Below, piece after piece: positions 1-64,000 of a DNA stretch of 64,000 nt (the first letter of the stretch is position 1; every line of letters starts with the position of its first letter). The DNA comes from Cognatiluteimonas sedimenti. Lineage in GTDB: Bacteria; Pseudomonadota; Gammaproteobacteria; Xanthomonadales; Xanthomonadaceae. The stretch lies in contig NZ_JALGCL010000001.1 of NCBI RefSeq assembly GCF_022808325.1, positions 353,780 through 417,779 on the forward strand, given 5' to 3'. A program made the translations under genes and the position numbers. The notes beneath the pieces were generated by a model. The model was not told where the DNA came from and did no database searches. It saw nothing but the letters and a program-made list of their open reading frames with translations.

Positions 1-18
1 CCGGGCCGCCGCCTCGCC

Positions 19-32
19 TTGATCCAGGTCAG
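19..32. promoter_or_regulatory. FNR/DNR-type box at left edge
   Basis: The 14-mer TTGATCCAGGTCAG matches the FNR/ANR/DNR consensus TTGAT-N4-ATCAA in the left half and 3 of 5 bases in the right half. It has the same sequence pattern as the box upstream of norZ. It lies beyond the norZ terminator, so it would serve a gene outside the window, probably another anaerobic or nitrogen-oxide gene. Seen in sequence; function inferred. Confidence 0.4.
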
Positions 33-50
33 CATCGCCGATGCGAACGG

Positions 51-94
51 GTCGCAAGAAAGAAACGGGGCGGATGGCTTGCGCCATCCGCCCC
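51..94 (-). terminator. Rho-independent terminator of norZ
   Basis: A perfect 11-bp stem (GGGGCGGATGG at 67-77 with CCATCCGCCCC at 84-94) closes a 6-nt loop. Read on the minus strand it is followed by GTTTCTTTCTT, a T-rich tail. It begins 23 nt after the norZ stop codon, the expected place for an intrinsic terminator. The stretch 1-50 holds no recognisable gene. Confidence 0.85.
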
Positions 95-116
95 GCGTCC
101 CTCCCCGTTAAGCCCG

Positions 117-2393
117 TCAGTCGGCTTCGGCCTGCAGCGCCTTGCCGCGCGACTGCAACGACCGCTTGCCCATCCACAGCGACGCCACGAACAGCGTCAC
201 CAGGAACGCACCGATCGCGAACAGCGTGTCCCCCGGTACCCGCATCCACACCAGCATGTGGATCAGCGGCTGGCCCATGAACTCCGCCGAACGCGCATAC
301 CAGTAGCCGTGTTCCAGCGCCGCCTGCAGTTGCAGCACGCCCATCGGCAGCAGGGTCAGCACCGCCATCAGCGTCAGGCCGATGTTGAGCGACCAGAACG
401 CGCCGCGCAGCGGGCCTTCCAGCCAGACCTTGTCCGGCCGCAGGCCGCGCAGGCAGAACAGCATCAGGCCGATGCCGAGCATGCCGTAGACGCCGAACAA
501 CGCGGTGTGCCCGTGCAGCGCGGTGAGGTTCAGGCCCTGCATGTAGTACAGCGCCAGCGGCGTGTTGATCAGGAATCCGAACAGGCCCGCACCGACCAGG
601 TTCCAGAAGCTGACCGCGAGGAAGAACATGATCGGCCAGCGGTAGCGTTCCATCCACGGCGTGGCGCGGCTGTGGCGCCAGGTCTCGTAGGCCTCCATGC
701 CGATCAGCGCCAGCGGCACGACCTCCAGCGCCGAGATGCTCGCGCCCAGGGCGATCACGGCGGTGGTGGTGCCGGCGAAATACAGGTGGTGGAAGGTACC
801 CAAGATGCCGCCGGCCATGAACACGATGGTGGCGAACAGCACGTTGATGGTCGCCGTCTTGCCGCGTACCAGCCCCAGCTTCACGAACAGGAAGCTGATC
901 ACCGCGACCGCGAAGACCTCGAAGAAGCCCTCGACCCACAGGTGCACCACCCACCAGCGCCAGTATTCGACGATCGACAGCGAGGTCTTCTCGCCCCACA
1001 TCAGGCCGGCCGCGTAGAGCAGCGCGATGGCGACCGTGGACAGGAACAGCAGGCCGACGATCGAGGACATCTCGTCCTTGCGCCGCAGCGCCGGCCACAG
1101 TGCGCGACCCATCAGCAGCAGCCACAACAGCAGCCCGATGAAGAGGAAGATCTGCCAGAAGCGACCGATGTCGGTGTATTCCCAGCCCTGGTGGCCGAAC
1201 CAGAAGTTGTACTGCAGGCCCATCTTCTGCATCACCGCGAACCATTGCCCGGCAAAGGCGCCGACCACGATCACGATCAGGCAGCCGAACAGGAAGTTGA
1301 CGCCCAGGCGCTGGAACTTCGGCTCATGCCCCGATACCGCCGGGCCGATGTAGAGGCCGGTGGCCAGCCATGCAGTCGCGATCCAGAGCACCGCCAGCTG
1401 CGTATGCCAGCTGCGCGTGAGCGAGTAGGGCAGGTATTCGGAGATCGCGAAACCGTAGGCCTGCTGGCCCTCCACCTGGTAGTGCGCGGTGGTCGCGCCG
1501 AGCAGGATCTGCACCAGGAACAACGCCAGCACCAGCCAGAAGTACTTGGCGGTGGCGCGCATGGACGGCGTGATCACGATCGACGCGAGCGGGTCGCGCA
1601 GCGGCGGCGGGACGTGTTCTTCGTTGCGGTGCCAGACCGCGTAGTGCCAGGCCAGCAGGCCGATGCCGGCGATCATGAAGAGGATGCTGAACATCGTCCA
1701 CATGAAGGTGCTTGAAGTCGGCGCATTGCCGACCAGGGGCTCGTACGGCCAGTTGTTGGTGTAGGTCTTGCTGTCGTTCGGCCGCTGCGTGGTCGCCGCC
1801 CAGGAGGTCCAGAAGAAGAAAGCCGTCAACGCGTGGCGGTGCCCGGCGTCGGGGATGGTGTCCTCGCGCATCGCGTAGCCTTCGCGCAGCTTCGCGGTCG
1901 CCGGGTCGTTGGAGAACAGGCTGTCGTAATGCGCGGCCACCTGCGAGATCGCCAGCGCCCGGCGATCGCTGACGACGATGTCCTTGCGCGCGTGGTCCCA
2001 GGTGTTGCCGCGCATCAGCGGCTTCAGCCTGGCCTGCAGGCCGGCCTGTTCCCCCGGGTCCAGCTGGGCGTAGGCCGCGCCGGTTTCGGCGCGCGCGCCG
2101 AGTTCGAGCATGGTTTCGGCTTCGCGGTGCAGCCAGTCGGCCGACCAGTCGGGCGCCACCAGCGCGCCATGGCCCCAGATGGACCCCAGTTGCTGTCCGC
2201 CGATGCTCTGCCAGACCTGGCGACCCTGCTCGATCTCGGCGCGCGTGTACACCACGTGGCCGCTTTGCGTGACGACCCGTTCGGGCATCGGCGGCGCCTG
2301 CTGGTGGATGTCCCACCCCATCCCCAGCAACACGCTGAAGCCGGCGATCATCAATGCGGCGAGTCCGAGCCAGAGCTTTCGCGTGGTGTCCAT
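117..2393 (-). CDS. norZ: Quinol-dependent nitric oxide reductase (qNOR)
   Basis: Predicted 758-residue single-subunit nitric oxide reductase that reduces 2 NO to N2O with electrons from quinol in the inner membrane. Residues about 8-30 form the first membrane helix, followed by a soluble domain of about 200 residues resembling the cytochrome c subunit NorC but with no CxxCH haem motif, which is the qNOR hallmark. The rest is a polytopic haem-copper-oxidase-like domain (about 12 further helices) with the expected histidines. I start at MDTTRK because AAGGGGA sits 7 nt upstream; the longer frame adds 16 non-homologous residues. An FNR-type box lies about 63 bp upstream and a strong terminator follows. 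No nor accessory genes are adjacent, so detoxification rather than full denitrification is as likely a role. Confidence 0.93.
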   Translation of the reverse strand: MDTTRKLWLGLAALMIAGFSVLLGMGWDIHQQAPPMPERVVTQSGHVVYTRAEIEQGRQVWQSIGGQQLGSIWGHGALVAPDWSADWLHREAETMLELGARAETGAAYAQLDPGEQAGLQARLKPLMRGNTWDHARKDIVVSDRRALAISQVAAHYDSLFSNDPATAKLREGYAMREDTIPDAGHRHALTAFFFWTSWAATTQRPNDSKTYTNNWPYEPLVGNAPTSSTFMWTMFSILFMIAGIGLLAWHYAVWHRNEEHVPPPLRDPLASIVITPSMRATAKYFWLVLALFLVQILLGATTAHYQVEGQQAYGFAISEYLPYSLTRSWHTQLAVLWIATAWLATGLYIGPAVSGHEPKFQRLGVNFLFGCLIVIVVGAFAGQWFAVMQKMGLQYNFWFGHQGWEYTDIGRFWQIFLFIGLLLWLLLMGRALWPALRRKDEMSSIVGLLFLSTVAIALLYAAGLMWGEKTSLSIVEYWRWWVVHLWVEGFFEVFAVAVISFLFVKLGLVRGKTATINVLFATIVFMAGGILGTFHHLYFAGTTTAVIALGASISALEVVPLALIGMEAYETWRHSRATPWMERYRWPIMFFLAVSFWNLVGAGLFGFLINTPLALYYMQGLNLTALHGHTALFGVYGMLGIGLMLFCLRGLRPDKVWLEGPLRGAFWSLNIGLTLMAVLTLLPMGVLQLQAALEHGYWYARSAEFMGQPLIHMLVWMRVPGDTLFAIGAFLVTLFVASLWMGKRSLQSRGKALQAEAD

Positions 2394-2449
2394 TCGGCAT
2401 TCCCCTTGGAGTTTGGTCGGCATGCTGCGCGATCGCGTCATCCGCGGCC

Positions 2450-2463
2450 CTGACCTGAATCAA
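2450..2463 (-). promoter_or_regulatory. FNR/DNR-type box upstream of norZ
   Basis: On the minus strand the site reads TTGATTCAGGTCAG (TTGAT-N4-GTCAG), an FNR/DNR-like palindrome centred about 63 bp before the norZ start codon. That spacing fits activation from about -41.5 with a roughly 20-nt leader. The neighbouring Fnr protein is the obvious candidate regulator. Sequence seen; regulation inferred. Confidence 0.6.
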
Positions 2464-2493
2464 GTCCCGTGCACCCCGTGCGTCGCGCGACGT

Positions 2494-3246
2494 TCAGCCC
2501 CTCAGGATCGCGCCGGCCAGGCCCTCGAGGCGCGCGCGTGCGGTGATCTCCAGTTCGCGTCGATCGACCCGGACCATGCCTTCGTCCTGGAAACGCTTGA
2601 GCACGCGGCTCACGGTTTCCGGCGCCAGCCGCAGGTAATTGGCGATGTCGGTGCGGGCCATGGTGAGCTGGAAACGGTCGGGCGAAAAGCCGCGCGCGGC
2701 CAGCCGCCGCGACAGCCCGATCAGGAACGCGGCCATGCGCTCGTCGGCCGACCAGTCGCCGGCCAGCAGCGAGGCATTGCCGATGTCGCGGCTGAGCAGG
2801 CGGAACAGGGTCTGCTGCAGCCCCGGCAGGCGCGCGGCCAGCACCGAGATCTTCGGAAACGAGAACCGGCAGAGCATCACCGTGTCCAGCGCCACCGCGT
2901 TGCACGGGTAGTGGTCGCCGTCGATGGCGTTGAGGCCGATCACTTCGCCCGGCAGGTGGAAGCCGAGCACGTGCTCGCGGCCGTCGCGGTCGACGGAGTA
3001 GGTCTTGACGGTACCGGCGCGGACCGCGGCGATCGCCTCGAACGGGTCGCCTTCGCGGAACACGTGCTCGCCGGCGTGCAGCGGGCCGACGTGCTCGACC
3101 AGCATGTGCAGGTCCTGCAGCGACGACTTGTCCATGCCCTGCGACAGGCAGACCTGGGAGAAGGCGCAGGTGGAACAGAAGGTCAGCGCGTCGCCGTCGT
3201 CGGCCAGGACGCTGCGGTCCAGCCGCGGGAAGGCGACGCCGCTCAT
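2494..3246 (-). CDS. fnr: Fnr/Anr-type oxygen-sensing transcriptional regulator
   Basis: Predicted 250-residue Crp/Fnr-family regulator. Cys24, Cys27 and Cys33 reproduce the FNR spacing C-x2-C-x5-C and Cys126 (in VMLCRF) is the fourth cluster ligand, so it should carry an O2-labile [4Fe-4S] cluster. Residues about 50-150 are the cyclic-nucleotide-like beta-roll, followed by a dimer helix. The C-terminal helix-turn-helix holds ETVSR, equivalent to the Glu-Ser-Arg of FNR that reads TTGAT half sites. I start at MSGVAF; the 37 residues upstream are low-complexity and overlap hemN. It lies 31 nt behind hemN on the same strand, probably one operon. It likely activates hemN and norZ, both of which have matching boxes. 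Confidence 0.92.
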   Translation of the reverse strand: MSGVAFPRLDRSVLADDGDALTFCSTCAFSQVCLSQGMDKSSLQDLHMLVEHVGPLHAGEHVFREGDPFEAIAAVRAGTVKTYSVDRDGREHVLGFHLPGEVIGLNAIDGDHYPCNAVALDTVMLCRFSFPKISVLAARLPGLQQTLFRLLSRDIGNASLLAGDWSADERMAAFLIGLSRRLAARGFSPDRFQLTMARTDIANYLRLAPETVSRVLKRFQDEGMVRVDRRELEITARARLEGLAGAILRG

Positions 3247-3277
3247 GCCCGGCTCCCCGGCTGGAGGAAACGACGGG

Positions 3278-4681
3278 TCAGATCGCCCGCGAGAACCGCG
3301 TTGCGGCCCGGTTGTCGTCCGCCGGCTGGTCGAGGTATCGGTCGAAGCACATGGCAATATTACGCAACAACAGCCGGCCTTGCGTAGTGGCGAGGATCCG
3401 GTCGGGCTCGACCCGGACCAGGCCGTCGTCCAGCAAGGGGTGCAGCCGCTCCAGCGAACCGGCGAAGTACTCCGCGAAATCGATGTCGTAACGCCGTTCC
3501 AGCGCGGCCACCTGGATCTCGCCCTGGCACATCAGTTGCTGGATCAGGTCGGCGCGCAGCACGTCGTCCTCCTCCAGGCGCATTCCGCGGCATACCGGCA
3601 GGCGGCCCTGGTCCAGCGCGATCTGCCAGGACGGCAGGTCGCGGGGGTTCTGGCTGAAGCTGTCGCCGATATGGCTGATGGCGCTCACGCCCAGGCCGAG
3701 CAGGTCGCTGTCGGCGTGGGTGGTGTAACCCATGAAGTTGCGGTGCAGGCTGCCGCGCTGCTGGGCCTGGGCGAGGTCGTCGTCCGGCAGCGCGAAGTGG
3801 TCCATGCCGATGTACACGTAGCCCGCGGCGGTGAGCTTCTCGATCGCCAGTTGCAGCAGCGACAGTTTGGTCGCGGCGTCGGGCAGGTCCTCGGCGTTGA
3901 TGTGTTTCTGCGCCTTGAACAATTCCGGCAGGTGCGCGTAGCTGTAGACCGCGAGGCGGTCGGGGCGCATTTCCAGCACGGTATCGAGGGTTTGCGAGAA
4001 GCCCGCGGCATTCTGCTTCGGCAGGCCGTAGATGAGGTCGATGTTGACCGAGCGGAAGCCGCCTTCGCGGCAGGCATCCACCACCGCGCGCGTCTCCTCC
4101 ACCGACTGGATGCGGTTGACCGCCTGCTGCACCTCGGGGTCGAAGTCCTGCACGCCGAAGCTGGCGCGGTTGAAGCCGATGGCACCGAGCGCGAGCACGT
4201 CGGCGGCATTGGTGAAGCGCGGGTCGAGCTCGATCGACAGGTCGCGGTGTGGCGAGTCGGAAAACCGGAAATGGCTGCGCAGCGTGTCGACAAGGTCGCG
4301 CAGCTGCGCGGGCGACAGGAAGTTCGGCGTGCCGCCGCCCAGGTGCAGCTGGATTACTTCGCGGTCGCGGTCGAACAGCTCGGCCGCGAGCGCGATCTCG
4401 CGGTACAGGCGCACCAGGTAGGTTTCGCCACGGGCGAGGTCGCGGGTGATGATGCGGTTGCAGCCGCAGTAGAAGCACGGGCTCATGCAGAAGGGCACGT
4501 GCACGTACAGCGACAGCCGGCGCGGGATCGGATCGCCGTTGCTGGCCGCGGCCGCAGCACGCAATGCTTCCTCGCCGAAGTCGGCGCGGAACTGCGGTGC
4601 CGTGGGGTAGGAGGTATAGCGCGGCCCCGGCCGGTCGTAGCGGCGCAGCAGCTCGGCATCGAAGCGGGGATTGGCGATCAT
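3278..4681 (-). CDS. hemN: Oxygen-independent coproporphyrinogen III oxidase
   Basis: Predicted 467-residue radical-SAM enzyme that oxidatively decarboxylates coproporphyrinogen III to protoporphyrinogen IX without O2, for haem synthesis at low oxygen. The cluster motif CMSPCFYCGC (C-x3-C-x2-C plus the fourth HemN cysteine) lies near residues 60-70, preceded by RPGPRYTSYPTA, typical of true HemN rather than HemW. Length fits the family (about 457). The GGGTPN SAM-binding segment follows. It is the first gene of hemN-fnr, and a perfect TTGAC-N4-GTCAA palindrome is centred 42 bp before its ATG. Confidence 0.96.
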   Translation of the reverse strand: MIANPRFDAELLRRYDRPGPRYTSYPTAPQFRADFGEEALRAAAAASNGDPIPRRLSLYVHVPFCMSPCFYCGCNRIITRDLARGETYLVRLYREIALAAELFDRDREVIQLHLGGGTPNFLSPAQLRDLVDTLRSHFRFSDSPHRDLSIELDPRFTNAADVLALGAIGFNRASFGVQDFDPEVQQAVNRIQSVEETRAVVDACREGGFRSVNIDLIYGLPKQNAAGFSQTLDTVLEMRPDRLAVYSYAHLPELFKAQKHINAEDLPDAATKLSLLQLAIEKLTAAGYVYIGMDHFALPDDDLAQAQQRGSLHRNFMGYTTHADSDLLGLGVSAISHIGDSFSQNPRDLPSWQIALDQGRLPVCRGMRLEEDDVLRADLIQQLMCQGEIQVAALERRYDIDFAEYFAGSLERLHPLLDDGLVRVEPDRILATTQGRLLLRNIAMCFDRYLDQPADDNRAATRFSRAI

Positions 4682-4716
4682 GGGCCGCAGTGTGCGGATC
4701 CGATTGCGTGGACGCC

Positions 4717-4730
4717 TTGACCCCGGTCAA
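4717..4730 (-). promoter_or_regulatory. FNR/DNR-type box upstream of hemN
   Basis: TTGACCCCGGTCAA is a perfect 14-bp palindrome of the FNR/DNR class (TTGAC-N4-GTCAA), centred about 42 bp upstream of the hemN start. With a class II site at -41.5 the transcript would start very close to the ATG. The rest of the 171-bp hemN-azoR gap shows no other clear signal. Confidence 0.7.
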
Positions 4731-4852
4731 CCACGCAGGTGGTCGCGCGCTGTGGCAAGGCACGGCTGCAGACCGCCGTCCGCCCTGGCCGGAATACTGC
4801 ACGGCGCGCCGGCGTCCGTGCCGGCGGCAGGCCACCGGGCCGCGTGGTGTCG

Positions 4853-5431
4853 TCAGGCGGCTTGGGCAAGCGGTGCGGAGATGGATGCATGCGCGGCGGC
4901 GAGGCCTTCGCTGCGATGCTGCGGCGAAACCGCCAGGCCCTCGGCGCGCACGAACTCGACATCGACGATGCCGAAAAAGCCGAACATGAAACGCAGGTAC
5001 GGTTCCTGGAAGTCCGACGCCGCGCCGGCGTGGAAGCCACCCCGGCTGCTGGCGACGATCACCCGCTTGCCGCCGGCCAGGCCCCTGGCGCCCTGCTCGG
5101 TGTAATGGAAGGTCTTGCCGGCGACCGCCAGGCGGTCGATCCAGGCCTTGAGCGTCGAGGGAATGCCGAAGTTGTACATCGGCGCACCCACCACCACGAT
5201 CCCGGCGTCGAGGAACTCCTGCAATGCCTGCGCCGCGGCCTCGGCTTCGGCCGGGTCGGCGGCGGCCAGCGACGCGCCGGACAGGTGCGGCAGCGGCGTC
5301 GCGTCGAGGTCGAGATAGGCCACTTCCAGGCCGGGCACCGCGTCCCGCCAGCGGCCCACGATCGCGGCGCTGAGTTCGCGGCTGGCCGAGTTCTGGCCCA
5401 GGATGCTTGAATCGACGTGCAGGAGTTTCAT
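4853..5431 (-). CDS. azoR: FMN-dependent NADH-azoreductase
   Basis: Predicted 192-residue flavodoxin-fold AzoR, a cytoplasmic FMN enzyme that reduces quinones and azo compounds with NADH and probably protects against electrophilic quinones. Visible signatures are the N-terminal phosphate loop ([14 protein letters not shown]), the [17 protein letters not shown] flavin-binding segment near residues 85-102 and SSRGGFH near 128-134. Length matches the family (about 200). It is transcribed divergently from a LysR regulator 122 bp away, the classic layout for regulator and target. Confidence 0.92.
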
Positions 5432-5553
5432 GGGATGCCCCGGATGCGGCGATGCGCCGCGACCCGGATCAAGGTTGGGTGTTGCCTGTTTGGGATAAAG
5501 AGCTTCAAATACCCCTCAGTGTTCCGAATATGGAACCGCCTCCGGGAACGCCC

Positions 5554-6516
5554 ATGCAGGACCTCAATGATCTGTATTACTTCGCGATGGTCGTGGATCA
5601 CGGCGGGTTTGCCGCCGCCGAGCGCGCGCTCGGCATCCCCAAGTCGCGCCTGAGCCGCCGCATCACCCAGCTCGAGGCCGATCTCGGCGTGCGCCTGCTG
5701 CAGCGCTCCACGCGCCGCTTCGCGGTGACCGACGTCGGCAACAGCGTCTACCGGCACGCCCAGACGATGCTGGCCGAGGCCCAGGCCGCGCGCGACGTGG
5801 TCGACCGGCTCAGCGCGCAGCCGCGCGGCGTGGTGCGGGTGAGCCTGCCGGTCAGCCTCGCGCAGCAGCAACTGCCGGCGCTGCTGCCCGAGTTCCTCGC
5901 CCGCTATCCGGAAGTGAGGCTGCAGCTGCACGTCAGCAATCGCCGCGTCGACCTGATCAACGAGGGCTTCGACGTCGCCCTGCGCGTGCGCTCGAAACTC
6001 GATGACGACGGCAGCCTGGTGATGCGCAGCTTCGGCCAGATCCAGGAATTGCTGGTGGCCAGCCCGAAATACCTGGACGGGATGGGCCGCCCGGGGGATC
6101 CGGACGATCTCGCTGCCCATGTCACCCTGAGCATGGGCGAGGACGAAGCACGACAGCGCTGGGAGCTGCATGGGCCCGATGGCGTCGTGCGGCGGGTGGA
6201 GCTCAAGCCGCGCGTGGCGGGCTTCGATTTCCCGATGCTGCGTTCGCTGGCGCAGCAGGGCGTCGGCATCACCCTGTTGCCGGAAACGCTGTGCGCCGAC
6301 CTGGTGCGCGAAGGCGCGCTGGAGGTCGTCCTGCCGCAATGGCGGCTGCCGCAGGGCATCTGCCATGCCGTGTTCGCGTCACGCCGCGGGCTGCTGCCGG
6401 CAGTGCGGGTGTTCATCGACTTCCTTGCCGAGAAGCTGCCACCGTTGCTGCAGGCCGCGCAGCTGGATTGCGTGGACTGCACGGGAAAGGGCGGTGTGCG
6501 GGTGAAGCGCAAGTAG
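5554..6516 (+). CDS. LysR-family transcriptional regulator
   Basis: Predicted 320-residue LysR-type regulator. Residues 1-60 form the winged helix-turn-helix (LNDLYYFAMVVDHGGFAAAE, then SRLSRRITQLE) and about 90-300 the periplasmic-binding-like effector domain. I start at MQDLND because that is where LysR homology begins; the frame is open for 49 more codons but these overlap the azoR promoter region. It probably controls the divergent azoR. DNA-binding residues resemble the AaeR/PtxR-like group that commonly pairs with quinone or aromatic-stress genes; effector unknown. Confidence 0.88.
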   Translation: MQDLNDLYYFAMVVDHGGFAAAERALGIPKSRLSRRITQLEADLGVRLLQRSTRRFAVTDVGNSVYRHAQTMLAEAQAARDVVDRLSAQPRGVVRVSLPVSLAQQQLPALLPEFLARYPEVRLQLHVSNRRVDLINEGFDVALRVRSKLDDDGSLVMRSFGQIQELLVASPKYLDGMGRPGDPDDLAAHVTLSMGEDEARQRWELHGPDGVVRRVELKPRVAGFDFPMLRSLAQQGVGITLLPETLCADLVREGALEVVLPQWRLPQGICHAVFASRRGLLPAVRVFIDFLAEKLPPLLQAAQLDCVDCTGKGGVRVKRK

Positions 6517-6769
6517 GGGCCATGCGTGGCCTGGATGCGGCGCTTGCGGAACTTGCCGAGCGGCTGGCGCGAGTGTCCGCGCTTGTGGTGGCAGCAGCTT
6601 CCAGCCCAGCGGGCTTTCCGCGAATGAATCCTTCGTCCCGAGCCGGGAGTTGCGGGGGATGAAGCGCACGCACCTGGGAAGCGTCGATCCCGATCCCGGC
6701 CACTGCGCGTTCTTTCGCCTCATTCGGTGATTTCTCGTCTATCTCGAGGATTGTCCTGCATGCCCGGGA
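6517..6769. other. Gene-free stretch between LysR gene and hisR promoter
   Basis: About 250 bp without a supported gene. A 46-codon frame at 6522-6662 has no usable ribosome-binding site or recognisable motif and I do not call it. No strong terminator is visible after the LysR gene; GGCC-ATGC-GTGGCC-like pairing just after its stop is weak. Confidence 0.5.
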
Positions 6770-6798
6770 TTGACGGTGTGTCCTGCGTGCTTTAATGT
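6770..6798 (+). promoter_or_regulatory. Sigma-70 promoter of the hisR-his operon
   Basis: TTGACG (-35, 6770-6775) and TAATGT (-10, 6793-6798) are separated by exactly 17 bp, a near-consensus sigma-70 promoter. The -10 lies inside the left arm of the palindromic operator, so a bound repressor would block RNA polymerase. Confidence 0.75.
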
Positions 6799-6819
6799 AT
6801 TAACGCGCTAATACATTAA
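6792..6819. promoter_or_regulatory. HisR operator (28-bp palindrome)
   Basis: Arms TTAATGTATTA (6792-6802) and TAATACATTAA (6809-6819) are exact reverse complements around ACGCGC. The AT-rich palindrome stands out in this GC-rich genome and covers the -10 of the promoter. Position and symmetry fit autoregulation by the TrpR-family protein encoded 50 bp downstream, which in Xanthomonadales is known as the histidine repressor HisR. Palindrome seen; binding inferred. Confidence 0.8.
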
Positions 6820-6869
6820 CAACCAGCCAGGCGGGCGAATCGATACCCGCAATGGCCCCGGAGGTAGTC

Positions 6870-7193
6870 ATGAAACATCGTCCCGAGCCGCTGCCGGCGC
6901 GCGATGCCGCCAGTGCGATCGGCGCGCTGACGGAAGCGCTCGCCAGGCTGAAGAGCGCAGGTGAAATCCGGGCCTTCCTGGATGACCTGTGCACGCCGGC
7001 GGAGCTCGAAGCCATGGCCGACCGCTGGCGGGTGGTGCCGCCACTGCTGCAGGGCATCCCGTATCGCGAAATCCACGAGCGCACCAAGGTCAGCGTCACC
7101 ACCGTCGGCCGGGTGGCGCGCTGCCTCGAGCGCGGGGCGGGCGGATACCGGCTTGCCGCGCGGCGGATGGGCTTCGTTCACACCTCTACCTGA
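6870..7193 (+). CDS. hisR: TrpR-family (YerC/YecD-type) repressor, HisR
   Basis: Predicted 107-residue all-helical repressor of the TrpR superfamily. The core [34 protein letters not shown] and the helix-turn-helix region [18 protein letters not shown] (residues about 66-83) follow the YerC pattern. I start at MKHRPEP, where GGAGG sits 5 nt upstream. It is the first gene of the his operon, 8 nt ahead of hisG, and a palindromic operator overlaps its promoter, so it probably senses histidine or a related metabolite and shuts the whole operon including itself. No histidine-rich leader peptide is present, so this repressor likely replaces attenuation. Confidence 0.88.
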
Positions 7194-7201
7194 GTCCGTC
7201 G

Positions 7202-8116
7202 ATGACCCTTGCAAGCACTGCCCGCGGGCGCGATCGCCTGCGCATCGCCATCCAGAAGAACGGCCGCCTCGGCGAGCCGGCACGCGCGCTGCTCGCCTCC
7301 GCAGGCCTGGCCTGGTGCGAGAGCCGCGACAAGCTGTTTTGCCACGGCGAGTCGCTGCCCGTGGACCTCCTGCTGGTGCGCGATGACGACATTCCCGGCC
7401 TGATCGCCGACGGCGTCTGCGACCTGGGCATCGTCGGTCGCAACGTCCTGCTGGAGCAGGCCGGCGAGCGCGAGGAAGCCCGCAGGCCCGCCAGCTCGCG
7501 CGAGTGGCGCGCGCTGGGCTTCGGCGGCTGCCGGCTTTCGCTGGCGGTGCCGGAGGCCTGGGATTGGCAGGGTACGGCGCAGCTGGCCGGCAAGCGCATC
7601 GCCACGACCTATCCCAACCAGCTGCGCGCCTGGCTGCGCGCGCAGGACGTCCAGGCCGATGTCGTGGTGCTCAGCGGCTCGGTCGAAATCGCGCCGCGAC
7701 TGGGCCAGGCCGACCTGATCTGCGACCTGGTGTCCAGCGGCGCCACGCTCGCCGCGAACCAGCTCAAGCCGGTGGTCGACATCCTGTACAGCGAGGCGGT
7801 GCTGGCCGGACCGGTGCAGCCGATCGGCGACGCCCGCGCCGAGCTGGCCGACCTGCTGCTGCGACGCATCGACGGCGTGCTGCGCATCCGCGACAGCAAG
7901 TTGCTGCTGTTCCACACGGCACGCGATGCGCTGGAGCGGGTGATGCAGCTGCTGCCGGATGCCGAGCCGCCGACGATGTGCGTGGTCGATGGAAGCGAGA
8001 CGCTGGCGCTGCAGGCGCTGTGCCACGGTGCGATGACCTGGCAGCGGCTGGAAGACCTCAAGCGCGCGGGCGCGCGGGGCCTGATGGTGTTGCCGGTGGA
8101 GCGGATGCTGGCATGA
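7202..8116 (+). CDS. hisG: ATP phosphoribosyltransferase
   Basis: Predicted 304-residue HisG, the first and feedback-controlled step of histidine synthesis: ATP + PRPP to phosphoribosyl-ATP. [20 protein letters not shown] opens the protein and the PRPP-binding loop ([19 protein letters not shown]) lies near residues 175-195. Length indicates the long form with its own C-terminal histidine-binding domain, so no HisZ partner is needed. The ATG at 7202 lies 8 nt after the hisR stop; longer upstream frames overlap hisR. It overlaps hisD by 4 bp (ATGA). Confidence 0.96.
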
Positions 8117-9411
8117 AGCGGATCGACTGGAACGCGCTCGGCGAGGATGGACGCGCCGCGGTACTGCGACGGCCGGCGCAGGCGGTGTCGGAAACATTGC
8201 GCGCGGGTGTGCATGCGATCTTCGAGGCGGTGGCCGCCCGTGGCGATGACGCGCTGCGCGACTTCACCGCGAAGTTCGATGGGGTGACGCTTGCCGGGTT
8301 CGGGGTGGGCGCGGACGAGTCCGAAGCCGCCGCCGTTCGCGTGCCGACGGAGGTGCAGGCCGCGATCCTGGAGGCGGCAGTGCGCATCGAAGCCTTCCAC
8401 CGCGCCGGCATCGCGCAACCGTATGAAGTGGAGACCGCGCCGGGCCTGGCTTGCCAGCGCGTGCAGCGGGCGATCCGCAGGGTCGGGCTGTACGTGCCGG
8501 CGGGCAGTGCGCCGCTGCCTTCGACCGCGCTGATGTTGTGCATCCCGGCGCGGCTGGCCGGCTGTGCCGAGATCATCCTGTGCACGCCGCCGCGCGCGGA
8601 CGGCAGCGCCGACCCCGCCGTGCTGCTGGCGGCGCGGCAGGCGCCCGGCGTGCGGGTGTTCAAGCTCGGCGGCGCCCAGGCCATCGCGGCGATGGCGCTG
8701 GGCACGGCGAGCGTCCCGCGCTGCGACAAGCTGTTCGGGCCCGGCAATGCATGGGTGGACGAGGCCAAGCGGCAGGCTGCGCTGCGCCCGGGCGGACCCG
8801 CCATCGACATGCCCGCCGGTCCCTCCGAAGTGCTGGTGATCGCCGACGCCGGCGCCAATCCCGCCTTCGTCGCCGCCGACCTGCTGTCACAGGCCGAGCA
8901 CGGCCCGGACTCGCAGGTACTGCTGCTGACCGACAGCGCAGCGCTGCTGGAAGCGGTGGCGGCGGAGGTCGATGCGCAGCTGGCGCGGCTGCCGCGCGTC
9001 GACATCGCCCGCCGTGCGCTGGAGGCCTCGCGCTTGGTGCTGGTGCGCGACATCGGGCAGGCCATCGCCATCAGCGATGCCTACGCGCCGGAACACCTGA
9101 TCCTTGCGCTGCGCGAGCCGCGCGCCTGGCTGGGGCGCATCCATGACGCCGGCAGCATCTTCCTGGGCGACTGGACTCCGGAAGCGCTGGGGGATTACTG
9201 CAGCGGCAGCAACCACGTGCTGCCCACCGGCGGCGCGGCGCGGGCGTGGAGCGGGCTGTCGGTGGCCAGTTTCCAGAAGGCGATCACGGTGCAGGAAGCC
9301 ACCCGCGCCGGTATCGTCAATGCCGGCCCCTGCGCCGCCACGCTGGCGCATGCCGAAGGCCTGCAGGCGCATGCGCGGGCGGTGGAGCTGCGGCTGGAGC
9401 AGGCGGCATGA
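8113..9411 (+). CDS. hisD: Histidinol dehydrogenase
   Basis: Predicted 432-residue zinc enzyme that oxidises L-histidinol to L-histidine with two NAD+. Recognisable segments are [18 protein letters not shown], the [12 protein letters not shown] region, [13 protein letters not shown], and the zinc and catalytic site around [13 protein letters not shown] and YAPEHL. Length fits the family (430-440). It starts inside the last codons of hisG with an ATGA overlap, indicating translational coupling, and ends overlapping hisC the same way. Confidence 0.97.
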
Positions 9412-10496
9412 GCGCCACGGTGGATCTCCTGCTGCGCGAGGACCTGCGCGATTTCGGTGGCTACAGGTCCGCGCGCAGCGAGGTGCTGGACGGCTCGGTC
9501 TGGCTCAATGCCAACGAATCGGCCTGGGCGAACGGAAGCGACAGTGAGGGCCGCCTGCGCCGCTACCCGCAGCCGCAGCCTGAGGCGCTGTGCGCGAGGC
9601 TGGCGGCGCTGTACGGCGTGGCTCCGCCGCAACTGCTGGTCGGGCGCGGCAGCGACGAGGGCATCGACCTGCTGCTGCGTGCGTTCTGCATGCCCGGTCG
9701 CGGTGCGGTTGTCATCGCGCCGCCGGTGTTCGGCATGTACGCGGTGTGCGCGCGCCTGCACGGTACCGAGGTCATCGAAGTGCCGCTGCGCGACGCCGCG
9801 GCCGGGCTGCGTGCGGATCTGCCGGCGATGGGCGACGCCGCGCTGGCAGGCAGCGCCTCGCTCCTGTTCCTGTGCTCGCCCGGCAACCCGTCCGGCGAGC
9901 TGCTGGAGCTGGGCGCCATCGCGCAACTTGCGCAACGCCTGCGCGGGCGTTGCCTGGTGATCGTGGACGAAGCCTACATCGAGTATGCCGACGCGCCCTC
10001 GGCCATCGCGTTGCTCGCCGACCGCGACAACATCGCCGTGTTGCGCACGTTGTCCAAGGCGCATGCGCTGGCCGCGGCACGGGTGGGTTGCGTGCTGGGC
10101 GCTCCGTCGCTGATCACGGCGCTGCGCCGCGTGCAGGCCCCGTATCCGCTGCCGCAGCCGGTGGTCGAAGCGGCGCTGGGGGCGCTGTCACCACGGGCGC
10201 TGGCGCTGACCTGCAGCCGCATGGCGGCGGTGCGGGACGCGCGCGCGCGGCTGGCCGACGGCCTGCGCGCGCTGCGGCAGGTGCGCCGGGTCCATGCTTC
10301 GCTCGGGAACTTCCTGCTGGTACGGTTCTTCGACGCGACCGCGGCCTTCGCCGCACTGCTTGCGGCCGGGGTGGTCGTGCGCGACATGCGTGCGATGCCG
10401 CAGCTGGGCGATGCGCTGCGCATCACCGTCGGCTCCGCCGAAGATTGCCGGCGCGTGCTGGCCGCGCTTGAAACATCGCGGGCCGAGGCGCCATGA
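9408..10496 (+). CDS. hisC: Histidinol-phosphate aminotransferase
   Basis: Predicted 362-residue fold-type I PLP enzyme that transaminates imidazole-acetol phosphate to histidinol phosphate. The N-terminal LNANES motif, [21 protein letters not shown] and DEAYIEY are typical, and the PLP lysine is in [15 protein letters not shown]. Start ATG at 9408 overlaps the hisD stop by 4 bp; the stop overlaps hisB by 4 bp. Confidence 0.96.
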
Positions 10497-11572
10497 GCCT
10501 GCAACCGATCCTGTTCGTCGACCGCGACGGCACCCTGGTCGAGGAGCCCGCCGATTTCCAGATCGACACGTTCGAGAAGCTGCGCTTCGTCAAGGGCGTG
10601 ATCCCCGCGCTGCTGAAGCTGCGCGACGCCGGCTACCAGTTCGTGATCGTCAGCAACCAGGACGGGCTGGGCAGCGATGGCTACCCGCGCACCGCGTTCG
10701 ACGGCCCGCACGCGTTGATGCGGCAGGTGTTCGAAAGCCAGGGCATCGTGTTCCGCGACGAACTGATCGACTGCAGCTTGCCGGCGGACAACAGCCCGAA
10801 CCGCAAACCGGGCCTCGGCATGATGACGGCCTGGCTGCAGGACCGCAGCGTCGACTGGGCGCGCAGCGCGATGGTCGGCGACCGCACGACGGATCTCCAG
10901 TTCGCCGAAAACCTGCGGATACGCGGCTTCCAGCTCGCCACCGCGCAGTTCGGCGGCCACTGGGAATGGGCCGGCATCGCCCATGCGCTGGCCGACGCGC
11001 CGCGTTGCGCGGTGGTGGTTCGCGACACGAAAGAGACGAGCATCCGCGTCGAGGTGGACCTGGACGGCGTGGCCGATCCGGAGGTCTCCACCGGGCTGGC
11101 GTTCTTCGACCACATGCTCGAACAACTCGGCAAGCACGGCGGCTTCGGCCTGCGCATCCGCTGCGACGGCGACCTGCACATCGACGAGCACCACACCGTC
11201 GAAGACACCGCGCTGGCGCTGGGCCAGGCGCTGCGCGAAGCACTGGGCGACAAGCGCGGGATCGGGCGCTACGGCTTCACCCTGCCGATGGACGAATGCC
11301 TGGCCAGCGCCGCGCTGGATTTCAGCGGACGGCCGTACTTCGTGTTCGACGGCGCGCTGCGCCGCGAGCGCGTGGGCGACCTGCCCACTGAACTGGTGCC
11401 GCACTTCTTCCGATCGCTCTGCGATGCCGCGGGCCTGAACCTCCACCTGGAGGCGCGGGGCGGGAACGACCACCACCAGATCGAGGCCTGCTTCAAGGCC
11501 CTGGCGCGGGCGCTGCGCCAGGCGATGCGGCGCGAAGGGGCGGAGTTGCCGTCCACCAAGGGCATGCTGTGA
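10493..11572 (+). CDS. hisB: Bifunctional histidinol-phosphatase / IGP dehydratase
   Basis: Predicted 359-residue fusion. Residues 1-165 are a HAD phosphatase (FVDRDGTL with the nucleophile Asp, then NRKPG and MVGDRTTDL) that dephosphorylates histidinol phosphate. Residues about 170-359 are imidazoleglycerol-phosphate dehydratase with manganese ligands in [18 protein letters not shown] and [10 protein letters not shown]. This fused form is typical of gammaproteobacteria. 4-bp overlaps join it to hisC and hisH. Confidence 0.97.
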
Positions 11573-12171
11573 CGGACGTCGCCGTCATCGATGCGGGCGG
11601 CGCCAATTTCGGCTCGGTCTGTTACGCGCTGGAACGCCACGGCGCCCGTCCGCGCATCGTGCGCGATGCCGATGGCCTCGCCGATGCGCCGCGCGTGTTG
11701 CTGCCCGGGGTGGGTGCGGCCGGCCCGGCGATGACGCTGCTGCGCGAGCGCGGTTTCGCCGAGGTGCTGCCGGCATTGCGGAAGCCGCTGCTGGGTATCT
11801 GCCTGGGCATGCAGCTGCTGTTCGATTCTTCCGAGGAAGGCGACGTGGCGTGCCTTGGCCTGCTGCCCGGGCGGGTGCGCAAACTCGTCGGCGGGCCGGC
11901 CCTGCGCGTCCCGCACATCGGCTGGAACACCCTGGAGCAGGTCGCGGCATCGCCGCTGGCGGAGGGCATCGGAAGTGGTGAACATGCCTATTTCGTGCAC
12001 GGCTACGCCGCGCCGGTGACCGGCGATTGCGTCGCCGCCTGCACGCACGGCCAACGCTTCGCGGCGGTGGTTGCGCGTGGACGCATTGCCGGCGCCCAGT
12101 TCCACCCGGAGCGCTCCTCCGTCTCCGGCGCACGGCTGCTGCGCAACTTCCTGCAATGGAAGCCGTCATGA
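11569..12171 (+). CDS. hisH: Imidazole glycerol phosphate synthase, glutaminase subunit
   Basis: Predicted 200-residue class I glutamine amidotransferase that feeds ammonia to HisF. The nucleophile Cys is in [11 protein letters not shown] (about residue 80) and the His-Glu pair in GAQFHPERS near the C-terminus; FVHGYAAP contributes the conserved oxyanion-side region. The start is GTG at 11569, overlapping the hisB stop; no in-frame ATG gives full length. Works as a 1:1 complex with HisF, encoded two genes downstream. Confidence 0.95.
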
Positions 12172-12902
12172 GCTTCACCCTCTATCCCGCCATCGACGTG
12201 CGGGACGGCCGCGTGGTGCGACTGCGCCAGGGCGACTACGGCGCCGAGACGCGCTATGGCGACGATCCGCTGGCGTTTGCCGTGCGCCATGCGCAGGCCG
12301 GCGCGAGCTGGCTGCACCTGGTCGACCTGGACGCGGCGAGGGCGGGCGGCTACACGTTGCTGCCGCTGCTGGACGCGATCGTCGCGCACACCGGGCTGCA
12401 GGTGCAGACCGGCGGCGGCGTGCGTTCGCGCGAGGACGTGGCGGCGCTGCTCGCCGCCGGCGCGGCGCGGGTGGTGGTCGGCTCGCTGGCGGTGCGCGAA
12501 CCCGATACCGTGGCGCAATGGCTCGCGCGTTTTGGCCGCGATCGCATCACCGTCGCGCTCGATGCGCGGCAGGACGCCGCCGGCACGTGGCGCTTGCCGG
12601 TGCACGGCTGGACGCGGGTCGCGGACGAGACCCTCGAGGAAGTGTTGGCGCGCCATGCCGACGCTGGCCTGGTCCATCTGCTGTGCACCGATGTCGCCCG
12701 CGACGGCATGCTGGCCGGGCCGAATCTCGAGCTGTATCGCCGCCTGTGCGAGCGCCACCCCGGCCTGCGGGTGCAGGCCAGCGGCGGCGTGCGCGACATG
12801 GCCGACCTCCACGCCTCGCGCACGGCCGGGTGTTCCGGCGCGGTGCTCGGCAGGGCGCTGCTGGAAGGCCGCATCGACCTGCGCGAGGCGCTGGCATGCT
12901 GA
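12168..12902 (+). CDS. hisA: ProFAR isomerase
   Basis: Predicted 244-residue (beta-alpha)8 barrel that isomerises N'-ProFAR to PRFAR. The first phosphate half-barrel starts [18 protein letters not shown], with the catalytic Asp in AIDV and the second catalytic Asp in [14 protein letters not shown]. Start ATG overlaps the hisH stop by 4 bp. Sister barrel HisF follows directly and overlaps by 7 bp. Confidence 0.96.
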
Positions 12903-13666
12903 GCCGCCGCATCATTCCCTGCCTGGACGTGCGCGATGGCCGCGTGGTCAAGGGCATGCGCTTCCGCGACCACGTCGACATGGGCAACATCGAGGAACTG
13001 GCGCTGCGCTATCGGGATGCCGGCGCCGACGAACTGGTGTTCTACGACATCACCGCCAGTCCGGAGGGGCGCAGCGTGGCGCGCGACTGGGTGGAGCGCG
13101 TGGCGCGGCTGATCGACATCCCGTTCTGCGTGGCCGGCGGCATCCGCAGCGTCGAGGATGCGCGCGCCGTGTTGCGCGCCGGCGCCGACAAGATTTCGAT
13201 CAATACCCCGGCGCTGGAACGCCCCGCGCTGGTCTCCGAGCTGGCCGATGCCCTGGGGGTGCAGTGCGTGGTGGTGGGCATCGACTCGGTGCGCGACGAC
13301 GACGGCCAGTGGCGGGTGCGCAGCCATACCGGCAACGCGAACGCGATGCGCGCACCCGGCAGGCGCACGCTGGACTGGCTGGTCGAGGCACAGCGGCTGG
13401 GCGCCGGCGAGATCGTGCTCAACTGCATGGGCAGCGACGGCGTGCGCGGCGGCTATGACCTCGAGCAGCTGCAGGCCGTGCGCCCGCTTTGCGCGGTGCC
13501 GCTCGTGGCATCCGGCGGCGCGGGCGCGATGGCGCATTTCGCCGACGCCTTCATCGAGGCGGACGTGGACGCCGCGCTGGCGGCCGGCGTGTTCCATTCC
13601 GGTGCCATCGCGATCCCGCAGCTCAAGCAATACCTGCGTGGGCAGGCAATCGAGGTGCGGCCTTGA
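12896..13666 (+). CDS. hisF: Imidazole glycerol phosphate synthase, cyclase subunit
   Basis: Predicted 256-residue (beta-alpha)8 cyclase that uses HisH-derived ammonia to turn PRFAR into IGP and [20 protein letters not shown] carries the first catalytic Asp; [19 protein letters not shown], and [13 protein letters not shown] with the second catalytic Asp follow. Length is standard (about 256). Start ATG at 12896 lies within the hisA 3' end. Confidence 0.97.
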
Positions 13667-14268
13667 GCCCCGGGATCGACATCGACACCCTGGCCTGGGG
13701 CAAGCAGGACGGCCTGCTGCCCGCCATCGTGCAGGATGCCTGCACATTGCGCGTGCTGATGCTGGGCTACATGGACCGCGCAGCGCTCGTCGCCACGCTG
13801 GCCAGCGGCAAGGTCACGTTCTACAGCCGCAGCAAGGGTCGGCTCTGGACGAAGGGGGAATGCTCCGGCCATACGCTCGAACTCGTGTCCGTGGAGACGG
13901 ACTGCGACGACGACGCCCTGCTGCTGCAGGCGCATCCGCGCGGCCCGACCTGCCACCTGCTGCGCGCCAGTTGCTTCCCGTCCGCGCCCGCCGACCGGCT
14001 TGTGGAGCTCGATGCCCTGGTCGCGCAGCGTGAACGCGAGCGCCCGCAGGGCAGCTACACCACGCGACTGTTCGAGGATGGCGTCCGCCGTATCGCGCAG
14101 AAGGTGGGCGAGGAGGGCGTGGAGACCGCGCTGGCGGCGGTCGCCCAGGGCGAGGACGCGCTGCTGGGCGAAGCCGCCGACCTGCTTTACCACCTGGCCG
14201 TGCTGCTGCGCGCGCGGGGAGCGTCGCTGGGCGATGCCCGGCGCGTGCTGGCGGCCAGGGTCGCTTGA
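13663..14268 (+). CDS. hisI: Bifunctional PRA-CH / PRA-PH
   Basis: Predicted 201-residue HisIE fusion doing steps 2 and 3: phosphoribosyl-ATP pyrophosphohydrolase and phosphoribosyl-AMP cyclohydrolase. Residues 1-110 are the cyclohydrolase ([27 protein letters not shown], zinc ligands including CDDDALLL); 115-201 the pyrophosphohydrolase ([13 protein letters not shown], with acidic Mg ligands). The best start is TTG at 13663, sharing TTGA with the hisF stop; the next ATG would delete conserved sequence. Last gene of the operon; the ECF sigma promoter begins 9 bp past its stop. Confidence 0.94.
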
Positions 14269-14276
14269 TCCAGGCC

Positions 14277-14305
14277 TGCATCCAATTGCCCCGGACGGGC
14301 GTATA
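14277..14305 (+). promoter_or_regulatory. ECF-type promoter of the sigma/ChrR operon
   Basis: TGCATCCAAT (-35, from 14277) and CGTATA (-10 core GTATA at 14301-14305) are separated so that TGCATCC and GTA lie 17 bp apart. The same arrangement recurs before the desaturase operon at 15741. ChrR-linked sigma factors (RpoE of Rhodobacter sphaeroides) read related TGATCC-type -35 elements, so positive autoregulation is likely. Confidence 0.65.
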
Positions 14306-14390
14306 GCCGGCTGGAAAACCACAGCAAGCGTGTACGATGCCCATCACTTCGATCCGGGGACCAAGGCCGCCCGCCAAGGCGTCCAGCCGA

Positions 14391-14957
14391 ATGTCCAGCG
14401 CTGGCAGGCTCATCGGGAATGCGGGTGACTGGTCGGCGGAAATGGCTGCGGTTGCGAGCCGCGCGGATCGCGAAAGCTTCCTGCGCATCTACGACTATTT
14501 CATGCCGCGCCTGTGCCTGTACCTGCGCGGCATGGGAACGCCGGAAAGCATGGCTGAAGAGCTGTCGCAGGAAGCGATGCTGCGCCTGTGGCAGAACGCG
14601 GCCGGCTACAGTCCCGGACGCAGCGCCTTGAGCACATGGTTGTTCCGGATCGCGCGAAACCTGCACATCGACCGCCTGCGGCGCGAATCCGGCTGGTCGT
14701 CCGCCCCGGTCGACGAGATCGACGCCGAACCGGACCGGGCTGCCTGCACCGCCGAGGAATTCGCCGACCACGTCGAGCTGCAGCGTCGCATCGACTCGCT
14801 CTCCTCGGTCCAGGCACGCCTGATACGCATGTCCTACTTCGAAGCCAAGAGCCACCAGGAGATCGCCGGCGAGCTTGGCATGCCCCTGGGCACCGTGAAG
14901 TCCCACCTGCGCCGTGCGTTCCTGCGGTTGCAGGAAGAGTTGGGAGCGACGCCATGA
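14391..14957 (+). CDS. rpoE: ECF RNA polymerase sigma factor (RpoE/ChrR type, ECF11-like)
   Basis: Predicted sigma factor of about 188 residues. Region 2 (FLRIYDYFMPRLCLYLRGMG, then EELSQEAMLRLW and TWLFRIARNLHIDRLRR) reads -10 DNA; region 4 (SSVQARLIRMSYFEAKSHQE, then LGMPLGTVKSHLRRAFLRL) reads -35. I give MSSAGR as the start; ATG at 14337 (18 residues longer) or 14442 are possible and no site has a good ribosome-binding sequence. Stop overlaps the anti-sigma start by 4 bp. Together with ChrR this is the pair that answers singlet oxygen in R. sphaeroides; here it heads a lipid/photolyase operon with the same promoter motif. Confidence 0.92.
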   Translation: MSSAGRLIGNAGDWSAEMAAVASRADRESFLRIYDYFMPRLCLYLRGMGTPESMAEELSQEAMLRLWQNAAGYSPGRSALSTWLFRIARNLHIDRLRRESGWSSAPVDEIDAEPDRAACTAEEFADHVELQRRIDSLSSVQARLIRMSYFEAKSHQEIAGELGMPLGTVKSHLRRAFLRLQEELGATP

Positions 14958-15616
14958 CCCCTCGCCATCACCTCGATCCCGCCACCGTGGTCAGCCATGC
15001 CGCCGGCGCCCTCTCGCCGGAAATGTCGGCCATCGTCGCCACCCACCTGGCAGGCTGCGTCGAATGCCGACGCGCCGTGGCCCGGGCCGACGGCATCGGC
15101 GGCGCGCTCCTGGGGCAGCAGCAACCACAAGCGACACCGCGCCACTCGCTGTTGCGCGCGGCGATGCTGGAACGCCTGGAAGCGGCGGCGCCGCTGCCGC
15201 CCGCACACGCACCGCCGGACGCACCGATCGATCCGGACCGCCTGCCGACGCCGTTGCAGCCTTACTTCGGCACCTCGTATCGCGCCTTGAAATGGCGCTG
15301 GATGGGGCCGGGGATGCATTTCATTCGCACGGTCGGCCCGACCGGGGGAACCATGCTGATGCTGCGCATCGCCCCCGGCAAGCGCATGCCCGTTCACGGC
15401 CACCAGGGCAGCGAGCTCACGCAGATCCTGCGTGGCGCATACGACGACGACCTTGGCCATTTCGCTGCCGGTGATGTCGCCGACCTCGATGCCGAGACCG
15501 AGCACCAGCCGGTGACGTCTGCCGGCTCCTCCTGCATCTGCGTGTCCGCGCTGGATGCGCCACTGCGCTTTCCCGGCTGGCTGGCGCGCACCCTGCAACC
15601 CGCCTTCGGGATCTGA
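14954..15616 (+). CDS. chrR: ChrR-type zinc anti-sigma factor with cupin domain
   Basis: Predicted 220-residue cytoplasmic anti-sigma factor. The N-terminal anti-sigma domain has His6, His31, Cys35 and Cys38, the same positions I recall as zinc ligands in R. sphaeroides ChrR. A linker (about 55-100) leads to a cupin-like domain (about 105-215) with His148, His150, Glu154 and His184, the second metal site. Family knowledge: ChrR holds its sigma factor until singlet oxygen or organic peroxide releases it. Overlap of 4 bp with the sigma gene and identical operon order support the pairing. Confidence 0.93.
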   Translation: MTPRHHLDPATVVSHAAGALSPEMSAIVATHLAGCVECRRAVARADGIGGALLGQQQPQATPRHSLLRAAMLERLEAAAPLPPAHAPPDAPIDPDRLPTPLQPYFGTSYRALKWRWMGPGMHFIRTVGPTGGTMLMLRIAPGKRMPVHGHQGSELTQILRGAYDDDLGHFAAGDVADLDAETEHQPVTSAGSSCICVSALDAPLRFPGWLARTLQPAFGI

Positions 15617-15740
15617 GCGCACCCGCTCCTGCGCCCCCTGGCCGGCCGACGATGGAACTGGCCGCGAGGGCGATCGCTCGCCAGTTCGTTCGGCCGGCGG
15701 GGCCGCGGCGTCCATGCGACCCATCGAGGCCGGCCCGCCC

Positions 15741-15770
15741 TGCATCCAATCCAATGCTCCGCACGTAGGA
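15741..15770 (+). promoter_or_regulatory. ECF-type promoter of the desaturase-photolyase operon
   Basis: TGCATCCAAT (15741-15750) and GTAGGA (15765-15770) repeat the spacing of the sigma-gene promoter: TGCATCC-N17-GTA. The -10 overlaps an inverted repeat CGTAGG...CCTACG (15764-15783) that may be incidental. The expected start point leaves a short leader before the GGGAGGA ribosome-binding site at 15783. The remaining 15617-15740 shows no gene. Confidence 0.65.
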
Positions 15771-15793
15771 GTCGCAGCCTACGGGAGGATGCA

Positions 15794-16765
15794 ATGCAGA
15801 GTGAGGTCGCACCGCAGCGGCAGCCATCGCCAGCACGCGGTATCGCCGCCGTGATGCGCTGGTTCGATACCAGTGCGTCGTCCGCCGACGTCGACCCGGC
15901 GCTGGACGAGCGCGTCGACTGGTTGCGGGCGCTGCCGTTCGCGGGGATGCACCTCGCATGCCTGGGCGTGTTCTGGGCCGGGGTCTCCGCCACGGCGCTC
16001 TGGGTTGCGCTCGGGCTGTATGCGGCGCGCATGTTCGCCATCACCGGCTTCTACCACCGCTATTTCTCGCACCGGACGTTCCGGACCTCGCGCCCGGTCC
16101 AGTTCGCCTTCGCGGTGCTTGGCGCGTCGGCGGTACAGCGCGGGCCGTTGTGGTGGGCGGCGCACCATCGCCACCACCACGTGCATGCGGACACGCAGGC
16201 CGATCCGCACAGCCCGCGCAACGGGTTCTGGCGCAGCCATGCCGGCTGGTTCCTGACCCGTGCCGGATTCCGCACGGACACCTCGCGGATCGGCGACCTG
16301 CTGAAGTTCCCGGAATTGCGTTGGCTCGATCGCTACGACACTGCCGTTCCGGTCGCCCTTGCGGTGCTGCTGTTCGCCGTCGGCGAAGCGTTGGCGCGGC
16401 GGGCGCCGGGACTGGGCACGAACGGCGTGCAATTGCTGGTCTGGGGCTTCTTCGTGTCGACGGTGGTGCTGTTCCACGCCACCGTGACGATCAACTCACT
16501 GGCGCATCGCCTGGGAAGCCGTCGTTATGCAACCCGGGACGACAGCCGCAACAACTGGTGGCTGGCCCTGCTGACCTTCGGCGAGGGCTGGCACAACAAC
16601 CACCACTTCTTCCCGGGCAGCGCGCGCCAGGGCTTCCGCTGGTGGGAGATCGACCTGACCTGGTACGGCCTGCGCATGATGCAGGCGCTCGGCCTGGTCC
16701 GCGCGCTCAAGCCGGTGCCCGCGTGGGTACTGGCAACGCGCGGTGCCCACGAGGTTGGACGCTGA
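15794..16765 (+). CDS. Membrane fatty acyl desaturase (acyl-CoA Delta9 type)
   Basis: Predicted 323-residue di-iron membrane desaturase that inserts a double bond into acyl chains using O2. The three histidine boxes are present: HRYFSH (about residue 88), HRHHH (about 126) and HNNHH (about 264). Four hydrophobic segments flank them (about 47-80, 100-120, 180-200, 213-232). GGAGG lies 5 nt before the ATG. First gene of the candidate photooxidative operon, with a 1-bp stop/start overlap to the next gene. It may supply unsaturated substrate for the methyltransferases downstream, or act as the desaturase of a furan fatty acid route. Confidence 0.9.
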   Translation: MQSEVAPQRQPSPARGIAAVMRWFDTSASSADVDPALDERVDWLRALPFAGMHLACLGVFWAGVSATALWVALGLYAARMFAITGFYHRYFSHRTFRTSRPVQFAFAVLGASAVQRGPLWWAAHHRHHHVHADTQADPHSPRNGFWRSHAGWFLTRAGFRTDTSRIGDLLKFPELRWLDRYDTAVPVALAVLLFAVGEALARRAPGLGTNGVQLLVWGFFVSTVVLFHATVTINSLAHRLGSRRYATRDDSRNNWWLALLTFGEGWHNNHHFFPGSARQGFRWWEIDLTWYGLRMMQALGLVRALKPVPAWVLATRGAHEVGR

Positions 16766-18063
16766 TGCGTATCGCCGTCGTCGGCAGCGGGATCGGAGGG
16801 CTCTCTGCGGCCTGGCTGCTGTCGCGCCGGCACGACGTGGTCCTGTACGAGGCCAGCGATTACCTCGGGGGCCATACCGACACCCATGCGGTCGCGGTCG
16901 ACGGGCGCGTGGTGCGCGTGGACACCGGTTTCATCGTCCACAACCCGGTCCATTACCCGTTGCTCAGCCGCATGTTCGACGAGCTTGGCGTGGCCAGCAA
17001 GGCGACCACCATGAGCTTCTCGGTGCAGGATGCGTGCAGCCGGCTCGAGTACAACGCCACGTCGCTGGACACGCTGTTCTGCCAGCGGCGAAACCTCGTG
17101 TCGCCGCGTTTCTGGGGGATGCTGCGCGACCTGCGGCGCTTCTACCGCGCGGCGCCCGGCCTCCTCGACCATGCCGGCGGCGGCCCGTCGCTGGGTGATT
17201 ACCTGGATGAAAACGGCTATGGCGCGGCCTTCCGCGACCTGCACCTGGTGCCGATGGCGAGCGCGCTCTGGTCCTCGCCCGCGGCGGCGATCATGCGTTT
17301 CCCTGCGAAGTACCTCGTCCGGTTCATGGCCAACCACCACATGCTGCAACTGACGGGAAGACCGGCATGGCGGGTGGTCGAGGGCGGCTCGCGCAGTTAT
17401 GTGGAGGCGATGGCCTCGGATTGGCGGGTACAGGTGCGCCTGCGCAGACCGGTGCGCGGGATCGCGCGCGATGCGCATGGGGTGAGGGTGCGCTGCGACC
17501 ACGGCGTGGAGCGATACGACCAGGTGGTACTGGCCTGCCATGCGGATGAGGCGTTGGCCCTGCTAGATGATCCAGGCCAGGGCGAGCGTGAAATCCTCGG
17601 CGCCTTCGCCTTCCAGGCCAACGACACCGTGCTGCACACCGACGCGGCGCTGCTGCCACGCAATCGCAAGGCGTGGGCGGCCTGGAATGCCCACGTCCCG
17701 GCGGATCCCGCCCAAGGCTGCACGGTCAGCTACTGCATGAACCTGCTGCAGGGGCTGGAAGCGGCCAAACCGCTCGTGGTCACCCTCAACCGCACGGACG
17801 ACATCGACCCCGCCACGATGCTGGTGCGCAGGTCCTACCGCCACCCCGTCTACACCCACGCCATGGTGGCCGCACAAGCGCGCAAGCACGAAATCCAGGG
17901 CATGGATCGAACCTGGTTCGCGGGCGCGTACTGGGGCTGGGGCTTCCACGAGGACGGCATGCGAAGCGGCGTGGAAGTCGCCGGCGCGCTTGGCGTAGCC
18001 TGGCCGGGGGCGGCGGCGGTCGCATCGGCGCGATGCGAACGATCGCTGAGCGTGGCGGCGTGA
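16765..18063 (+). CDS. NAD/FAD-binding amine-oxidase-like oxidoreductase
   Basis: Predicted 432-residue flavoprotein. IAVVGSGIGGLSAAWLLSRR at the N-terminus is a canonical dinucleotide-binding fold, followed by an Asp/Glu-ending strand (VVLYEA) and GGHTDTH, the signature of the DUF1365-linked amine-oxidase-like group. The C-terminal WFAGAYWGWGFHEDG closes the FAD site. Substrate is unknown; its constant partners DUF1365, CFA-like synthase and ChrR sigma point to oxidation of a modified fatty acyl chain. Starts at TGATG overlap with the desaturase; overlaps DUF1365 by 4 bp. Confidence 0.85.
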   Translation: MRIAVVGSGIGGLSAAWLLSRRHDVVLYEASDYLGGHTDTHAVAVDGRVVRVDTGFIVHNPVHYPLLSRMFDELGVASKATTMSFSVQDACSRLEYNATSLDTLFCQRRNLVSPRFWGMLRDLRRFYRAAPGLLDHAGGGPSLGDYLDENGYGAAFRDLHLVPMASALWSSPAAAIMRFPAKYLVRFMANHHMLQLTGRPAWRVVEGGSRSYVEAMASDWRVQVRLRRPVRGIARDAHGVRVRCDHGVERYDQVVLACHADEALALLDDPGQGEREILGAFAFQANDTVLHTDAALLPRNRKAWAAWNAHVPADPAQGCTVSYCMNLLQGLEAAKPLVVTLNRTDDIDPATMLVRRSYRHPVYTHAMVAAQARKHEIQGMDRTWFAGAYWGWGFHEDGMRSGVEVAGALGVAWPGAAAVASARCERSLSVAA

Positions 18064-18830
18064 GCGCGATGGCCAGTGCCCTGTACGAAGGCACGGTGCG
18101 CCACCGCCGCCACCTGCCGCATGCGCATGCGTTCTCGTACCGGCTCGCGCAGCTGTACCTGGACCTGGATGAAATCGAGTCGGTGTTCCGCGACCGCTGG
18201 CTGTGGTCGCTGGAGCGTCCCAACGTCGCGTCGTTCCGGCGCGCCGACTTCCTCGGGGACCCCGGGCAACCGCTGGGCGATGCCGTCCGCGCCCGCGTCG
18301 AGGCTGCGACGGGGGAGCGACCCGCCGGTCCGGTGCGGCTGCTGGCCCACCTGCGCTATGGCGGCTACAGCTTCAACCCCGTCAGCTTCTATTACTGCCA
18401 CGACGGCACGGGCGCGCTGCACAGCATCGTTGCCGAGATCACGAACACGCCCTGGAAGCAGCGACACGCCTACGTGCTCCCGCTGGCCAATGCCACGCAG
18501 CGCGGGCGGGCGCTGCACTGGCGCTTCGACAAGGCCTTCCACGTCTCTCCGTTCCTGCCGATGGAACGCCGCTATGAATGGTCCTTCACGGTGCCGGGCG
18601 ACGACCTGCGCGTGCACATGGATGTTCTTGGGGGCGGCACGCGCGAGTTCGATGCCAGCCTGTCGCTGCAGCGCAAGCCACTGGACCGACACGCCATGGC
18701 GCGCGTGCTGTGGCGGTACCCGCTGATGACCACCCAGGTGATCGCCGCGATCCACTGGCAGGCGCTGCGCCTGTGGCTCAAGGGCACGCCCGTCCACGAC
18801 CACCCCTCAAGGCAGGAGAGAGCCGCATGA
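18060..18830 (+). CDS. DUF1365 family protein
   Basis: Predicted 256-residue protein of the DUF1365 family, which has no assigned reaction. Typical segments are YEGTVRHRRHLPHAHAFSYR at the N-terminus, LLAHLRYGGYSFNPVSFYYC near residue 100, and HVSPFLPMERRYEW. The GTG at 18060 (4-bp overlap with the FAD gene) is taken as start; ATG at 18069 would shorten it by three residues. The family is nearly always encoded between the FAD oxidoreductase and a CFA-like synthase, as here, so a shared lipid-modifying step is likely. Confidence 0.85.
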   Translation: MSAMASALYEGTVRHRRHLPHAHAFSYRLAQLYLDLDEIESVFRDRWLWSLERPNVASFRRADFLGDPGQPLGDAVRARVEAATGERPAGPVRLLAHLRYGGYSFNPVSFYYCHDGTGALHSIVAEITNTPWKQRHAYVLPLANATQRGRALHWRFDKAFHVSPFLPMERRYEWSFTVPGDDLRVHMDVLGGGTREFDASLSLQRKPLDRHAMARVLWRYPLMTTQVIAAIHWQALRLWLKGTPVHDHPSRQERAA

Positions 18831-20101
18831 CCAGCATCGTCCGCCCAGTCGCGTCCACTGCGGAGGCGGCACCGGGCGCGATGGACCGCTTCCTGCGTGG
18901 TCGCCTGTTGGGCCGGCTCGCCAAGTTGCGTGGCGGCGAGCTGGAGTTGACCGACGCGCTTGGCACCGTGCGCGTGGGCGAGGCCGGCGCCGCCGTGGCG
19001 ATCCGCCTGCAAGTCCATGGTGCGGGCTTTTACCGAGCGCTGGCCGGCAACGGCAGCATCGGCGCGGCCGAGGCCTTCATGGACGGCGAATGGGACTGCA
19101 GCGACCTGGTCGGGCTGGTGCGCCTGCTGGTGCGGAACCGCAACCTGCTCGACGCCATGGAACGCGGGCCGGCACGACTGGGCGGCCTGGCCCTGCGTGG
19201 CTGGAATGCGATGCGACGCAACACCCGCGCCGGGGCGCGTCGCAACATCGCCGCCCACTACGATCTCGGCAATCCGTTCTTCCGCCTGTTCCTCTCCGAA
19301 GACCTGATGTATTCGTCCGCCATCTACGCGGGAGCGGACGATACGCTCGAAGCCGCTTCCACGCGCAAGCTGGACCGCATCTGCGAGAAGCTGCAGCTGA
19401 CCGCCGACGACCATGTGGTGGAGATCGGAACGGGCTGGGGAGGGTTCGCCGTGCATGCCGCGCGCTCCCGTGGCTGCAGGGTCACCACCACCACCATCTC
19501 GCGCGAGCAGCACGCACTTGCGCAGCAGCGCGTGGCAGAGGCTGGCCTGCAGGAACGGGTCACCGTGCTGCTGTCCGATTACCGCGACCTGCAGGGCCGG
19601 TACGACAAGCTGGTCTCGATCGAAATGATCGAGGCGATCGGGGCGCAATACCTGGAGACCTATTTCGCGACCATGGGCCGGCTGCTCAAGCCCGACGGCC
19701 TGGCCCTGGTGCAGGCGATCACCATCGAGGACCACCGCTACCGGCAGGCGCTGCGCAGCGTCGACTTCATCAAGCGCCACGTCTTCCCCGGTTCCTTCAT
19801 CCCGTCCATCACCGCAATGCTCGACGCCAAGACGCGCAGCACCGACCTGGCCCTGCTTCACCTCGAAGACTTCGGGTCGTCGTACGCGCGCACCCTGAAT
19901 GAGTGGCGCAGGCGTTTCCTGGGCAATCGCGATGCCATCCGCGAACAGGGCCATGACGAGCGCTTCCTGCGGATGTGGGAGTTCTACCTTGCGTACTGCG
20001 AGGGCGGATTCCTGGAACGCTCGATTGGCGTGGCTCACCTGCTGTTGGCGAAGCCGGGCTATCGCGGCGAACCCTATCTCCCCGGCCTGCTGGAGGCCTG
20101 A
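18827..20101 (+). CDS. CFA-synthase-like SAM methyltransferase
   Basis: Predicted 424-residue member of the cyclopropane fatty acyl phospholipid synthase family. Residues about 60-130 match the lipid-binding N-terminal domain (IGAAEAFMDGEW), HYDLGNPFF starts the catalytic domain at 144, and EIGTGWGG (199-206) binds SAM. Compared with my recollection of E. coli Cfa, the bicarbonate-site Cys139 is Ser (about 164) and His266 is Gln (about 296), while the Glu239 equivalent (about 269) is kept. It may therefore transfer a methyl group without closing a cyclopropane ring, as in branched or furan fatty acid synthesis. GGAGAG ribosome-binding site; 4-bp overlap with DUF1365. Confidence 0.88.
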   Translation: MTSIVRPVASTAEAAPGAMDRFLRGRLLGRLAKLRGGELELTDALGTVRVGEAGAAVAIRLQVHGAGFYRALAGNGSIGAAEAFMDGEWDCSDLVGLVRLLVRNRNLLDAMERGPARLGGLALRGWNAMRRNTRAGARRNIAAHYDLGNPFFRLFLSEDLMYSSAIYAGADDTLEAASTRKLDRICEKLQLTADDHVVEIGTGWGGFAVHAARSRGCRVTTTTISREQHALAQQRVAEAGLQERVTVLLSDYRDLQGRYDKLVSIEMIEAIGAQYLETYFATMGRLLKPDGLALVQAITIEDHRYRQALRSVDFIKRHVFPGSFIPSITAMLDAKTRSTDLALLHLEDFGSSYARTLNEWRRRFLGNRDAIREQGHDERFLRMWEFYLAYCEGGFLERSIGVAHLLLAKPGYRGEPYLPGLLEA

Positions 20102-20102
20102 G

Positions 20103-20642
20103 GTGCGGCCCTGGTCGAACCTGCTGGGGTACCAGGCCACGTGGCTGGCGGTGGTCTGGAGCGCAGGGCAGGGGCGCGCCTGGGTGGGCATGGCCGCCTC
20201 CGTCTTGTTCATCGCCATGCAGGGGTTGCTGTCGCGCACGCGCTCTGCCGATGGCCGCGCGCTGCTGGCGGCAGCCGCCTGTGGGCTGGTGGTCGACGGC
20301 TCGCTCGCGGCCAGCGGCCTGCTGGTCTACGCCTCGCCGGGCCACGCCTTGCCCGCGCCGGAATGGATCCTGTTCCTGTGGGCGGCGTTCGCGATGACGA
20401 TGAACCATTCGATGCCGTGGTTCGCGTCGCATCGCCTCGTCGCGGCGGGATTGGGTGCCCTCGGTGGCCCACTGGCCTACATCGGCGCCGCACGCGGCTT
20501 CGGCGCCGTAACCTTCGCCACGCCCGCCTGGCGCGGCCTGGCCTGCCTTGCCGTCGCATGGGAGATCGCACTGCCGTGGTTGCTGCGCGTGGCCACCGAC
20601 CGCCGTGTTGCCGAGCCCCTCGCCCCCAGGGCCCGGACATGA
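20103..20642 (+). CDS. DUF2878 membrane protein
   Basis: Predicted 179-residue inner-membrane protein with about five hydrophobic helices and the DUF2878 pattern (WSNLLGYQATWL near the start, MTMNHSMPWF near residue 100). Start is GTG at 20103, one base after the upstream stop. Function unknown; the family travels with CFA-like synthases and DUF1295 proteins in ChrR- or light-controlled operons. Confidence 0.8.
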   Translation: MRPWSNLLGYQATWLAVVWSAGQGRAWVGMAASVLFIAMQGLLSRTRSADGRALLAAAACGLVVDGSLAASGLLVYASPGHALPAPEWILFLWAAFAMTMNHSMPWFASHRLVAAGLGALGGPLAYIGAARGFGAVTFATPAWRGLACLAVAWEIALPWLLRVATDRRVAEPLAPRART

Positions 20643-21421
20643 CGCCCTGGCAGCAACTCCTGCTGGTGTGGACGCTGGCCGCAATCCTGCAGGGCGTGGC
20701 CTGGGCACGGCAGCAGCGCACCCGCAATGCAGGCATCGTCGACGTGGCGTGGGCGCTGGGCCTGGCGGGCGCGGCGGCGCTGGTTGCCGCCACCGGCGCG
20801 GGCGCCACGCTGCCGCGCCTGTTGCTTGCGATGCTGGGCGGCGCATGGGGTCTGCGCCTGGGCCTGCATCTGTGGCGGCGGGTCCGCCGCGAGGCGGAGG
20901 ACGGACGCTACGCGCAGTTGCGCCTTCGTTGGGGCGATGCACCGCTCACGTGGCTCGCCATGTTCCAGTTCCAGGCGCTGCTGATCGCCGTGTTCTCGCT
21001 GCCGTTCCTGTCGGTTGCCGCCAATCCGGTGGGCCACTGGAACGCCTTTTTCATCGCTGGCATCGGCATCTGGATCGCCAGCGTCACGGGCGAGGCCGTC
21101 GCCGATCGCCAACTCGCCCGCTTCCGCCACGATCCCGCCAACGCAGGCAAGACCTGTCGCGCCGGGCTCTGGCGCTATTCGCGGCACCCGAACTACTTCT
21201 TCGAATGGCTGCATTGGTTCGCCTACGTGCTGCTGGCCGCCCACTCACCCCTGTGGTGGCTGGCGTGGACGGGGCCGCTGGTCATGTACGTGTTCCTGCG
21301 CTGGATCAGCGGCGTCCCCTGGGCCGAGCAACAGGCGCTGCGCAGTCGGGGCGATGACTACGCGCGCTACCAGCGCACCACTCCCATGCTGTTCCCATGG
21401 TTCCCCAAGGAGGACCGATGA
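20639..21421 (+). CDS. DUF1295 protein (steroid 5-alpha-reductase-like fold)
   Basis: Predicted 260-residue polytopic membrane protein of the DUF1295 family, related to steroid 5-alpha reductases and ICMT-type methyltransferases. The cofactor-binding signature LWRYSRHPNYFFEW lies near residues 178-191, followed by the C-terminal helices. About six helices. 4-bp overlap with DUF2878 and with the next gene. Family knowledge suggests an NADPH-dependent reductase acting on a membrane lipid; the substrate is not known. Confidence 0.82.
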   Translation: MTPWQQLLLVWTLAAILQGVAWARQQRTRNAGIVDVAWALGLAGAAALVAATGAGATLPRLLLAMLGGAWGLRLGLHLWRRVRREAEDGRYAQLRLRWGDAPLTWLAMFQFQALLIAVFSLPFLSVAANPVGHWNAFFIAGIGIWIASVTGEAVADRQLARFRHDPANAGKTCRAGLWRYSRHPNYFFEWLHWFAYVLLAAHSPLWWLAWTGPLVMYVFLRWISGVPWAEQQALRSRGDDYARYQRTTPMLFPWFPKEDR

Positions 21422-22500
21422 ACGCTACCGCCGAAGCCATCGAGCCAGCCCGCGACCGGCCAGCCGCTGGCGTCCTGGGCCTGGCCGAACGCGGATGGCT
21501 GCCGGACATCCTGCTGCGCGCCGGCATGCGGCGCCTGTGCACGCAGCGCCTGCAGCAAGAGCACGCGAGCCACCCCGACGCCGCAGCGCGTCGCACCGCC
21601 GGGTTGATTGCCGACCTGCGGCGAAGTCCGCTCGCCATCCATGCCGACGTCGCCAACAGCCAGCACTACGAATTGCCACCCGGCTTCTTCGCGCTCTGCC
21701 TCGGCCCGCGACTGAAATACTCCGGCTGCTACTACCCCACCGGCAACGAGACGCTGGCACAGGCCGAGGAAGCAATGCTGGCCCTCTACTGCGAACGGGC
21801 GCAGCTGGCAAATGGCCAGGACATCCTGGAGCTTGGATGTGGCTGGGGTTCGCTGACGCTCTGGATGGCGCGCCAGTATCCGTATGCGCACATCACCGCG
21901 GTTTCCAACTCGGCGTCGCAGCGGGAATTCATCGAAGCGCGATGCCGCGAACAAGGCCTTGCGAACGTGCGCGTGCTCACCTGCGACGTCAACCGGCTCG
22001 AACTGCCGGCCGGATCCTTCGACCGGTGCGTCTCGATCGAGATGTTCGAGCACATGCGCAACTATGCGATCCTGCTCGATCGCATCGGCGGCTGGTTGCG
22101 CGACGAAGGCAAGCTGTTCGTCCACATCTTCTGCCATCGCACGCTGGCGTACCCGTTCGAGACCGAGGGCGAGGACAACTGGATGGGCCGGCACTTCTTC
22201 ACCGGAGGCTTGATGCCGGCGGCCGACACCCTGCTGTGGTTCCAGGGCTCGCTGCGGATCGAGGACCGCTGGCTGGTCGATGGTACCCATTACCAGCGCA
22301 CGGCCAACCACTGGCTGGCCAACCAGGATGCCCACGGGGAAGAGGTCATGGCGATCCTGCGCCCGGTCTATGGCGACGCGGCGTCCTTGTGGTTCCAGCG
22401 CTGGAGGATGTTCTGGATGGCCTGCGCCGAACTGTTCGGCTACCAGGACGGGCGCGAGTGGATGGTGGGCCACTATCGCTTCGCGAAGGGGGCTTCATGA
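21418..22500 (+). CDS. Second CFA-like SAM-dependent methyltransferase
   Basis: Predicted 360-residue class I methyltransferase distantly related to CFA synthases and to plant coclaurine-type N-methyltransferases. HYELPPGFF begins the catalytic domain near residue 83, LELGCGWGSLTLW is the SAM loop, and EMFEHM carries the conserved Glu-His. KYSGCYY retains a cysteine that the first paralogue lacks. I start at MNATAE because AAGGAGG precedes it at 5 nt and the start overlaps the DUF1295 stop. Probably modifies the same lipid as its neighbours. Confidence 0.85.
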   Translation: MNATAEAIEPARDRPAAGVLGLAERGWLPDILLRAGMRRLCTQRLQQEHASHPDAAARRTAGLIADLRRSPLAIHADVANSQHYELPPGFFALCLGPRLKYSGCYYPTGNETLAQAEEAMLALYCERAQLANGQDILELGCGWGSLTLWMARQYPYAHITAVSNSASQREFIEARCREQGLANVRVLTCDVNRLELPAGSFDRCVSIEMFEHMRNYAILLDRIGGWLRDEGKLFVHIFCHRTLAYPFETEGEDNWMGRHFFTGGLMPAADTLLWFQGSLRIEDRWLVDGTHYQRTANHWLANQDAHGEEVMAILRPVYGDAASLWFQRWRMFWMACAELFGYQDGREWMVGHYRFAKGAS

Positions 22501-23018
22501 CGCGCTTGCTCGCCGTGCTTGCCGTGGGAGTCCTGTCCGCCTGCGCCACCAACCCGTCCATACCACCCGTGGCCGAAGTCGACCTGCCGCGTTACATGGG
22601 CGACTGGTACGTGATCGCGCATATCCCGTCGTTCCGGGAACGCGACGCCTACGATGCCGTGGAGTCCTACCGGCTCGGAGAAGACGGCCGCATCCGCACC
22701 ACGTTCCGCTTCCGCAAGGGCGCCTTCGATGCACCGCTGGAGACAATGGAGCCGGTCGGAACCGTCGTGCCCGGCACCAACAACGCGGTGTGGGGCATGC
22801 AATTCGTGTGGCCGATCAAGGCCGAATTCGTCATCGTGGACCTGGATCGGCGGTATTCCCGCACCATCGTCGGCCGCAGCAAGCGTGATTACGTCTGGTT
22901 GATGGCGCGCACGCCGCAACTGCCCGGATCGGAACTGGACGCCGCGATCGCCCGGATCCGTGAACTGGGATACGACACTTCGAAGCTGCGCATGGTCCCG
23001 CAGTCGGGCGCCAGGTGA
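22497..23018 (+). CDS. blc: Lipocalin lipoprotein (Blc-like)
   Basis: Predicted 173-residue outer-membrane lipocalin. A short signal peptide ends in the lipobox LSAC (Cys about 17), so the mature protein is lipid anchored. YMGDWYVIAHIP is the conserved lipocalin first motif (G-x-W-Y) and the rest forms the eight-stranded barrel that binds fatty acids or lysophospholipids. 4-bp overlap with the methyltransferase gene. In this setting it could store or ferry damaged or modified fatty acids. Confidence 0.9.
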   Translation: MTRLLAVLAVGVLSACATNPSIPPVAEVDLPRYMGDWYVIAHIPSFRERDAYDAVESYRLGEDGRIRTTFRFRKGAFDAPLETMEPVGTVVPGTNNAVWGMQFVWPIKAEFVIVDLDRRYSRTIVGRSKRDYVWLMARTPQLPGSELDAAIARIRELGYDTSKLRMVPQSGAR

Positions 23019-23043
23019 TCGCGCGCGACGCGCGGGGCAGTGG

Positions 23044-24417
23044 ATGAGTCCGGGCATCTTCTGGTTCCGGCGCGACCTCCGGTTGGCGGACAACCCGGCG
23101 CTTGATCGTGCCTGCGCTTCGCACGAGAAGCTGTTGCTGGTCTACATCGACGACGACCGCAAGCAACCCTACGACGCCCGGCGTGCATGGCTGGCGAGGT
23201 CGCTGCAATCCCTGGCGGCGGATATCGGCGAACGCGGTGGAACGCTGCACGTCCTGGCCGGCAACCCGGACAGTCTCCTGCCCAGGCTCGCCGCGGCCAG
23301 TGGCGCCGAAGCGGTACACGTCTCGGCGATGCAGGAACCCGACGCGGACGCACGCGATGCCAGGCTCGCCGCGATGCTGGCGCGCGATAACGTGGCCCTG
23401 CGTCGCGCAGGGGGGCGCCTGCTGACCGATCCGGACCTCGTGCGGACCCGGGACGACGCCCCCTACCGGGTATTCACCCCATTCTTCAAGGCAGCACGAC
23501 CCGCCTGGCGCCATCGATCGCGCGTCGCACCCGGGCGCTTCCGCTGCCTCGAACTGCCCGCTTCGCTTGCCGGCGCGCTCAGTCCCATTGCCGCTCCGCA
23601 GCCGGGGTGGGACCGGGGGTTCTGGCAGGCCTGGACGCCTGGCGAAACGGGAGCGCGAAGGCGCCTGGACACGTTCACGGAACGACTGGATGCCTATCCC
23701 GCCGAGCGTGACGTTCCGGCGATCGATGGCACTTCACGGCTGTCTCCGCACCTGCACTTCGGCGAAATCAGCGTGGGGCGCGCACTGGATGCGGCGCGCG
23801 CGCACGGTGGCAACGGCGCCGACAAGTTCATCGCGGAACTGGGGTGGCGCGAATTCGCCTACTACGTCCTGCACCATTGGCCGGACAGCGTTGAGGAAAA
23901 CCACAACCGCCGATTCGACGGCCTGGCCTGGCGTCACGATCCGGCCGCCCTGGATGCCTGGCAGCGCGGGCGCACCGGCGTGCCATTGGTCGATGCTGGA
24001 ATGCGCCAGCTCTGGCACGAGGGATGGATGCACAACCGCGTCCGCATGGTGGTGGCATCGTGGCTGACCAAGCACATGGGCCACCATTGGCGCGACGGGG
24101 CCGCATGGTTCATGCGAACCCTGGTCGATGCCGACATCGCGAACAATGCGCTGGGATGGCAATGGGTCGCGGGAACCGGTGTCGACGCGGCGCCGTACTT
24201 CCGCATATTCAACCCCGTTACCCAATCACGCAGGTTCGACCCCCGGGGCCTGTACCTGCGGCGATGGTTGCCCGAACTTGCGCTGCTGGACGACGTCGCG
24301 ATCCATGCACCGTGGGAGGCAGGACATGTCCCCCGTGGATACCCCCCACGCCCCATGGTCGATCTCGCCGCAGGTCGCGCGGCGGCGCTGGCCCGCCTGA
24401 AATCGGTGTCGGGCTGA
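23044..24417 (+). CDS. phrB: Deoxyribodipyrimidine photolyase
   Basis: Predicted 457-residue class I CPD photolyase that splits UV-made pyrimidine dimers using blue light. FWFRRDLRLADNPAL opens the antenna domain; the FAD domain contains ELGWREFAYYVLHHWP, GVPLVDAGMRQLWHEGWMHN and DADIANNALGWQWVAGTGVD (Trp, Asn and Asp flavin contacts). Length is family-typical (about 470). 25 nt after the lipocalin stop, last gene of the operon. Photolyase in the same regulon as ChrR-sigma lipid genes is known in R. sphaeroides. Confidence 0.95.
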   Translation: MSPGIFWFRRDLRLADNPALDRACASHEKLLLVYIDDDRKQPYDARRAWLARSLQSLAADIGERGGTLHVLAGNPDSLLPRLAAASGAEAVHVSAMQEPDADARDARLAAMLARDNVALRRAGGRLLTDPDLVRTRDDAPYRVFTPFFKAARPAWRHRSRVAPGRFRCLELPASLAGALSPIAAPQPGWDRGFWQAWTPGETGARRRLDTFTERLDAYPAERDVPAIDGTSRLSPHLHFGEISVGRALDAARAHGGNGADKFIAELGWREFAYYVLHHWPDSVEENHNRRFDGLAWRHDPAALDAWQRGRTGVPLVDAGMRQLWHEGWMHNRVRMVVASWLTKHMGHHWRDGAAWFMRTLVDADIANNALGWQWVAGTGVDAAPYFRIFNPVTQSRRFDPRGLYLRRWLPELALLDDVAIHAPWEAGHVPRGYPPRPMVDLAAGRAAALARLKSVSG

Positions 24418-24458
24418 GCCGGCCCGGATCGTCCGTGCGCATTTTCCGGTTGCAGATG

Positions 24459-24491
24459 CCCCGGCGCGTAGCGGGTACCTGCGCGCCGGGG
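24459..24491. terminator. Hairpin between convergent phrB and lipocalin genes
   Basis: CCCCGGCGCG (24459-24468) pairs perfectly with CGCGCCGGGG (24482-24491) across a 13-nt loop. No T-run follows on either strand, so it is a possible Rho-assisted or bidirectional terminator rather than a classic intrinsic one. Confidence 0.4.
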
Positions 24492-24505
24492 AGAACGCAG
24501 GGAGG

Positions 24506-25036
24506 TCAGAGTTGCCTGGTGCGGACGAGCCTGGATGTATCGAACCCCTGTGCCTTGGCGAGGTCGACAAGCTGGCGATAGGTTTCGTCGGGAAGCTGCT
24601 TCTCGCGCGAGAGGATCCACAGGTACTTGCGATCCGGCGAGCCCACGACAGACCAGCGATAGCCCTCATCCAGCCCGATGATCCAGTAGTCCCCCCACAC
24701 GAAGGGGAGGAACGAGAGGAACGCCGGTGCAAAACGGACCTCCAGCCTGGAGGTGCTGTTTCCGACTTTCCTGGCGACGCCTTGGGCGACGATTTTCCTT
24801 CCATCATCGGCCTCGCAACTGTTCAGGACGTCGACGTGGCCATCGGGACGCAAGCTGTAATTCGCAGTGGTGTTCCTGTCGCATTTCCTCTGGAAATACA
24901 TCGGCAGGCGGGCCTGCTCGTACCAGGTTCCCATGTACGATTCCAGGTCGACCGCGGCAACGGTCTGCACCTGGGCAACTGCCGTGTTTCCCGCGATCGT
25001 CGTGGCGAAGGTCAGCGCAACCAGCAGGTTCTTCAT
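24506..25036 (-). CDS. Periplasmic lipocalin (Blc-like)
   Basis: Predicted 176-residue lipocalin with a cleavable, non-lipoprotein signal peptide (MKNLLVALTFATTIAGNTAVA, cleavage after about residue 21, written here as a position: 1-21). SYMGTWYEQARLP carries the G-x-W-Y motif and CDRNTTANYSL the second conserved segment. It differs from the operon lipocalin in lacking the lipobox, so it should be soluble in the periplasm. Convergent with phrB. No ECF-like promoter was found in front of it, so co-regulation is not shown. Confidence 0.88.
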   Translation of the reverse strand: MKNLLVALTFATTIAGNTAVAQVQTVAAVDLESYMGTWYEQARLPMYFQRKCDRNTTANYSLRPDGHVDVLNSCEADDGRKIVAQGVARKVGNSTSRLEVRFAPAFLSFLPFVWGDYWIIGLDEGYRWSVVGSPDRKYLWILSREKQLPDETYRQLVDLAKAQGFDTSRLVRTRQL

Positions 25037-25381
25037 ATCCGTCCCTTCATCGATTCACGGTAGCCTGCAGGGGATGTCGTGTGGGCCACGTGAGAAGTCC
25101 GGCGCCATCACTGCGGCGTTTCCTGGTGCGGGCCCGCCTGGTCAATGCACACCGTTGGCCAAAGCGGCACTGGCGCCATCGGTGCCGGTGGCTCGCGATT
25201 TCGGTGGCGCTCGCGCGGGCTGGTCAATGGGCGCGAAGGCACTCTTCGGGCACTTCCCGGGGATCCGCGAAACCGATCAGGGCCCCGACGCAGGAGGCGC
25301 GGTCGAGCAGCCACGCCGGTCACGTGCTGCGTGGCGAACGTGCAGCGTGCGATCGCAACGCCACCGCGGACACCTTGCGTG
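25037..25381. other. Gene-free stretch between lipocalin and tRNA-Ser
   Basis: About 345 bp upstream of the lipocalin gene and downstream of the tRNA. Open frames here run through the tRNA and have no recognisable protein features. I see no strong promoter, terminator or repeat. Confidence 0.5.
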
Positions 25382-25471
<90 letters not shown>

Positions 25472-25495
25472 ACGGGATGCCGCCGCGGACGCTGC

Positions 25496-25501
25496 ATTCT
25501 A
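25496..25501 (-). promoter_or_regulatory. -10 element of tRNA-Ser
   Basis: On the minus strand TAGAAT lies 24 nt before the tRNA 5' end, a good -10 hexamer; the -35 region is poor. Position fits a tRNA promoter with a short 5' leader removed by RNase P. Confidence 0.5.
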
Positions 25502-25641
25502 GCCGAGGGCGACTGGAACCGTTTCCGGCGCGGGATCGGAATTTACCGACACGGAGACGCGGGATCCGCGCGCTTGTCCGCGTGATCGGGCCCGCTTAGG
25601 CTGGCGACAACCGCTCGGGGGAGCGGGCAGGGGACGGCCGC

Positions 25642-26289
25642 ATGACGATCCGCGTTTTCCTGGTCGACGACCACGCGCTGGTGCGCGCGGGCATGCGCAT
25701 GATCCTCGCGGGAGAGACCGATATCGAGGTGGTCGGCGAGGCCGATTCCGGCGAGGAGGCCTTGCCGCAGATCCGCCGGCTCAAGCCCGACGTGGTGCTG
25801 TGCGACCTGCACCTGCCGGGCGTCAGCGGCCTGGAGGTCACCGAGCGCGTGGTGCGCGGCGACCACGGCACGCGCGTCATCGTTGTCTCGGTACTCGAGG
25901 ACGGGCCGATGCCCAAGCGCCTGATCGAAGCCGGCGCATCGGGTTACGTGGGCAAGGGCGGCGATTCCGGCGAACTGCTGCGGGCGGTGCGCGACGTCGC
26001 GCGCGGCAAGCGTTACCTCGCCAGCAACATCGCGCAGAACCTCGCGTTGTCCGGGATCGGCGGCGACGCTTCGCCCTTCGACATGCTGTCGCCGCGCGAG
26101 CTGGAGGTGGCGCTATTGCTGACCCAGGGGCTGCGCCAGGAAGACATCGCCAGGCGCCTGAGCCTGAGCGCGAAGACGGTCAACACCCACAAGACGCGGC
26201 TGTTCGAGAAGCTGCGCATCCAGGACAGCATCGCGCTGGCGCGTCTTGCCGGGCAATACGGACTGGCGGATCCCGCGCACGCGCTGTGA
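25642..26289 (+). CDS. LuxR/NarL-family response regulator (GacA/UvrY-like)
   Basis: Predicted 215-residue two-component response regulator. The receiver domain (1-120) has the acidic pair DD at 9-10, phospho-acceptor Asp55 (VLCDLHLPG) and the conserved Lys in YVGKGG. The C-terminal helix-turn-helix is LSPRELEVALLLTQGL, then IARRLSLSAKTVNTHKTRLF. Length and sequence resemble GacA/UvrY, the activator of small RNAs that sequester RsmA/CsrA. The usual neighbour uvrC is absent, and no histidine kinase is nearby, so the partner is encoded elsewhere. Confidence 0.87.
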   Translation: MTIRVFLVDDHALVRAGMRMILAGETDIEVVGEADSGEEALPQIRRLKPDVVLCDLHLPGVSGLEVTERVVRGDHGTRVIVVSVLEDGPMPKRLIEAGASGYVGKGGDSGELLRAVRDVARGKRYLASNIAQNLALSGIGGDASPFDMLSPRELEVALLLTQGLRQEDIARRLSLSAKTVNTHKTRLFEKLRIQDSIALARLAGQYGLADPAHAL

Positions 26290-26303
26290 ACCGCGTGCGC
26301 GGG
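26272..26303. terminator. Perfect 12-bp hairpin between convergent genes
   Basis: CCCGCGCACGCG (26272-26283) and CGCGTGCGCGGG (26292-26303) are exact reverse complements around an 8-nt loop that contains the TGA stop codon of the response regulator. It lies between that gene and the 3' end of rne, so it could terminate or stabilise both transcripts. No T-run follows on either strand. Confidence 0.6.
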
Positions 26304-26317
26304 TGATGCCCCGGCCA

Positions 26318-29300
26318 TCAGGCGTCGTGCGTGCGCTCGCGCCCGTGCTCGTCGACGTGGCTGGTGCCGGCGATTCCTGCGTCCTGGTCGTCGACCGAAA
26401 CCTCGACGGCATCCTCGGCAGGCACGTCCTGCGCCAACGCGATCCGCGCCCTGGCATCGGCCGCGGCTTCGGCCGGGCTGTCGCCGACGACGGCCTGCGC
26501 CGCATCCGGCAGGGCATCGAACAAGCCAGGTGCCGCAGGCGCCGGTGCCGTGTCCGGGGCGCCGACCCTGGCGAGGCCGGGGAGGGCGTCCGCGACGCCG
26601 GCATCGAACCCAGGCGCCACCGGAGCGGCTGCCGCCAAGGCTGAGGACGCAGCCACATCGTCGGCTGGCTGCGCGGCTTCGGTTCGGGCCACGCCCGCCT
26701 GCACGTCCACGGAACGGACCTCGCCAGCCTCGGACACCGATTCGTCCGGCGCGGCAGCGCCTGCGGCCGGGATCGGGGTGGCCGCGGGCTCCATTGGCGC
26801 GTCGGCAGTCGCAGTCGTGCCCCGGGGCGCAGGGGTGACCGCATCCGGGATGCTGGCGGCGGCCATTGCGGCAGGCGCGAGGTAGGCAGCGGAGGGCTTC
26901 GTGTCCGCTGCGGGGGGCGGTGCGGACGGCGGCGTCACCGCCCCCGCTTCATCGTCCTCGAAATCGAACTCTGGCTGCGAGCGCCGTGCAGCCGCGACTT
27001 CGCCGGACAGGGCATCGTCGTGCTCCACGCCTTCGTCCTGCCCACCTTCGCTGGCGGTTCCGGCTTCGGCGCCACCGCGACGGCGACGGCGGCCACCACG
27101 GCGACCACGGCGGCGGCGGCCACCGGCTTCGCCGGAACCTTCGGCGCCCGCTTCGCCGTCCCCGTGTGCCGGGGTAGCGCCATTGGCCACCGCGGCCACC
27201 TCGGGCAGTGGCGCGGCGCGCGTGCCGGCATCGGTATCGACCATCGGTGCTGCGACCGCCACCGGCGTCGCGCCGATCGGCTTGTCGGCATCGACGACGG
27301 CGACCTGCGGCTTGCCGTTGGCTTCGGCGGGCTCGTTGCGCGGCGGCCGCGGCGGCCTGGGCTGTTGTTGCGGCTGCTGTTGCTGCGGGCTGGCCTGCCG
27401 GGCGTCGTCCTGGGCGCGGGCCTGCTTCGGCGGGTTCTGGCGCTGCTTCTGCGACTGCTCGTTGCGCGCCTTGTCCTGCGCCGGCTTGTCCTGCGACTTG
27501 CCCTGGGGCGGGTTGCGGCGCTGGCCGTCGCGGTTCTTGCCACCACGGCCATCGCGGCCGTCCCGGCGCTGGCCGTTGCGTTCGCCACGCTCGTTGCGCT
27601 CGTTGCGTTCGCCACGGGCACGGCCGTCCTGCGGTCGCGCCGGTTGCTGGCGCGCCGGCGTGGCCGGCGCGGCGTCGGTACCGCGGAAGAAGCGCATCAT
27701 GCGTTCCACCAGGCCGGGCGACTGCACCGTCGCGGGTGCGACCGCCGCAGGCGCCACCACCGGCGGCTCCTCGCGCGGCTCCCGGATCGGTGCCGGTTGT
27801 GCCGGGCGCACGTTGGTCACGGCCGGCGCTGCCGGCACGTTGAGGTTGGCCTTGCTCAGCGCGATCGTCGCCAGCTTGCGCGGGGTCCCGCGCTGGTAGC
27901 TGGGGCGGCCGGTTTCCTCGCCGAGCTCGTTCTCGCGGATGCGGGTGACCTCGTAGTGCGGGGTCTGCAACTGGTCGTCGGCGACGATCACGATCGGCGC
28001 GTCGTGGCGCTGCTCGATCTCCGCCAGCGCGCGGCGCTTCTCATTGAGCAGGTAGTTGGCGATCTCCACCGGCGCCTGTACCAGCACCTGGCCGGTGTTG
28101 TCCTTCATCGCGTGCTCCTCGGCGACGCGGACGATCGACAGCGACAGCGACTCGATGCTGCGCATCCGGCCGTGGCCTTCGCAGCGCGGGCAGACCAGCT
28201 GGCTGGACTCGCCCAGCGACGGGCGCAGGCGCTGGCGCGACATTTCCAGCAGGCCGAACTTGGAGATGCGGCCCAGCTGCACGCGCGCGCGGTCGGACTT
28301 GAGCGCGTGTTGCAGGCGGTGCTCGACCTCGCGCTGGTGCTTGCTGGAATCCATGTCGATGAAGTCGATCACCACCAGGCCGCCCAGGTCGCGCAGCCGC
28401 ATCTGGCGCGCGACTTCCTCCGCGGCTTCCAGGTTGGTGTTGAACGCGGTCTCCTCGATGTCGCCGCCCTTGGTGGCGCGTGCCGAGTTGACGTCGACCG
28501 CGGTCAGCGCCTCGGTCTGGTCGATCACCAGCGCGCCGCCGGAGGGCAGCCGCACCTCGCGCTCGTAGGCGCCTTCGATCTGCGATTCGATCTGGAAGCG
28601 GTTGAACAGCGGCACGTCGTCGGTGTAGTGCTTGAGCTTGCGCAGGTTGTGCGGCATGACCTGCTGCACGAACTCGCGCGCCTCCTCGTACATCTCCGGC
28701 GTGTCGACTAGGATCTCGCCGATGTCCGGGCGCATGTAGTCGCGCAGGGCACGGATGATCAGCCGCGATTCCTGGTAGATCAGGAACGGCGCCGGCTTGC
28801 TCAGCGCGGCCTCGGCCACCGCCTTCCAGACGCTCAGCAGGTAATCCAGGTCCCACTGCAGCTCTTCGGCGTCGCGGCCGACGCCCGCGGTGCGGATGAT
28901 CACGCCCATGTCGTCGGGGATGGCGAGCGCGTCCATCGCCTTCTTCAGCTCGGCCCGGTCGTCGCCCTCGATCCGGCGGGAGACCCCGCCGGCAGTGGGC
29001 GAGTTGGGCATCAGCACCATGTAGCGGCCGGCCAGCGAGATGAACGTGGTCAGGGCGGCGCCCTTGTTGCCGCGTTCCTCCTTGTCCACCTGCACGACCA
29101 CTTCCTGGCCTTCGCGCAGCAGTTCCTTGAGGCCCGCCTTGTTGTGGTCGACCCCGGCCTGGAAGTAGTCGCGGGAGATTTCCTTCAGCGGCAGGAAGCC
29201 GTGGCGCTGTCCGCCATATTCGACGAAGGCCGCTTCCAGCGAAGGCTCGAGCCGGGTGATGCGGCCCTTGTAGATGTTGGACTTCTTCTGCTCTTTCGAG

Positions 29301-29395
29301 GGTTGCTCGATGTCGATGTCGTACAGGGCCTGGCCATCGACGATGGCGACGCGCAGTTCTTCTGCCTGCGTCGCATTGATCAGCATGCGTTTCAT
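26318..29395 (-). CDS. rne: Ribonuclease E
   Basis: Predicted 1025-residue endoribonuclease and degradosome scaffold. Residues 1-520 are catalytic: S1 domain (about 30-120), the 5'-sensor and DNase I-like parts with Asp301 (TAVDVNS) and Asp344 (VIDFIDM), and the Zn-link Cys402/Cys405 (CPRC). After 520 the chain is disordered: an amphipathic membrane-anchor candidate [10 protein letters not shown] (about 563-571), arginine-rich RNA-binding segments, glutamine/proline tracts, a [10 protein letters not shown]-type tract and an alanine-rich C-terminus. Start is [10 protein letters not shown]; the longer frame adds nine residues. Divergent from rluC across a long leader, as in other gammaproteobacteria. 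Confidence 0.97.
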
Positions 29396-29824
29396 GTTGG
29401 CGTTCCTCGCGCGCTTGGGCACGCGACGACGCCGTGGGCGTTTCGCCTCTGGATACCGCGAAGCCTGCTGCGCGGATCGACTCGCGCGGCGGGCTTCAAG
29501 TTTTCCAGCGCTACGACACCACGGCGGGCCGCGGGAGCGCTTGTCTCGTTCTGTGTGTTGCGGGCCGGCGTCGCGCTGGCAAGCGCGACACGCGGGTCAT
29601 GTTCAGCGCCGATGTCTGACGCACCGGGCGATGGCCGGGCCTGCCGGCGAGCCGCTAACATGGCCGCCCCGGGGGCGGTGGTCGCGCGCTGCATCCGGAT
29701 ATCGCGCGGGAGGCGGGCTTTCGGCCCGTTTGCCTCGAATCCGGTCGCCACGGCGGCCGGAAACAACTCCCTGCGAAATCAAACCCTTATCTCGCCCGGC
29801 GAGTGTAGCAGATCAAGGATGCCC
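29396..29824. promoter_or_regulatory. rne leader and rne/rluC divergent promoter region
   Basis: 429 bp separate the divergent rne and rluC starts. A minus-strand -10-like TACACT at 29802-29807 would give rne a 5' leader of about 400 nt, comparable to the long autoregulatory leader of E. coli rne. The leader has several GC hairpins, for example GGCGAAACGCC. No protein-coding frame is convincing. Confidence 0.5.
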
Positions 29825-30805
29825 GTGACCCATTCAGACTCGCCCGAACGCCCGGCCAATGCGGCCCGCAACGTGCGTATCGCCGAGGACCGCGATGGCC
29901 AGCGGATCGACAACTTCCTGCTGGGCTACCTGAAGGGCGCGCCGCGCAGCCTGGTCTACAAGCTGCTGCGCTCCGGCCAGGTCCGGGTCAATGGCGGCCG
30001 GGTCAAGGCCGAGCGCAAGCTGGAAGCCGGCGACATGGTCCGGATTCCCCCGGTCCGGATCGACGAACCCGGCGACAAGGGCAGCCCGCCGCAGGGGTTC
30101 CTGGACGCCATCCAGGCCGCCATCGTGTACGAGGACGAGCGCCTGCTGGCGCTGAACAAGCCTTCGGGCGTGGCCAGCCACGGCGGCAGCGGAATTTCAT
30201 TCGGCGCGATCGAGACCCTGCGCGCGCTGCGGCCGCGGGAGACCCTGGAGCTCGTGCACCGGCTGGACCGCGACACCTCCGGCCTGCTACTGGTGGCCCG
30301 GAAGCGCTCGGCGCTGGCCGAACTGCAGGCGCTGCTGCGCGAAGAGGATGGCGCCGGACGACGTTCGGGCATCGGCAAGCGCTACCTCGCGCTGCTGGCC
30401 GGGCGCATGCCGGACGGCACCATGAGCGTCGATGCGCCGCTGCACGTGGGCCTGCGCCAGGGCGGCGAACGCCACGTCCAGGTCCGGCCCGAGGGCAAGC
30501 CCTCGCTGAGTCATTTCAGGGTCCTGGAGCGCCGCGGCGGGCACTCCTACTGCGAGGTGCGGATCGACACCGGCCGCACCCACCAGATCCGGGTGCACGC
30601 CCGCCACATCGGCCACCCCGTGGCCGGCGACGAAAAATACGGCGATCCCGACGTCAACCGTCGCCTGCGCGAGCAGATCGGGCTCAAGCGCCTGTTCCTG
30701 CATGCCGCTTCGCTGGAATTCGCACTGGACGCCGGCCGCACGCCGTACCTGTTGTCCGCGCCGTTGCCGCCGGAACTGCTCGACGCGCTCGATCGCCTGC
30801 GGTGA
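29825..30805 (+). CDS. rluC: 23S rRNA pseudouridine synthase RluC
   Basis: Predicted 326-residue pseudouridine synthase of the RluC/RluD family, which modifies 23S rRNA (positions 955, 2504 and 2580 in E. coli). An S4 RNA-binding domain (RIDNFLLGYLKGAPRSLVYK, about 20-75) precedes the catalytic domain with the Asp in HRLDRDTSGLL. I choose GTG at 29825 because AAGGA lies 5 nt before it; ATG at 29819 would have the same sequence with almost no spacing. Divergence from rne supports RluC over RluD. Confidence 0.92.
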   Translation: MTHSDSPERPANAARNVRIAEDRDGQRIDNFLLGYLKGAPRSLVYKLLRSGQVRVNGGRVKAERKLEAGDMVRIPPVRIDEPGDKGSPPQGFLDAIQAAIVYEDERLLALNKPSGVASHGGSGISFGAIETLRALRPRETLELVHRLDRDTSGLLLVARKRSALAELQALLREEDGAGRRSGIGKRYLALLAGRMPDGTMSVDAPLHVGLRQGGERHVQVRPEGKPSLSHFRVLERRGGHSYCEVRIDTGRTHQIRVHARHIGHPVAGDEKYGDPDVNRRLREQIGLKRLFLHAASLEFALDAGRTPYLLSAPLPPELLDALDRLR

Positions 30806-30847
30806 AGTCCGGCGCTGGCCGGTTTCCCGCCACGCGCAGCCGGCGAC

Positions 30848-31189
30848 TCAGCCCGCGAGCGCCGAGGCCCGGGCGGCGCAGATGAAGTCGTTTTCGCTCA
30901 GGCCGCCGACGTCGTGGGTGGAATAGCGCACCACGCAGCGGTCGTAATGCACCGACAGGTCGGGATGGTGGTCCTCGCGGTTGGCCATGTGCGCCAGCGC
31001 GTTCACGAACGACATCGTGCGGTAGTAGTCCTTGAAGGCGAAGCTACGCACCAGCGCCTTGCCTTCCTCGGCCAGTTCCCAGCCCGGCACGTCGGGGAGC
31101 AACTCGCGGATCCGGGCCTCGGGCAATCGATGTTCGCTGCCGCGGCGGGCGATGCAATGGGCCTGGGCGAGGGGGACGAGGTCGTTCAT
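30848..31189 (-). CDS. phhB: Pterin-4a-carbinolamine dehydratase
   Basis: Predicted 113-residue enzyme that dehydrates 4a-hydroxytetrahydropterin so the cofactor of phenylalanine hydroxylase can be recycled; in pseudomonads and xanthomonads it also affects pigment or aromatic metabolism. The active-site core is [17 protein letters not shown] with the conserved histidines, and the C-terminal [11 protein letters not shown] is typical. Start MNDLVPL follows family length; the 15 extra residues upstream are unlikely. Stand-alone: phhA is not in the window. Confidence 0.93.
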
Positions 31190-31286
31190 GGCATGGGTTC
31201 CTGCTGGATGCGGCGCGCCGATGAACGAAAACACATCCGGCGTTGGCGGCGGGTGGAGCTGCGGCGACCGCTCGCGCGCAGGCCGC

Positions 31287-31292
31287 TAGAAT
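31287..31292 (+). promoter_or_regulatory. -10 element at nfuA, leaderless transcript candidate
   Basis: TAGAAT ends 6 nt before the nfuA ATG, so transcription would start on or next to the start codon. There is no ribosome-binding site between them, which fits a leaderless mRNA. Confidence 0.4.
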
Positions 31293-31298
31293 AGCCCG

Positions 31299-31892
31299 AT
31301 GATCCAGATCTCCGAATCCGCCCAGGCCCATTTCCGCAAGCTGATCGCGCGCGAGGACCTGCCTGGCCTCGGCGTGCGCCTGGCGGCGCGGCAGCCGGGA
31401 ACGATGCAGGCCGACGTGCGCCTGGAGTTCGCCGAACCGGGCGACCTCAGCGGCGACGAATGGGCGGTGGACTGCGAAGGCTTCACGGTGTGGGTGGATG
31501 CGGCCAGCGTGCCCTTCCTGGACGGCGCGGAAATCGATTACGCGCAACAGGCCACCGGCGGGCAGCTGCAGATCCGCGCGCCGAAGATCAAGGGCGAGGT
31601 GCCGGCCGAATCAGCGTCCCTGGTCGAACGCGTTGCCTGGCTCATCGAGCACGAAATCAACCCGCAACTGGCGCAGCATCGCGGCCATGTGGCGCTGCAG
31701 GAGGTCACCGCGGATGGCGTGGTCGTGCTGCGCTTCGGCGGTGGCTGCCATGGTTGCGGCATGGTCGATGTCACCCTCAAGCAGGGGATCGAGAAGACGC
31801 TGCTGGCCAAGGTTCCCGGCGTGACCGCGGTGCGCGATGCCACGGACCACGCGTCCGGGCAGGCGCCCTACATCGCGCGCGATACGGCATAA
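31299..31892 (+). CDS. nfuA: Fe-S biogenesis protein NfuA
   Basis: Predicted 197-residue carrier that delivers [4Fe-4S] clusters to target enzymes. Residues 1-95 are a degenerate A-type (IscA-like) domain without its cysteines; 105-190 are the Nfu domain with the cluster motif [19 protein letters not shown], Cys149 and Cys152. Length matches E. coli NfuA (191). Divergent from phhB and followed after 25 nt by a large membrane protein. Confidence 0.95.
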
Positions 31893-31917
31893 GCGGGCCG
31901 CGGCGAGAAGCGGCCCC

Positions 31918-33612
31918 GTGACGGCATTCTCCTCCGCTGAACTGATCGAGGCCCTGCGCCGGCGCACGCGCAAGTCGCTGCGCCCGGAGCGGCCGCCGGG
32001 CGAATTCCCGCCGGGGTGGCGCGACTGGTTCGCGTTGCTGCGCGAGCGCATCGGCGCGATCACCGGCGCCAGCAGCGATGCGATCGTCGCGATCCTGCTG
32101 CAGCGCGAGCCGTTGCCGGCGCCGCGGCGCAGCGGCGAACTCAACCGCTGGCAGGCTTTCGCCACGCTGTGGCGCCAGCAATGGCAACCGCCCGAACCCG
32201 AGGATCGGCGCCAGCGCATCATGGCGTTGGCGATCACGCTGGTGGTGCAGCTGCTGTTTTCGCTGTTCGTGCTGTGGCTGGCCTATGCCCGCTACGGCGG
32301 CGAACCGATGCCGCGGGGCGAGGACGTGGTGCAGGTGGAGTTCATCGGCCAGGGCACGCCGCTGGAGCAGGGCGGTGGTGCACCTTCGACACCCGTGGCG
32401 AAGCCGGCGCTGGCCGCGCCGGCACGGGCCGCGCGCCGCGCCGCGCACGCGCCGGAGACTCCGGCAACCCCTTCGTCCGCCGTGCCCGCCACCGCCCAGG
32501 CGGCCCGCCCCGCGATCGAGCCGACGCCGGCGAGCCGGAACGTGCCGCCCGCGCAACCGCTGCAGGTGACGCAGACACCGCAACCCGACAGCAGCTTCGT
32601 ATTGCCGGCACCGGTACCGCGTGCGATCAGCATCCCGCGGCAGCAGGTCCTGGTGCCGGAGCTGCGGGAATCCCCTCGCGCGATCGAAGTCGTTGAAGTG
32701 CCGGCGCCCATGCCTGCGCCTGTACAGCAGATCCGCCCACGGCTGCCGGGCGCCCGGGTCGTGGTTCCCGAATTGCAGGCCCAGGCTGAAACGTTGCCGT
32801 CGCCGCTGCCGCCCTTGCCCGACGCCAGCGCGCGCCAGCCGCAACTGCCGCAGGCGCAGGTACGGGTGCCTGGCCTGCAGGCGACCGTCGCGTCGCTGCC
32901 ATCGCCAGCCTCGTCGCCGGCGGGCACCAGCAGTGCACAGGCAGAAGATGCCGGGCGCGCACCAGCCGCGACCAGCGGCAAGGCGCCAACTCCTGGGAAC
33001 ACACCCGGCGCGACGGCGGCGCAAGCCGGCGGACCGCCCTCGACCGGCAGCGGTGCCCAGGCCAACCCGGCAGGCGCCGGCGCCGGCCCCAAGCCGGCTG
33101 CCAGGCCTGGCGCGTGGCCCACCGCGCAGGCGGGCGACGACTGGGGGCTTTCGGATCGCAACCGCCCCGGTGGGCAGTCCGGCAAGCCCGGCCTGTTCGA
33201 CGAAAACGGCCGGCCGCGCCTGCCGCCCGGCAATCGGGCGGAAGCCGGTGGGGGGCTGCCGCCGGGCATGGTCGAGGAAAACATCGCCGACCTGGATCAC
33301 GCGGGCACCTGGCTCAAGCGGCCGCCGATCAACTACACGCCCACCCGTTTCGACAAGTTCTGGGTGCCCAGCGAGACGCTGCTGGAAAACTGGGTGCGTC
33401 GCAACATCCGCGAAATCGCGATTCCGATTCCCGGAAGCTCGAAGAAGCTGCGTTGCGTGGTCTCCCTGCTGCAGCTGGGCGGCGGCTGCGGCATCGAGGA
33501 TCCGAACATGCAGGACCAGGAAGCCGTCGCGCGCCCGCCGCCGGACATTCCGTTCAAGCCAGAACTGCAGGAAGACCAGGACGCGCTGCGCCAGCCGACC
33601 GATTCGCCGTAG
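31918..33612 (+). CDS. Xanthomonad transmembrane repetitive protein
   Basis: Predicted 564-residue protein from a GTG at 31918, 25 nt after nfuA. Residues 1-98 are soluble and basic, 100-122 form one membrane helix (MALAITLVVQLLFSLFVLWL), and 130-450 are a proline/alanine-rich low-complexity arm with loose repeats of a VLVPELRE / VVVPELQAQ / VRVPGLQA unit each followed by LPSP. The C-terminal 110 residues are ordered-looking (LKRPPINYTPTRFDKFWVP, then two cysteines in RCVVS and GGCGI). TonB-like architecture, but no TonB C-terminal domain is evident. Known in Xanthomonas only as a transmembrane repetitive protein; function unknown. Confidence 0.75.
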   Translation: MTAFSSAELIEALRRRTRKSLRPERPPGEFPPGWRDWFALLRERIGAITGASSDAIVAILLQREPLPAPRRSGELNRWQAFATLWRQQWQPPEPEDRRQRIMALAITLVVQLLFSLFVLWLAYARYGGEPMPRGEDVVQVEFIGQGTPLEQGGGAPSTPVAKPALAAPARAARRAAHAPETPATPSSAVPATAQAARPAIEPTPASRNVPPAQPLQVTQTPQPDSSFVLPAPVPRAISIPRQQVLVPELRESPRAIEVVEVPAPMPAPVQQIRPRLPGARVVVPELQAQAETLPSPLPPLPDASARQPQLPQAQVRVPGLQATVASLPSPASSPAGTSSAQAEDAGRAPAATSGKAPTPGNTPGATAAQAGGPPSTGSGAQANPAGAGAGPKPAARPGAWPTAQAGDDWGLSDRNRPGGQSGKPGLFDENGRPRLPPGNRAEAGGGLPPGMVEENIADLDHAGTWLKRPPINYTPTRFDKFWVPSETLLENWVRRNIREIAIPIPGSSKKLRCVVSLLQLGGGCGIEDPNMQDQEAVARPPPDIPFKPELQEDQDALRQPTDSP

Positions 33613-33735
33613 CGCAAGCCGGGCGAAACATGTCGCGACCTTGCCCGGTGCCCAAGGATCAAGAGCAGCCGAAGCTCGCGCCTACAGGCTCGCGTAGTCG
33701 CCGCCCGACGGGCTGGGGGTGCGGGGGGCAGGGAA

Positions 33736-33765
33736 GGAAAAACCCGGCCAGGGCCGGGTTCTTCG
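33736..33765. terminator. Bidirectional intrinsic terminator
   Basis: AACCCGGC (33741-33748) and GCCGGGTT (33753-33760) form an 8-bp stem with a CAGG loop. On the minus strand the stem is followed by TTTTTCC, on the plus strand by CTTCGTC. It sits between the convergent repetitive-protein gene and the cytochrome gene and can serve both. The 120 bp before it hold no gene. Confidence 0.75.
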
Positions 33766-33804
33766 TCAACCGTCTTGGCGCGATTTCCTGCGCGATTGCC
33801 CGCG

Positions 33805-34257
33805 TCAGTGGATGCCGTGCAGGTCGCGCAGTTGCGCCGGCTGGGAACCGAAGTAGGCGGCAAGGTCGGCGATCTGCTGGTCACTGAGGTCGCGTGCTTG
33901 CCCGGCCATCAGGTCGCTGGTCGGGCTGCCGGCGCGCTCGCCGTCGCGGTACATCTGCAGCGAGTGCGCGATGTAGTCGTGGTACTGGCCACCGAGCTTG
34001 GGATAGGTCGGGTCGATCGGCGCGTTGCCGCCGGCACCATGGCAATCGACGCAGGCCTGGCCGGTCTTGGCGTTCTTGGTGCCGGCGAGTGTTTCGCCGG
34101 CGGCGGCATGGCCTGCGGGGAGACCGGCCGACGAAGTGGTATGGCCCGCGTTGCGATCGGCGGAGGAGTGCTCGGCCGGGGTCCGGCCCGCGGGCGAGCA
34201 GGCGACCAGGGCAGCCGTTGCGGCAAGCAGGGCGATGGCGAGGGTGGTTTTCGTCAT
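33805..34257 (-). CDS. c-type cytochrome lipoprotein
   Basis: Predicted 150-residue class I cytochrome c. The signal peptide ends in the lipobox LVAC (Cys about 19), so it is probably anchored in a membrane. One haem site, CVDCH near residue 67, with a distal methionine candidate in SDLMAGQARDLS. Start MTKTTLAI follows the signal peptide; the 75 residues upstream in frame overlap the neighbour. 11 nt after the other cytochrome gene, same operon. Likely an electron carrier to a terminal oxidase or reductase; partner not encoded here. Confidence 0.85.
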   Translation of the reverse strand: MTKTTLAIALLAATAALVACSPAGRTPAEHSSADRNAGHTTSSAGLPAGHAAAGETLAGTKNAKTGQACVDCHGAGGNAPIDPTYPKLGGQYHDYIAHSLQMYRDGERAGSPTSDLMAGQARDLSDQQIADLAAYFGSQPAQLRDLHGIH

Positions 34258-34268
34258 GGGAGGTCTGC

Positions 34269-34712
34269 TCACTTCAGGCCGGACAGGAAGGCGGCGATGT
34301 CGGCGATGTCCTGCGCCGAGAAGCTCTCGGCCTGGGCCTGCATCGTCGGGTGCTTGCGCTTGCCCTGCTGGTATTCGTTCAAGGCGTTGACCAGGTACTG
34401 CGGCGACTGCCCGCCGATCTTCGGCACGTGGTAGTTGGGATAGGCGTTCTTGTAACCGGTGACGCCATGGCAACCCTGGCACGTGTAGGTCAGCTGCTTG
34501 CCCCTGGCGGCATCGCCGACCGGCGCGGCTGGCACCGCAACCGCGGCGACCGCAGGCGCGGCGGCGGGTGCGTCGACGGCCGGCGCGGCTTCGCCGGCCG
34601 CGGCTTCAGTCGCGGGAGTTGCCGTCGCGGCTGGCGTGGCGGCGGTGTCCTGCGCCAGCGCACCGGTGGTGGCCAGGGTCAGGCAGGAGGCAATCAACAA
34701 CGATCGGATCAT
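34269..34712 (-). CDS. Periplasmic c-type cytochrome
   Basis: Predicted 147-residue cytochrome c with a cleavable signal peptide (about residues 1-21, ending ALAQD), a 45-residue alanine/proline-rich linker and one haem domain with CQGCH near residue 78 and a methionine candidate in PTMQAQAESFS. The linker could let the haem domain reach partners. First gene of the two-cytochrome operon; promoter-like TTGGGT-N17-TATACT lies about 73 bp upstream. Confidence 0.87.
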   Translation of the reverse strand: MIRSLLIASCLTLATTGALAQDTAATPAATATPATEAAAGEAAPAVDAPAAAPAVAAVAVPAAPVGDAARGKQLTYTCQGCHGVTGYKNAYPNYHVPKIGGQSPQYLVNALNEYQQGKRKHPTMQAQAESFSAQDIADIAAFLSGLK

Positions 34713-34784
34713 GGGCTTGTCCGTAATCGGAAGACGAATCGAGAGATGCGCTGGCGTGCAGGCGCTGCAACGCACAATCGCATC

Positions 34785-34813
34785 AGTATAGCGACGTCGC
34801 GCGCGCAACCCAA
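34785..34813 (-). promoter_or_regulatory. Putative promoter of the cytochrome c pair
   Basis: On the minus strand TTGGGT (34813-34808) and TATACT (34790-34785) are 17 bp apart. No FNR-type box is visible near it. The rest of the 264-bp gap to the efflux operon contains only a weak plus-strand -10-like TATACC at 34940. Confidence 0.45.
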
Positions 34814-34976
34814 TCGCGGTACGCCGTATCCGTTGGGTGCTGGCCCCGGCGCCGCACGCGCGGACGCGACGGGTTCGAACCGGGCGAAAGGAAAACGTGA
34901 CCATGACCTCTGGCGGATGGGCGATTCCGGCTTGGGTGATATACCTACATACAACACCCCACTACGAGCCCCTCCC

Positions 34977-36119
34977 ATGACCCGTACGACCGACCCCACG
35001 AGTGGCCGATCGCGCCTGCTGGTGCCATTGCTGTTGTGCGCATTGCTGCCCGGGTTGCTCGCCCTGGGCGCCTGCAAGCGCGGCGGCGACGGCGCCAAGG
35101 CTGCCGATGGCGAGGCCGACAAGGGGCCCGAGGCGGTCCCTGTCGAGGTCACCAAGGTCGGTCGGCGCGCGATCGCCGCCAGCTACGCCGGCACCGCACC
35201 CCTGGAGGCGCGCGCCGAATCGCAGGTCGTGGCCAAGACCTCGGGCGTTGCGCTGGGCGTCCTGGCCGAGGAAGGCCAACGCGTGCGCGCGGGCCAGGTG
35301 CTGGTGCGGCTGGATTCGGCCAGGGCCGCCCTGCAGGCCGCGCAGACCGCGGCGCAGATGCGCAAGCTGGAGGCCAACTACGCCCGCTCGCGCCAGCTTT
35401 CCGAGCAGAAGCTGATCAGCGCCAACGACATCGACCAGATCCGTTACGACCTCGAGAATGCCCGCGCCGCCAATCGCCTCGCGAACCTCGAGTTGTCCTA
35501 CGCCAACGTCACCGCGCCGATCTCCGGCATCGTGGCCACGCGTTCGATCAAGACGGGCAACTTCGTGCAGATCAACACGCCGATCTTCCGCATCGTCGAC
35601 ACCGACAAGCTGGAGGCGACCCTCAACGTGCCCGAGCGCGAGCTGGCGACGCTGAAGGCGGGCTTGCCGGTGACGTTGCGGGTGGACGCGTTGCCCGGGC
35701 GCGACTTCGCCGGGACCGTGGACCGGGTCGCACCGGTGGTCGATTCCGGTAGCGGCACCTTCCGCGTGATCTGCGCCTTCGACAGCGGCGGCGTGCTGCA
35801 GCCGGGCATGTTCGGGCGACTGCAGATCAACTACGACCAGCGCGCCGATGCGCTGGTGATCCCGCGCAACGCCCTGCTCGACGACGAATCGCAGCCGGCG
35901 GTGTACACCGTGCGCGACGGCAAGGCCGCGCGCGCGCCGGTGACGCTGGGCTACGTCGACGGCGAATGGGTCGAAGTGCGCAGCGGCCTCAAGCTGGGCG
36001 ACCCGGTGGTCACTGCCGGCAAGGTCGCGTTGCGCGAGGGCAGCCCGGTGCAGGTGATCACGCACGGCGCCCCCGCGGCGACGCCGGCGACGGCGGCGGG
36101 CAAGGACACCAAGCAGTGA
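34977..36119 (+). CDS. RND efflux periplasmic adaptor subunit
   Basis: Predicted 380-residue membrane-fusion protein that links an inner-membrane RND pump to an outer-membrane channel. Signal peptide with lipobox (LGAC, Cys about 33). The barrel-sandwich lipoyl halves are around [20 protein letters not shown] and [18 protein letters not shown], separated by a helical hairpin (about 90-150), then beta-barrel and membrane-proximal domains. The C-terminal tail is alanine-rich. First gene of a three-gene operon; GTG of the pump overlaps its stop by 4 bp. Confidence 0.92.
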
Positions 36120-39100
36120 GTTCGCCCGCTGCGGGCATGCCGGGCACCGCGCCACCCGGGTTCAACCTGGTCGAGTTCGCCACGCGCCGCCGGGTGACGG
36201 TGGCGATGGTGACGCTGACCTTCGTGCTGTTCGGCCTGATCGCGCTGGGCGGACTCAAGGTCAACCTGCTTCCCGACCTGAGCTATCCGACCCTGACCGT
36301 GCGCACCGAATACACCGGTGCGGCGCCGTCGGAGATCGAGACCCTGATCACCCAGCCGGTCGAGGAAGCGGTCGGCGTGGTCAAGAACCTGCGCAAGCTG
36401 AAGTCGGTGTCGCGCCCGGGCCAGAGCGACGTGGTGCTCGAGTTCGCGTGGGGCACCGACATGGACCAGGCGAGCCTGGAGGTGCGCGACAAGATGGAGG
36501 CGCTGCAGTTGCCGCTCGAGGCCAAGGCGCCGGTGCTGCTGCGCTTCAACCCGTCCACCGAGCCGATCCTGCGCCTGGTGCTGTCGGACAAGGGCGCGCA
36601 GGGCAGCGAGGCCGATGCCCGGCGCCGCCTGATCGAACTGCGCCGCTACGCCGAAGACGACCTCAAGAAGAAGCTCGAACCGGTGCCCGGCGTGGCCGCG
36701 GTCAAGGTCGGCGGCGGCCTGGAGGACGAGATCCAGGTCGACATCGACCAGCAGAAGCTGGCGCAACTGAACCTCCCGATCGACACCGTGATCAACCGCC
36801 TGAAGCAGGAGAACATCAACATCTCCGGCGGCAACCTGGAGGAAGGATCGCAGCGTTACCTGGTGCGAACGGTCAACCAGTTCGCCAGCGTGGACGAGAT
36901 CCGCAACATGCTGGTGACGACGCAGTCGGCCGGCGGCGGCGCCGCCGCGAGCGCGGCCGCACAGATGGCGCGGGTCGCGGCCGCGACCGGCGACGCCAGC
37001 GCGATGGCGGCGGCCGCTTCGGTGCAGAGCGCGTCCTCGTCGGACAGCGCCGCCGCGGCCGGCGGCGTGCCGGTGCGGCTGAAGGATGTCGCCAGCGTGC
37101 GCCAGGGCTTCAAGGAGCGCGAAGCGATCATCCGCCTGGGCGGGAAGGAAGCGGTCGAGCTGGCGATCTACAAGGAGGGCGATGCCAATACCGTCGCCAC
37201 CGCCGACGCCATCGAGAAGCGGCTCGAACAGATCAGGGCCGAGGTCCCTCCGGACGCGCAGCTGACCACGATCGACGACCAGTCCCAGTTCATCCGCCAT
37301 GCCATCTCCGACGTCAAGCTCGACGCCGTGATCGGCGGCCTGCTTGCGGTGCTGATCATCTTCCTGTTCCTGCGCGACGGCTGGAGCACGTTCGTGATCG
37401 GCCTGTCGCTGCCGGTCTCGATCATCACCACGTTCTTCTTCATGGACCAGCTCGGGCTCAGCCTCAACGTGATGTCGCTCGGCGGCCTCGCGCTGGCCAC
37501 CGGCCTGGTGGTCGACGATTCGATCGTCGTGCTCGAGTCCATCGCCAAGGCGCGCGAGCGCGGGCTCGGGATCCTCGAGGCGGCGATCACCGGCACCCGC
37601 GAAGTCAGCATGGCGGTGGTGGCCTCGACCCTGACGACGGTGGCGGTGTTCCTGCCGCTGGTGTTCGTCCAGGGCATCGCCGGCGAGTTGTTCCGCGACC
37701 AGGCGCTGACCGTGGCGATCGCGATCGGCGTCTCGCTGGCGGTGGCGATGACCCTGATCCCGATGTTGAGTGCGCTCAAGGGCCGCCCGCCGATGGGTTT
37801 CCCCGAAGAGCCGCCGCATCCGAGCTGGCGGCCGGGCGCGCGCTGGCAGAAGCCCGCCGCTTACGCTGGCCGCGGGGTCGGCGCGGTGATCCGCGGCGCC
37901 TTCTTCGGCATCGCCTGGCTGGTGGTGCGCGCGTGGCGGGCCCTGGTCGCTGTCGTGGGGCCGGTCATGCGCAAGGCCAGCGACCTGGCGATGGCGCCCT
38001 ACGGCCGAGCCGAGCGCGGCTACCTTCGCCTGCTTCCGGCGGCCCTGAAGCGGCCCTGGCTGGTGCTCGGTTCGGCGGCCGCGGCGTTTGCGCTGACGGT
38101 GCTGGCGGTGCCGCTGCTGGGTGCGGACCTGATCCCGCAGCTGGCGCAGGACCGCTTCGAAATGACGGTCAAACTGCCCCCCGGGACGCCGCTGGAACAG
38201 ACCGACGCGCTGGTACGCCAGTTGCAGGCGCGGCACGCCGGCGATCCCGGCATCCGCGCGCTGTACGGCGTCAGCGGCAGCGGCACCCGGCTGGACGCCA
38301 ACCCGACCGAAAGCGGCGAGAACATCGGCAAGCTGACGGTGGTGATGGCCGATGGCGGCAGCGAGGAACTCGAGGCCAGCGAAACCGACAAGCTGCGCGC
38401 CTCGATGCGCGACCGCGCCGGCGTGCAGGTCGACTTCAGCCGCCCGCAACTGGTCAGCCTGTCGACGCCGCTGGAAATCGAGCTGCGCGGCCAGGACCTG
38501 GAGACGCTGCGGGTGGCCGGCCAGAAGATGGCGACGCTGCTGCGCGGAAACCCGCACTACGCCGACGTCAAGTCGACGGTGGAGCAGGGCTTCCCGGAGA
38601 TCCAGATCCGCTTCGACCAGGTCCGCGCGGGCGCGCTCGGGCTGACGACGCGGCAGATCGCCGACGTCGTGGTCAACAAGGTCAAGGGCAACGTCGCCAC
38701 CCGTTACAGTTTCCGCGACCGCAAGATCGACGTGCTGGTGCGCGCACGCGAAACCGACCGCGCCTCGCTGCAGGACATCCGCCAGCTGATCGTCAATCCC
38801 GGCAGCGCCAGTCCGGTGCGGCTGGAGTCGGTCGCCGACATCGTCGCCACCACCGGCCCCAGCGAGATCCATCGCGCCGACCAGGTGCGCGTGGCGATCG
38901 TCTCGGCCAACCTGCGCGACATCGACCTCGGCGGGGCGGTGCAGGAAGTGCGCGACATGGTCGCGCGCGATCCGCTCGCCGCCGGCGTGGGCATGCACAT
39001 CGGCGGCCAGGGCGAGGAACTCGGCGAATCGCTGCGCTCGCTGGTGTTCGCGTTCGGGCTGGCGATCTTCCTGGTGTACCTGGTGATGGCTTCGCAGTTC

Positions 39101-39655
39101 GAGTCGCTGCTGCATCCGTTCGTGATCCTGTTCACCATCCCGCTGGCGCTGGTCGGCGCGGTGCTCGCGCTGCTGCTGACCCGCTCGCCGGTGTCGGTCG
39201 TGGTGTTCATCGGGTTGATCCTGCTGGTGGGCCTGGTGGTGAAGAACGCGATCATCCTGATCGACAAGGTCAACCAGTTGCGCGAGGCGGGCATGCCCAA
39301 GCGCGAATCGCTGGTCGAAGGCGCGCGCTCCAGGTTGCGCCCGATCATCATGACCACCACCTGCACCCTGTTCGGCTTCCTGCCGCTGGCCCTTGCGCTG
39401 GGCGAGGGCGCTGAGGTGCGCTCGCCGATGGCCGTGACCGTGATCGGCGGGCTGCTGGTGTCGACCCTGCTGACGCTGGTGGTGATCCCGGTGGTGTACG
39501 ACCTGCTCGATCGCAAGCCCGACGGCTACTACAGCGAACGCGCCCGGCGCGCCCGCGTCGACGCGGCGGCTACCGCGGAGCGGCTCAGCCACGACCAGGA
39601 CCCGCTCGACGAAGGCCAGGGCGGGCTGCACGGCGGCGGGGCGGAGCCGGCATGA
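36116..39655 (+). CDS. RND efflux permease subunit (1179 aa)
   Basis: Predicted 1179-residue RND pump subunit, about 130 residues longer than AcrB. FATRRRVTVAMVTLTFVLFG is helix 1; helix 4 has LATGLVVDDSIVVLE with the proton-relay Asp pair; the C-terminal half repeats the fold. Extra length comes from an Ala/Ser/Gly-rich insertion (about 270-315) in the first porter loop and an extended link between helices 6 and 7 (about 560-640) with hydrophobic stretches. Start is GTG at 36116. Substrate unknown; probably hetero-oligomer with the next gene, as in MdtBC-like systems. Confidence 0.92.
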   Translation: MSSPAAGMPGTAPPGFNLVEFATRRRVTVAMVTLTFVLFGLIALGGLKVNLLPDLSYPTLTVRTEYTGAAPSEIETLITQPVEEAVGVVKNLRKLKSVSRPGQSDVVLEFAWGTDMDQASLEVRDKMEALQLPLEAKAPVLLRFNPSTEPILRLVLSDKGAQGSEADARRRLIELRRYAEDDLKKKLEPVPGVAAVKVGGGLEDEIQVDIDQQKLAQLNLPIDTVINRLKQENINISGGNLEEGSQRYLVRTVNQFASVDEIRNMLVTTQSAGGGAAASAAAQMARVAAATGDASAMAAAASVQSASSSDSAAAAGGVPVRLKDVASVRQGFKEREAIIRLGGKEAVELAIYKEGDANTVATADAIEKRLEQIRAEVPPDAQLTTIDDQSQFIRHAISDVKLDAVIGGLLAVLIIFLFLRDGWSTFVIGLSLPVSIITTFFFMDQLGLSLNVMSLGGLALATGLVVDDSIVVLESIAKARERGLGILEAAITGTREVSMAVVASTLTTVAVFLPLVFVQGIAGELFRDQALTVAIAIGVSLAVAMTLIPMLSALKGRPPMGFPEEPPHPSWRPGARWQKPAAYAGRGVGAVIRGAFFGIAWLVVRAWRALVAVVGPVMRKASDLAMAPYGRAERGYLRLLPAALKRPWLVLGSAAAAFALTVLAVPLLGADLIPQLAQDRFEMTVKLPPGTPLEQTDALVRQLQARHAGDPGIRALYGVSGSGTRLDANPTESGENIGKLTVVMADGGSEELEASETDKLRASMRDRAGVQVDFSRPQLVSLSTPLEIELRGQDLETLRVAGQKMATLLRGNPHYADVKSTVEQGFPEIQIRFDQVRAGALGLTTRQIADVVVNKVKGNVATRYSFRDRKIDVLVRARETDRASLQDIRQLIVNPGSASPVRLESVADIVATTGPSEIHRADQVRVAIVSANLRDIDLGGAVQEVRDMVARDPLAAGVGMHIGGQGEELGESLRSLVFAFGLAIFLVYLVMASQFESLLHPFVILFTIPLALVGAVLALLLTRSPVSVVVFIGLILLVGLVVKNAIILIDKVNQLREAGMPKRESLVEGARSRLRPIIMTTTCTLFGFLPLALALGEGAEVRSPMAVTVIGGLLVSTLLTLVVIPVVYDLLDRKPDGYYSERARRARVDAAATAERLSHDQDPLDEGQGGLHGGGAEPA

Positions 39656-42600
39656 CCACGATCGCAGAACGCAGCATCCGTCGCCCGGTGACGACGGTGA
39701 TGCTGTTCGTGTCGCTGTTCGTGATCGGATTGATCGCGGCGGTGCGGCTGCCGCTGGAACTGTTCCCGGAGGTCACGCCGCCGTTCATCTACGTGTCGTT
39801 GCCGTACGCGGGCTCGACCCCGAAGGAAGTCGAACGCAGCCTGCTGCGCCCGGTGGAGGATGCGCTGGCGACGATGAGCGGCATCAAGGCGATGGAATCG
39901 AGCGCCCGGTCCGATGGCGCCGGCATCTTCATCACCTTCACCGACTGGGAACGCGACAGCGCGATCGCCGCGTCCGAGGCGCGCGAACGCATCGACGCGA
40001 TCCTCGGCGAACTGCCCGACGACCTGCGCCGCTACGACGTGTTCAAGTGGTCGACCAACGACCAGGCGGCGGTGGAGTTGCGGCTGACCGGCGCGGACAT
40101 GGTGGCGCAACACGACCTGATCGAGCGCGAATTCAAGCGCCGCCTGGAGCGGCTGCCAGGCGTGGCCCGGGTCGAGGTCGAGGGCGTGCCGGAAAACGAA
40201 GTCGAGATCGCCATCGACCCCGACCGCCTGACCGCGCACGGGATCGGCCTCAATACCCTGACCGCGCGCCTGCAGAGCCAGAATTTCTCGGTGTCCGCCG
40301 GGCGCATCACCGATGCGGGGCGGCGCCTGCGGGTGCAGCCGGTCGGCGAGCTGACCGACCTGCAGCAACTGCGTGACCTGGTGATCGACGGCAAGGGCAC
40401 GCGGCTGGGCGACATCGCCGCGATCGACCTGAAGCCGGAGCGGCTGACGTACGCGCGGCTCGTCGACGGCCGTCCGTCGGTGGGCCTGGACATCTACAAG
40501 GAGCGCAGCGCGAACCTGGTGTCGATGGCGCGCGGCGTGCTCGACGAGGTCGAGAGGATCAAGGCGGAGCCGTCGGTCGCCGGGATCGACGTCGAAGTCA
40601 CCGACAACCAGGGCGAGGCGGTCACCAGCTCGTTGCTGGAGCTGGCGGAAGCCGGCGCGATCGGCCTGCTGCTGTCGATCGCGGTACTGTTCTTCTTCCT
40701 GCGCCACTGGGCCTCGACCCTGATGGTGACGCTGGCGATCCCGATCTGTTTCGTGATCACCCTGGGCTTCATGTATTTCTTCGGCGTGACCCTCAACATC
40801 CTGTCGATGATGGGCCTGCTGCTGGCCATCGGCATGCTGGTCGACAACGCGGTGGTGGTGGTGGAGAGCATCTACCAGGAACGGGAACGGATGCCGGGGC
40901 AGCCGCGGCTGGCCTCGATCGTCGGCACCCGGCACGTGGCGATCGCGCTTTCCGCGGGCACCCTGTGCCACTGCATCGTGTTCCTGCCGACGCTGTTCGG
41001 CGAGCGCAACTTCATCAGCATCTACCTGTCGCAGATCGCTATCACCATTTCCGTGTCCCTGCTGGCGTCCTGGCTGGTGGCCGTCAGCCTGATCCCGATG
41101 CTGTCGGCGCGGCTGAAGACCCCGCCCGCGGTGCGCAACGAGAACGGGTTGATCCCGCGCATGCAGCAGCGATACGCACGCTTCCTGCGCTGGACCCTGG
41201 AGCATCGCGGCTGGAGCGTGCTGGGCATCCTGCTGATCGTGGCCGTGAGCGTGGTGCCGATGACCATGACCAAGACCAACATGTTCGGCGGCGACGACGC
41301 CGGCGAGATCGACATCTTCTACCAGTGGAACGGTTCCTATTCCAAGGAACAGATGGGCGAGGAAGTCGGGCGCGTGGAAGCCTACGTCAACGCCAATCGC
41401 GAGCGCTTCCACGTCACCCAGGTGTATTCGCGCTACAGCGAGCAGGGCTGGGCGCGGACCCAGCTCAAGCTCGACAGCAAGGACCGCGCCCAGGCCACGG
41501 CGGTGACGGAGGCCCTGCGCAAGGGCATGCCCAAGTCCGCGCGCGCCAACATCGGCATCGGCGACCAGGGCGGGCCCGGCGCCGGCGGCGGCCCGGGCAA
41601 GGAGGTCGAGGTACGGCTGGTGGGCGATTCCACCCAGACCCTGCAGGAGCTGGCCGAAGAGGTCGTGCCGATCCTGTCGCGGCGCAAGGAGCTGCGCGAC
41701 GTTCGGGTCGACAGCGGCGACAGCAACAGCGAGCTCACCGTGCGGGTGGATCGCGAACGCGCGGCGGCGTTCGGTTTCAGCGCGCAGGAAGTGGCGCAGT
41801 TCGTCGGCCTGGCGCTGCGCGGCGCGCCGTTGCGGGAGTTCCGCGAGGGCGAGAACGAACTGCCGGTGACGGTGCGCTTCGCCGGCGCCGACCACTTCGG
41901 CGCCGCCGACCTGCAGGACTTCACCGTCCGTGCCTCGGACGGCCGCAGCGTCCCGTTGCTGGCGATGGTCGACGTGGCGGTGCAGCCGTCGGCGACCGAG
42001 ATCGAGCGCAACGATCGCCAGACCACGCTCACGATCCAGGCGGGCCTGGGCAAGGACGTGACCATGCCAGATGCGCGCAAGGCGATGGAGGAGACGCTGA
42101 AGGCGGTGGCGTTCCCGGCCGGCTACGGCTACAGCTTCGAGGGCGGCGGCTTCCAGGACGACGCCGAGGCGATGAAGCAGATGATGTTCAACCTCGCCAT
42201 CGCGCTGGTGATGATCTACGTGGTGATGGCGGCGGTGTTCGAATCGTTGCTGTTCCCGTCGGCGATCATGAGCGGCGTGCTGTTCTCGGTGTTCGGCGTG
42301 TACTGGCTGTTCTGGCTGACCGGGACCGAGTTCAACATCATGGCCTTCATCGGCATCCTGGTACTGATGGGCGTGGTGGTGAACAACGGCATCGTGCTGG
42401 TCGAGCACATCAACAACCTTCGCCGGCGCGGCATGGACCGGACCGAGGCCCTGGTCAACGGCGGGCGCGAGCGCTTGCGGCCGATCCTGATGACCATGGG
42501 CACGGCGATCCTGGCGATGGTGCCGATCGCGATCGGCAACACCCAGATGGCCGGCGACGGGCCGGCGTACTACCCGATGGCGCGCGCGATCGCCGGTGGA

Positions 42601-42756
42601 CTGGCGTTTTCGACCGTGGTCAGCCTGCTGTTCCTGCCGACCATCTACGCGATCCTGGACGACCTGCGCCACGGCAGCGCGCGACTGCTGCGCAAGGCGC
42701 GCGGCATGCATGCGGCCGTTCCGGCTGGTGTCGTCGCGGCCGACACGGTTGGATGA
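39652..42756 (+). CDS. RND efflux permease subunit (1034 aa)
   Basis: Predicted 1034-residue RND pump, standard length. SIRRPVTTVMLFVSLFVIG is helix 1; helix 4 reads LLAIGMLVDNAVVVVES, so the second Asp of the usual pair is Asn here, as in SwrC-like branches. GIVLVEHINNLRRRGMDR in helix 10 supplies the conserved Lys/Arg side region. A Gly-rich loop (GGPGAGGGPGK) lies near residue 640. 4-bp overlap with the first pump gene. No outer-membrane TolC-like gene adjoins, so the operon must use a channel encoded elsewhere. Confidence 0.92.
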   Translation: MTTIAERSIRRPVTTVMLFVSLFVIGLIAAVRLPLELFPEVTPPFIYVSLPYAGSTPKEVERSLLRPVEDALATMSGIKAMESSARSDGAGIFITFTDWERDSAIAASEARERIDAILGELPDDLRRYDVFKWSTNDQAAVELRLTGADMVAQHDLIEREFKRRLERLPGVARVEVEGVPENEVEIAIDPDRLTAHGIGLNTLTARLQSQNFSVSAGRITDAGRRLRVQPVGELTDLQQLRDLVIDGKGTRLGDIAAIDLKPERLTYARLVDGRPSVGLDIYKERSANLVSMARGVLDEVERIKAEPSVAGIDVEVTDNQGEAVTSSLLELAEAGAIGLLLSIAVLFFFLRHWASTLMVTLAIPICFVITLGFMYFFGVTLNILSMMGLLLAIGMLVDNAVVVVESIYQERERMPGQPRLASIVGTRHVAIALSAGTLCHCIVFLPTLFGERNFISIYLSQIAITISVSLLASWLVAVSLIPMLSARLKTPPAVRNENGLIPRMQQRYARFLRWTLEHRGWSVLGILLIVAVSVVPMTMTKTNMFGGDDAGEIDIFYQWNGSYSKEQMGEEVGRVEAYVNANRERFHVTQVYSRYSEQGWARTQLKLDSKDRAQATAVTEALRKGMPKSARANIGIGDQGGPGAGGGPGKEVEVRLVGDSTQTLQELAEEVVPILSRRKELRDVRVDSGDSNSELTVRVDRERAAAFGFSAQEVAQFVGLALRGAPLREFREGENELPVTVRFAGADHFGAADLQDFTVRASDGRSVPLLAMVDVAVQPSATEIERNDRQTTLTIQAGLGKDVTMPDARKAMEETLKAVAFPAGYGYSFEGGGFQDDAEAMKQMMFNLAIALVMIYVVMAAVFESLLFPSAIMSGVLFSVFGVYWLFWLTGTEFNIMAFIGILVLMGVVVNNGIVLVEHINNLRRRGMDRTEALVNGGRERLRPILMTMGTAILAMVPIAIGNTQMAGDGPAYYPMARAIAGGLAFSTVVSLLFLPTIYAILDDLRHGSARLLRKARGMHAAVPAGVVAADTVG

Positions 42757-42762
42757 TGCGAT

Positions 42763-42783
42763 GGGCGGGCCTCGTGCCCGCCC
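42763..42783. terminator. Hairpin between convergent RND and TraB genes
   Basis: GGGCGGGC (42763-42770) pairs with GCCCGCCC (42776-42783) over CTCGT. Only GGTT follows on the plus strand, so termination efficiency is doubtful, but it is the only hairpin in the 96-bp gap. Confidence 0.4.
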
Positions 42784-42852
42784 GGTTCCCGGAGTGCGGC
42801 CGTGCGGCAGCCGGCCCGGGGCAATGCCGCCTGCCGTCGTGACCGGGCCTGG

Positions 42853-44091
42853 TCAGCCGAGCAGCTTGCCCAGCATCCTGGCGCCGCCGAGCCAGACGCC
42901 GATCGCGGTGCCCAGGCTGGTGAGGAAGAAATTCAGCAACACGCGCGCCACCCGGTTGCGCCACCAGCCGCGGATGGTGGCGACGTCGTTGCGCAGTGCC
43001 ATGAAATCGGCATGCGTCGGCTTGCGCACCCAGGCCTCGACCAGCGCGCTGATCGTGCCCGATGCCAGGGCGGGGTGCAGGGGCGTGATCGGCGAGGCAA
43101 GGAAGGCGGCGAGGATGCTCAATGGGTGGCCGCCGGCGACCGCGCAGCCGATCGCGCCGAGCGTTCCGGTCAGCAGCACCCAGTACAGCAGCAGGTCGGC
43201 GCCGACATCGATGCCGCCGCGCCAGAAGCCCCAGGCGAAGCCCCCGAGCACGAACGTCGCCAGCATGACCGAGAACCACGGGATCGAGGATTTTTCCTTC
43301 ACCGTTTCCAGCTCGACGCGGGCCGCGGTCGGTTCCTCGTGGCCTTCGGGCAGGTGCTGCGCCAGGCCGCGCAGATGCCCGGCACCGACCACCGCCAGCA
43401 CTTCCCGCGCGCCGCTGGCGGCGGTGGCCGACTCGCGCAGGCGCGCGGCCATGTAGCGGTCGCGTTCGGCGATCACGGCTTCGTACAGCGCCGGGTTGCC
43501 GGCGGCGAATTCGCCGAAACTGGCTTCCAGCATGTCGCCGTGCTTCAGCTTTTCGATCTCGTCGTCGCCTACGTCCTCGTCGCCGAACAGGGCCGCGATC
43601 AGCCCGCCCATCAGGTTCGCCCGGCCCCACCAGCCCAGCCGCTGCGAGGCGCGCTTGAAGGTGATGCCCACGTCGCGGTCGATCAGGTGCAGTGCAAGCC
43701 CGCGCGCGCGCGCGTCCACCGCGGCGGCCTTGAGCTCGGCGCCGGGCTCGATGCCCAGTTGTTCGGCGAGCCTGCGCTGGTAGGCCGCCAGCCCGAGGTT
43801 GGCGGCGAACAGCGAGGTCTTGCCGGACCGTATCACCTGCACCAGGTCGAGCTTGGCCAGGGCGCCGGGGTCGGTCAGCGACTGCAGCCGCTGCGGGTCC
43901 AGCTCGACCGCAATGGTGTCGAAGCCGCCGCCGTCGATCGCCGCGCGTACGGCCTCGACGCTGCTGCTGGAGACGTGGGCGGTGCCGAGCAGCGTGTAGC
44001 GCACGCCATCGCGCTCGACGACCGCGTGCGGTTGCGAGCGCCAATCGATGGTCGTGGCCGCGGGCGTGGCCGCGTCGTCAGCGTCAGTCAC
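42853..44091 (-). CDS. TraB/GumN-family membrane protein
   Basis: Predicted 412-residue protein of the TraB family. The N-terminal soluble domain has the family motif YTLLGTAHVSSSSVEAVR and a second GxxH site in VVGAGHLRGLAQ; the C-terminal 130 residues contain about three or four membrane helices and the PLHPALASG segment. GTG at 44091 overlaps the aguB stop and is preferred; ATG at 44121 would add ten residues. Family members are proposed metalloproteases or inhibitors; a role here is not known. Third gene of aguA-aguB-traB. Confidence 0.83.
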   Translation of the reverse strand: MTDADDAATPAATTIDWRSQPHAVVERDGVRYTLLGTAHVSSSSVEAVRAAIDGGGFDTIAVELDPQRLQSLTDPGALAKLDLVQVIRSGKTSLFAANLGLAAYQRRLAEQLGIEPGAELKAAAVDARARGLALHLIDRDVGITFKRASQRLGWWGRANLMGGLIAALFGDEDVGDDEIEKLKHGDMLEASFGEFAAGNPALYEAVIAERDRYMAARLRESATAASGAREVLAVVGAGHLRGLAQHLPEGHEEPTAARVELETVKEKSSIPWFSVMLATFVLGGFAWGFWRGGIDVGADLLLYWVLLTGTLGAIGCAVAGGHPLSILAAFLASPITPLHPALASGTISALVEAWVRKPTHADFMALRNDVATIRGWWRNRVARVLLNFFLTSLGTAIGVWLGGARMLGKLLG

Positions 44092-44971
44092 GGTAGCGCT
44101 TCGTGAGGTCGCCGTAGGCATCGATGCGACGGTCGCGCAGGAACGGCCAGATGCGGCGTACGTGTTCGCTGCGCTGCATGTCGACCTCGGCCAGCAGCAG
44201 TTGCGGCTCGCCGCCAGCCTCGGCGATGAATTCGCCCTGCGGCCCGAGCACGTGGCTGTTGCCCCAGAAATCGATGCCCGCCGCGCCGAGCGGCGAACGT
44301 TCGTGGCCGACGCGGTTGCACGACAGCACCGGCAGCCCGTTGGCGACCGCGTGGCCGCGGTGGCTGAGGATCCAGGCGTTGCGCTGGCGATCCTTCTCGG
44401 CCTGCCCGTCGCCGGGATCCCAGCCGATCGCGGTCGGGTACAGCAGCAGCTCCGCGCCCGCCAGCGCCATCAGCCGCGCCGCCTCCGGATACCACTGGTC
44501 CCAGCACACCAGCACGCCGAGCCGGCCGACGCTGGTGTCGATCGGGGTGAAGCCGAGGTCGCCGGGGGTGAAGTAGAACTTCTCCTGGAAGCCCGGATCG
44601 TCGGGGATGTGCATCTTGCGGTACTTGCCGGCGGTCGAACCGTCGGCATCGAAGACCACCGCGGTGTTGTGGTACAGGCCGGTTGCGCGCTTCTCGAACA
44701 GCGAACTGACCAGCACCACGCCGTGCTGTTTCGCCAGCGCCCCGAGGCGCTGCGTGCTTGGGCCCGGGATGGGTTCGGCGAGGTCGAACTCATCCACCGA
44801 CTCGTGCTGGCAGAAGTAGGCGCTGTTGTGCAGTTCCTGCAGCAGCACGAGCCTGGCGCCCTGCGCCGCGGCCTCGGCCACTCGCTGCTCGATGACGGCG
44901 AGGTTGGCGTCGGCATCGCCATGGTTGCGTTCCTGGACCAGGGCAACAGGAAGCGTCTTGGGCTTGGACAT
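44084..44971 (-). CDS. aguB: N-carbamoylputrescine amidase
   Basis: Predicted 295-residue nitrilase-superfamily hydrolase that converts N-carbamoylputrescine to putrescine, CO2 and NH3. The Glu-Lys-Cys triad is visible in LLQELHNSAYF, GKYRKMHIPDD and LVCWDQWYPE (Cys). QEKFYFTPGD is specific for the AguB branch. Start MSKPKT shares one base with the aguA stop. With AguA it completes the arginine-decarboxylase route to putrescine. Confidence 0.96.
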   Translation of the reverse strand: MSKPKTLPVALVQERNHGDADANLAVIEQRVAEAAAQGARLVLLQELHNSAYFCQHESVDEFDLAEPIPGPSTQRLGALAKQHGVVLVSSLFEKRATGLYHNTAVVFDADGSTAGKYRKMHIPDDPGFQEKFYFTPGDLGFTPIDTSVGRLGVLVCWDQWYPEAARLMALAGAELLLYPTAIGWDPGDGQAEKDRQRNAWILSHRGHAVANGLPVLSCNRVGHERSPLGAAGIDFWGNSHVLGPQGEFIAEAGGEPQLLLAEVDMQRSEHVRRIWPFLRDRRIDAYGDLTKRYRD

Positions 44972-46074
44972 CACACCAGTCCTTCGGGCAGTTGCATGGT
45001 GAGGCAGTGCAGGCTGCCGTTCTGCCAGATCAGCGGACGGCACGGGACCTGCACGATCTCGCGGCCGGGAAAGGCATTTTCAAGCACCGCTGCGGCCATC
45101 GCATCGGCGTCGTCGCCGTACGCCGGCATCAGCACCGCGCCGTTGACGACCAGGAAGTTGGCGTAGCTGGCGGCCAGCCGGCGTCCGCCATCCATTAGCG
45201 GCCGCGGCCATGGCAGCGGGAACAGGCGGTAGGGCCGGCCGTCGCGGGTGCGCAGCGCGGCGAGTTCGGCGGCCATCGCCTGCAGTTCCGGATGATGCGA
45301 GTCGGCCGGGTCGTCGCAGGCCTGGAACACGATCGCGTCCGGCGCGGCGAAGCGGGCGAGGGTGTCGATATGGGCGTCGGTGTCGTCGCCTTCGAGGTAG
45401 CCGTGGTCGAGCCACAGCACCCGGTCCTGTCGCAGCCAGCCAGCCAGCCTGCGCGACAGCTCCTCGCGCGATGCGCCTGGATGGCGTTCGTGCAGGCACT
45501 GCCAGGTGGTCAGCAGGGCGCCGTCGCCGTCGGTTTCGATCGCGCCGCCCTCCAGCGCGAAATCGATCGCCTGGCGTTCACTGTCGAGGAAGATTCCGGC
45601 CTGCTCCAGGCGCTCCACCAGCAGGTCGTCGCGGCTCGCCTCGAACTTGCCGCCCCATCCCGTGAAGCGGAAATCGAGCAGGCGGAATGCCCGCCGCCCC
45701 TCATCCGCCCGCTGCGCGGGCGCCTTCTCCCGGCGGAGCGGGGCGACGGGGGCTTGCGGGCCGCCTTCGGCGACCAGGGTGATGGGGCCGCTGTCGCGCA
45801 GCCAGGTGTCGTCGTAGGGTGCGTGCACGAAGGTCACGCGCGCCATGTCGATGCGTGCCGAGGACAGGCGGGCGCGGGCGTACGCCTCCACGTCGTCGTC
45901 GGCCACGCACACCAGCGCCGGCTCGAAGCGCGTGATCGCCGCGACCAGCGCGATGTAGGTGTCCTCGACCTCCCCGAGCCGCTCGGCCCAGTCGGTGCCG
46001 GCATGCGGCCACGCGAGCAGGACCGCGGACTGGGGTTCCCACTCCGCGGGGAAGCGCAATGCAGGCTGGCTCAT
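44971..46074 (-). CDS. aguA: Agmatine deiminase, with in-frame repeat insertion
   Basis: Predicted 367-residue guanidino-modifying enzyme that turns agmatine into N-carbamoylputrescine. DDTWLRDSGPITLV, FTGWGGKFEASRDD, LEGGAIETDGDG, WLDHGYLEGDDTDAHID and the catalytic Cys in QNGSLHCLTMQLP identify it. Residues about 108-127, between PITLV and FRLLDFRF, are basic and unlike the family; at DNA level they coincide with a palindromic dispersed-repeat-like element read in frame. The insertion falls in a surface loop, and all catalytic residues remain, so activity is plausible. Length is about 20 above usual. Confidence 0.95.
   Translation of the reverse strand: MSQPALRFPAEWEPQSAVLLAWPHAGTDWAERLGEVEDTYIALVAAITRFEPALVCVADDDVEAYARARLSSARIDMARVTFVHAPYDDTWLRDSGPITLVAEGGPQAPVAPLRREKAPAQRADEGRRAFRLLDFRFTGWGGKFEASRDDLLVERLEQAGIFLDSERQAIDFALEGGAIETDGDGALLTTWQCLHERHPGASREELSRRLAGWLRQDRVLWLDHGYLEGDDTDAHIDTLARFAAPDAIVFQACDDPADSHHPELQAMAAELAALRTRDGRPYRLFPLPWPRPLMDGGRRLAASYANFLVVNGAVLMPAYGDDADAMAAAVLENAFPGREIVQVPCRPLIWQNGSLHCLTMQLPEGLV
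45697..45752. repeat. REP-like palindromic element inside aguA
   Basis: The plus strand runs CCCCTCATCCGCCCGC at its left end, then a 7-bp stem (CGCCCGC/GCGGGCG at 45706-45722), then CCTTCTCCCGGCGGAG with a 4-bp stem, then GGGGCGACGGGG. This CCTCATCC...CCTTCTCCC layout is what I know from dispersed intergenic repeats of Xanthomonadaceae. Here it lies within a gene without breaking the frame (about 56 bp, near 19 codons). Confidence 0.6.
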
Positions 46075-46081
46075 CGTCTCG

Positions 46082-46408
46082 TCAGCGGATCGCCGGCTTG
46101 GGGCCGATTTCGGTCTCGTCGGCCTTGTTGGCGACGGCGTCGACCACCTTGTCCTTCTCGAAATACACGGTGAAGCCGGGATAGCTCCAGCGGTTGATGG
46201 TCGGCCACTGCTGTTTCTGGCCGCCGCGCGGGTCCAGGCGGTCGGCCGGGGCGCCGAAGCGGGCCTGGACCTGGGCCATGGTCATGCCGCGCGTGGGTAA
46301 CGCGGCCTTGTTCTCCTGCTGTACCCGGTCGATCAGCAGGGTTTCGGCCGACGCTGCGCCGGCGAGCGTGAGCAGGGCCAGCAGCGATGCGATGCGAAGG
46401 CGGTTCAT
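46082..46408 (-). CDS. Small periplasmic protein, BamE/OmlA-like
   Basis: Predicted 108-residue secreted protein. A signal peptide (about 1-22, ending AASA) is followed by RGMTMAQVQARFGAP, which resembles the first repeat of SmpA/OmlA/BamE proteins, and by a YPGFTVYFEKDKVVDAV strand pair that also fits. It lacks a lipobox, so it is not BamE itself. Located 7 nt ahead of aguA on the same strand, but a functional tie to polyamines is not evident. Function unknown. Confidence 0.75.
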   Translation of the reverse strand: MNRLRIASLLALLTLAGAASAETLLIDRVQQENKAALPTRGMTMAQVQARFGAPADRLDPRGGQKQQWPTINRWSYPGFTVYFEKDKVVDAVANKADETEIGPKPAIR

Positions 46409-46524
46409 GGCGCGGCTCCTCGGGCGGTGGACGGTGCGTTGTAGCAGATCGGATCGGCAGCAGGCTACGCCGGGACGGGTATCGACGGCGTCACCAGCCT
46501 GCGGCCAGTGCGCATGCCCGACAA

Positions 46525-46551
46525 ACGCGAAAGGCCGCATCGCTGCGGCCT
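46525..46551 (-). terminator. Terminator of rpmJ
   Basis: AGGCCGCA (46532-46539) and TGCGGCCT (46544-46551) make an 8-bp stem with a 4-nt loop. In the rpmJ direction it is followed by TTCGCGTTTGT, a modest T-rich tail. Confidence 0.65.
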
Positions 46552-46598
46552 CCCGGATCCCGCACGCCAGGCCTGCGGCCTGGTCGCCCGGCGCTGGC

Positions 46599-46724
46599 TC
46601 AGCGCTGGCGCGCCTTGAAGCGCGGGTTGGACTTGCAGATCACGAAGACCTTGCCACGACGGCGGACCACCTTGCAGTCGCGGTGACGGGCCTTCGCCGA
46701 CTTCAGGGAGGACAGGACCTTCAT
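46599..46724 (-). CDS. rpmJ: 50S ribosomal protein L36, type B
   Basis: Predicted 41-residue ribosomal protein. [20 protein letters not shown] with [14 protein letters not shown] matches the YkgO/type B form, which lacks the four-ligand zinc ribbon of ordinary L36. Start is MKVLSS; the frame extends upstream without homology. Transcribed alone, divergent from cmk, with its own promoter and terminator. No Zur-like palindrome is visible upstream, so zinc control is not supported. Confidence 0.95.
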
Positions 46725-46785
46725 GGGGAACCTCGGCAACGGTTGGATTGGGGACAGGATTCGGGCGCAAAAACGCCAGCCGCGC

Positions 46786-46815
46786 ATTGTACGTGGGATT
46801 TCCTCGTCCGTTCAA
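46786..46815 (-). promoter_or_regulatory. Promoter of rpmJ
   Basis: On the minus strand TTGAAC (46815-46810) and TACAAT (46791-46786) are 18 bp apart, a good sigma-70 match. The start point would leave a leader of roughly 55 nt. Confidence 0.6.
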
Positions 46816-46848
46816 GTGCTTGCGAGGCTTCGCCCACGGCAGGCCGGC

Positions 46849-46854
46849 TACAAT
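46849..46854 (+). promoter_or_regulatory. -10 element of cmk
   Basis: TACAAT lies 24 bp before the cmk ATG. The -35 region is not obvious. The leader would be about 18 nt, containing the weak ribosome-binding site CTGGAG. Confidence 0.45.
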
Positions 46855-46878
46855 CGCCGGGACCCCGCTGGAGACGCC

Positions 46879-47562
46879 ATGACCGACACCGCCGCCCCCG
46901 TCCTCACCATCGATGGCCCTTCGGGCTCGGGCAAGGGCACCATCAGCCGGCTCGTGGCGCAGCACCTGGGCTGGCACTACCTGGACTCGGGTGCGCTTTA
47001 CCGCGCAGTGGGCGTCGCAGCCGGCTGGGCCGGGCTGGACCTGGATGATGCCGGCGCCCTGGTGCGCTGCGCCTTCGATACGCAGATCGCCTTCCGCGAG
47101 GCCGGCGACGGCGAGCTGCGGGTGCTGCTCAACGGCCACGATGCCACCGATGAACTGCGCACCGAAACCGCCGGCGCGGCGGCCTCGGCCATCGCCGCCA
47201 TCCCTGAGGTGCGCGCCGCGCTCCGGGACCGGCAACGCGCCTTCCGCCAGCCACCGGGCCTGGTCGCGGACGGCCGCGACATGGGGACGGTGATCTTCGC
47301 CGATGCCCCGTTCAAGGTCTTCCTCACCGCCAGCGCCGAGGAACGGGCCGAAAGACGCTATAAGCAGTTGAAGGACAAAGGGGTTTCCGTTACATTGGCG
47401 GGTCTGCTGCGGGAGATTCTCGCCCGCGACGCCCGCGACGCCAGCCGCGCGGTGGCGCCCTTGCGGCCGGCCGAAGACGCCGTCCGCATCGACACCACCG
47501 GCCTGCCGATCGCCACGGTCGTCGAACGCGTGCTGGCATTGTTGCCGGCAACCCGGCGCTAG
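46879..47562 (+). CDS. cmk: Cytidylate kinase
   Basis: Predicted 227-residue P-loop kinase that phosphorylates CMP and d[22 protein letters not shown] is the phosphate loop, [10 protein letters not shown] and [11 protein letters not shown] bind CMP, and [12 protein letters not shown] with [12 protein letters not shown] forms the lid region. Length is standard. First gene of the conserved cmk-rpsA-ihfB series. Confidence 0.97.
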
Positions 47563-47735
47563 CGTCCGCGCAGCAGGCACGTCCCGTCCGCAATCCCGCG
47601 GCCGGGTCAACACCACCACACATGGCGCCAGCTTCGCGCGGGTTTTCCCGGGCAAGCGCCACGCCAGACCCAAGGTGGGTCGGACGCTCCGCCAACGACG
47701 GCGGCCCCGGCCCGTGTATCCACCAGAGAACCAAC

Positions 47736-49436
47736 ATGACAGCCGTAGCAACCGAATCCTTCGCAGAACTGTTCGAACAGAGCCAGGCGTTCCTCTCCAA
47801 GCTCAAGCCGGGCGCCATCGTCACCGGCACCGTGGTCGACGTGCGCTCCGACGTGGTCGTCATCAACGCCGGCCTCAAGTCCGAGGGCATCGTCCCGATC
47901 GAGCAGTTCCGCAACGACGCCGGCGAAATCGACGTGGGCATCGGCGACACCGTCAAGGTGGCGCTGGACTCGCTCGAGAACGGCTTCGGCGAAACCGTGC
48001 TGTCGCGCGAGAAGGCCAAGCGCGCCATGGTGTGGGACGAGCTCGAGGAAGCCCTCGAGAAGAACGAGACCATCACCGGCCGCATCAGCGGCAAGGTCAA
48101 GGGCGGTTTCACCGTCGACATCAAGGACGTGCGCGCGTTCCTGCCCGGTTCGCTGGTCGACGTGCGCCCGGTCCGGGACCCGGTGTACCTGGAAGGCAAG
48201 GAGCTCGAGTTCAAGCTCATCAAGCTCGACCGCAAGCGCAACAACGTGGTCGTCTCCCGCCGCGCGGTGGTCGAGAGCGAGCATTCGGAAGAGCGCGAGC
48301 AGCTGCTCGAGAAGCTGGTCGAGGGCGCCGTGCTCAAGGGCGTGGTCAAGAACCTCACCGACTACGGCGCGTTCGTCGATCTCGGCGGCATCGACGGCCT
48401 GCTGCACATCACCGACATGGCCTGGAAGCGCGTGCGCCATCCGTCCGAAGTCGTGGAAGTGGGCGCGGAGCTCGATATCCGCGTGCTCAAGTACGACAAG
48501 GAGCGCAACCGCGTCAGCCTCGGCCTGAAGCAGCTGGGCGAGGATCCCTGGGACAACATCGCGCGCCGCTACCCGTCCAATACCCGCGTGTTCGGCAAGG
48601 TCAGCAACGTCACCGACTACGGCGCGTTCGTAGAGATCGAGCCGGGCGTCGAAGGCCTGGTGCACGTGTCCGAGATGGACTGGACCAACAAGAACGTCAA
48701 CCCGTCCAAGGTCGTGCAGGTCGGCGACGAGGTCCAGGTGATGGTGCTGGACGTGGACGAGGAGCGTCGCCGCATCTCGCTGGGCATCAAGCAGGTCACC
48801 AGCAACCCGTGGGAGACCTTCGCCGCGATCCACAAGAAGGGCGACAAGGTCGAGGGCCAGATCAAGTCGATCACCGACTTCGGCATCTTCATCGGCCTGG
48901 ACGGCGGCATCGACGGCCTGATCCACCTGTCCGACATCAGCTGGAACTCCACCGGCGAGGACATCGCCCGCAACTACAAGAAGGGCGACACCCTGGAAGC
49001 CGTGGTGCTGGCGGTCGATCCGGAGCGCGAGCGCATCTCGCTGGGCGTCAAGCAGCTGGAGCAGGACCCGATGGGCCAGTTCCAGGCGAACAACACCCGC
49101 GGCTCGATCGTCAAGGGCACGGTCAAGGAAGTCGACGCGCGTGGCGCCACCATCGACCTGGGCGACGGCGTCGAGGGTTACCTGGCCGCGCGCGACATCG
49201 CCCACGAGCGGGTCGAGGACGCCAGCCAGAAGCTCAAGGTCGGCGATGAAGTCGAGGCCAAGATCGTCGGCACCGACCGCAAGAGCCGCCTGATGCAGCT
49301 CTCGATCAAGGCCAAGGACGAAGCCGAGACCCAGGAAGCGCTGGCCGAGTACAACAAGTCGGCGGCCGATGCGTCGAGCGGCACCACCAAGCTCGGTGCT
49401 CTGCTGCGCGAGCAACTCGAGAGCAAGTCCGAGTAA
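47736..49436 (+). CDS. rpsA: 30S ribosomal protein S1
   Basis: Predicted 566-residue S1 protein that recruits mRNA to the 30S subunit. Six S1 OB-fold repeats can be followed, each with a G-x-V-x-D-G-F/A-F-V pattern (for example [20 protein letters not shown] and [20 protein letters not shown]). ATG at 47736 gives the standard N-terminus ([11 protein letters not shown]). A 173-nt leader separates it from cmk, consistent with the autoregulatory leader seen in E. coli; no obvious Shine-Dalgarno precedes the ATG, also typical of rpsA. Confidence 0.98.
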
Positions 49437-49456
49437 GCACCAAGGCAACCTGCAGC

Positions 49457-49480
49457 GGCCCGGCGATCCGTCGCCGGGCC
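49457..49480 (+). terminator. Strong hairpin between rpsA and ihfB
   Basis: GGCCCGGCGA (49457-49466) and TCGCCGGGCC (49471-49480) form a perfect 10-bp stem with a TCCG loop, extendable by GCAG/CTGC outside. No T-run follows. It may end part of the rpsA transcripts or protect the rpsA 3' end while ihfB is read through. Confidence 0.5.
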
Positions 49481-49522
49481 ACTGCTGCACCGCGAGCCAT
49501 TCGCGCCAAGGCCTTCGAACCC

Positions 49523-49825
<303 letters not shown>

Positions 49826-49917
49826 GTCGATCGGCGCCCGATCCGGGCCGCCAGCGGCCGCCGGCTGAATATCGCGGGGCACGTCGGCTAAGCTAGCGCA
49901 GCACCCGGAGCCGAACG

Positions 49918-50172
49918 ATGCGCCTGATCCGCCTGTTGCTCGCCATCCTTTTCCTTGCCGTGGGCTTGGCGGTCGGCGGGCTCAACCCGCAACCGGTCGT
50001 GCTGGACCTGGGTTTCGCCGCCTGGCGTTCGACCTTGGGCGTCAGCGTGCTCGTGGCCTTGCTGGCCGGGGTCGTCGTGGGCGGCCTGGTGCTGAGTGCC
50101 AGCGTCGTGCTGCCGTTGCGGCAGCGCCTGCGCAAGGCCCTCGCGGCCGCGGACGCAAGGACGGAGCGCTGA
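49918..50172 (+). CDS. lapA: LapA family membrane protein
   Basis: Predicted 84-residue inner-membrane protein with two hydrophobic helices (about 3-22 and 40-65) joined by a short loop, then a basic tail. It matches LapA (YciS), which pairs with LapB in lipopolysaccharide assembly. GGAG lies 8 nt before the ATG; 2 nt separate it from lapB. Confidence 0.9.
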   Translation: MRLIRLLLAILFLAVGLAVGGLNPQPVVLDLGFAAWRSTLGVSVLVALLAGVVVGGLVLSASVVLPLRQRLRKALAAADARTER

Positions 50173-50174
50173 AC

Positions 50175-51353
50175 ATGGCCTTCCTCGACCAGTGGATCTG
50201 GTATGTCCTGCTGCTGCCGCTGGCAGCACTCAGCGGCTGGGTCATCGGCCGCCGTGGCGGCGAGCGCCACAGCGACAGCCAGGTCAGCAAGCTCTCCACC
50301 ACCTATTTCCGCGGCCTGAACTACCTGCTCAACGAACAGCCGGACAAGGCGATCGAACTGTTCCTGCACATCGCGGAACTGGACAAGGACACCTTCGAGA
50401 CCCAGGTCGCGCTCGGCCACCTGTTCCGCCGCCGTGGCGAGGTCGATCGCGCCATCCGCCTGCACCAGTCGCTGGTCCAGCGCCACGACCTCAGCGATGC
50501 GCAGAAGGTGCAGGCGCTGCTCGCGCTGGGCGAGGATTACATGCGCTCCGGCCTGCTGGATCGCGCCGAGACGGTGTTCACGGACCTGGCCAGGATCGAC
50601 CAGCGCGCGCCGCAGGCACTGAAGCACCTGATCGGCATCTACCAGTCCGAACGCGACTGGCCGAAGGCGATCGAGAACGCGAGCCGCTTCGAGGCCGCGA
50701 CCGGCGAACCCATGGGCAAGCTGATCGCGCAGTTCGAGTGCGAGTTGGCCGATCGCCACCGCGCGGCGGGCGAGATCGAAGCGGCACGCGCCGCGATCGC
50801 GCGCGCCTACGCCGCCGATTCGACGTCCGTGCGCGCCGGCATGCTCGAGGGACGGATCGAGGTGGAGGCCGGCAATGATGCCGCCGCGATACGTGCCTTC
50901 GAGCGCGCCGCCCGCCATGACCCCGACTACCTGCCGGAACTGTTGCCGGCCCTGCTGGCCAGCTACGCGCGCGTGGGCGATACCACCGGCGCGCGTGCAT
51001 TCCTGGCCGAGATGGCCGAACACTATCGCGGCGTCTCGCCAGTGCTGGCATTGACCCGGCTGGTCGAGGGCGAGGAGGGCGTCGGGGCCGCGCGCGCCTA
51101 CCTGGCGCAGCAACTCAAGGACCGGCCTTCGGTGCGCGGTGAAGCGGCGCTGATCGACCTGACCCTGGTCGAAAACGCCGATCCGGTCGCGACCCTGCAC
51201 GACCTCAAGCACATCACCGACCAGTTGCTGGTGCGCAATCCGAGCTATCGCTGCGGTCGATGCGGCTTCGGTGCGCGCAGCCACCATTGGCAGTGCCCGA
51301 GCTGCAAGGAATGGGGCACGGTCAAGCCGCTGCTGAACTACGCGGTGGTGTGA
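50175..51353 (+). CDS. lapB: Lipopolysaccharide assembly protein LapB
   Basis: Predicted 392-residue regulator of LPS synthesis (YciM), which guides FtsH proteolysis of LpxC. One N-terminal membrane helix (about 7-25), then about nine tetratricopeptide-like repeats facing the cytoplasm, and a C-terminal rubredoxin-like metal site CGRCGF...CPSCKEW (about 357-378). Length matches E. coli LapB (389). Last four bases overlap the GT4 gene. Confidence 0.95.
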   Translation: MAFLDQWIWYVLLLPLAALSGWVIGRRGGERHSDSQVSKLSTTYFRGLNYLLNEQPDKAIELFLHIAELDKDTFETQVALGHLFRRRGEVDRAIRLHQSLVQRHDLSDAQKVQALLALGEDYMRSGLLDRAETVFTDLARIDQRAPQALKHLIGIYQSERDWPKAIENASRFEAATGEPMGKLIAQFECELADRHRAAGEIEAARAAIARAYAADSTSVRAGMLEGRIEVEAGNDAAAIRAFERAARHDPDYLPELLPALLASYARVGDTTGARAFLAEMAEHYRGVSPVLALTRLVEGEEGVGAARAYLAQQLKDRPSVRGEAALIDLTLVENADPVATLHDLKHITDQLLVRNPSYRCGRCGFGARSHHWQCPSCKEWGTVKPLLNYAVV

Positions 51354-52357
51354 AAGTGCCCGAGCCCGGCATGGCGGGGTGGCTCGCACTGCATTTCGCG
51401 ATCGGACTGGCCGGCACGTGGCTGGCGCGGGGCTATGCGATGCGGCATGCGCTGATCGACCAGCCCGGCGAACGTCGCAGCCACGACACGCCGACGCCGC
51501 GTGGCGGCGGGATCGCGATTGTCGCGTCGTTGCTGCTCGCGCTCGCCTGGCTGGCGCTGTCCGACGCGGGGCCGGCGCCCTTGCATGTCGCCATCGGCAT
51601 CGGCCTCGTGCTGGTCGCCGGGATCGGCTGGATCGATGACCATCGACCGTTGTCGCCGTGGCTGCGGCTCGCCACGCATGCGGTCGCGGCAGCGATCCTC
51701 GCCTGGGGTGTGATTGCCGCCGGGGCAGGGCTGGCGACCGCTGCCATGGCCTTCGTCCTGGCCGTGGTGCTGGTGAACATCTGGAATTTCATGGATGGCA
51801 TCGATGGCCTGGCGGCCAGCCAGGCGGGCCTGGTGGCGTTCGGATATGCCGCGTTCTCGGGCAACGGCGCGGTGGCATGGATGGGGTCGGCACTGCTCGC
51901 CGCGTGCGCGGGCTTCCTGCCGTTCAACCTGCCCAAGGCACGCATCTTTCTTGGGGATGTCGGCAGCGGGGCGCTTGGATTTGCATTGGCCGCGCTGTTT
52001 TCGATGCTTGCGCTCGAGCTGGACTGGCTTCACGCGCCTGTCCTCCTGCTTCCCCTTGGCGCGTTCACCGTTGACGCGACGTTGACATTGGGGGCTCGCA
52101 TGGTGCGCGGGGAACGCTGGTGGACGCCCCATGCGCAACATGCCTACCAGCGCTGGACACGGAGGATCGGCAGCCATGGCACCGCTGCGAGCGCCTATTT
52201 CGCATGGACCGCGATCACCGTGGCAGCCATGCTCGTCGCGAGGCATTGGTCGCCCGTGGCTATAATGGCGACCGTCGGAGTCGGATACCTGCTTTCCGCC
52301 GTGGCGTGGTGGAAGCTGCAAGGGATGGCTGGCAGCACGGAGGGAAGCAGGGAATGA
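51350..52357 (+). CDS. Glycosyltransferase family 4 (WecA/WbpL-like)
   Basis: Predicted 335-residue polyprenyl-phosphate sugar-1-phosphate transferase with about ten membrane helices. Conserved loops are SHDTPTPRGGGIAI, GWIDDHRPLSP (Mg-binding Asp pair), VNIWNFMDGIDGLA and FLGDVGSGALGF, with PHAQHAYQRW near the C-terminus. It would start a lipid-linked glycan, probably O-antigen. GTG at 51350 shares bases with the lapB stop; GTG 51356 or ATG 51371 are alternatives. Confidence 0.9.
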   Translation: MKVPEPGMAGWLALHFAIGLAGTWLARGYAMRHALIDQPGERRSHDTPTPRGGGIAIVASLLLALAWLALSDAGPAPLHVAIGIGLVLVAGIGWIDDHRPLSPWLRLATHAVAAAILAWGVIAAGAGLATAAMAFVLAVVLVNIWNFMDGIDGLAASQAGLVAFGYAAFSGNGAVAWMGSALLAACAGFLPFNLPKARIFLGDVGSGALGFALAALFSMLALELDWLHAPVLLLPLGAFTVDATLTLGARMVRGERWWTPHAQHAYQRWTRRIGSHGTAASAYFAWTAITVAAMLVARHWSPVAIMATVGVGYLLSAVAWWKLQGMAGSTEGSRE

Positions 52358-54264
52358 CAGGCTGGAAGGATCGCATCGGCATCGGGTTGCCTCGCGCGGC
52401 GGTCGTCGTGCACGACCTTTGCATGGTGTGGCTGGCATGGACCGGCCTGCACCTGTTCCGCTACGCGATGCGCTCCGAGCCCTCGCCCCTGTCCCCCTGG
52501 TCCGCGGAAGTCGCCCTGGTGCTGCTGGCCCAGGGCCTGGTGTTCTGGCGCGTGGGCCTGTATCGCGGCATCTGGCGCTTCGCCAGCGTTCCCGACCTGG
52601 TCAACATCCTCAAGGCCTGCGTTTTCGGCCTGCTCGCCATCGTCATCGGATTGTTCCTCTACAACCGCCTGGAGCAGGTGCCCCGGACGGTCCTGTTGCT
52701 TTACCCCGTCCTGTTGACGGCGCTGCTGGGCATGCCCCGGCTGCTGTACCGCGCGTGGAAGGACCACCAGTTGTCGTATTCGGACCAGGCGGTGCTGCGG
52801 GTACTCATCCTGGGCGCGGGGCAGGCCGGCGAAGCCCTGGTGCGTGACTTGCATCGCGCGGGTGCGTACCAACCGGTCGGTTTCCTCGACGATGCCACGA
52901 AACTGCGCGGAAGCCACCTGCAGGGCATCCCGGTCCTGGGACGGATCGAGGATATCGAGCGCATCGCGCCGGAGACCGCCGCGCAATTGCTGGTCATCGC
53001 CATGCCTTCGCTGGATGCGGCGTCGATGCGGCGGATCGTGGCGGCATGCGAGCGCACGGGTTTGCCTTTCCGCCGCGTTCCCAGGCTGGACGACCTGCTC
53101 GAAGGACGGTCCCTACCGGGCGAACTGCGGGAAGTCGCGATCGAAGACCTACTCGGCAGGCAGCCGGTCACGCCCGACTGGAAGGCGATCCACGGATGGC
53201 TGGGCGGGCGCAGCATCCTGGTGACCGGCGCCGGCGGCTCGATCGGATCCGAACTGTGTCGCCAATGCGCGCGGCACGGCGCCCGCCAGATCACCCTGGT
53301 GGAAATAGACGAGCTGGCGCTGAGCACCATGGAGTCGGAATTGCGGCGCGACTTCCCGCAGGTCCGTTGCGTCCCGGTGCTGGGCGATTGCGGAGACCCC
53401 GCGGTGATGCGGCATGCGCTCGAGTGCTCGTCCCCCGAAGCGGTCTTCCACGCCGCCGCCTACAAGCAGGTCCCCCTGCTGCAGACGCAACTTCGCGAAG
53501 CGGTGCGCAACAACGTGCTTGCGACCGAAGTCGTGGCCCGCGAAAGCCAGCGCGCCGGGGTCGGCAGTTTCGTCCTGATTTCCACCGACAAGGCAGTGGA
53601 TCCAGTCAACGTGCTGGGCGCGACCAAGCGCCTGGCCGAAATGGTGTGCCAGGCCTTGGCCGAACCGCATGCCACGCGATCGGTGACGGTCCGTTTCGGC
53701 AACGTGCTGGATTCGGCCGGCAGCGTGGTCCCGCTGTTCCGCGAACAGATCCGCAACGGCGGTCCGGTGACGGTCACCGATGCGGAAGTGACGCGTTACT
53801 TCATGACGATCCCCGAGGCCTGCCAGCTGATCCTGCAGGCTGCCGCGATGGGTTCGCAGCACGCGGTCTACACCCTGGACATGGGCGAGCCGGTCGCGAT
53901 CAAGCTGCTCGCCGAACAGATGATCCGGCTCGCGGGCAAGCAGCCCGAGCGCGACATCGCCATCGTGTACACCGGCTTGCGTCCTGGTGAGAAGCTGCAT
54001 GAGAACCTGTTCCATGCCGACGAGCGCTATCGCCCCACGATGCACACCAAGATCCTCCAGGCCGAAGCCCGCAGCATCGCCGCCGAGCGGGTGGCGTCGG
54101 CCAGCTTGCGCATGCGCGACGCGGTCGCGCGCTATGACCTGGAAGAGCTCGCGTCGTTGTTGCGCGAGGCCGTGCCCGAGTTCGCGCCGGTTGACAATGC
54201 CGCCGCCGAACAGGATTCGGCGACCGTGGTTGCATTTCCGGCGCGCAATGCCAGGAAGACCTGA
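52354..54264 (+). CDS. NDP-sugar 4,6-dehydratase, membrane type (WbpM/PglF-like)
   Basis: Predicted 636-residue protein. Four N-terminal membrane helices (about 13-130) precede a first Rossmann region (VLILGAGQAGEALVRD) and the catalytic SDR domain starting ILVTGAGGSIGSELCRQ near residue 290. In the active site the usual Tyr/Met-xxx-Lys appears as Leu-xxx-Lys (NVLGATK), with STDKAVDP before it. It likely makes a 4-keto-6-deoxy UDP-sugar for O-antigen, downstream of the GT4 and upstream of galU. 4-bp overlap with GT4. Confidence 0.92.
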   Translation: MTGWKDRIGIGLPRAAVVVHDLCMVWLAWTGLHLFRYAMRSEPSPLSPWSAEVALVLLAQGLVFWRVGLYRGIWRFASVPDLVNILKACVFGLLAIVIGLFLYNRLEQVPRTVLLLYPVLLTALLGMPRLLYRAWKDHQLSYSDQAVLRVLILGAGQAGEALVRDLHRAGAYQPVGFLDDATKLRGSHLQGIPVLGRIEDIERIAPETAAQLLVIAMPSLDAASMRRIVAACERTGLPFRRVPRLDDLLEGRSLPGELREVAIEDLLGRQPVTPDWKAIHGWLGGRSILVTGAGGSIGSELCRQCARHGARQITLVEIDELALSTMESELRRDFPQVRCVPVLGDCGDPAVMRHALECSSPEAVFHAAAYKQVPLLQTQLREAVRNNVLATEVVARESQRAGVGSFVLISTDKAVDPVNVLGATKRLAEMVCQALAEPHATRSVTVRFGNVLDSAGSVVPLFREQIRNGGPVTVTDAEVTRYFMTIPEACQLILQAAAMGSQHAVYTLDMGEPVAIKLLAEQMIRLAGKQPERDIAIVYTGLRPGEKLHENLFHADERYRPTMHTKILQAEARSIAAERVASASLRMRDAVARYDLEELASLLREAVPEFAPVDNAAAEQDSATVVAFPARNARKT

Positions 54265-55181
54265 TGGCTGAGGCACCCCCAGCCGGCCGCCGCATCCGCA
54301 AGGCGGTGTTTCCCGTGGCGGGCCTCGGCACCCGGTTCCTGCCGGCGACCAAGACGGTGCCCAAGGAAATGCTGCCGATCATCGACCGGCCGCTGATCCA
54401 GTACGCGGTCGACGAAGCCATCGAGGCAGGGTGCGACACCCTCGTGTTCGTGACCAACCGCTACAAGCATGCGGTCGCGGACTATTTCGACAAGGCCTAC
54501 GAGCTGGAACAAAAGCTCGAACGCGCAGGCAAGACCGAGCAGCTCGAACTGGTACGCCATGTCTTGCCCGAAGGCGTGCGCGCGGTCTTCGTCACCCAGG
54601 CCGAGGCACTGGGGCTGGGGCATGCCGTGCTGTGCGCCCGCCCCGTGATCGGCGACGAGCCGTTCGCGGTGCTGCTGCCCGACGACCTGATCTGGAATCG
54701 CGGCCCGGGCGCCTTGAAGCAGATGGCCGATGCCGCGCAGGCTTCGGGCGCCAGCGTGATCGCAACCCAGGACGTGCCGCGCGCGCAGACCGGCAGCTAT
54801 GGCATCGTCGCCACCGACGATTTCCGCGGGCGCCAGGGACGGATCACGGCGATGGTGGAGAAGCCCGATCCCGCGAGTGCGCCGAGCACGCTCGCCGTGG
54901 TCGGTCGCTATGTGTTGTCCCCGCGGATATTCGACCTGCTGGAAGCGACCGCGCCGGGAGCGGGCGGCGAGATCCAGCTCACCGATGCGATCTCCGCGCT
55001 GCTGCGCGAACAGCCCGTTCTGGCCTATCGTTTCCAGGGTACCCGCTTCGATTGCGGCACCCATATCGGCCTGGTGGAAGCGACCATCCGCTACGCACTT
55101 GACCACGAGGTGCTCAGCGACGCGGCGCGGCAGATGATGCAGAGCGCGCTGGGCGAAATGGGCGTGGTGGATCAGGAATAA
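54264..55181 (+). CDS. galU: UTP-glucose-1-phosphate uridylyltransferase
   Basis: Predicted 305-residue enzyme that makes UDP-glucose for LPS, exopolysaccharide and trehalose routes. KAVFPVAGLGTRFLPATKTV with PKEMLPI is the nucleotide-binding signature, and VEKPDP and GEIQLTDAI follow. Stop and start of the upstream gene share one base, so the two are coupled. Last gene of the cluster. Confidence 0.97.
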   Translation: MAEAPPAGRRIRKAVFPVAGLGTRFLPATKTVPKEMLPIIDRPLIQYAVDEAIEAGCDTLVFVTNRYKHAVADYFDKAYELEQKLERAGKTEQLELVRHVLPEGVRAVFVTQAEALGLGHAVLCARPVIGDEPFAVLLPDDLIWNRGPGALKQMADAAQASGASVIATQDVPRAQTGSYGIVATDDFRGRQGRITAMVEKPDPASAPSTLAVVGRYVLSPRIFDLLEATAPGAGGEIQLTDAISALLREQPVLAYRFQGTRFDCGTHIGLVEATIRYALDHEVLSDAARQMMQSALGEMGVVDQE

Positions 55182-55209
55182 CCGGCTTGGCCGTTGCAGC
55201 TGCGTTTGG

Positions 55210-55665
55210 TCACGCGAATCGCCACCAAACCCAGCCCGACCAGGGCAGCAACAGCGTCGCAAAGGCAATCGCGACCAGCCCCGCGAGCTCGGTGCGGCGC
55301 GCCCAGCGTGATGCCGCTGCATCGCGCAGCACGCGGACATCGCGAAGGGTTTTCCAGGCCTGGGGCGGAAAGCGACCTTCGATCCGCGACGCCAGGCCCA
55401 ATCGCCGGAGGCCGCTCCCCAGCAACGCAGCGGGCACCGCCAACGCAATCCCGACGCCGGCCAGCAAGCCACGCAGCCAGCTCCTCAAGGTGTCGGGATC
55501 ACTCTTGCCCAATCCGCCACTGACGCGCCCCAGCCAGGCATCGAGCAGCAGCAACAATACCGCGCACAGCAAGACCGTCAGCGCCAGCAACAACAGCGTC
55601 CGGTTGCGGCAGGACGGATCGGCGCGGTGGATTTCCATGCTCGCATCAGGCGCGGCATGCGCCAT
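55210..55665 (-). CDS. Small membrane protein of unknown function
   Basis: Predicted 151 residues from ATG at 55665 (TTG 55689 and ATG 55638 are alternatives; none has a good ribosome-binding site). Three hydrophobic segments (about residues 25-45, 65-87 and 125-145) separate a basic linker rich in arginine. No family recognised. It follows fadA by 58 nt on the same strand, so co-transcription is possible, and it converges with galU. Confidence 0.6.
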   Translation of the reverse strand: MAHAAPDASMEIHRADPSCRNRTLLLLALTVLLCAVLLLLLDAWLGRVSGGLGKSDPDTLRSWLRGLLAGVGIALAVPAALLGSGLRRLGLASRIEGRFPPQAWKTLRDVRVLRDAAASRWARRTELAGLVAIAFATLLLPWSGWVWWRFA

Positions 55666-55723
55666 GTTGTACAGATCGCCGGTCTGCAATCCGAGTGCTG
55701 CCGTCCGCCGCCCCTCCGGCCCG

Positions 55724-56929
55724 TTACAGCGCCTCGAAGACTCCGGCCGCGCCCATGCCGGTGCCGATGCACATCGTCACCATGCCGTACTTCTGCTGGC
55801 GCCGGCGCAGCCCGTGGACGATGGTTGCGGTGCGCACGGCGCCGGTGGCGCCGAGCGGATGGCCGAGCGCGATCGCACCGCCGAGCGGGTTGACCCTGGC
55901 GGGGTCCAACCCGCTGTCGCGGATCACCGCCAGCGCCTGGGCGGCAAATGCTTCGTTGAGCTCGATCCAGTCGATCTGGTCCTTGCCGAGGCCCGCCTGC
56001 TTCAAGGCCTTGGGGATTGCCGCGATCGGGCCGATGCCCATCACTTCCGGGCGCACGCCGGCGACGGAGAAACTCACGAAGCGCGCCAACGGCACCAGGC
56101 CGTAGTCCTTGATCGCCTGTGCCGAGGCCAGCAGCACCGCGCCGGCACCATCGGACATCTGCGAACTGTTGCCGGCGGTGACTGTGCCGCCGAACTGTCC
56201 ATTGCGGAATACCGGCTTCAGCTTCGCCAACCCTTCGATGGTCGAGTCCGGACGCGGGCCCTCGTCGGTATCGACCAGGCGTCGCTGCAGCCTGACGGTG
56301 TTGCCGGCCAGGTCGGGGAGATGCGAAACGACCTGGTACGGGCTGATCTCGTCGCGGAACTCGCCAGCCTGGATTGCCGCGATCGCCTTCTGGTGGGACC
56401 CCAGGGCGAACGCATCCTGGTCTTCGCGCGACACCTTCCATTCCTCCGCGACCTTCTCGGCGGTGATGCCCATGCCGTAGGCGATGGCCACGTGGTCGTC
56501 CTTGAACACCGAAGGCGAGAGCGCGACCTTGTTGCCCATCATCGGCACCATCGACATCGATTCGGTGCCGCCGGCCAGTACCAGGTCGCTGTTGCCCAGC
56601 CGGATCTGGTCGGCCGCCAATGCCACCGCCTGCAGGCCGGAAGAGCAGAAGCGGTTGATGGTCTGGGCGGCGATGGTGTCGGGCAAGCCGGCCAGGAGCA
56701 CGCCGATACGTGCCACGTTCATGCCTTGCTCGGCCTCGGGCATCGCGCAACCGATGATCGCATCGTCGATTCGGCCCAGGTCGATGCCCGGCGCCTGGGC
56801 GACCACGCTGCGCAGCACGTGCGCCAGCATGTCGTCGGGGCGGGAATTGCGGAACACGCCCTTCGGGGCCTTGCCGACCGGGGTGCGGGTGGCGGCGACG
56901 ATGTAGGCGTCCTGGACTTGTCTGCTCAT
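55724..56929 (-). CDS. fadA: Acetyl-CoA C-acyltransferase (thiolase)
   Basis: Predicted 401-residue beta-oxidation thiolase that cleaves 3-ketoacyl-CoA to acetyl-CoA and a shortened acyl-CoA. The nucleophile Cys is in INRFCSSGLQAVALAA (about 94), and the C-terminal GGAIALGHPLGATGAVR and CIGTGMGAAGVFE carry the His and second Cys. It lies 115 nt behind the fadN-like gene in the psrA operon. Confidence 0.95.
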   Translation of the reverse strand: MSRQVQDAYIVAATRTPVGKAPKGVFRNSRPDDMLAHVLRSVVAQAPGIDLGRIDDAIIGCAMPEAEQGMNVARIGVLLAGLPDTIAAQTINRFCSSGLQAVALAADQIRLGNSDLVLAGGTESMSMVPMMGNKVALSPSVFKDDHVAIAYGMGITAEKVAEEWKVSREDQDAFALGSHQKAIAAIQAGEFRDEISPYQVVSHLPDLAGNTVRLQRRLVDTDEGPRPDSTIEGLAKLKPVFRNGQFGGTVTAGNSSQMSDGAGAVLLASAQAIKDYGLVPLARFVSFSVAGVRPEVMGIGPIAAIPKALKQAGLGKDQIDWIELNEAFAAQALAVIRDSGLDPARVNPLGGAIALGHPLGATGAVRTATIVHGLRRRQQKYGMVTMCIGTGMGAAGVFEAL

Positions 56930-57044
56930 TGCGCTTCTCTCTGGAATTCAGGCCACGGCTTCGGTGGGAACGGTTTGCGCCTTGCGCCGTTTGGGCGCAG
57001 GCACGCGTGGAAAGACTCGCGGCCGAAGCCGCTCCGGCTGTTTC

Positions 57045-59417
57045 CTAGTTCCTCAACGGCTTGCCGGTCTTGAGCATGTGGGCGATCCGCGACTGGGTCT
57101 TCTCCTGCTGCGCGAGTTCGATGAAATGGGTGCGTTCCAGTTGCAGCAACCAGTCTTCGTCCACGAGCGAACCGCGATCGACCTCGCCGCCGCACCACAC
57201 GGTGGCGATGCGCGTGGCGATTTCGAAGTCGTATTCGCTGATGAAGCGGCCTTCGAGCATGTTCACCAGCAGCATCTTGAACGTGGCGATGCCGACGTCG
57301 CCGGCGACCTGGATCCGCCTCGCCGGCAGCGGCGGGCGGTAACCGGTTTCCGCCAGTGCCAGCGCCTGCTGCCTGGCGACGTGCAGCAACTCGAACGCGT
57401 TGAACACGACCACATCGCCATCGCGCAGCAGGCCGAACTCCTGCGCTTCCACGGCGGAAGTGGCGACCTTGGCCATCGCCACGGTCTCGAACACCCGCTT
57501 CAGTTGTGCGAATACATCGCCGCCCGGACCGGCGGCCTGCGAGGCACGCACGGCCAGTTCCTTCAGCCCGCCGCCGGCCGGCAACAGGCCAACGCCGGCT
57601 TCGACCAGGCCGACGTGGCTTTCCAGGTGCGCCACCGTGCGCGCGCCGTGCATCTGGAATTCGCAACCGCCGCCCAGCGCCAGCCCGCGCACCGCGGACA
57701 CCACCGGCACCAGCGAATACTTGATGCGCTGGCTGGTGGCCTGGAAGTTCGCGACCATCGCCTCGAAGCCGGCGAGGTTGCCGGCCTGCAGCAGGCCGAG
57801 CGCGCCGGCGAGGTCGGCGCCCGCGGAGAACGGTTCCTTCGGCTGCCACAGCACCATGCCGCGGAAGTCGCGTTCGGCGATGCCGATGGCGTGCTGCAGG
57901 CCATCGAGCACATGGTCGTTGACCGTGTGCAGCTTGGTCTTGAACGAGGCCACGGCGATGCCGTCGCCGTCGTGCCACAGGCGGATGCCGTCGTTTTCGA
58001 ACACCGTCTCGCCGGGGTCCGCGCGCTCGCCCAGCAGCGGATCGGGGAAGCGCTGGCGCCTGTACGCCGGCAGCGCGGAGCGCGGCAGCTTGGCGTTCCT
58101 GGCCGGGCTGTAGCTGCCTTCGGCGCCATGCACGCCGTCGCGGCCGTCGAACACCCAGTCCGGCAACGGGGCGTCGCTCATCGCCTTGCCGGCGACGATG
58201 TCCTCGGCGATCCATTCGGCCACCTGTTTCCAGCCGGCGGCTTGCCAGGTCTCGAACGGGCCGAGCGACCAGCCGTAACCCCAGCGGATGGCGAGGTCGA
58301 CATCGCGGGCGGTCTCGGCGATGTCGCTGAGGTGGAAGGCGCTGTAGTGGAACAGGTCGCGGAATACCGCCCACAGGAACTGCGCCTGCGTGTCCGTGCT
58401 GGCCCGCAGCGCGGCGAATTTCTTCGCGGGATCCTTTTCCTTCAGCATCGCGCCGACCTCCGGCGCGATCTCACCCGCGCTGGCGCGGTAGTCCTGGGCC
58501 TCGAGGTCGAGTACGAGGATGTCCTTGCCACGCCGGGTGTAGATGCCGGTGCCGGTCTTCTGCCCGAGCGCGCCCTTCGCGACCAGCCCCTCCAGCCATA
58601 TCGGCGACCTGAAATGGGCGTGCCAGGGATCCGCGGGCAGCGTGTCGGCCATGGTCTTGATGACGTGCGCCATCGTGTCCAGGCCGACCACGTCGGCGGT
58701 GCGGAAAGTCGCGGACTTGGGCCGGCCGATCGCCGGGCCGGTCAATGCATCGACGGTGTCGAAGCCCAGCCCGAAAGCCTGGGTATGGTGCATCGTCGCC
58801 AGTATCGAGAACACGCCGATGCGGTTGCCTATGAAGTTGGGCGTATCGCGCGCGTAGACGACGCCCTTGCCCAGGGTGGTGGTGAGGAAGCTTTCCAGGC
58901 CCTCGAGCACGGCCGCGTCGGTGGTGCGCGCCGGGATCAGCTCGGCCAGGTGCATGTAGCGCGGCGGGTTGAAGAAGTGCACGCCGCAGAAACGGGGGCG
59001 CAACTGCTCCGGCAGCACGTCGGCCAGCGCGTTGATGCCCAGGCCCGAGGTATTGCTGGCCAGCACCGCATGGGCCGGCACGAACGGCGCGATCTTCCGG
59101 TACAGGTCCTGCTTCCAGTCCATGCGTTCGGCGATCGCTTCGACGATCAGGTCGCAGCCGCGCAGCAATTCGAGCCCGTCGGCATAGTTGGCCGGCGTGA
59201 TCGCTGCGGCCACCGCCTTGCTGGCCAGCGGTGCCGGGCTGAGCTTGCCCAGGTTGGCGATCGCCTTGAGCACGATGCCGTCGGGGTCGCCGTCCTTGGC
59301 CGGGAGGTCGAACAGGACCGTGTCCACGCCGGCATTGGTCAGGTGGGCCGCGATCTGCGCGCCCATGACCCCGGCCCCGAGGACCGCGGCCTTGCGTACA
59401 AGCAAATTCTTCGACAT
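57045..59417 (-). CDS. fadN: 3-hydroxyacyl-CoA dehydrogenase / enoyl-CoA hydratase (FadN-type)
   Basis: Predicted 790-residue bifunctional beta-oxidation enzyme. The dehydrogenase comes first: KAAVLGAGVMGAQIAAHL binds NAD and SNTSGLGIN, CGVHFFNPPRYMHLAEL follow (1-390). The hydratase comes last: FSAGADLAGALG and ALGGGCEFQMHGARTVAH with Glu residues in CEF and GLVEAGVGLL. This order is opposite to E. coli FadB and matches Bacillus FadN. ATG at 59417 is chosen; the longer frame begins at TTG. 5 nt after psrA. Confidence 0.93.
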   Translation of the reverse strand: MSKNLLVRKAAVLGAGVMGAQIAAHLTNAGVDTVLFDLPAKDGDPDGIVLKAIANLGKLSPAPLASKAVAAAITPANYADGLELLRGCDLIVEAIAERMDWKQDLYRKIAPFVPAHAVLASNTSGLGINALADVLPEQLRPRFCGVHFFNPPRYMHLAELIPARTTDAAVLEGLESFLTTTLGKGVVYARDTPNFIGNRIGVFSILATMHHTQAFGLGFDTVDALTGPAIGRPKSATFRTADVVGLDTMAHVIKTMADTLPADPWHAHFRSPIWLEGLVAKGALGQKTGTGIYTRRGKDILVLDLEAQDYRASAGEIAPEVGAMLKEKDPAKKFAALRASTDTQAQFLWAVFRDLFHYSAFHLSDIAETARDVDLAIRWGYGWSLGPFETWQAAGWKQVAEWIAEDIVAGKAMSDAPLPDWVFDGRDGVHGAEGSYSPARNAKLPRSALPAYRRQRFPDPLLGERADPGETVFENDGIRLWHDGDGIAVASFKTKLHTVNDHVLDGLQHAIGIAERDFRGMVLWQPKEPFSAGADLAGALGLLQAGNLAGFEAMVANFQATSQRIKYSLVPVVSAVRGLALGGGCEFQMHGARTVAHLESHVGLVEAGVGLLPAGGGLKELAVRASQAAGPGGDVFAQLKRVFETVAMAKVATSAVEAQEFGLLRDGDVVVFNAFELLHVARQQALALAETGYRPPLPARRIQVAGDVGIATFKMLLVNMLEGRFISEYDFEIATRIATVWCGGEVDRGSLVDEDWLLQLERTHFIELAQQEKTQSRIAHMLKTGKPLRN

Positions 59418-59422
59418 GTGCT

Positions 59423-60070
59423 TCAAGCCTTTGAATGTGAATCAGTCGTGTCGGCCTGGAGGCCGGCGGCAGCGAACCGGATGAGCTCCCGTGCGGCGCG
59501 CGCGCGGTGTGCCGCTTCCGGCAAGCCGGCCGGCCGCTTGATCAGGCCGAAATCGGCCATCGCGTAGGTCAGCGCGCCCGACAGGAAATCCAGCCGCCAG
59601 TACAGCTGCTCCTTGCCCAGTGCGGGCACGCAGCCGGCGATCGCCTTGGCGAAATCGCGCAGCACATGGCCGTACTGGTCGGACAGGAACTTGCGCAGGC
59701 TGTCGTTCTTCTCGGCGTAGGCGCGGGCGATCACGCGGATGAAGGCACCACCGCCGTGGCGGTCCTGGGCCATTGCCAGCGCCGGCTCCACGAACGCGGC
59801 CAGCACCGGCTCCAGTTCGCCCGGGTGCTGCTGCAGCGCCGCCTTGAGCTGGGCCAGGCGACGCCCGCTCATCTCGTCCATGCGCCGGCGGAAGACCTCG
59901 TTGACCAGGTTCTCCTTGCTGCCGAAGTGGTAATTGACGGCGGCGATGTTGACGTCGGCGCGGGTAGTGACCTGGCGCAGCGAAGTCCCGGCGAAGCCAT
60001 GCTGGGCGAATAGTTCCTCGGCGGCGCCGAGGATGCGGTCCTTGGTCGAGAACTGGGCGGTGGCGGACAT
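59423..60070 (-). CDS. psrA: TetR-family fatty-acid-responsive regulator PsrA
   Basis: Predicted 215-residue TetR repressor. The DNA-binding domain AAEELFAQHGFAGTSLRQVT then VNIAAVNYHFGSKENLVNEV closely follows Pseudomonas PsrA as I recall it, and the ligand domain (60-210) keeps the RKFLSDQYG and WRLDFLSGAL segments. PsrA releases DNA on binding long-chain fatty acid. Start MSATAQF has CAGGA upstream; a longer TTG frame exists. First gene of psrA-fadN-fadA, with a matching palindrome in front. Confidence 0.88.
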   Translation of the reverse strand: MSATAQFSTKDRILGAAEELFAQHGFAGTSLRQVTTRADVNIAAVNYHFGSKENLVNEVFRRRMDEMSGRRLAQLKAALQQHPGELEPVLAAFVEPALAMAQDRHGGGAFIRVIARAYAEKNDSLRKFLSDQYGHVLRDFAKAIAGCVPALGKEQLYWRLDFLSGALTYAMADFGLIKRPAGLPEAAHRARAARELIRFAAAGLQADTTDSHSKA

Positions 60071-60083
60071 CGTGGCATCCTGA

Positions 60084-60101
60084 ATCAAACGCTTGTTTGA
60101 T
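60084..60101. promoter_or_regulatory. PsrA-type operator
   Basis: ATCAAACGCTTGTTTGAT is a perfect 18-bp palindrome, arms ATCAAAC and GTTTGAT with GCTT between. It fits the known PsrA pattern (G/C)AAAC-N2-4-GTTT(G/C) and lies 14 bp upstream of the psrA start, well placed for autorepression of the fad operon. Confidence 0.8.
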
Positions 60102-60171
60102 GCTAGTCCCGGGGCCCGGGCCAGTCAATCGTCGTTGTCGAAAACACGTGCAGGACGCGTGTTGCATCCGT

Positions 60172-60227
60172 TACAATTACCGCAGCCATGTCGGCTAAAC
60201 CCGCGTTTCGACGCGGGTTTTTCTGTT
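60172..60227 (+). ncRNA. Possible short RNA or attenuator before ndk
   Basis: TACAAT at 60172-60177 can act as a -10; about 20 bp later comes a classic intrinsic terminator: AAACCCGCGT / ACGCGGGTTT (60197-60206 / 60211-60220), TTCG tetraloop, then TTCTGTT extending a TTTTT run. No plus-strand gene ends here (psrA is divergent), so the terminator must act on a transcript that starts nearby. The -35 is poor. A tiny RNA or premature termination of the ndk leader are both possible. Confidence 0.35.
60197..60227 (+). terminator. Intrinsic terminator with UUCG tetraloop
   Basis: Perfect 10-bp stem closed by TTCG and followed by TTTTTCTGTT. On the minus strand the stem is not followed by a T-run, so it works in the plus direction only. 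It lies 83 bp before ndk. Confidence 0.8.
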
Positions 60228-60302
60228 ATCCTCTGGGTTGCGGACGTCTCTGCCAGGATTGCAGGGGCCTGTCCGCGGCCCGCCTGCCCGGAGAAATTCC
60301 CC

Positions 60303-60728
60303 ATGGCGCTGGAGCGCACCCTCTCGATCATCAAGCCCGATGCCGTCGCCAAGAACGTCATCGGCGAAATCTATTCGCGTTTCGAAAAGGCCGGCCTCAA
60401 GGTCGTCGCCGCGAAGATGAAGCATCTTTCCAGGCAGGAAGCAGAAGGCTTCTATGCGGTGCATCGCGAGCGCCCGTTCTTCAGCGCGCTGGTGAACTTC
60501 ATGAGCTCCGGCCCGGTAATGATCCAGGCGCTGGAAGGCGAGAACGCCGTGCTCAAGCATCGTGACCTGATGGGCGCCACCAACCCCAAGGATGCCGCGC
60601 CAGGCACGATCCGCGCCGACTTCGCCGACAGCATCGACGCCAATGCGGTGCACGGTTCCGATTCGCTGGAGAACGCCGCGATCGAGATCGCATACTTCTT
60701 CCCGGCCACCGCCGTCTACGCACGCTGA
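60303..60728 (+). CDS. ndk: Nucleoside diphosphate kinase
   Basis: Predicted 141-residue kinase that balances NTP and dNTP pools by transferring the gamma phosphate through a histidine. [18 protein letters not shown] begins it, and [20 protein letters not shown] carries the phospho-His (about 117). Standard length. CCGGAG lies about 10 nt upstream of the ATG. First gene of ndk-rlmN-pilF-rodZ. Confidence 0.97.
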
Positions 60729-60745
60729 CCACGTTACGAGAGGGC

Positions 60746-62038
60746 ATGACCACCACGCGCGACATCCCGGCAGCCGCTGCCTTCGCCGACGAGGCGAAGC
60801 AGTCGCCTGCGCGCGTGCTCGACCAGGCCGGAAACGGCCTGGCGGATTCGGCCAGCAACAACCCGGTGCCGGCTCCGGCCGGCGCCCGGACCAACCTGTT
60901 CGACCTCGACCGCGTTTCGCTGGAGGACTTCTTCGAGCAGACGCTGGGCGAGAAGCGCTATCGCGCCCACCAGGTCATGAAGTGGATCCACCACCGCCAC
61001 GTCACGCAGTTCGATGACATGACCGACCTGGGCAAGGCGCTGCGCGCCAAGCTCGAACGGCATGCCGAAGTGCGCGCGCCGATGGTTCTTCTGGACAAGC
61101 CATCGGCCGACGGCACCCATAAATGGCTACTGGGCATGGACCCCCGGAACGCGATCGAAGCGGTGTTCATCCCCGACAAGGGGCGCGGCACGCTGTGCGT
61201 GTCCAGCCAGGTCGGCTGCGCGCTCAACTGCCAGTTCTGCTCGACCGCCACCCAGGGATTCAACCGCAACCTCACCACCGCCGAGGTCATCGGCCAGGTC
61301 TGGGTCGCCGCGCGCCACCTGGGCAACGTCCCGCACCTGCAGCGCAAGCTCACCAACGTGGTGATGATGGGCATGGGCGAGCCGTTGATGAACTTCGACA
61401 ACGTCGTTCGCGCGATGAGCATCATGCGCGATGACCTCGGCTACGGCCTGGCCAACAAGCGGGTGACGCTGTCGACCGCCGGCATGGTGCCGATGATCGA
61501 CCGGCTCGGCGAGGAGAGCGACGTCTCGCTGGCGGTCTCGCTGCACGCAGCCAACGACGAGTTGCGCAGCGAACTCGTGCCGCTCAACAGGAAGTACCCG
61601 ATCGCCGAACTGATGGCCGCCTGCCAGCGCTACGTGCAGCGCAAGCCGCGCTCGTCGATCACCTTCGAATACACCCTGATGAAGGGCGTCAACGACCAGC
61701 CGGCGCACGCGCGGCAACTGGCAAGGCTGATGCGCCAGTTCGACAATGCCGTACAGATGAAGGACGCGGCAAAGGTCAACCTGATCCCGTTCAATCCGTT
61801 CCCCGGCACACGCTTCGAGCGATCACCGGAAAGCGACATCCGCGCGTTCCAGAAGCTGTTGCTCGACGCGCAGGTGCTCACCATGGTGCGCCGCACCCGT
61901 GGCGACGACATCGACGCCGCCTGCGGGCAGCTCAAGGGGCAGGTCATGGACCGCACCCGCCGCCAGGCCGAATTCCGCAACAAGCTCGCCGCCCAGGGCA
62001 TCGATCCGGACGGAGCAGGTCGTGATGCGGCTGCATAG
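60746..62038 (+). CDS. rlmN: 23S rRNA (A2503)-C2 / tRNA (A37)-C2 methyltransferase
   Basis: Predicted 430-residue radical-SAM methyltransferase acting on A2503 of 23S rRNA and A37 of some tRNAs. The cluster motif is CALNCQFC (C-x3-C-x2-C), [10 protein letters not shown] binds SAM, and the methyl-carrying cysteine is in [10 protein letters not shown]. It has about 48 extra N-terminal residues compared with E. coli RlmN, low in complexity; the next Met would remove conserved sequence, so the start is kept. 17 nt after ndk. Confidence 0.95.
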
Positions 62039-62837
62039 GCTGCTGGCCTGCCTGGTGCTGGTCGGGATTGTCGTTTCCGGCTGCTCGCGACTGACCTTCG
62101 TCAGGCCCAAGCTCGAGCGCGGCGAGTACACCCGAGTGGCACCGGAGTACACCGTGCGGGCCGCTCCGGGGGAGCAGAAGCGGGTGGCGGCGATGGACCA
62201 GGTGGCGATGGCCGAACTCCACCTGCGCAATGGCCAGCTCGAGCAGGCGGAAGCCGCAGCCAATGCCGCGCTCAGGGCCGACCCGGCATCGGCCGATGCC
62301 CACACGCTGCTGGCGATGATCGCCGAGCAGCGTGGCAACGCCGTCGACGCCGGAGCCCATTACGCCAAGGCCAGGGACCTGGCCCCGGCAAGCGGTACGG
62401 TCCTCAACAATTACGGGGCATGGCTCTGCGGCAACGGCCGTGCCGGCGAATCGCTGGCGCTGTTCGACCGCGCCCTTGCCGACCCCGGCTACCGCACGCC
62501 CGGCGCGGCGCTGGCCAATGCCGGTTCCTGCGCGTTGACGGCGGGGCAGGGCGCGCGTGCCGAGCGGGACCTGCGCCGCGCCTTGCAGTACGACCCCGAG
62601 AGTCCGACCGCGCTGGCGGCGCTGGCGTTGCTCCAGTACCGCGCCGGGGACTACCTGCAGGCGCGCGCCTTCTCCGAGCGCAGGCTCGCCGCTGCACCAG
62701 CCACGCCGCAGGTGTTGCAACTTGCGTCACAAATCGAGCAGAAACTCGGCGACACGACCGCGGCCGCTCGTTATGTTCAGCGAATCAGGACGGAGTTTCC
62801 GCAAGCGCGGACGCCGTCAGGGGATCTGGGGCAATAG
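62025..62837 (+). CDS. pilF: Type IV pilus biogenesis lipoprotein PilF/PilW
   Basis: Predicted 270-residue outer-membrane lipoprotein that helps place and multimerise the PilQ secretin. Lipobox VSGC (Cys about 20), then about six tetratricopeptide repeats (for example [20 protein letters not shown] and [20 protein letters not shown]). ATG at 62025 lies within the last codons of rlmN. The rlmN-pilF-rodZ order is widely conserved. Confidence 0.93.
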
Positions 62838-63677
62838 ATGAGCCAGGAAAATCCGAGCCAGCCCGGAGAATTCCGGCCGGATGACAGGGTGCCAGAGGGG
62901 GACCGCGGCTGCGGTGCGCGCCTGCGCAAGGCCCGCGAAGCCGCCGGCCTCAGCCAGGCCGAAGTCGCTGCGCGGCTGAAGATGCCACTGCGGGTCGTGG
63001 ACTCGCTCGAGATCGAGGACTGGAGCCGCCTCGGCGCGCCGGTGTTCGTGCGCGGGCAGTTGCGCAGTTACGCGCGACTGCTTGGCCTGACCACCTCGCC
63101 CATGTTCGAGGCGTCCGGCGTGGCACCGGTGGAGCCACCAACGCTCACCCCGCGCACCTACACGCGCCCGCTGCAACGCTTCGCCGAGCAGGCCGCGCGC
63201 CGCTTCGTCTACATCGTGATGACGATCGCGATCGCGATCCCGGTGTGGCTGGCGACGCGCCCGCACCTGGCGGTGGTGTCGCACGATGCCGCGCCACTCG
63301 ACGTACCGGCGCTCGGCGCCGTCACCGAACCCGGCGACCGCGGTGCAGTCGCGGACGATCCGCATCCGCTGGTGGCGTCGCTGGCGCCGCTGCCGGCCCG
63401 GGAGGCGACCGCGCCGACGCTGTCGCTGCGCCTGGGTGGAGACAGCTGGGTGGAAGTCACCGCCCGCGACGGGCGCGTGCTGGAGCAGGGGCTGCTGCGC
63501 GCCGGCGAGCAGCGCAATTACGACGCCGGCGAAGTCGCCCGCATCGTGTTGGGCGATGCCGCCGCGGTGGAGGTCCGCAACCAGGGCCACAAGGCGGACC
63601 TGGCGCCGTACCTGCGCGCGAACGTTGCGCGCTTTACGGTATCCTCTGACGGTTCCCTCGCGCCCGCCGCCGACTGA
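62838..63677 (+). CDS. rodZ: Cytoskeleton protein RodZ
   Basis: Predicted 279-residue cell-shape protein that ties MreB to the membrane. An N-terminal Cro/C1-like helix-turn-helix (LRKAREAAGLSQAEVAARLK, about 30-90) faces the cytoplasm, one membrane helix (about 117-135) follows, and a periplasmic DUF4115 domain (about 190-275) ends it. The ATG is directly after the pilF TAG. Confidence 0.93.
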   Translation: MSQENPSQPGEFRPDDRVPEGDRGCGARLRKAREAAGLSQAEVAARLKMPLRVVDSLEIEDWSRLGAPVFVRGQLRSYARLLGLTTSPMFEASGVAPVEPPTLTPRTYTRPLQRFAEQAARRFVYIVMTIAIAIPVWLATRPHLAVVSHDAAPLDVPALGAVTEPGDRGAVADDPHPLVASLAPLPAREATAPTLSLRLGGDSWVEVTARDGRVLEQGLLRAGEQRNYDAGEVARIVLGDAAAVEVRNQGHKADLAPYLRANVARFTVSSDGSLAPAAD

Positions 63678-63760
63678 GTCCGTCGCGGCCCACGGCCGCG
63701 AGTCCAGTCCACCCCCGGCAGCAGCCGCCTGCGCCGGCCAACAGGCAGCATGGCAGCCGC

Positions 63761-64000
63761 ATGGCAATCGACGATCTTCTCGACGAACACGAACAGGGCG
63801 AGCGCGTACGCGGCTGGCTGCGCGACAACGGCGCCGGCCTGATCGGCGGCGTGGCCCTGGGGCTGGCGCTGATCTGGGGCTGGCAGTGGTGGCAGCAGCA
63901 GCGCGAGCACCAGCGCATGCAGGCCGGCGTGCAGTACCAGGCCGCGATCGACACCCTCAAGGCAGGCAACCTGGCGAAGGCGCAGCCACAGGTCGCGGCA
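63761..64000 (+). CDS. yfgM: YfgM-family tetratricopeptide protein (partial)
   Basis: First 80 residues only; the window ends inside the gene. DDLLDEHEQGERVRGWLRDN and a membrane helix (about 24-41) followed by WQQQREHQRMQAG match the N-terminus of YfgM, an inner-membrane partner of PpiD at the Sec translocon. In E. coli ispG and hisS separate rodZ and yfgM; here it comes 83 bp after rodZ. Confidence 0.88.
   Translation, partial: MAIDDLLDEHEQGERVRGWLRDNGAGLIGGVALGLALIWGWQWWQQQREHQRMQAGVQYQAAIDTLKAGNLAKAQPQVAA

Follow-up and report, generated by a model that had tools for sequence, protein, structure and literature searches.

Matched candidate promoters of a ChrR-linked ECF sigma factor and a lipid/photolyase operon in Cognatiluteimonas sedimenti, with a lineage-specific -35 element

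The sigma-chrR locus, its operon and the predicted promoter pair

The window (the whole 64-kb stretch of Cognatiluteimonas sedimenti DNA that was analysed) carries on its plus strand an ECF sigma factor gene (14337..14957) encoding sigma70 r2 and r4 domains, the nearest solved relative of which is R. sphaeroides RpoE (2q1z_A, E = 4.9e-30). An alternative start is the ATG at 14391; a second start in this vicinity is seen in several relatives, and R. sphaeroides RpoE also begins close to it. The -35 recognition helix, PLGTVKSHLRRAF, is encoded at 14883..14921 (plus strand), with His173 at 14904-14906 and Arg176 at 14913-14915, in E. coli sigmaE numbering, which we set by an alignment to the sigmaE helix. 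The sigma gene overlaps chrR (14954..15616, plus strand), encoding an anti-sigma factor with a zinc-type N-terminal domain and a cupin domain (TIGR02451, 164.6 bits against a cut-off of 124.5; nearest structure match 2z2s_B, E = 1.3e-41). Its residues H6, H31, C35 and C38, as well as H148, H150, E154 and H184, are invariant in 17 sequences and aligned in 2z2s_B, and are presumably metal ligands. Among six genomes of the genus, the window's own is alone in having ChrR over the cut-off and alone in having DUF1365, so that the distribution of the region 14954-24417 within the genus is patchy.

Downstream of chrR, on the same strand, lie nine genes spaced no more than 25 bases apart, provided that the last one starts at 23044. 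They encode a fatty acid desaturase (15794..16765; PF00487), a flavin amine oxidase-like oxidoreductase (16765..18063; PF01593), a DUF1365 protein (18069..18830; PF07103), a first cyclopropane fatty acid synthase-like methyltransferase (18827..20101; PF02353), a DUF2878 protein with a GTG start (20103..20642; PF11086), a DUF1295 protein (20639..21421; PF06966), a second cyclopropane fatty acid synthase-like methyltransferase (21397..22500, starting at 21397 or 21418; PF02353), a lipocalin (22497..23018; PF08212) and a DNA photolyase whose start codon is uncertain (23044..24417; TIGR03556, E = 1.1e-92, under the model's own cut-off). A lipocalin-like reading frame, named by eye, faces the photolyase on the minus strand (24506-25036), and a lipocalin-photolyase pair occurs near chrR in many relatives. 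The placement of the operon varies among the named loci we collected: it runs on the same strand as the sigma gene or divergently, includes or lacks the photolyase, or is missing from the surrounding 10 kb.

A pattern search of the window located TGCATCC-N17-GTA on the plus strand at 14277-14303 (TGCATCCAATTGCCCCGGACGGGCGTA), upstream of the sigma gene, and at 15741-15767 (TGCATCCAATCCAATGCTCCGCACGTA), upstream of the nine closely packed genes of which the photolyase is the last, confirming the pair and the equal spacing described in the initial annotation. In the register used below, each predicted promoter reads T-36 G-35 C-34 ATCC, N16, CGTA, with the -10 element at 14300-14303 in the sigma-chrR promoter and at 15764-15767 in the operon promoter. 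The 64 kb contain no other match even if one mismatch is allowed, and the resulting count is not significant alone (2 observed, 2.06 expected), but the longer common form TGCATCCAAT-N13-CGTA, which also matches twice in the window, was not found in any of 100 dinucleotide shuffles. From TGCATCCAAT to GTA the two sites are identical at 3 of the 14 intervening positions, in line with the little similarity noted earlier between the elements. Scanning 14200-24600, we found no sigma-70-type promoter, and terminator-like sites were at the expected level (3, against 3.8 expected). A GC-rich inverted repeat in the gap between chrR and the operon (15642-15700) was considered as a terminator or attenuator and rejected, its folding being no better than that of shuffled sequences (z = -0.88).

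Genome-wide, the motif is more frequent than random expectation. In the 2.74-Mb genome of the window, TGCATCC-N16/18-GTA matched 12 times, against 5 for a reversed control, and TGCATCCAA-N14/16-CGTA matched three times, always as N14, against none. There are 6 exact copies of TGCATCC-N16-CGTA, whereas base composition (G+C assumed to be 0.68) predicts about 0.9; allowing up to one mismatch gives 27 matches (control, 11), of which three perfect sites and one other (L247) lie well upstream of a plausible start, the remainder not being counted as regulon. TGATCC-N16-CGTA is absent from this genome, as is its control. In a set of 149 family genomes, the 27-base TGCATCCAA-N-CGTA form has 20 sites in the 21 genomes with ChrR, 9 in the 41 with RskA only and 3 in the 87 with neither, where the ChrR genomes comprise 19 over the family cut-off and two with split matches, and 26 with weaker matches count as without. 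The motif thus does not occur at random frequency, and the genome-wide check proposed in the initial annotation came out above random.

The third TGCATCCAAT-N13-CGTA of the window's genome (L005:1501-1578, G000:C1:547427) precedes a fasciclin-domain lipoprotein gene by 50 bases, and another family genome (G061, locus L053) has a fasciclin gene with a similar site 88 bases upstream. On the minus strand at L247:1501 (G000:C1:567755), CGCATCC-N16-CGTA stands 52 bases before a lipoprotein-like gene with a glycine-rich stretch, which is thus a possible further target judging by this site. Two ChrR genomes (L055 and L297) carry the site some 55 bases upstream of genes for similar secreted proteins; the L055 protein had no Pfam match.

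By its regions 2 and 4, its closeness to R. sphaeroides RpoE, and the adjoining ChrR with zinc-type N-terminal and cupin domains, the sigma factor agrees with the sigma-ChrR group ECF11, and the gene types of the ECF11 core regulon (photolyase, CFA-type synthase and amine oxidase) are all present in the operon. The locus does not have the RskA_C anti-sigma factor that adjoins the sigma in SigK-RskA systems: the gene after the sigma is chrR, and RskA_C (PF10099) has no match in the window's genome. The ECF11 consensus TGATCC-N16-CGTA is not found at the two window sites, both of which read TGCATCC-N16-CGTA. From their sequence, the predicted promoters are thus those of a variant of the sigma-ChrR system, agreeing with it in -10 element and spacing, and not of canonical ECF11.

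The -35 element and the recognition helix

The register ATCC-N16-CGTA is also that of the TGATCC promoters described for P. syringae, Shewanella and R. sphaeroides. When the window sites are aligned on it, the T-35 G-34 of TGATCC is replaced by T-36 G-35 C-34. The initial annotation had described the -35 as differing from the TGATCC of Rhodobacter RpoE by one inserted base; the difference stands, and the shared register turns the insertion into two substitutions, T-35 to G and G-34 to C, while a T occupies -36.

To follow these positions across relatives we assembled 175 ChrR loci, of which the family sample supplied 21 and class and phylum samples 74, the other 80 being named loci. The family sample, the named loci and one locus of the same order (L217) form the Lysobacterales set; 12 of the 80 named loci are metagenome bins with no finer label than Proteobacteria, Pseudomonadota, Gammaproteobacteria or, once, Chloroflexota, and were included by similarity. 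A sigma gene was found beside chrR in 158 of the 175 loci (17 were without), and 129 distinct rows were left after dropping 15 duplicates of the Lysobacterales set and the loci in which no site was located (10 other and 4 Lysobacterales). Of these four, L118 (S. maltophilia 13146) and L120 yielded no site, L084 has a one-base variant, and L119 is truncated by a contig end. Sites were selected on ATC, a spacing of 15-17 and CGTA, and ATCC and a spacing of 16 took precedence, so that ATCC and the spacing are partly set by choice, while bases -37 to -34 were free to vary.

In all 80 Lysobacterales-set rows G-35 occurred together with Arg176. The spacer was 16 in 79 of them, T-36 was present in 68, and position -34 was C in 70, A in 7 and G in 3. 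The 49 other sigma-ChrR rows had T-35 in 45 (another base in four), G-34 in 45 and a spacer of 16 in 44; residue 176 was Leu in 46, Ala in two, Lys in one and never Arg. Arg173 was found in 49/49 of these rows as compared with 0/80 of the Lysobacterales set. The sigma groups thus differ at helix positions 173 and 176, which face the upstream end of the -35 element. On a tree that included 45 of the 80 Lysobacterales rows, this covariation amounts to one independent pair, a single evolutionary event, so that counting rows does not separate covariation from lineage. One sigma factor with Arg173 and Lys176 (L186) was examined as an intermediate and rejected: 29 further loci of its family yielded 22 sigmas, none with Arg176, and 17 of the 21 with a site had T-35/G-34. 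Among the ChrR-linked sigmas sampled, we found no second independent switch at 176 and -35.

The site recurs before the target genes as well as before the sigma gene. ATCC-N16-CGTA precedes the first desaturase gene in 63 of 65 rows (not in L089 and L114), and G-35 is present in 67/67 sites located before desaturase or photolyase genes, some genomes being entered twice in both counts. Photolyase genes placed apart have the site in only 4 of 22 cases. These recurrences support the initial annotation in tying the nine-gene operon to the sigma factor.

In the solved complex of sigmaE4, Arg176 binds the base of G-35, and an equivalent contact is described for SigW (PMC6713349). By analogy, Arg176 most likely reads G-35 in the lineage of the window as it does in sigmaE and SigW. 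The TGATCC and GCATCC forms may not be strictly exclusive, since PSPTO_4231, a target of the P. syringae TGATCC sigma PSPTO_1043, is reported with a gcATCC -35 and rises 7-fold on sigma overexpression (PMC5507510). The -35 difference itself is lineage-specific and has a clear structural candidate.

We therefore favour, with a probability of roughly 80%, the reading that the two sites are promoters of the window's own, ChrR-restrained ECF sigma factor and that their -35 is a Lysobacterales form in which Arg176 would read G-35. Under this model, the sigma factor (14337-14957) would be kept inactive by the ChrR made from the next gene until a photo-oxidative or redox-type signal, which we infer from relatives, inactivates ChrR. 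RNA polymerase carrying the sigma would then start after 14303, making more sigma and ChrR, and after 15767, making the enzymes of membrane fatty acid remodelling, the lipocalin and the photolyase. Recognition would rest on G at -35 and mostly C at -34, met by a sigma factor with Arg176 and no Arg173, where other ChrR-linked sigmas have mostly Leu at 176 and always Arg at 173.

RskA-linked sigmas beside the same operon and other readings of the site

The site also occurs in family genomes that have no ChrR, before a desaturase gene (G090), a fasciclin gene (G061) and a cytochrome b561 gene (G127). The best sigma in seven such genomes is 30-35% identical to that of the window, with the helix KSWxRR or, once, KSQxRR, and a domain scan of the gene after two of these sigmas returned RskA_C (PF10099). 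RskA_C-linked sigmas with the helix KSWIRR were seen at L299, L300, L303, L304 and L362-L391, many of them beside the same desaturase operon; in Lysobacteraceae, such sigmas are found mostly in genomes without ChrR. Among the 149 family genomes, 21 have ChrR, 42 have RskA and one (G019) has both (Fisher p = 0.008, uncorrected for kinship). DUF1365, which we used as a marker of the operon, lies within 12 kb of ChrR in 19, of RskA in 24 and of neither in 35 of the 78 genomes that have it. In G019 (L013, L138, L379) the sigma-ChrR pair has GGCATCC before the sigma gene, and the sigma-RskA pair adjoins the lipid operon, with CTGCATCC and ATGCATCC.

All 27 distinct sigmas from 30 family RskA loci have Trp173 and Arg176. 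GCATCC-N16-CGTA precedes the sigma gene in 11 of these 27 and the desaturase gene in 16 of the 20 operons beside RskA-linked sigmas, the misses being L369, L370, L373 and L375; thirteen further desaturase rows, from DUF1365-centred loci, ended short of the promoter and were uncounted, and L369, a duplicate sigma with a different GATCC-type candidate, stands outside the sigma-site tally. Twenty of the 35 operons that lie near neither pair served as a control. GCATCC-N16-CGTA was absent before the desaturase in all 17 of the control genomes without ChrR over the cut-off and without RskA, and present in two of the three that hold a pair elsewhere. In 5 of the same 17 (L422, L423, L424, L427 and L432), GCATCC or GAATCC occurs with a 17-base spacer, and a third sigma may serve these operons. 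In the class-level sample, 28 of 29 sigmas from RskA_C loci have Arg176; a GC(A/G)TCC candidate was found in 9 of the 29, only four of them with a spacer of 16 and CGTA, possibly by chance.

The initial annotation took the motif as the target of the local sigma. This holds in so far as autoregulatory and target promoters are likely, but the motif is seemingly not this sigma's alone, because RskA-linked sigmas have the same site upstream of themselves and of the same operon. It is about an even chance, going by sequence, that within this one family the ChrR and RskA pairs are interchangeable drivers of the lipid operon through GCATCC-N16-CGTA. Such an exchange would be possible because the ChrR-linked sigma of Lysobacterales has the Arg176/G-35 reading of the RskA-linked sigma and, if true, it would mean that the target promoters need not be rewritten when a sensor is replaced. 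Sensor exchange, which synteny and sequence suggest may have taken place, is the newest part of this analysis. In the parts of the literature covered, no ChrR-linked sigma is given a GCATCC consensus, and no RskA-linked sigma is described on this lipid operon.

As to history, a tree computed with the helix masked separated the ChrR-linked sigmas, as a single group, from the RskA-linked ones (support 99/97; 60 rows, with the long or odd L159, L229, L232, L352, L346, L360 and L343 kept out), and an earlier quick tree of 18 and 30 rows gave the same grouping (support 90, not starred). The common Arg176 and G-35 are therefore not due to the two Lysobacterales groups being sisters. The Lysobacterales -35 could nevertheless be ancestral and shared with the RskA-linked sigmas, TGATCC and Leu176 having arisen in the other ChrR-linked sigmas. 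The prevalence of Arg176 in the class-level RskA_C sample fits this history, and the AU test does not reject a topology that unites the other ChrR sigmas in a single clade (p-AU = 0.293); that clade, however, appears in 0/200 bootstrap trees, and the best trees put the Lysobacterales ChrR sigmas among the other ChrR sigmas. We regard an ancestral Lysobacterales form as a possible but less probable history.

It is unlikely that the promoter class is common to several sigmas and the operon of the window mainly driven by one that is not ChrR-linked. Elsewhere in Lysobacteraceae the operon with GCATCC-N16-CGTA does stand beside an RskA-linked sigma, and in G019, where both pairs are present, the operon marker lies beside RskA; but the genome of the window has no RskA_C match, its operon adjoins the sigma-ChrR pair, and the homologous cluster of S. 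maltophilia is tied in published work to a ChrR-linked sigma (PMC11832516). We give still less credence to the C of TGC being a true one-base insertion, with the same amino acids reading the same TG. T and G do still precede ATCC, one base outward, but T-36 varies (68/80) and G-35 does not (80/80), and residues 173 and 176 differ between the groups in every row of the Lysobacterales set, which argues against an insertion, as the same side chains would not be expected to follow one. That both copies are random or duplicated sequence with no promoter role is highly improbable, for although the short pattern, with one mismatch allowed, is no commoner in the window than chance predicts, the long form is absent from the shuffles, site and spacing are conserved across many genera, and the agreement of the spacers at only 3/14 positions speaks against a recent duplication.

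Read as promoters of the ChrR-restrained sigma, the pair offers a natural case of a difference in ECF -35 specificity, in which two helix positions and two base positions change while the -10 element and the spacing are kept, and of a regulon that seemingly retains its promoters while its sensor is exchanged. It bears on the question of whether R. capsulatus remodelled its rpoE-chrR or acquired a sigK-rskA-like locus. That species offers a parallel in that its rpoE-chrR locus, which is induced by singlet oxygen, is described as nearer to the SigK-RskA pair than to RpoE-ChrR (PMC7074977). For annotation, a search based on TGATCC would overlook this regulon in Lysobacterales. The initial observation was correct and useful in recognizing an ECF promoter pair and tying the operon to it, and is backed by the work on a relative described below.

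Comparison with known systems

The closest known counterpart is rpoEc-chrR-chrA with smlt2375-smlt2367 of S. maltophilia, likewise a sigma/ChrR pair and a nine-gene lipid cluster containing a desaturase, an oxidoreductase, two CFA synthases and a lipocalin (PMC11832516). The published account reports that this cluster shows the strongest induction of any gene set in a chrR mutant (165- to 697-fold in a single RNA-seq run), is back at base level without the sigma, and that its deletion nearly reverts the chrR phenotypes; a MEME-derived sigma box lies before both operons (PMC11832516). The link between operon and sigma is thus already known from the homologous, sigma/ChrR-controlled cluster and is not new here. 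The S. maltophilia pair is reported to have no effect on singlet-oxygen tolerance. In S. maltophilia D457 and NEC1 (L147 and L149) we found TGCATCC before the sigma gene and CGCATCC or TGCATCC before the desaturase gene. The arrangement differs: the S. maltophilia cluster is divergent and begins with a periplasmic protein, chrA follows chrR, and the cluster table gives no photolyase (PMC11832516), whereas the window operon follows chrR on the same strand with no intervening gene and ends in a photolyase.

R. sphaeroides RpoE-ChrR (ECF11; PMC6852236, PMC5036791) shares with the window a homologous sigma and anti-sigma factor and the ATCC-N16-CGTA register, and the ECF11 core regulon as described (PMC5507510) has the photolyase, CFA-type enzyme and amine oxidase of the window operon. 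In the published accounts its -35 is TGATCC, and in our alignment its sigma has Arg173 and Leu176, as compared with TGCATCC, His173 and Arg176 in the window. P. syringae PSPTO_1043 and Shewanella oneidensis RpoE2 are gammaproteobacterial sigma-ChrR systems that are likewise reported to be autoregulated and to control a phr/cfa operon; they differ in their consensus, TGATCC-N16-CGTA, with the gcATCC of one P. syringae target as described above (PMC5507510, PMC4336711). Finally, the SigK-RskA-type pairs of Lysobacteraceae resemble the window system in that their sigma flanks the same operon and combines Arg176 with GCATCC-N16-CGTA, but their anti-sigma factor is of the RskA_C type and not ChrR, and their sigmas are the 30-35% identical ones described above.
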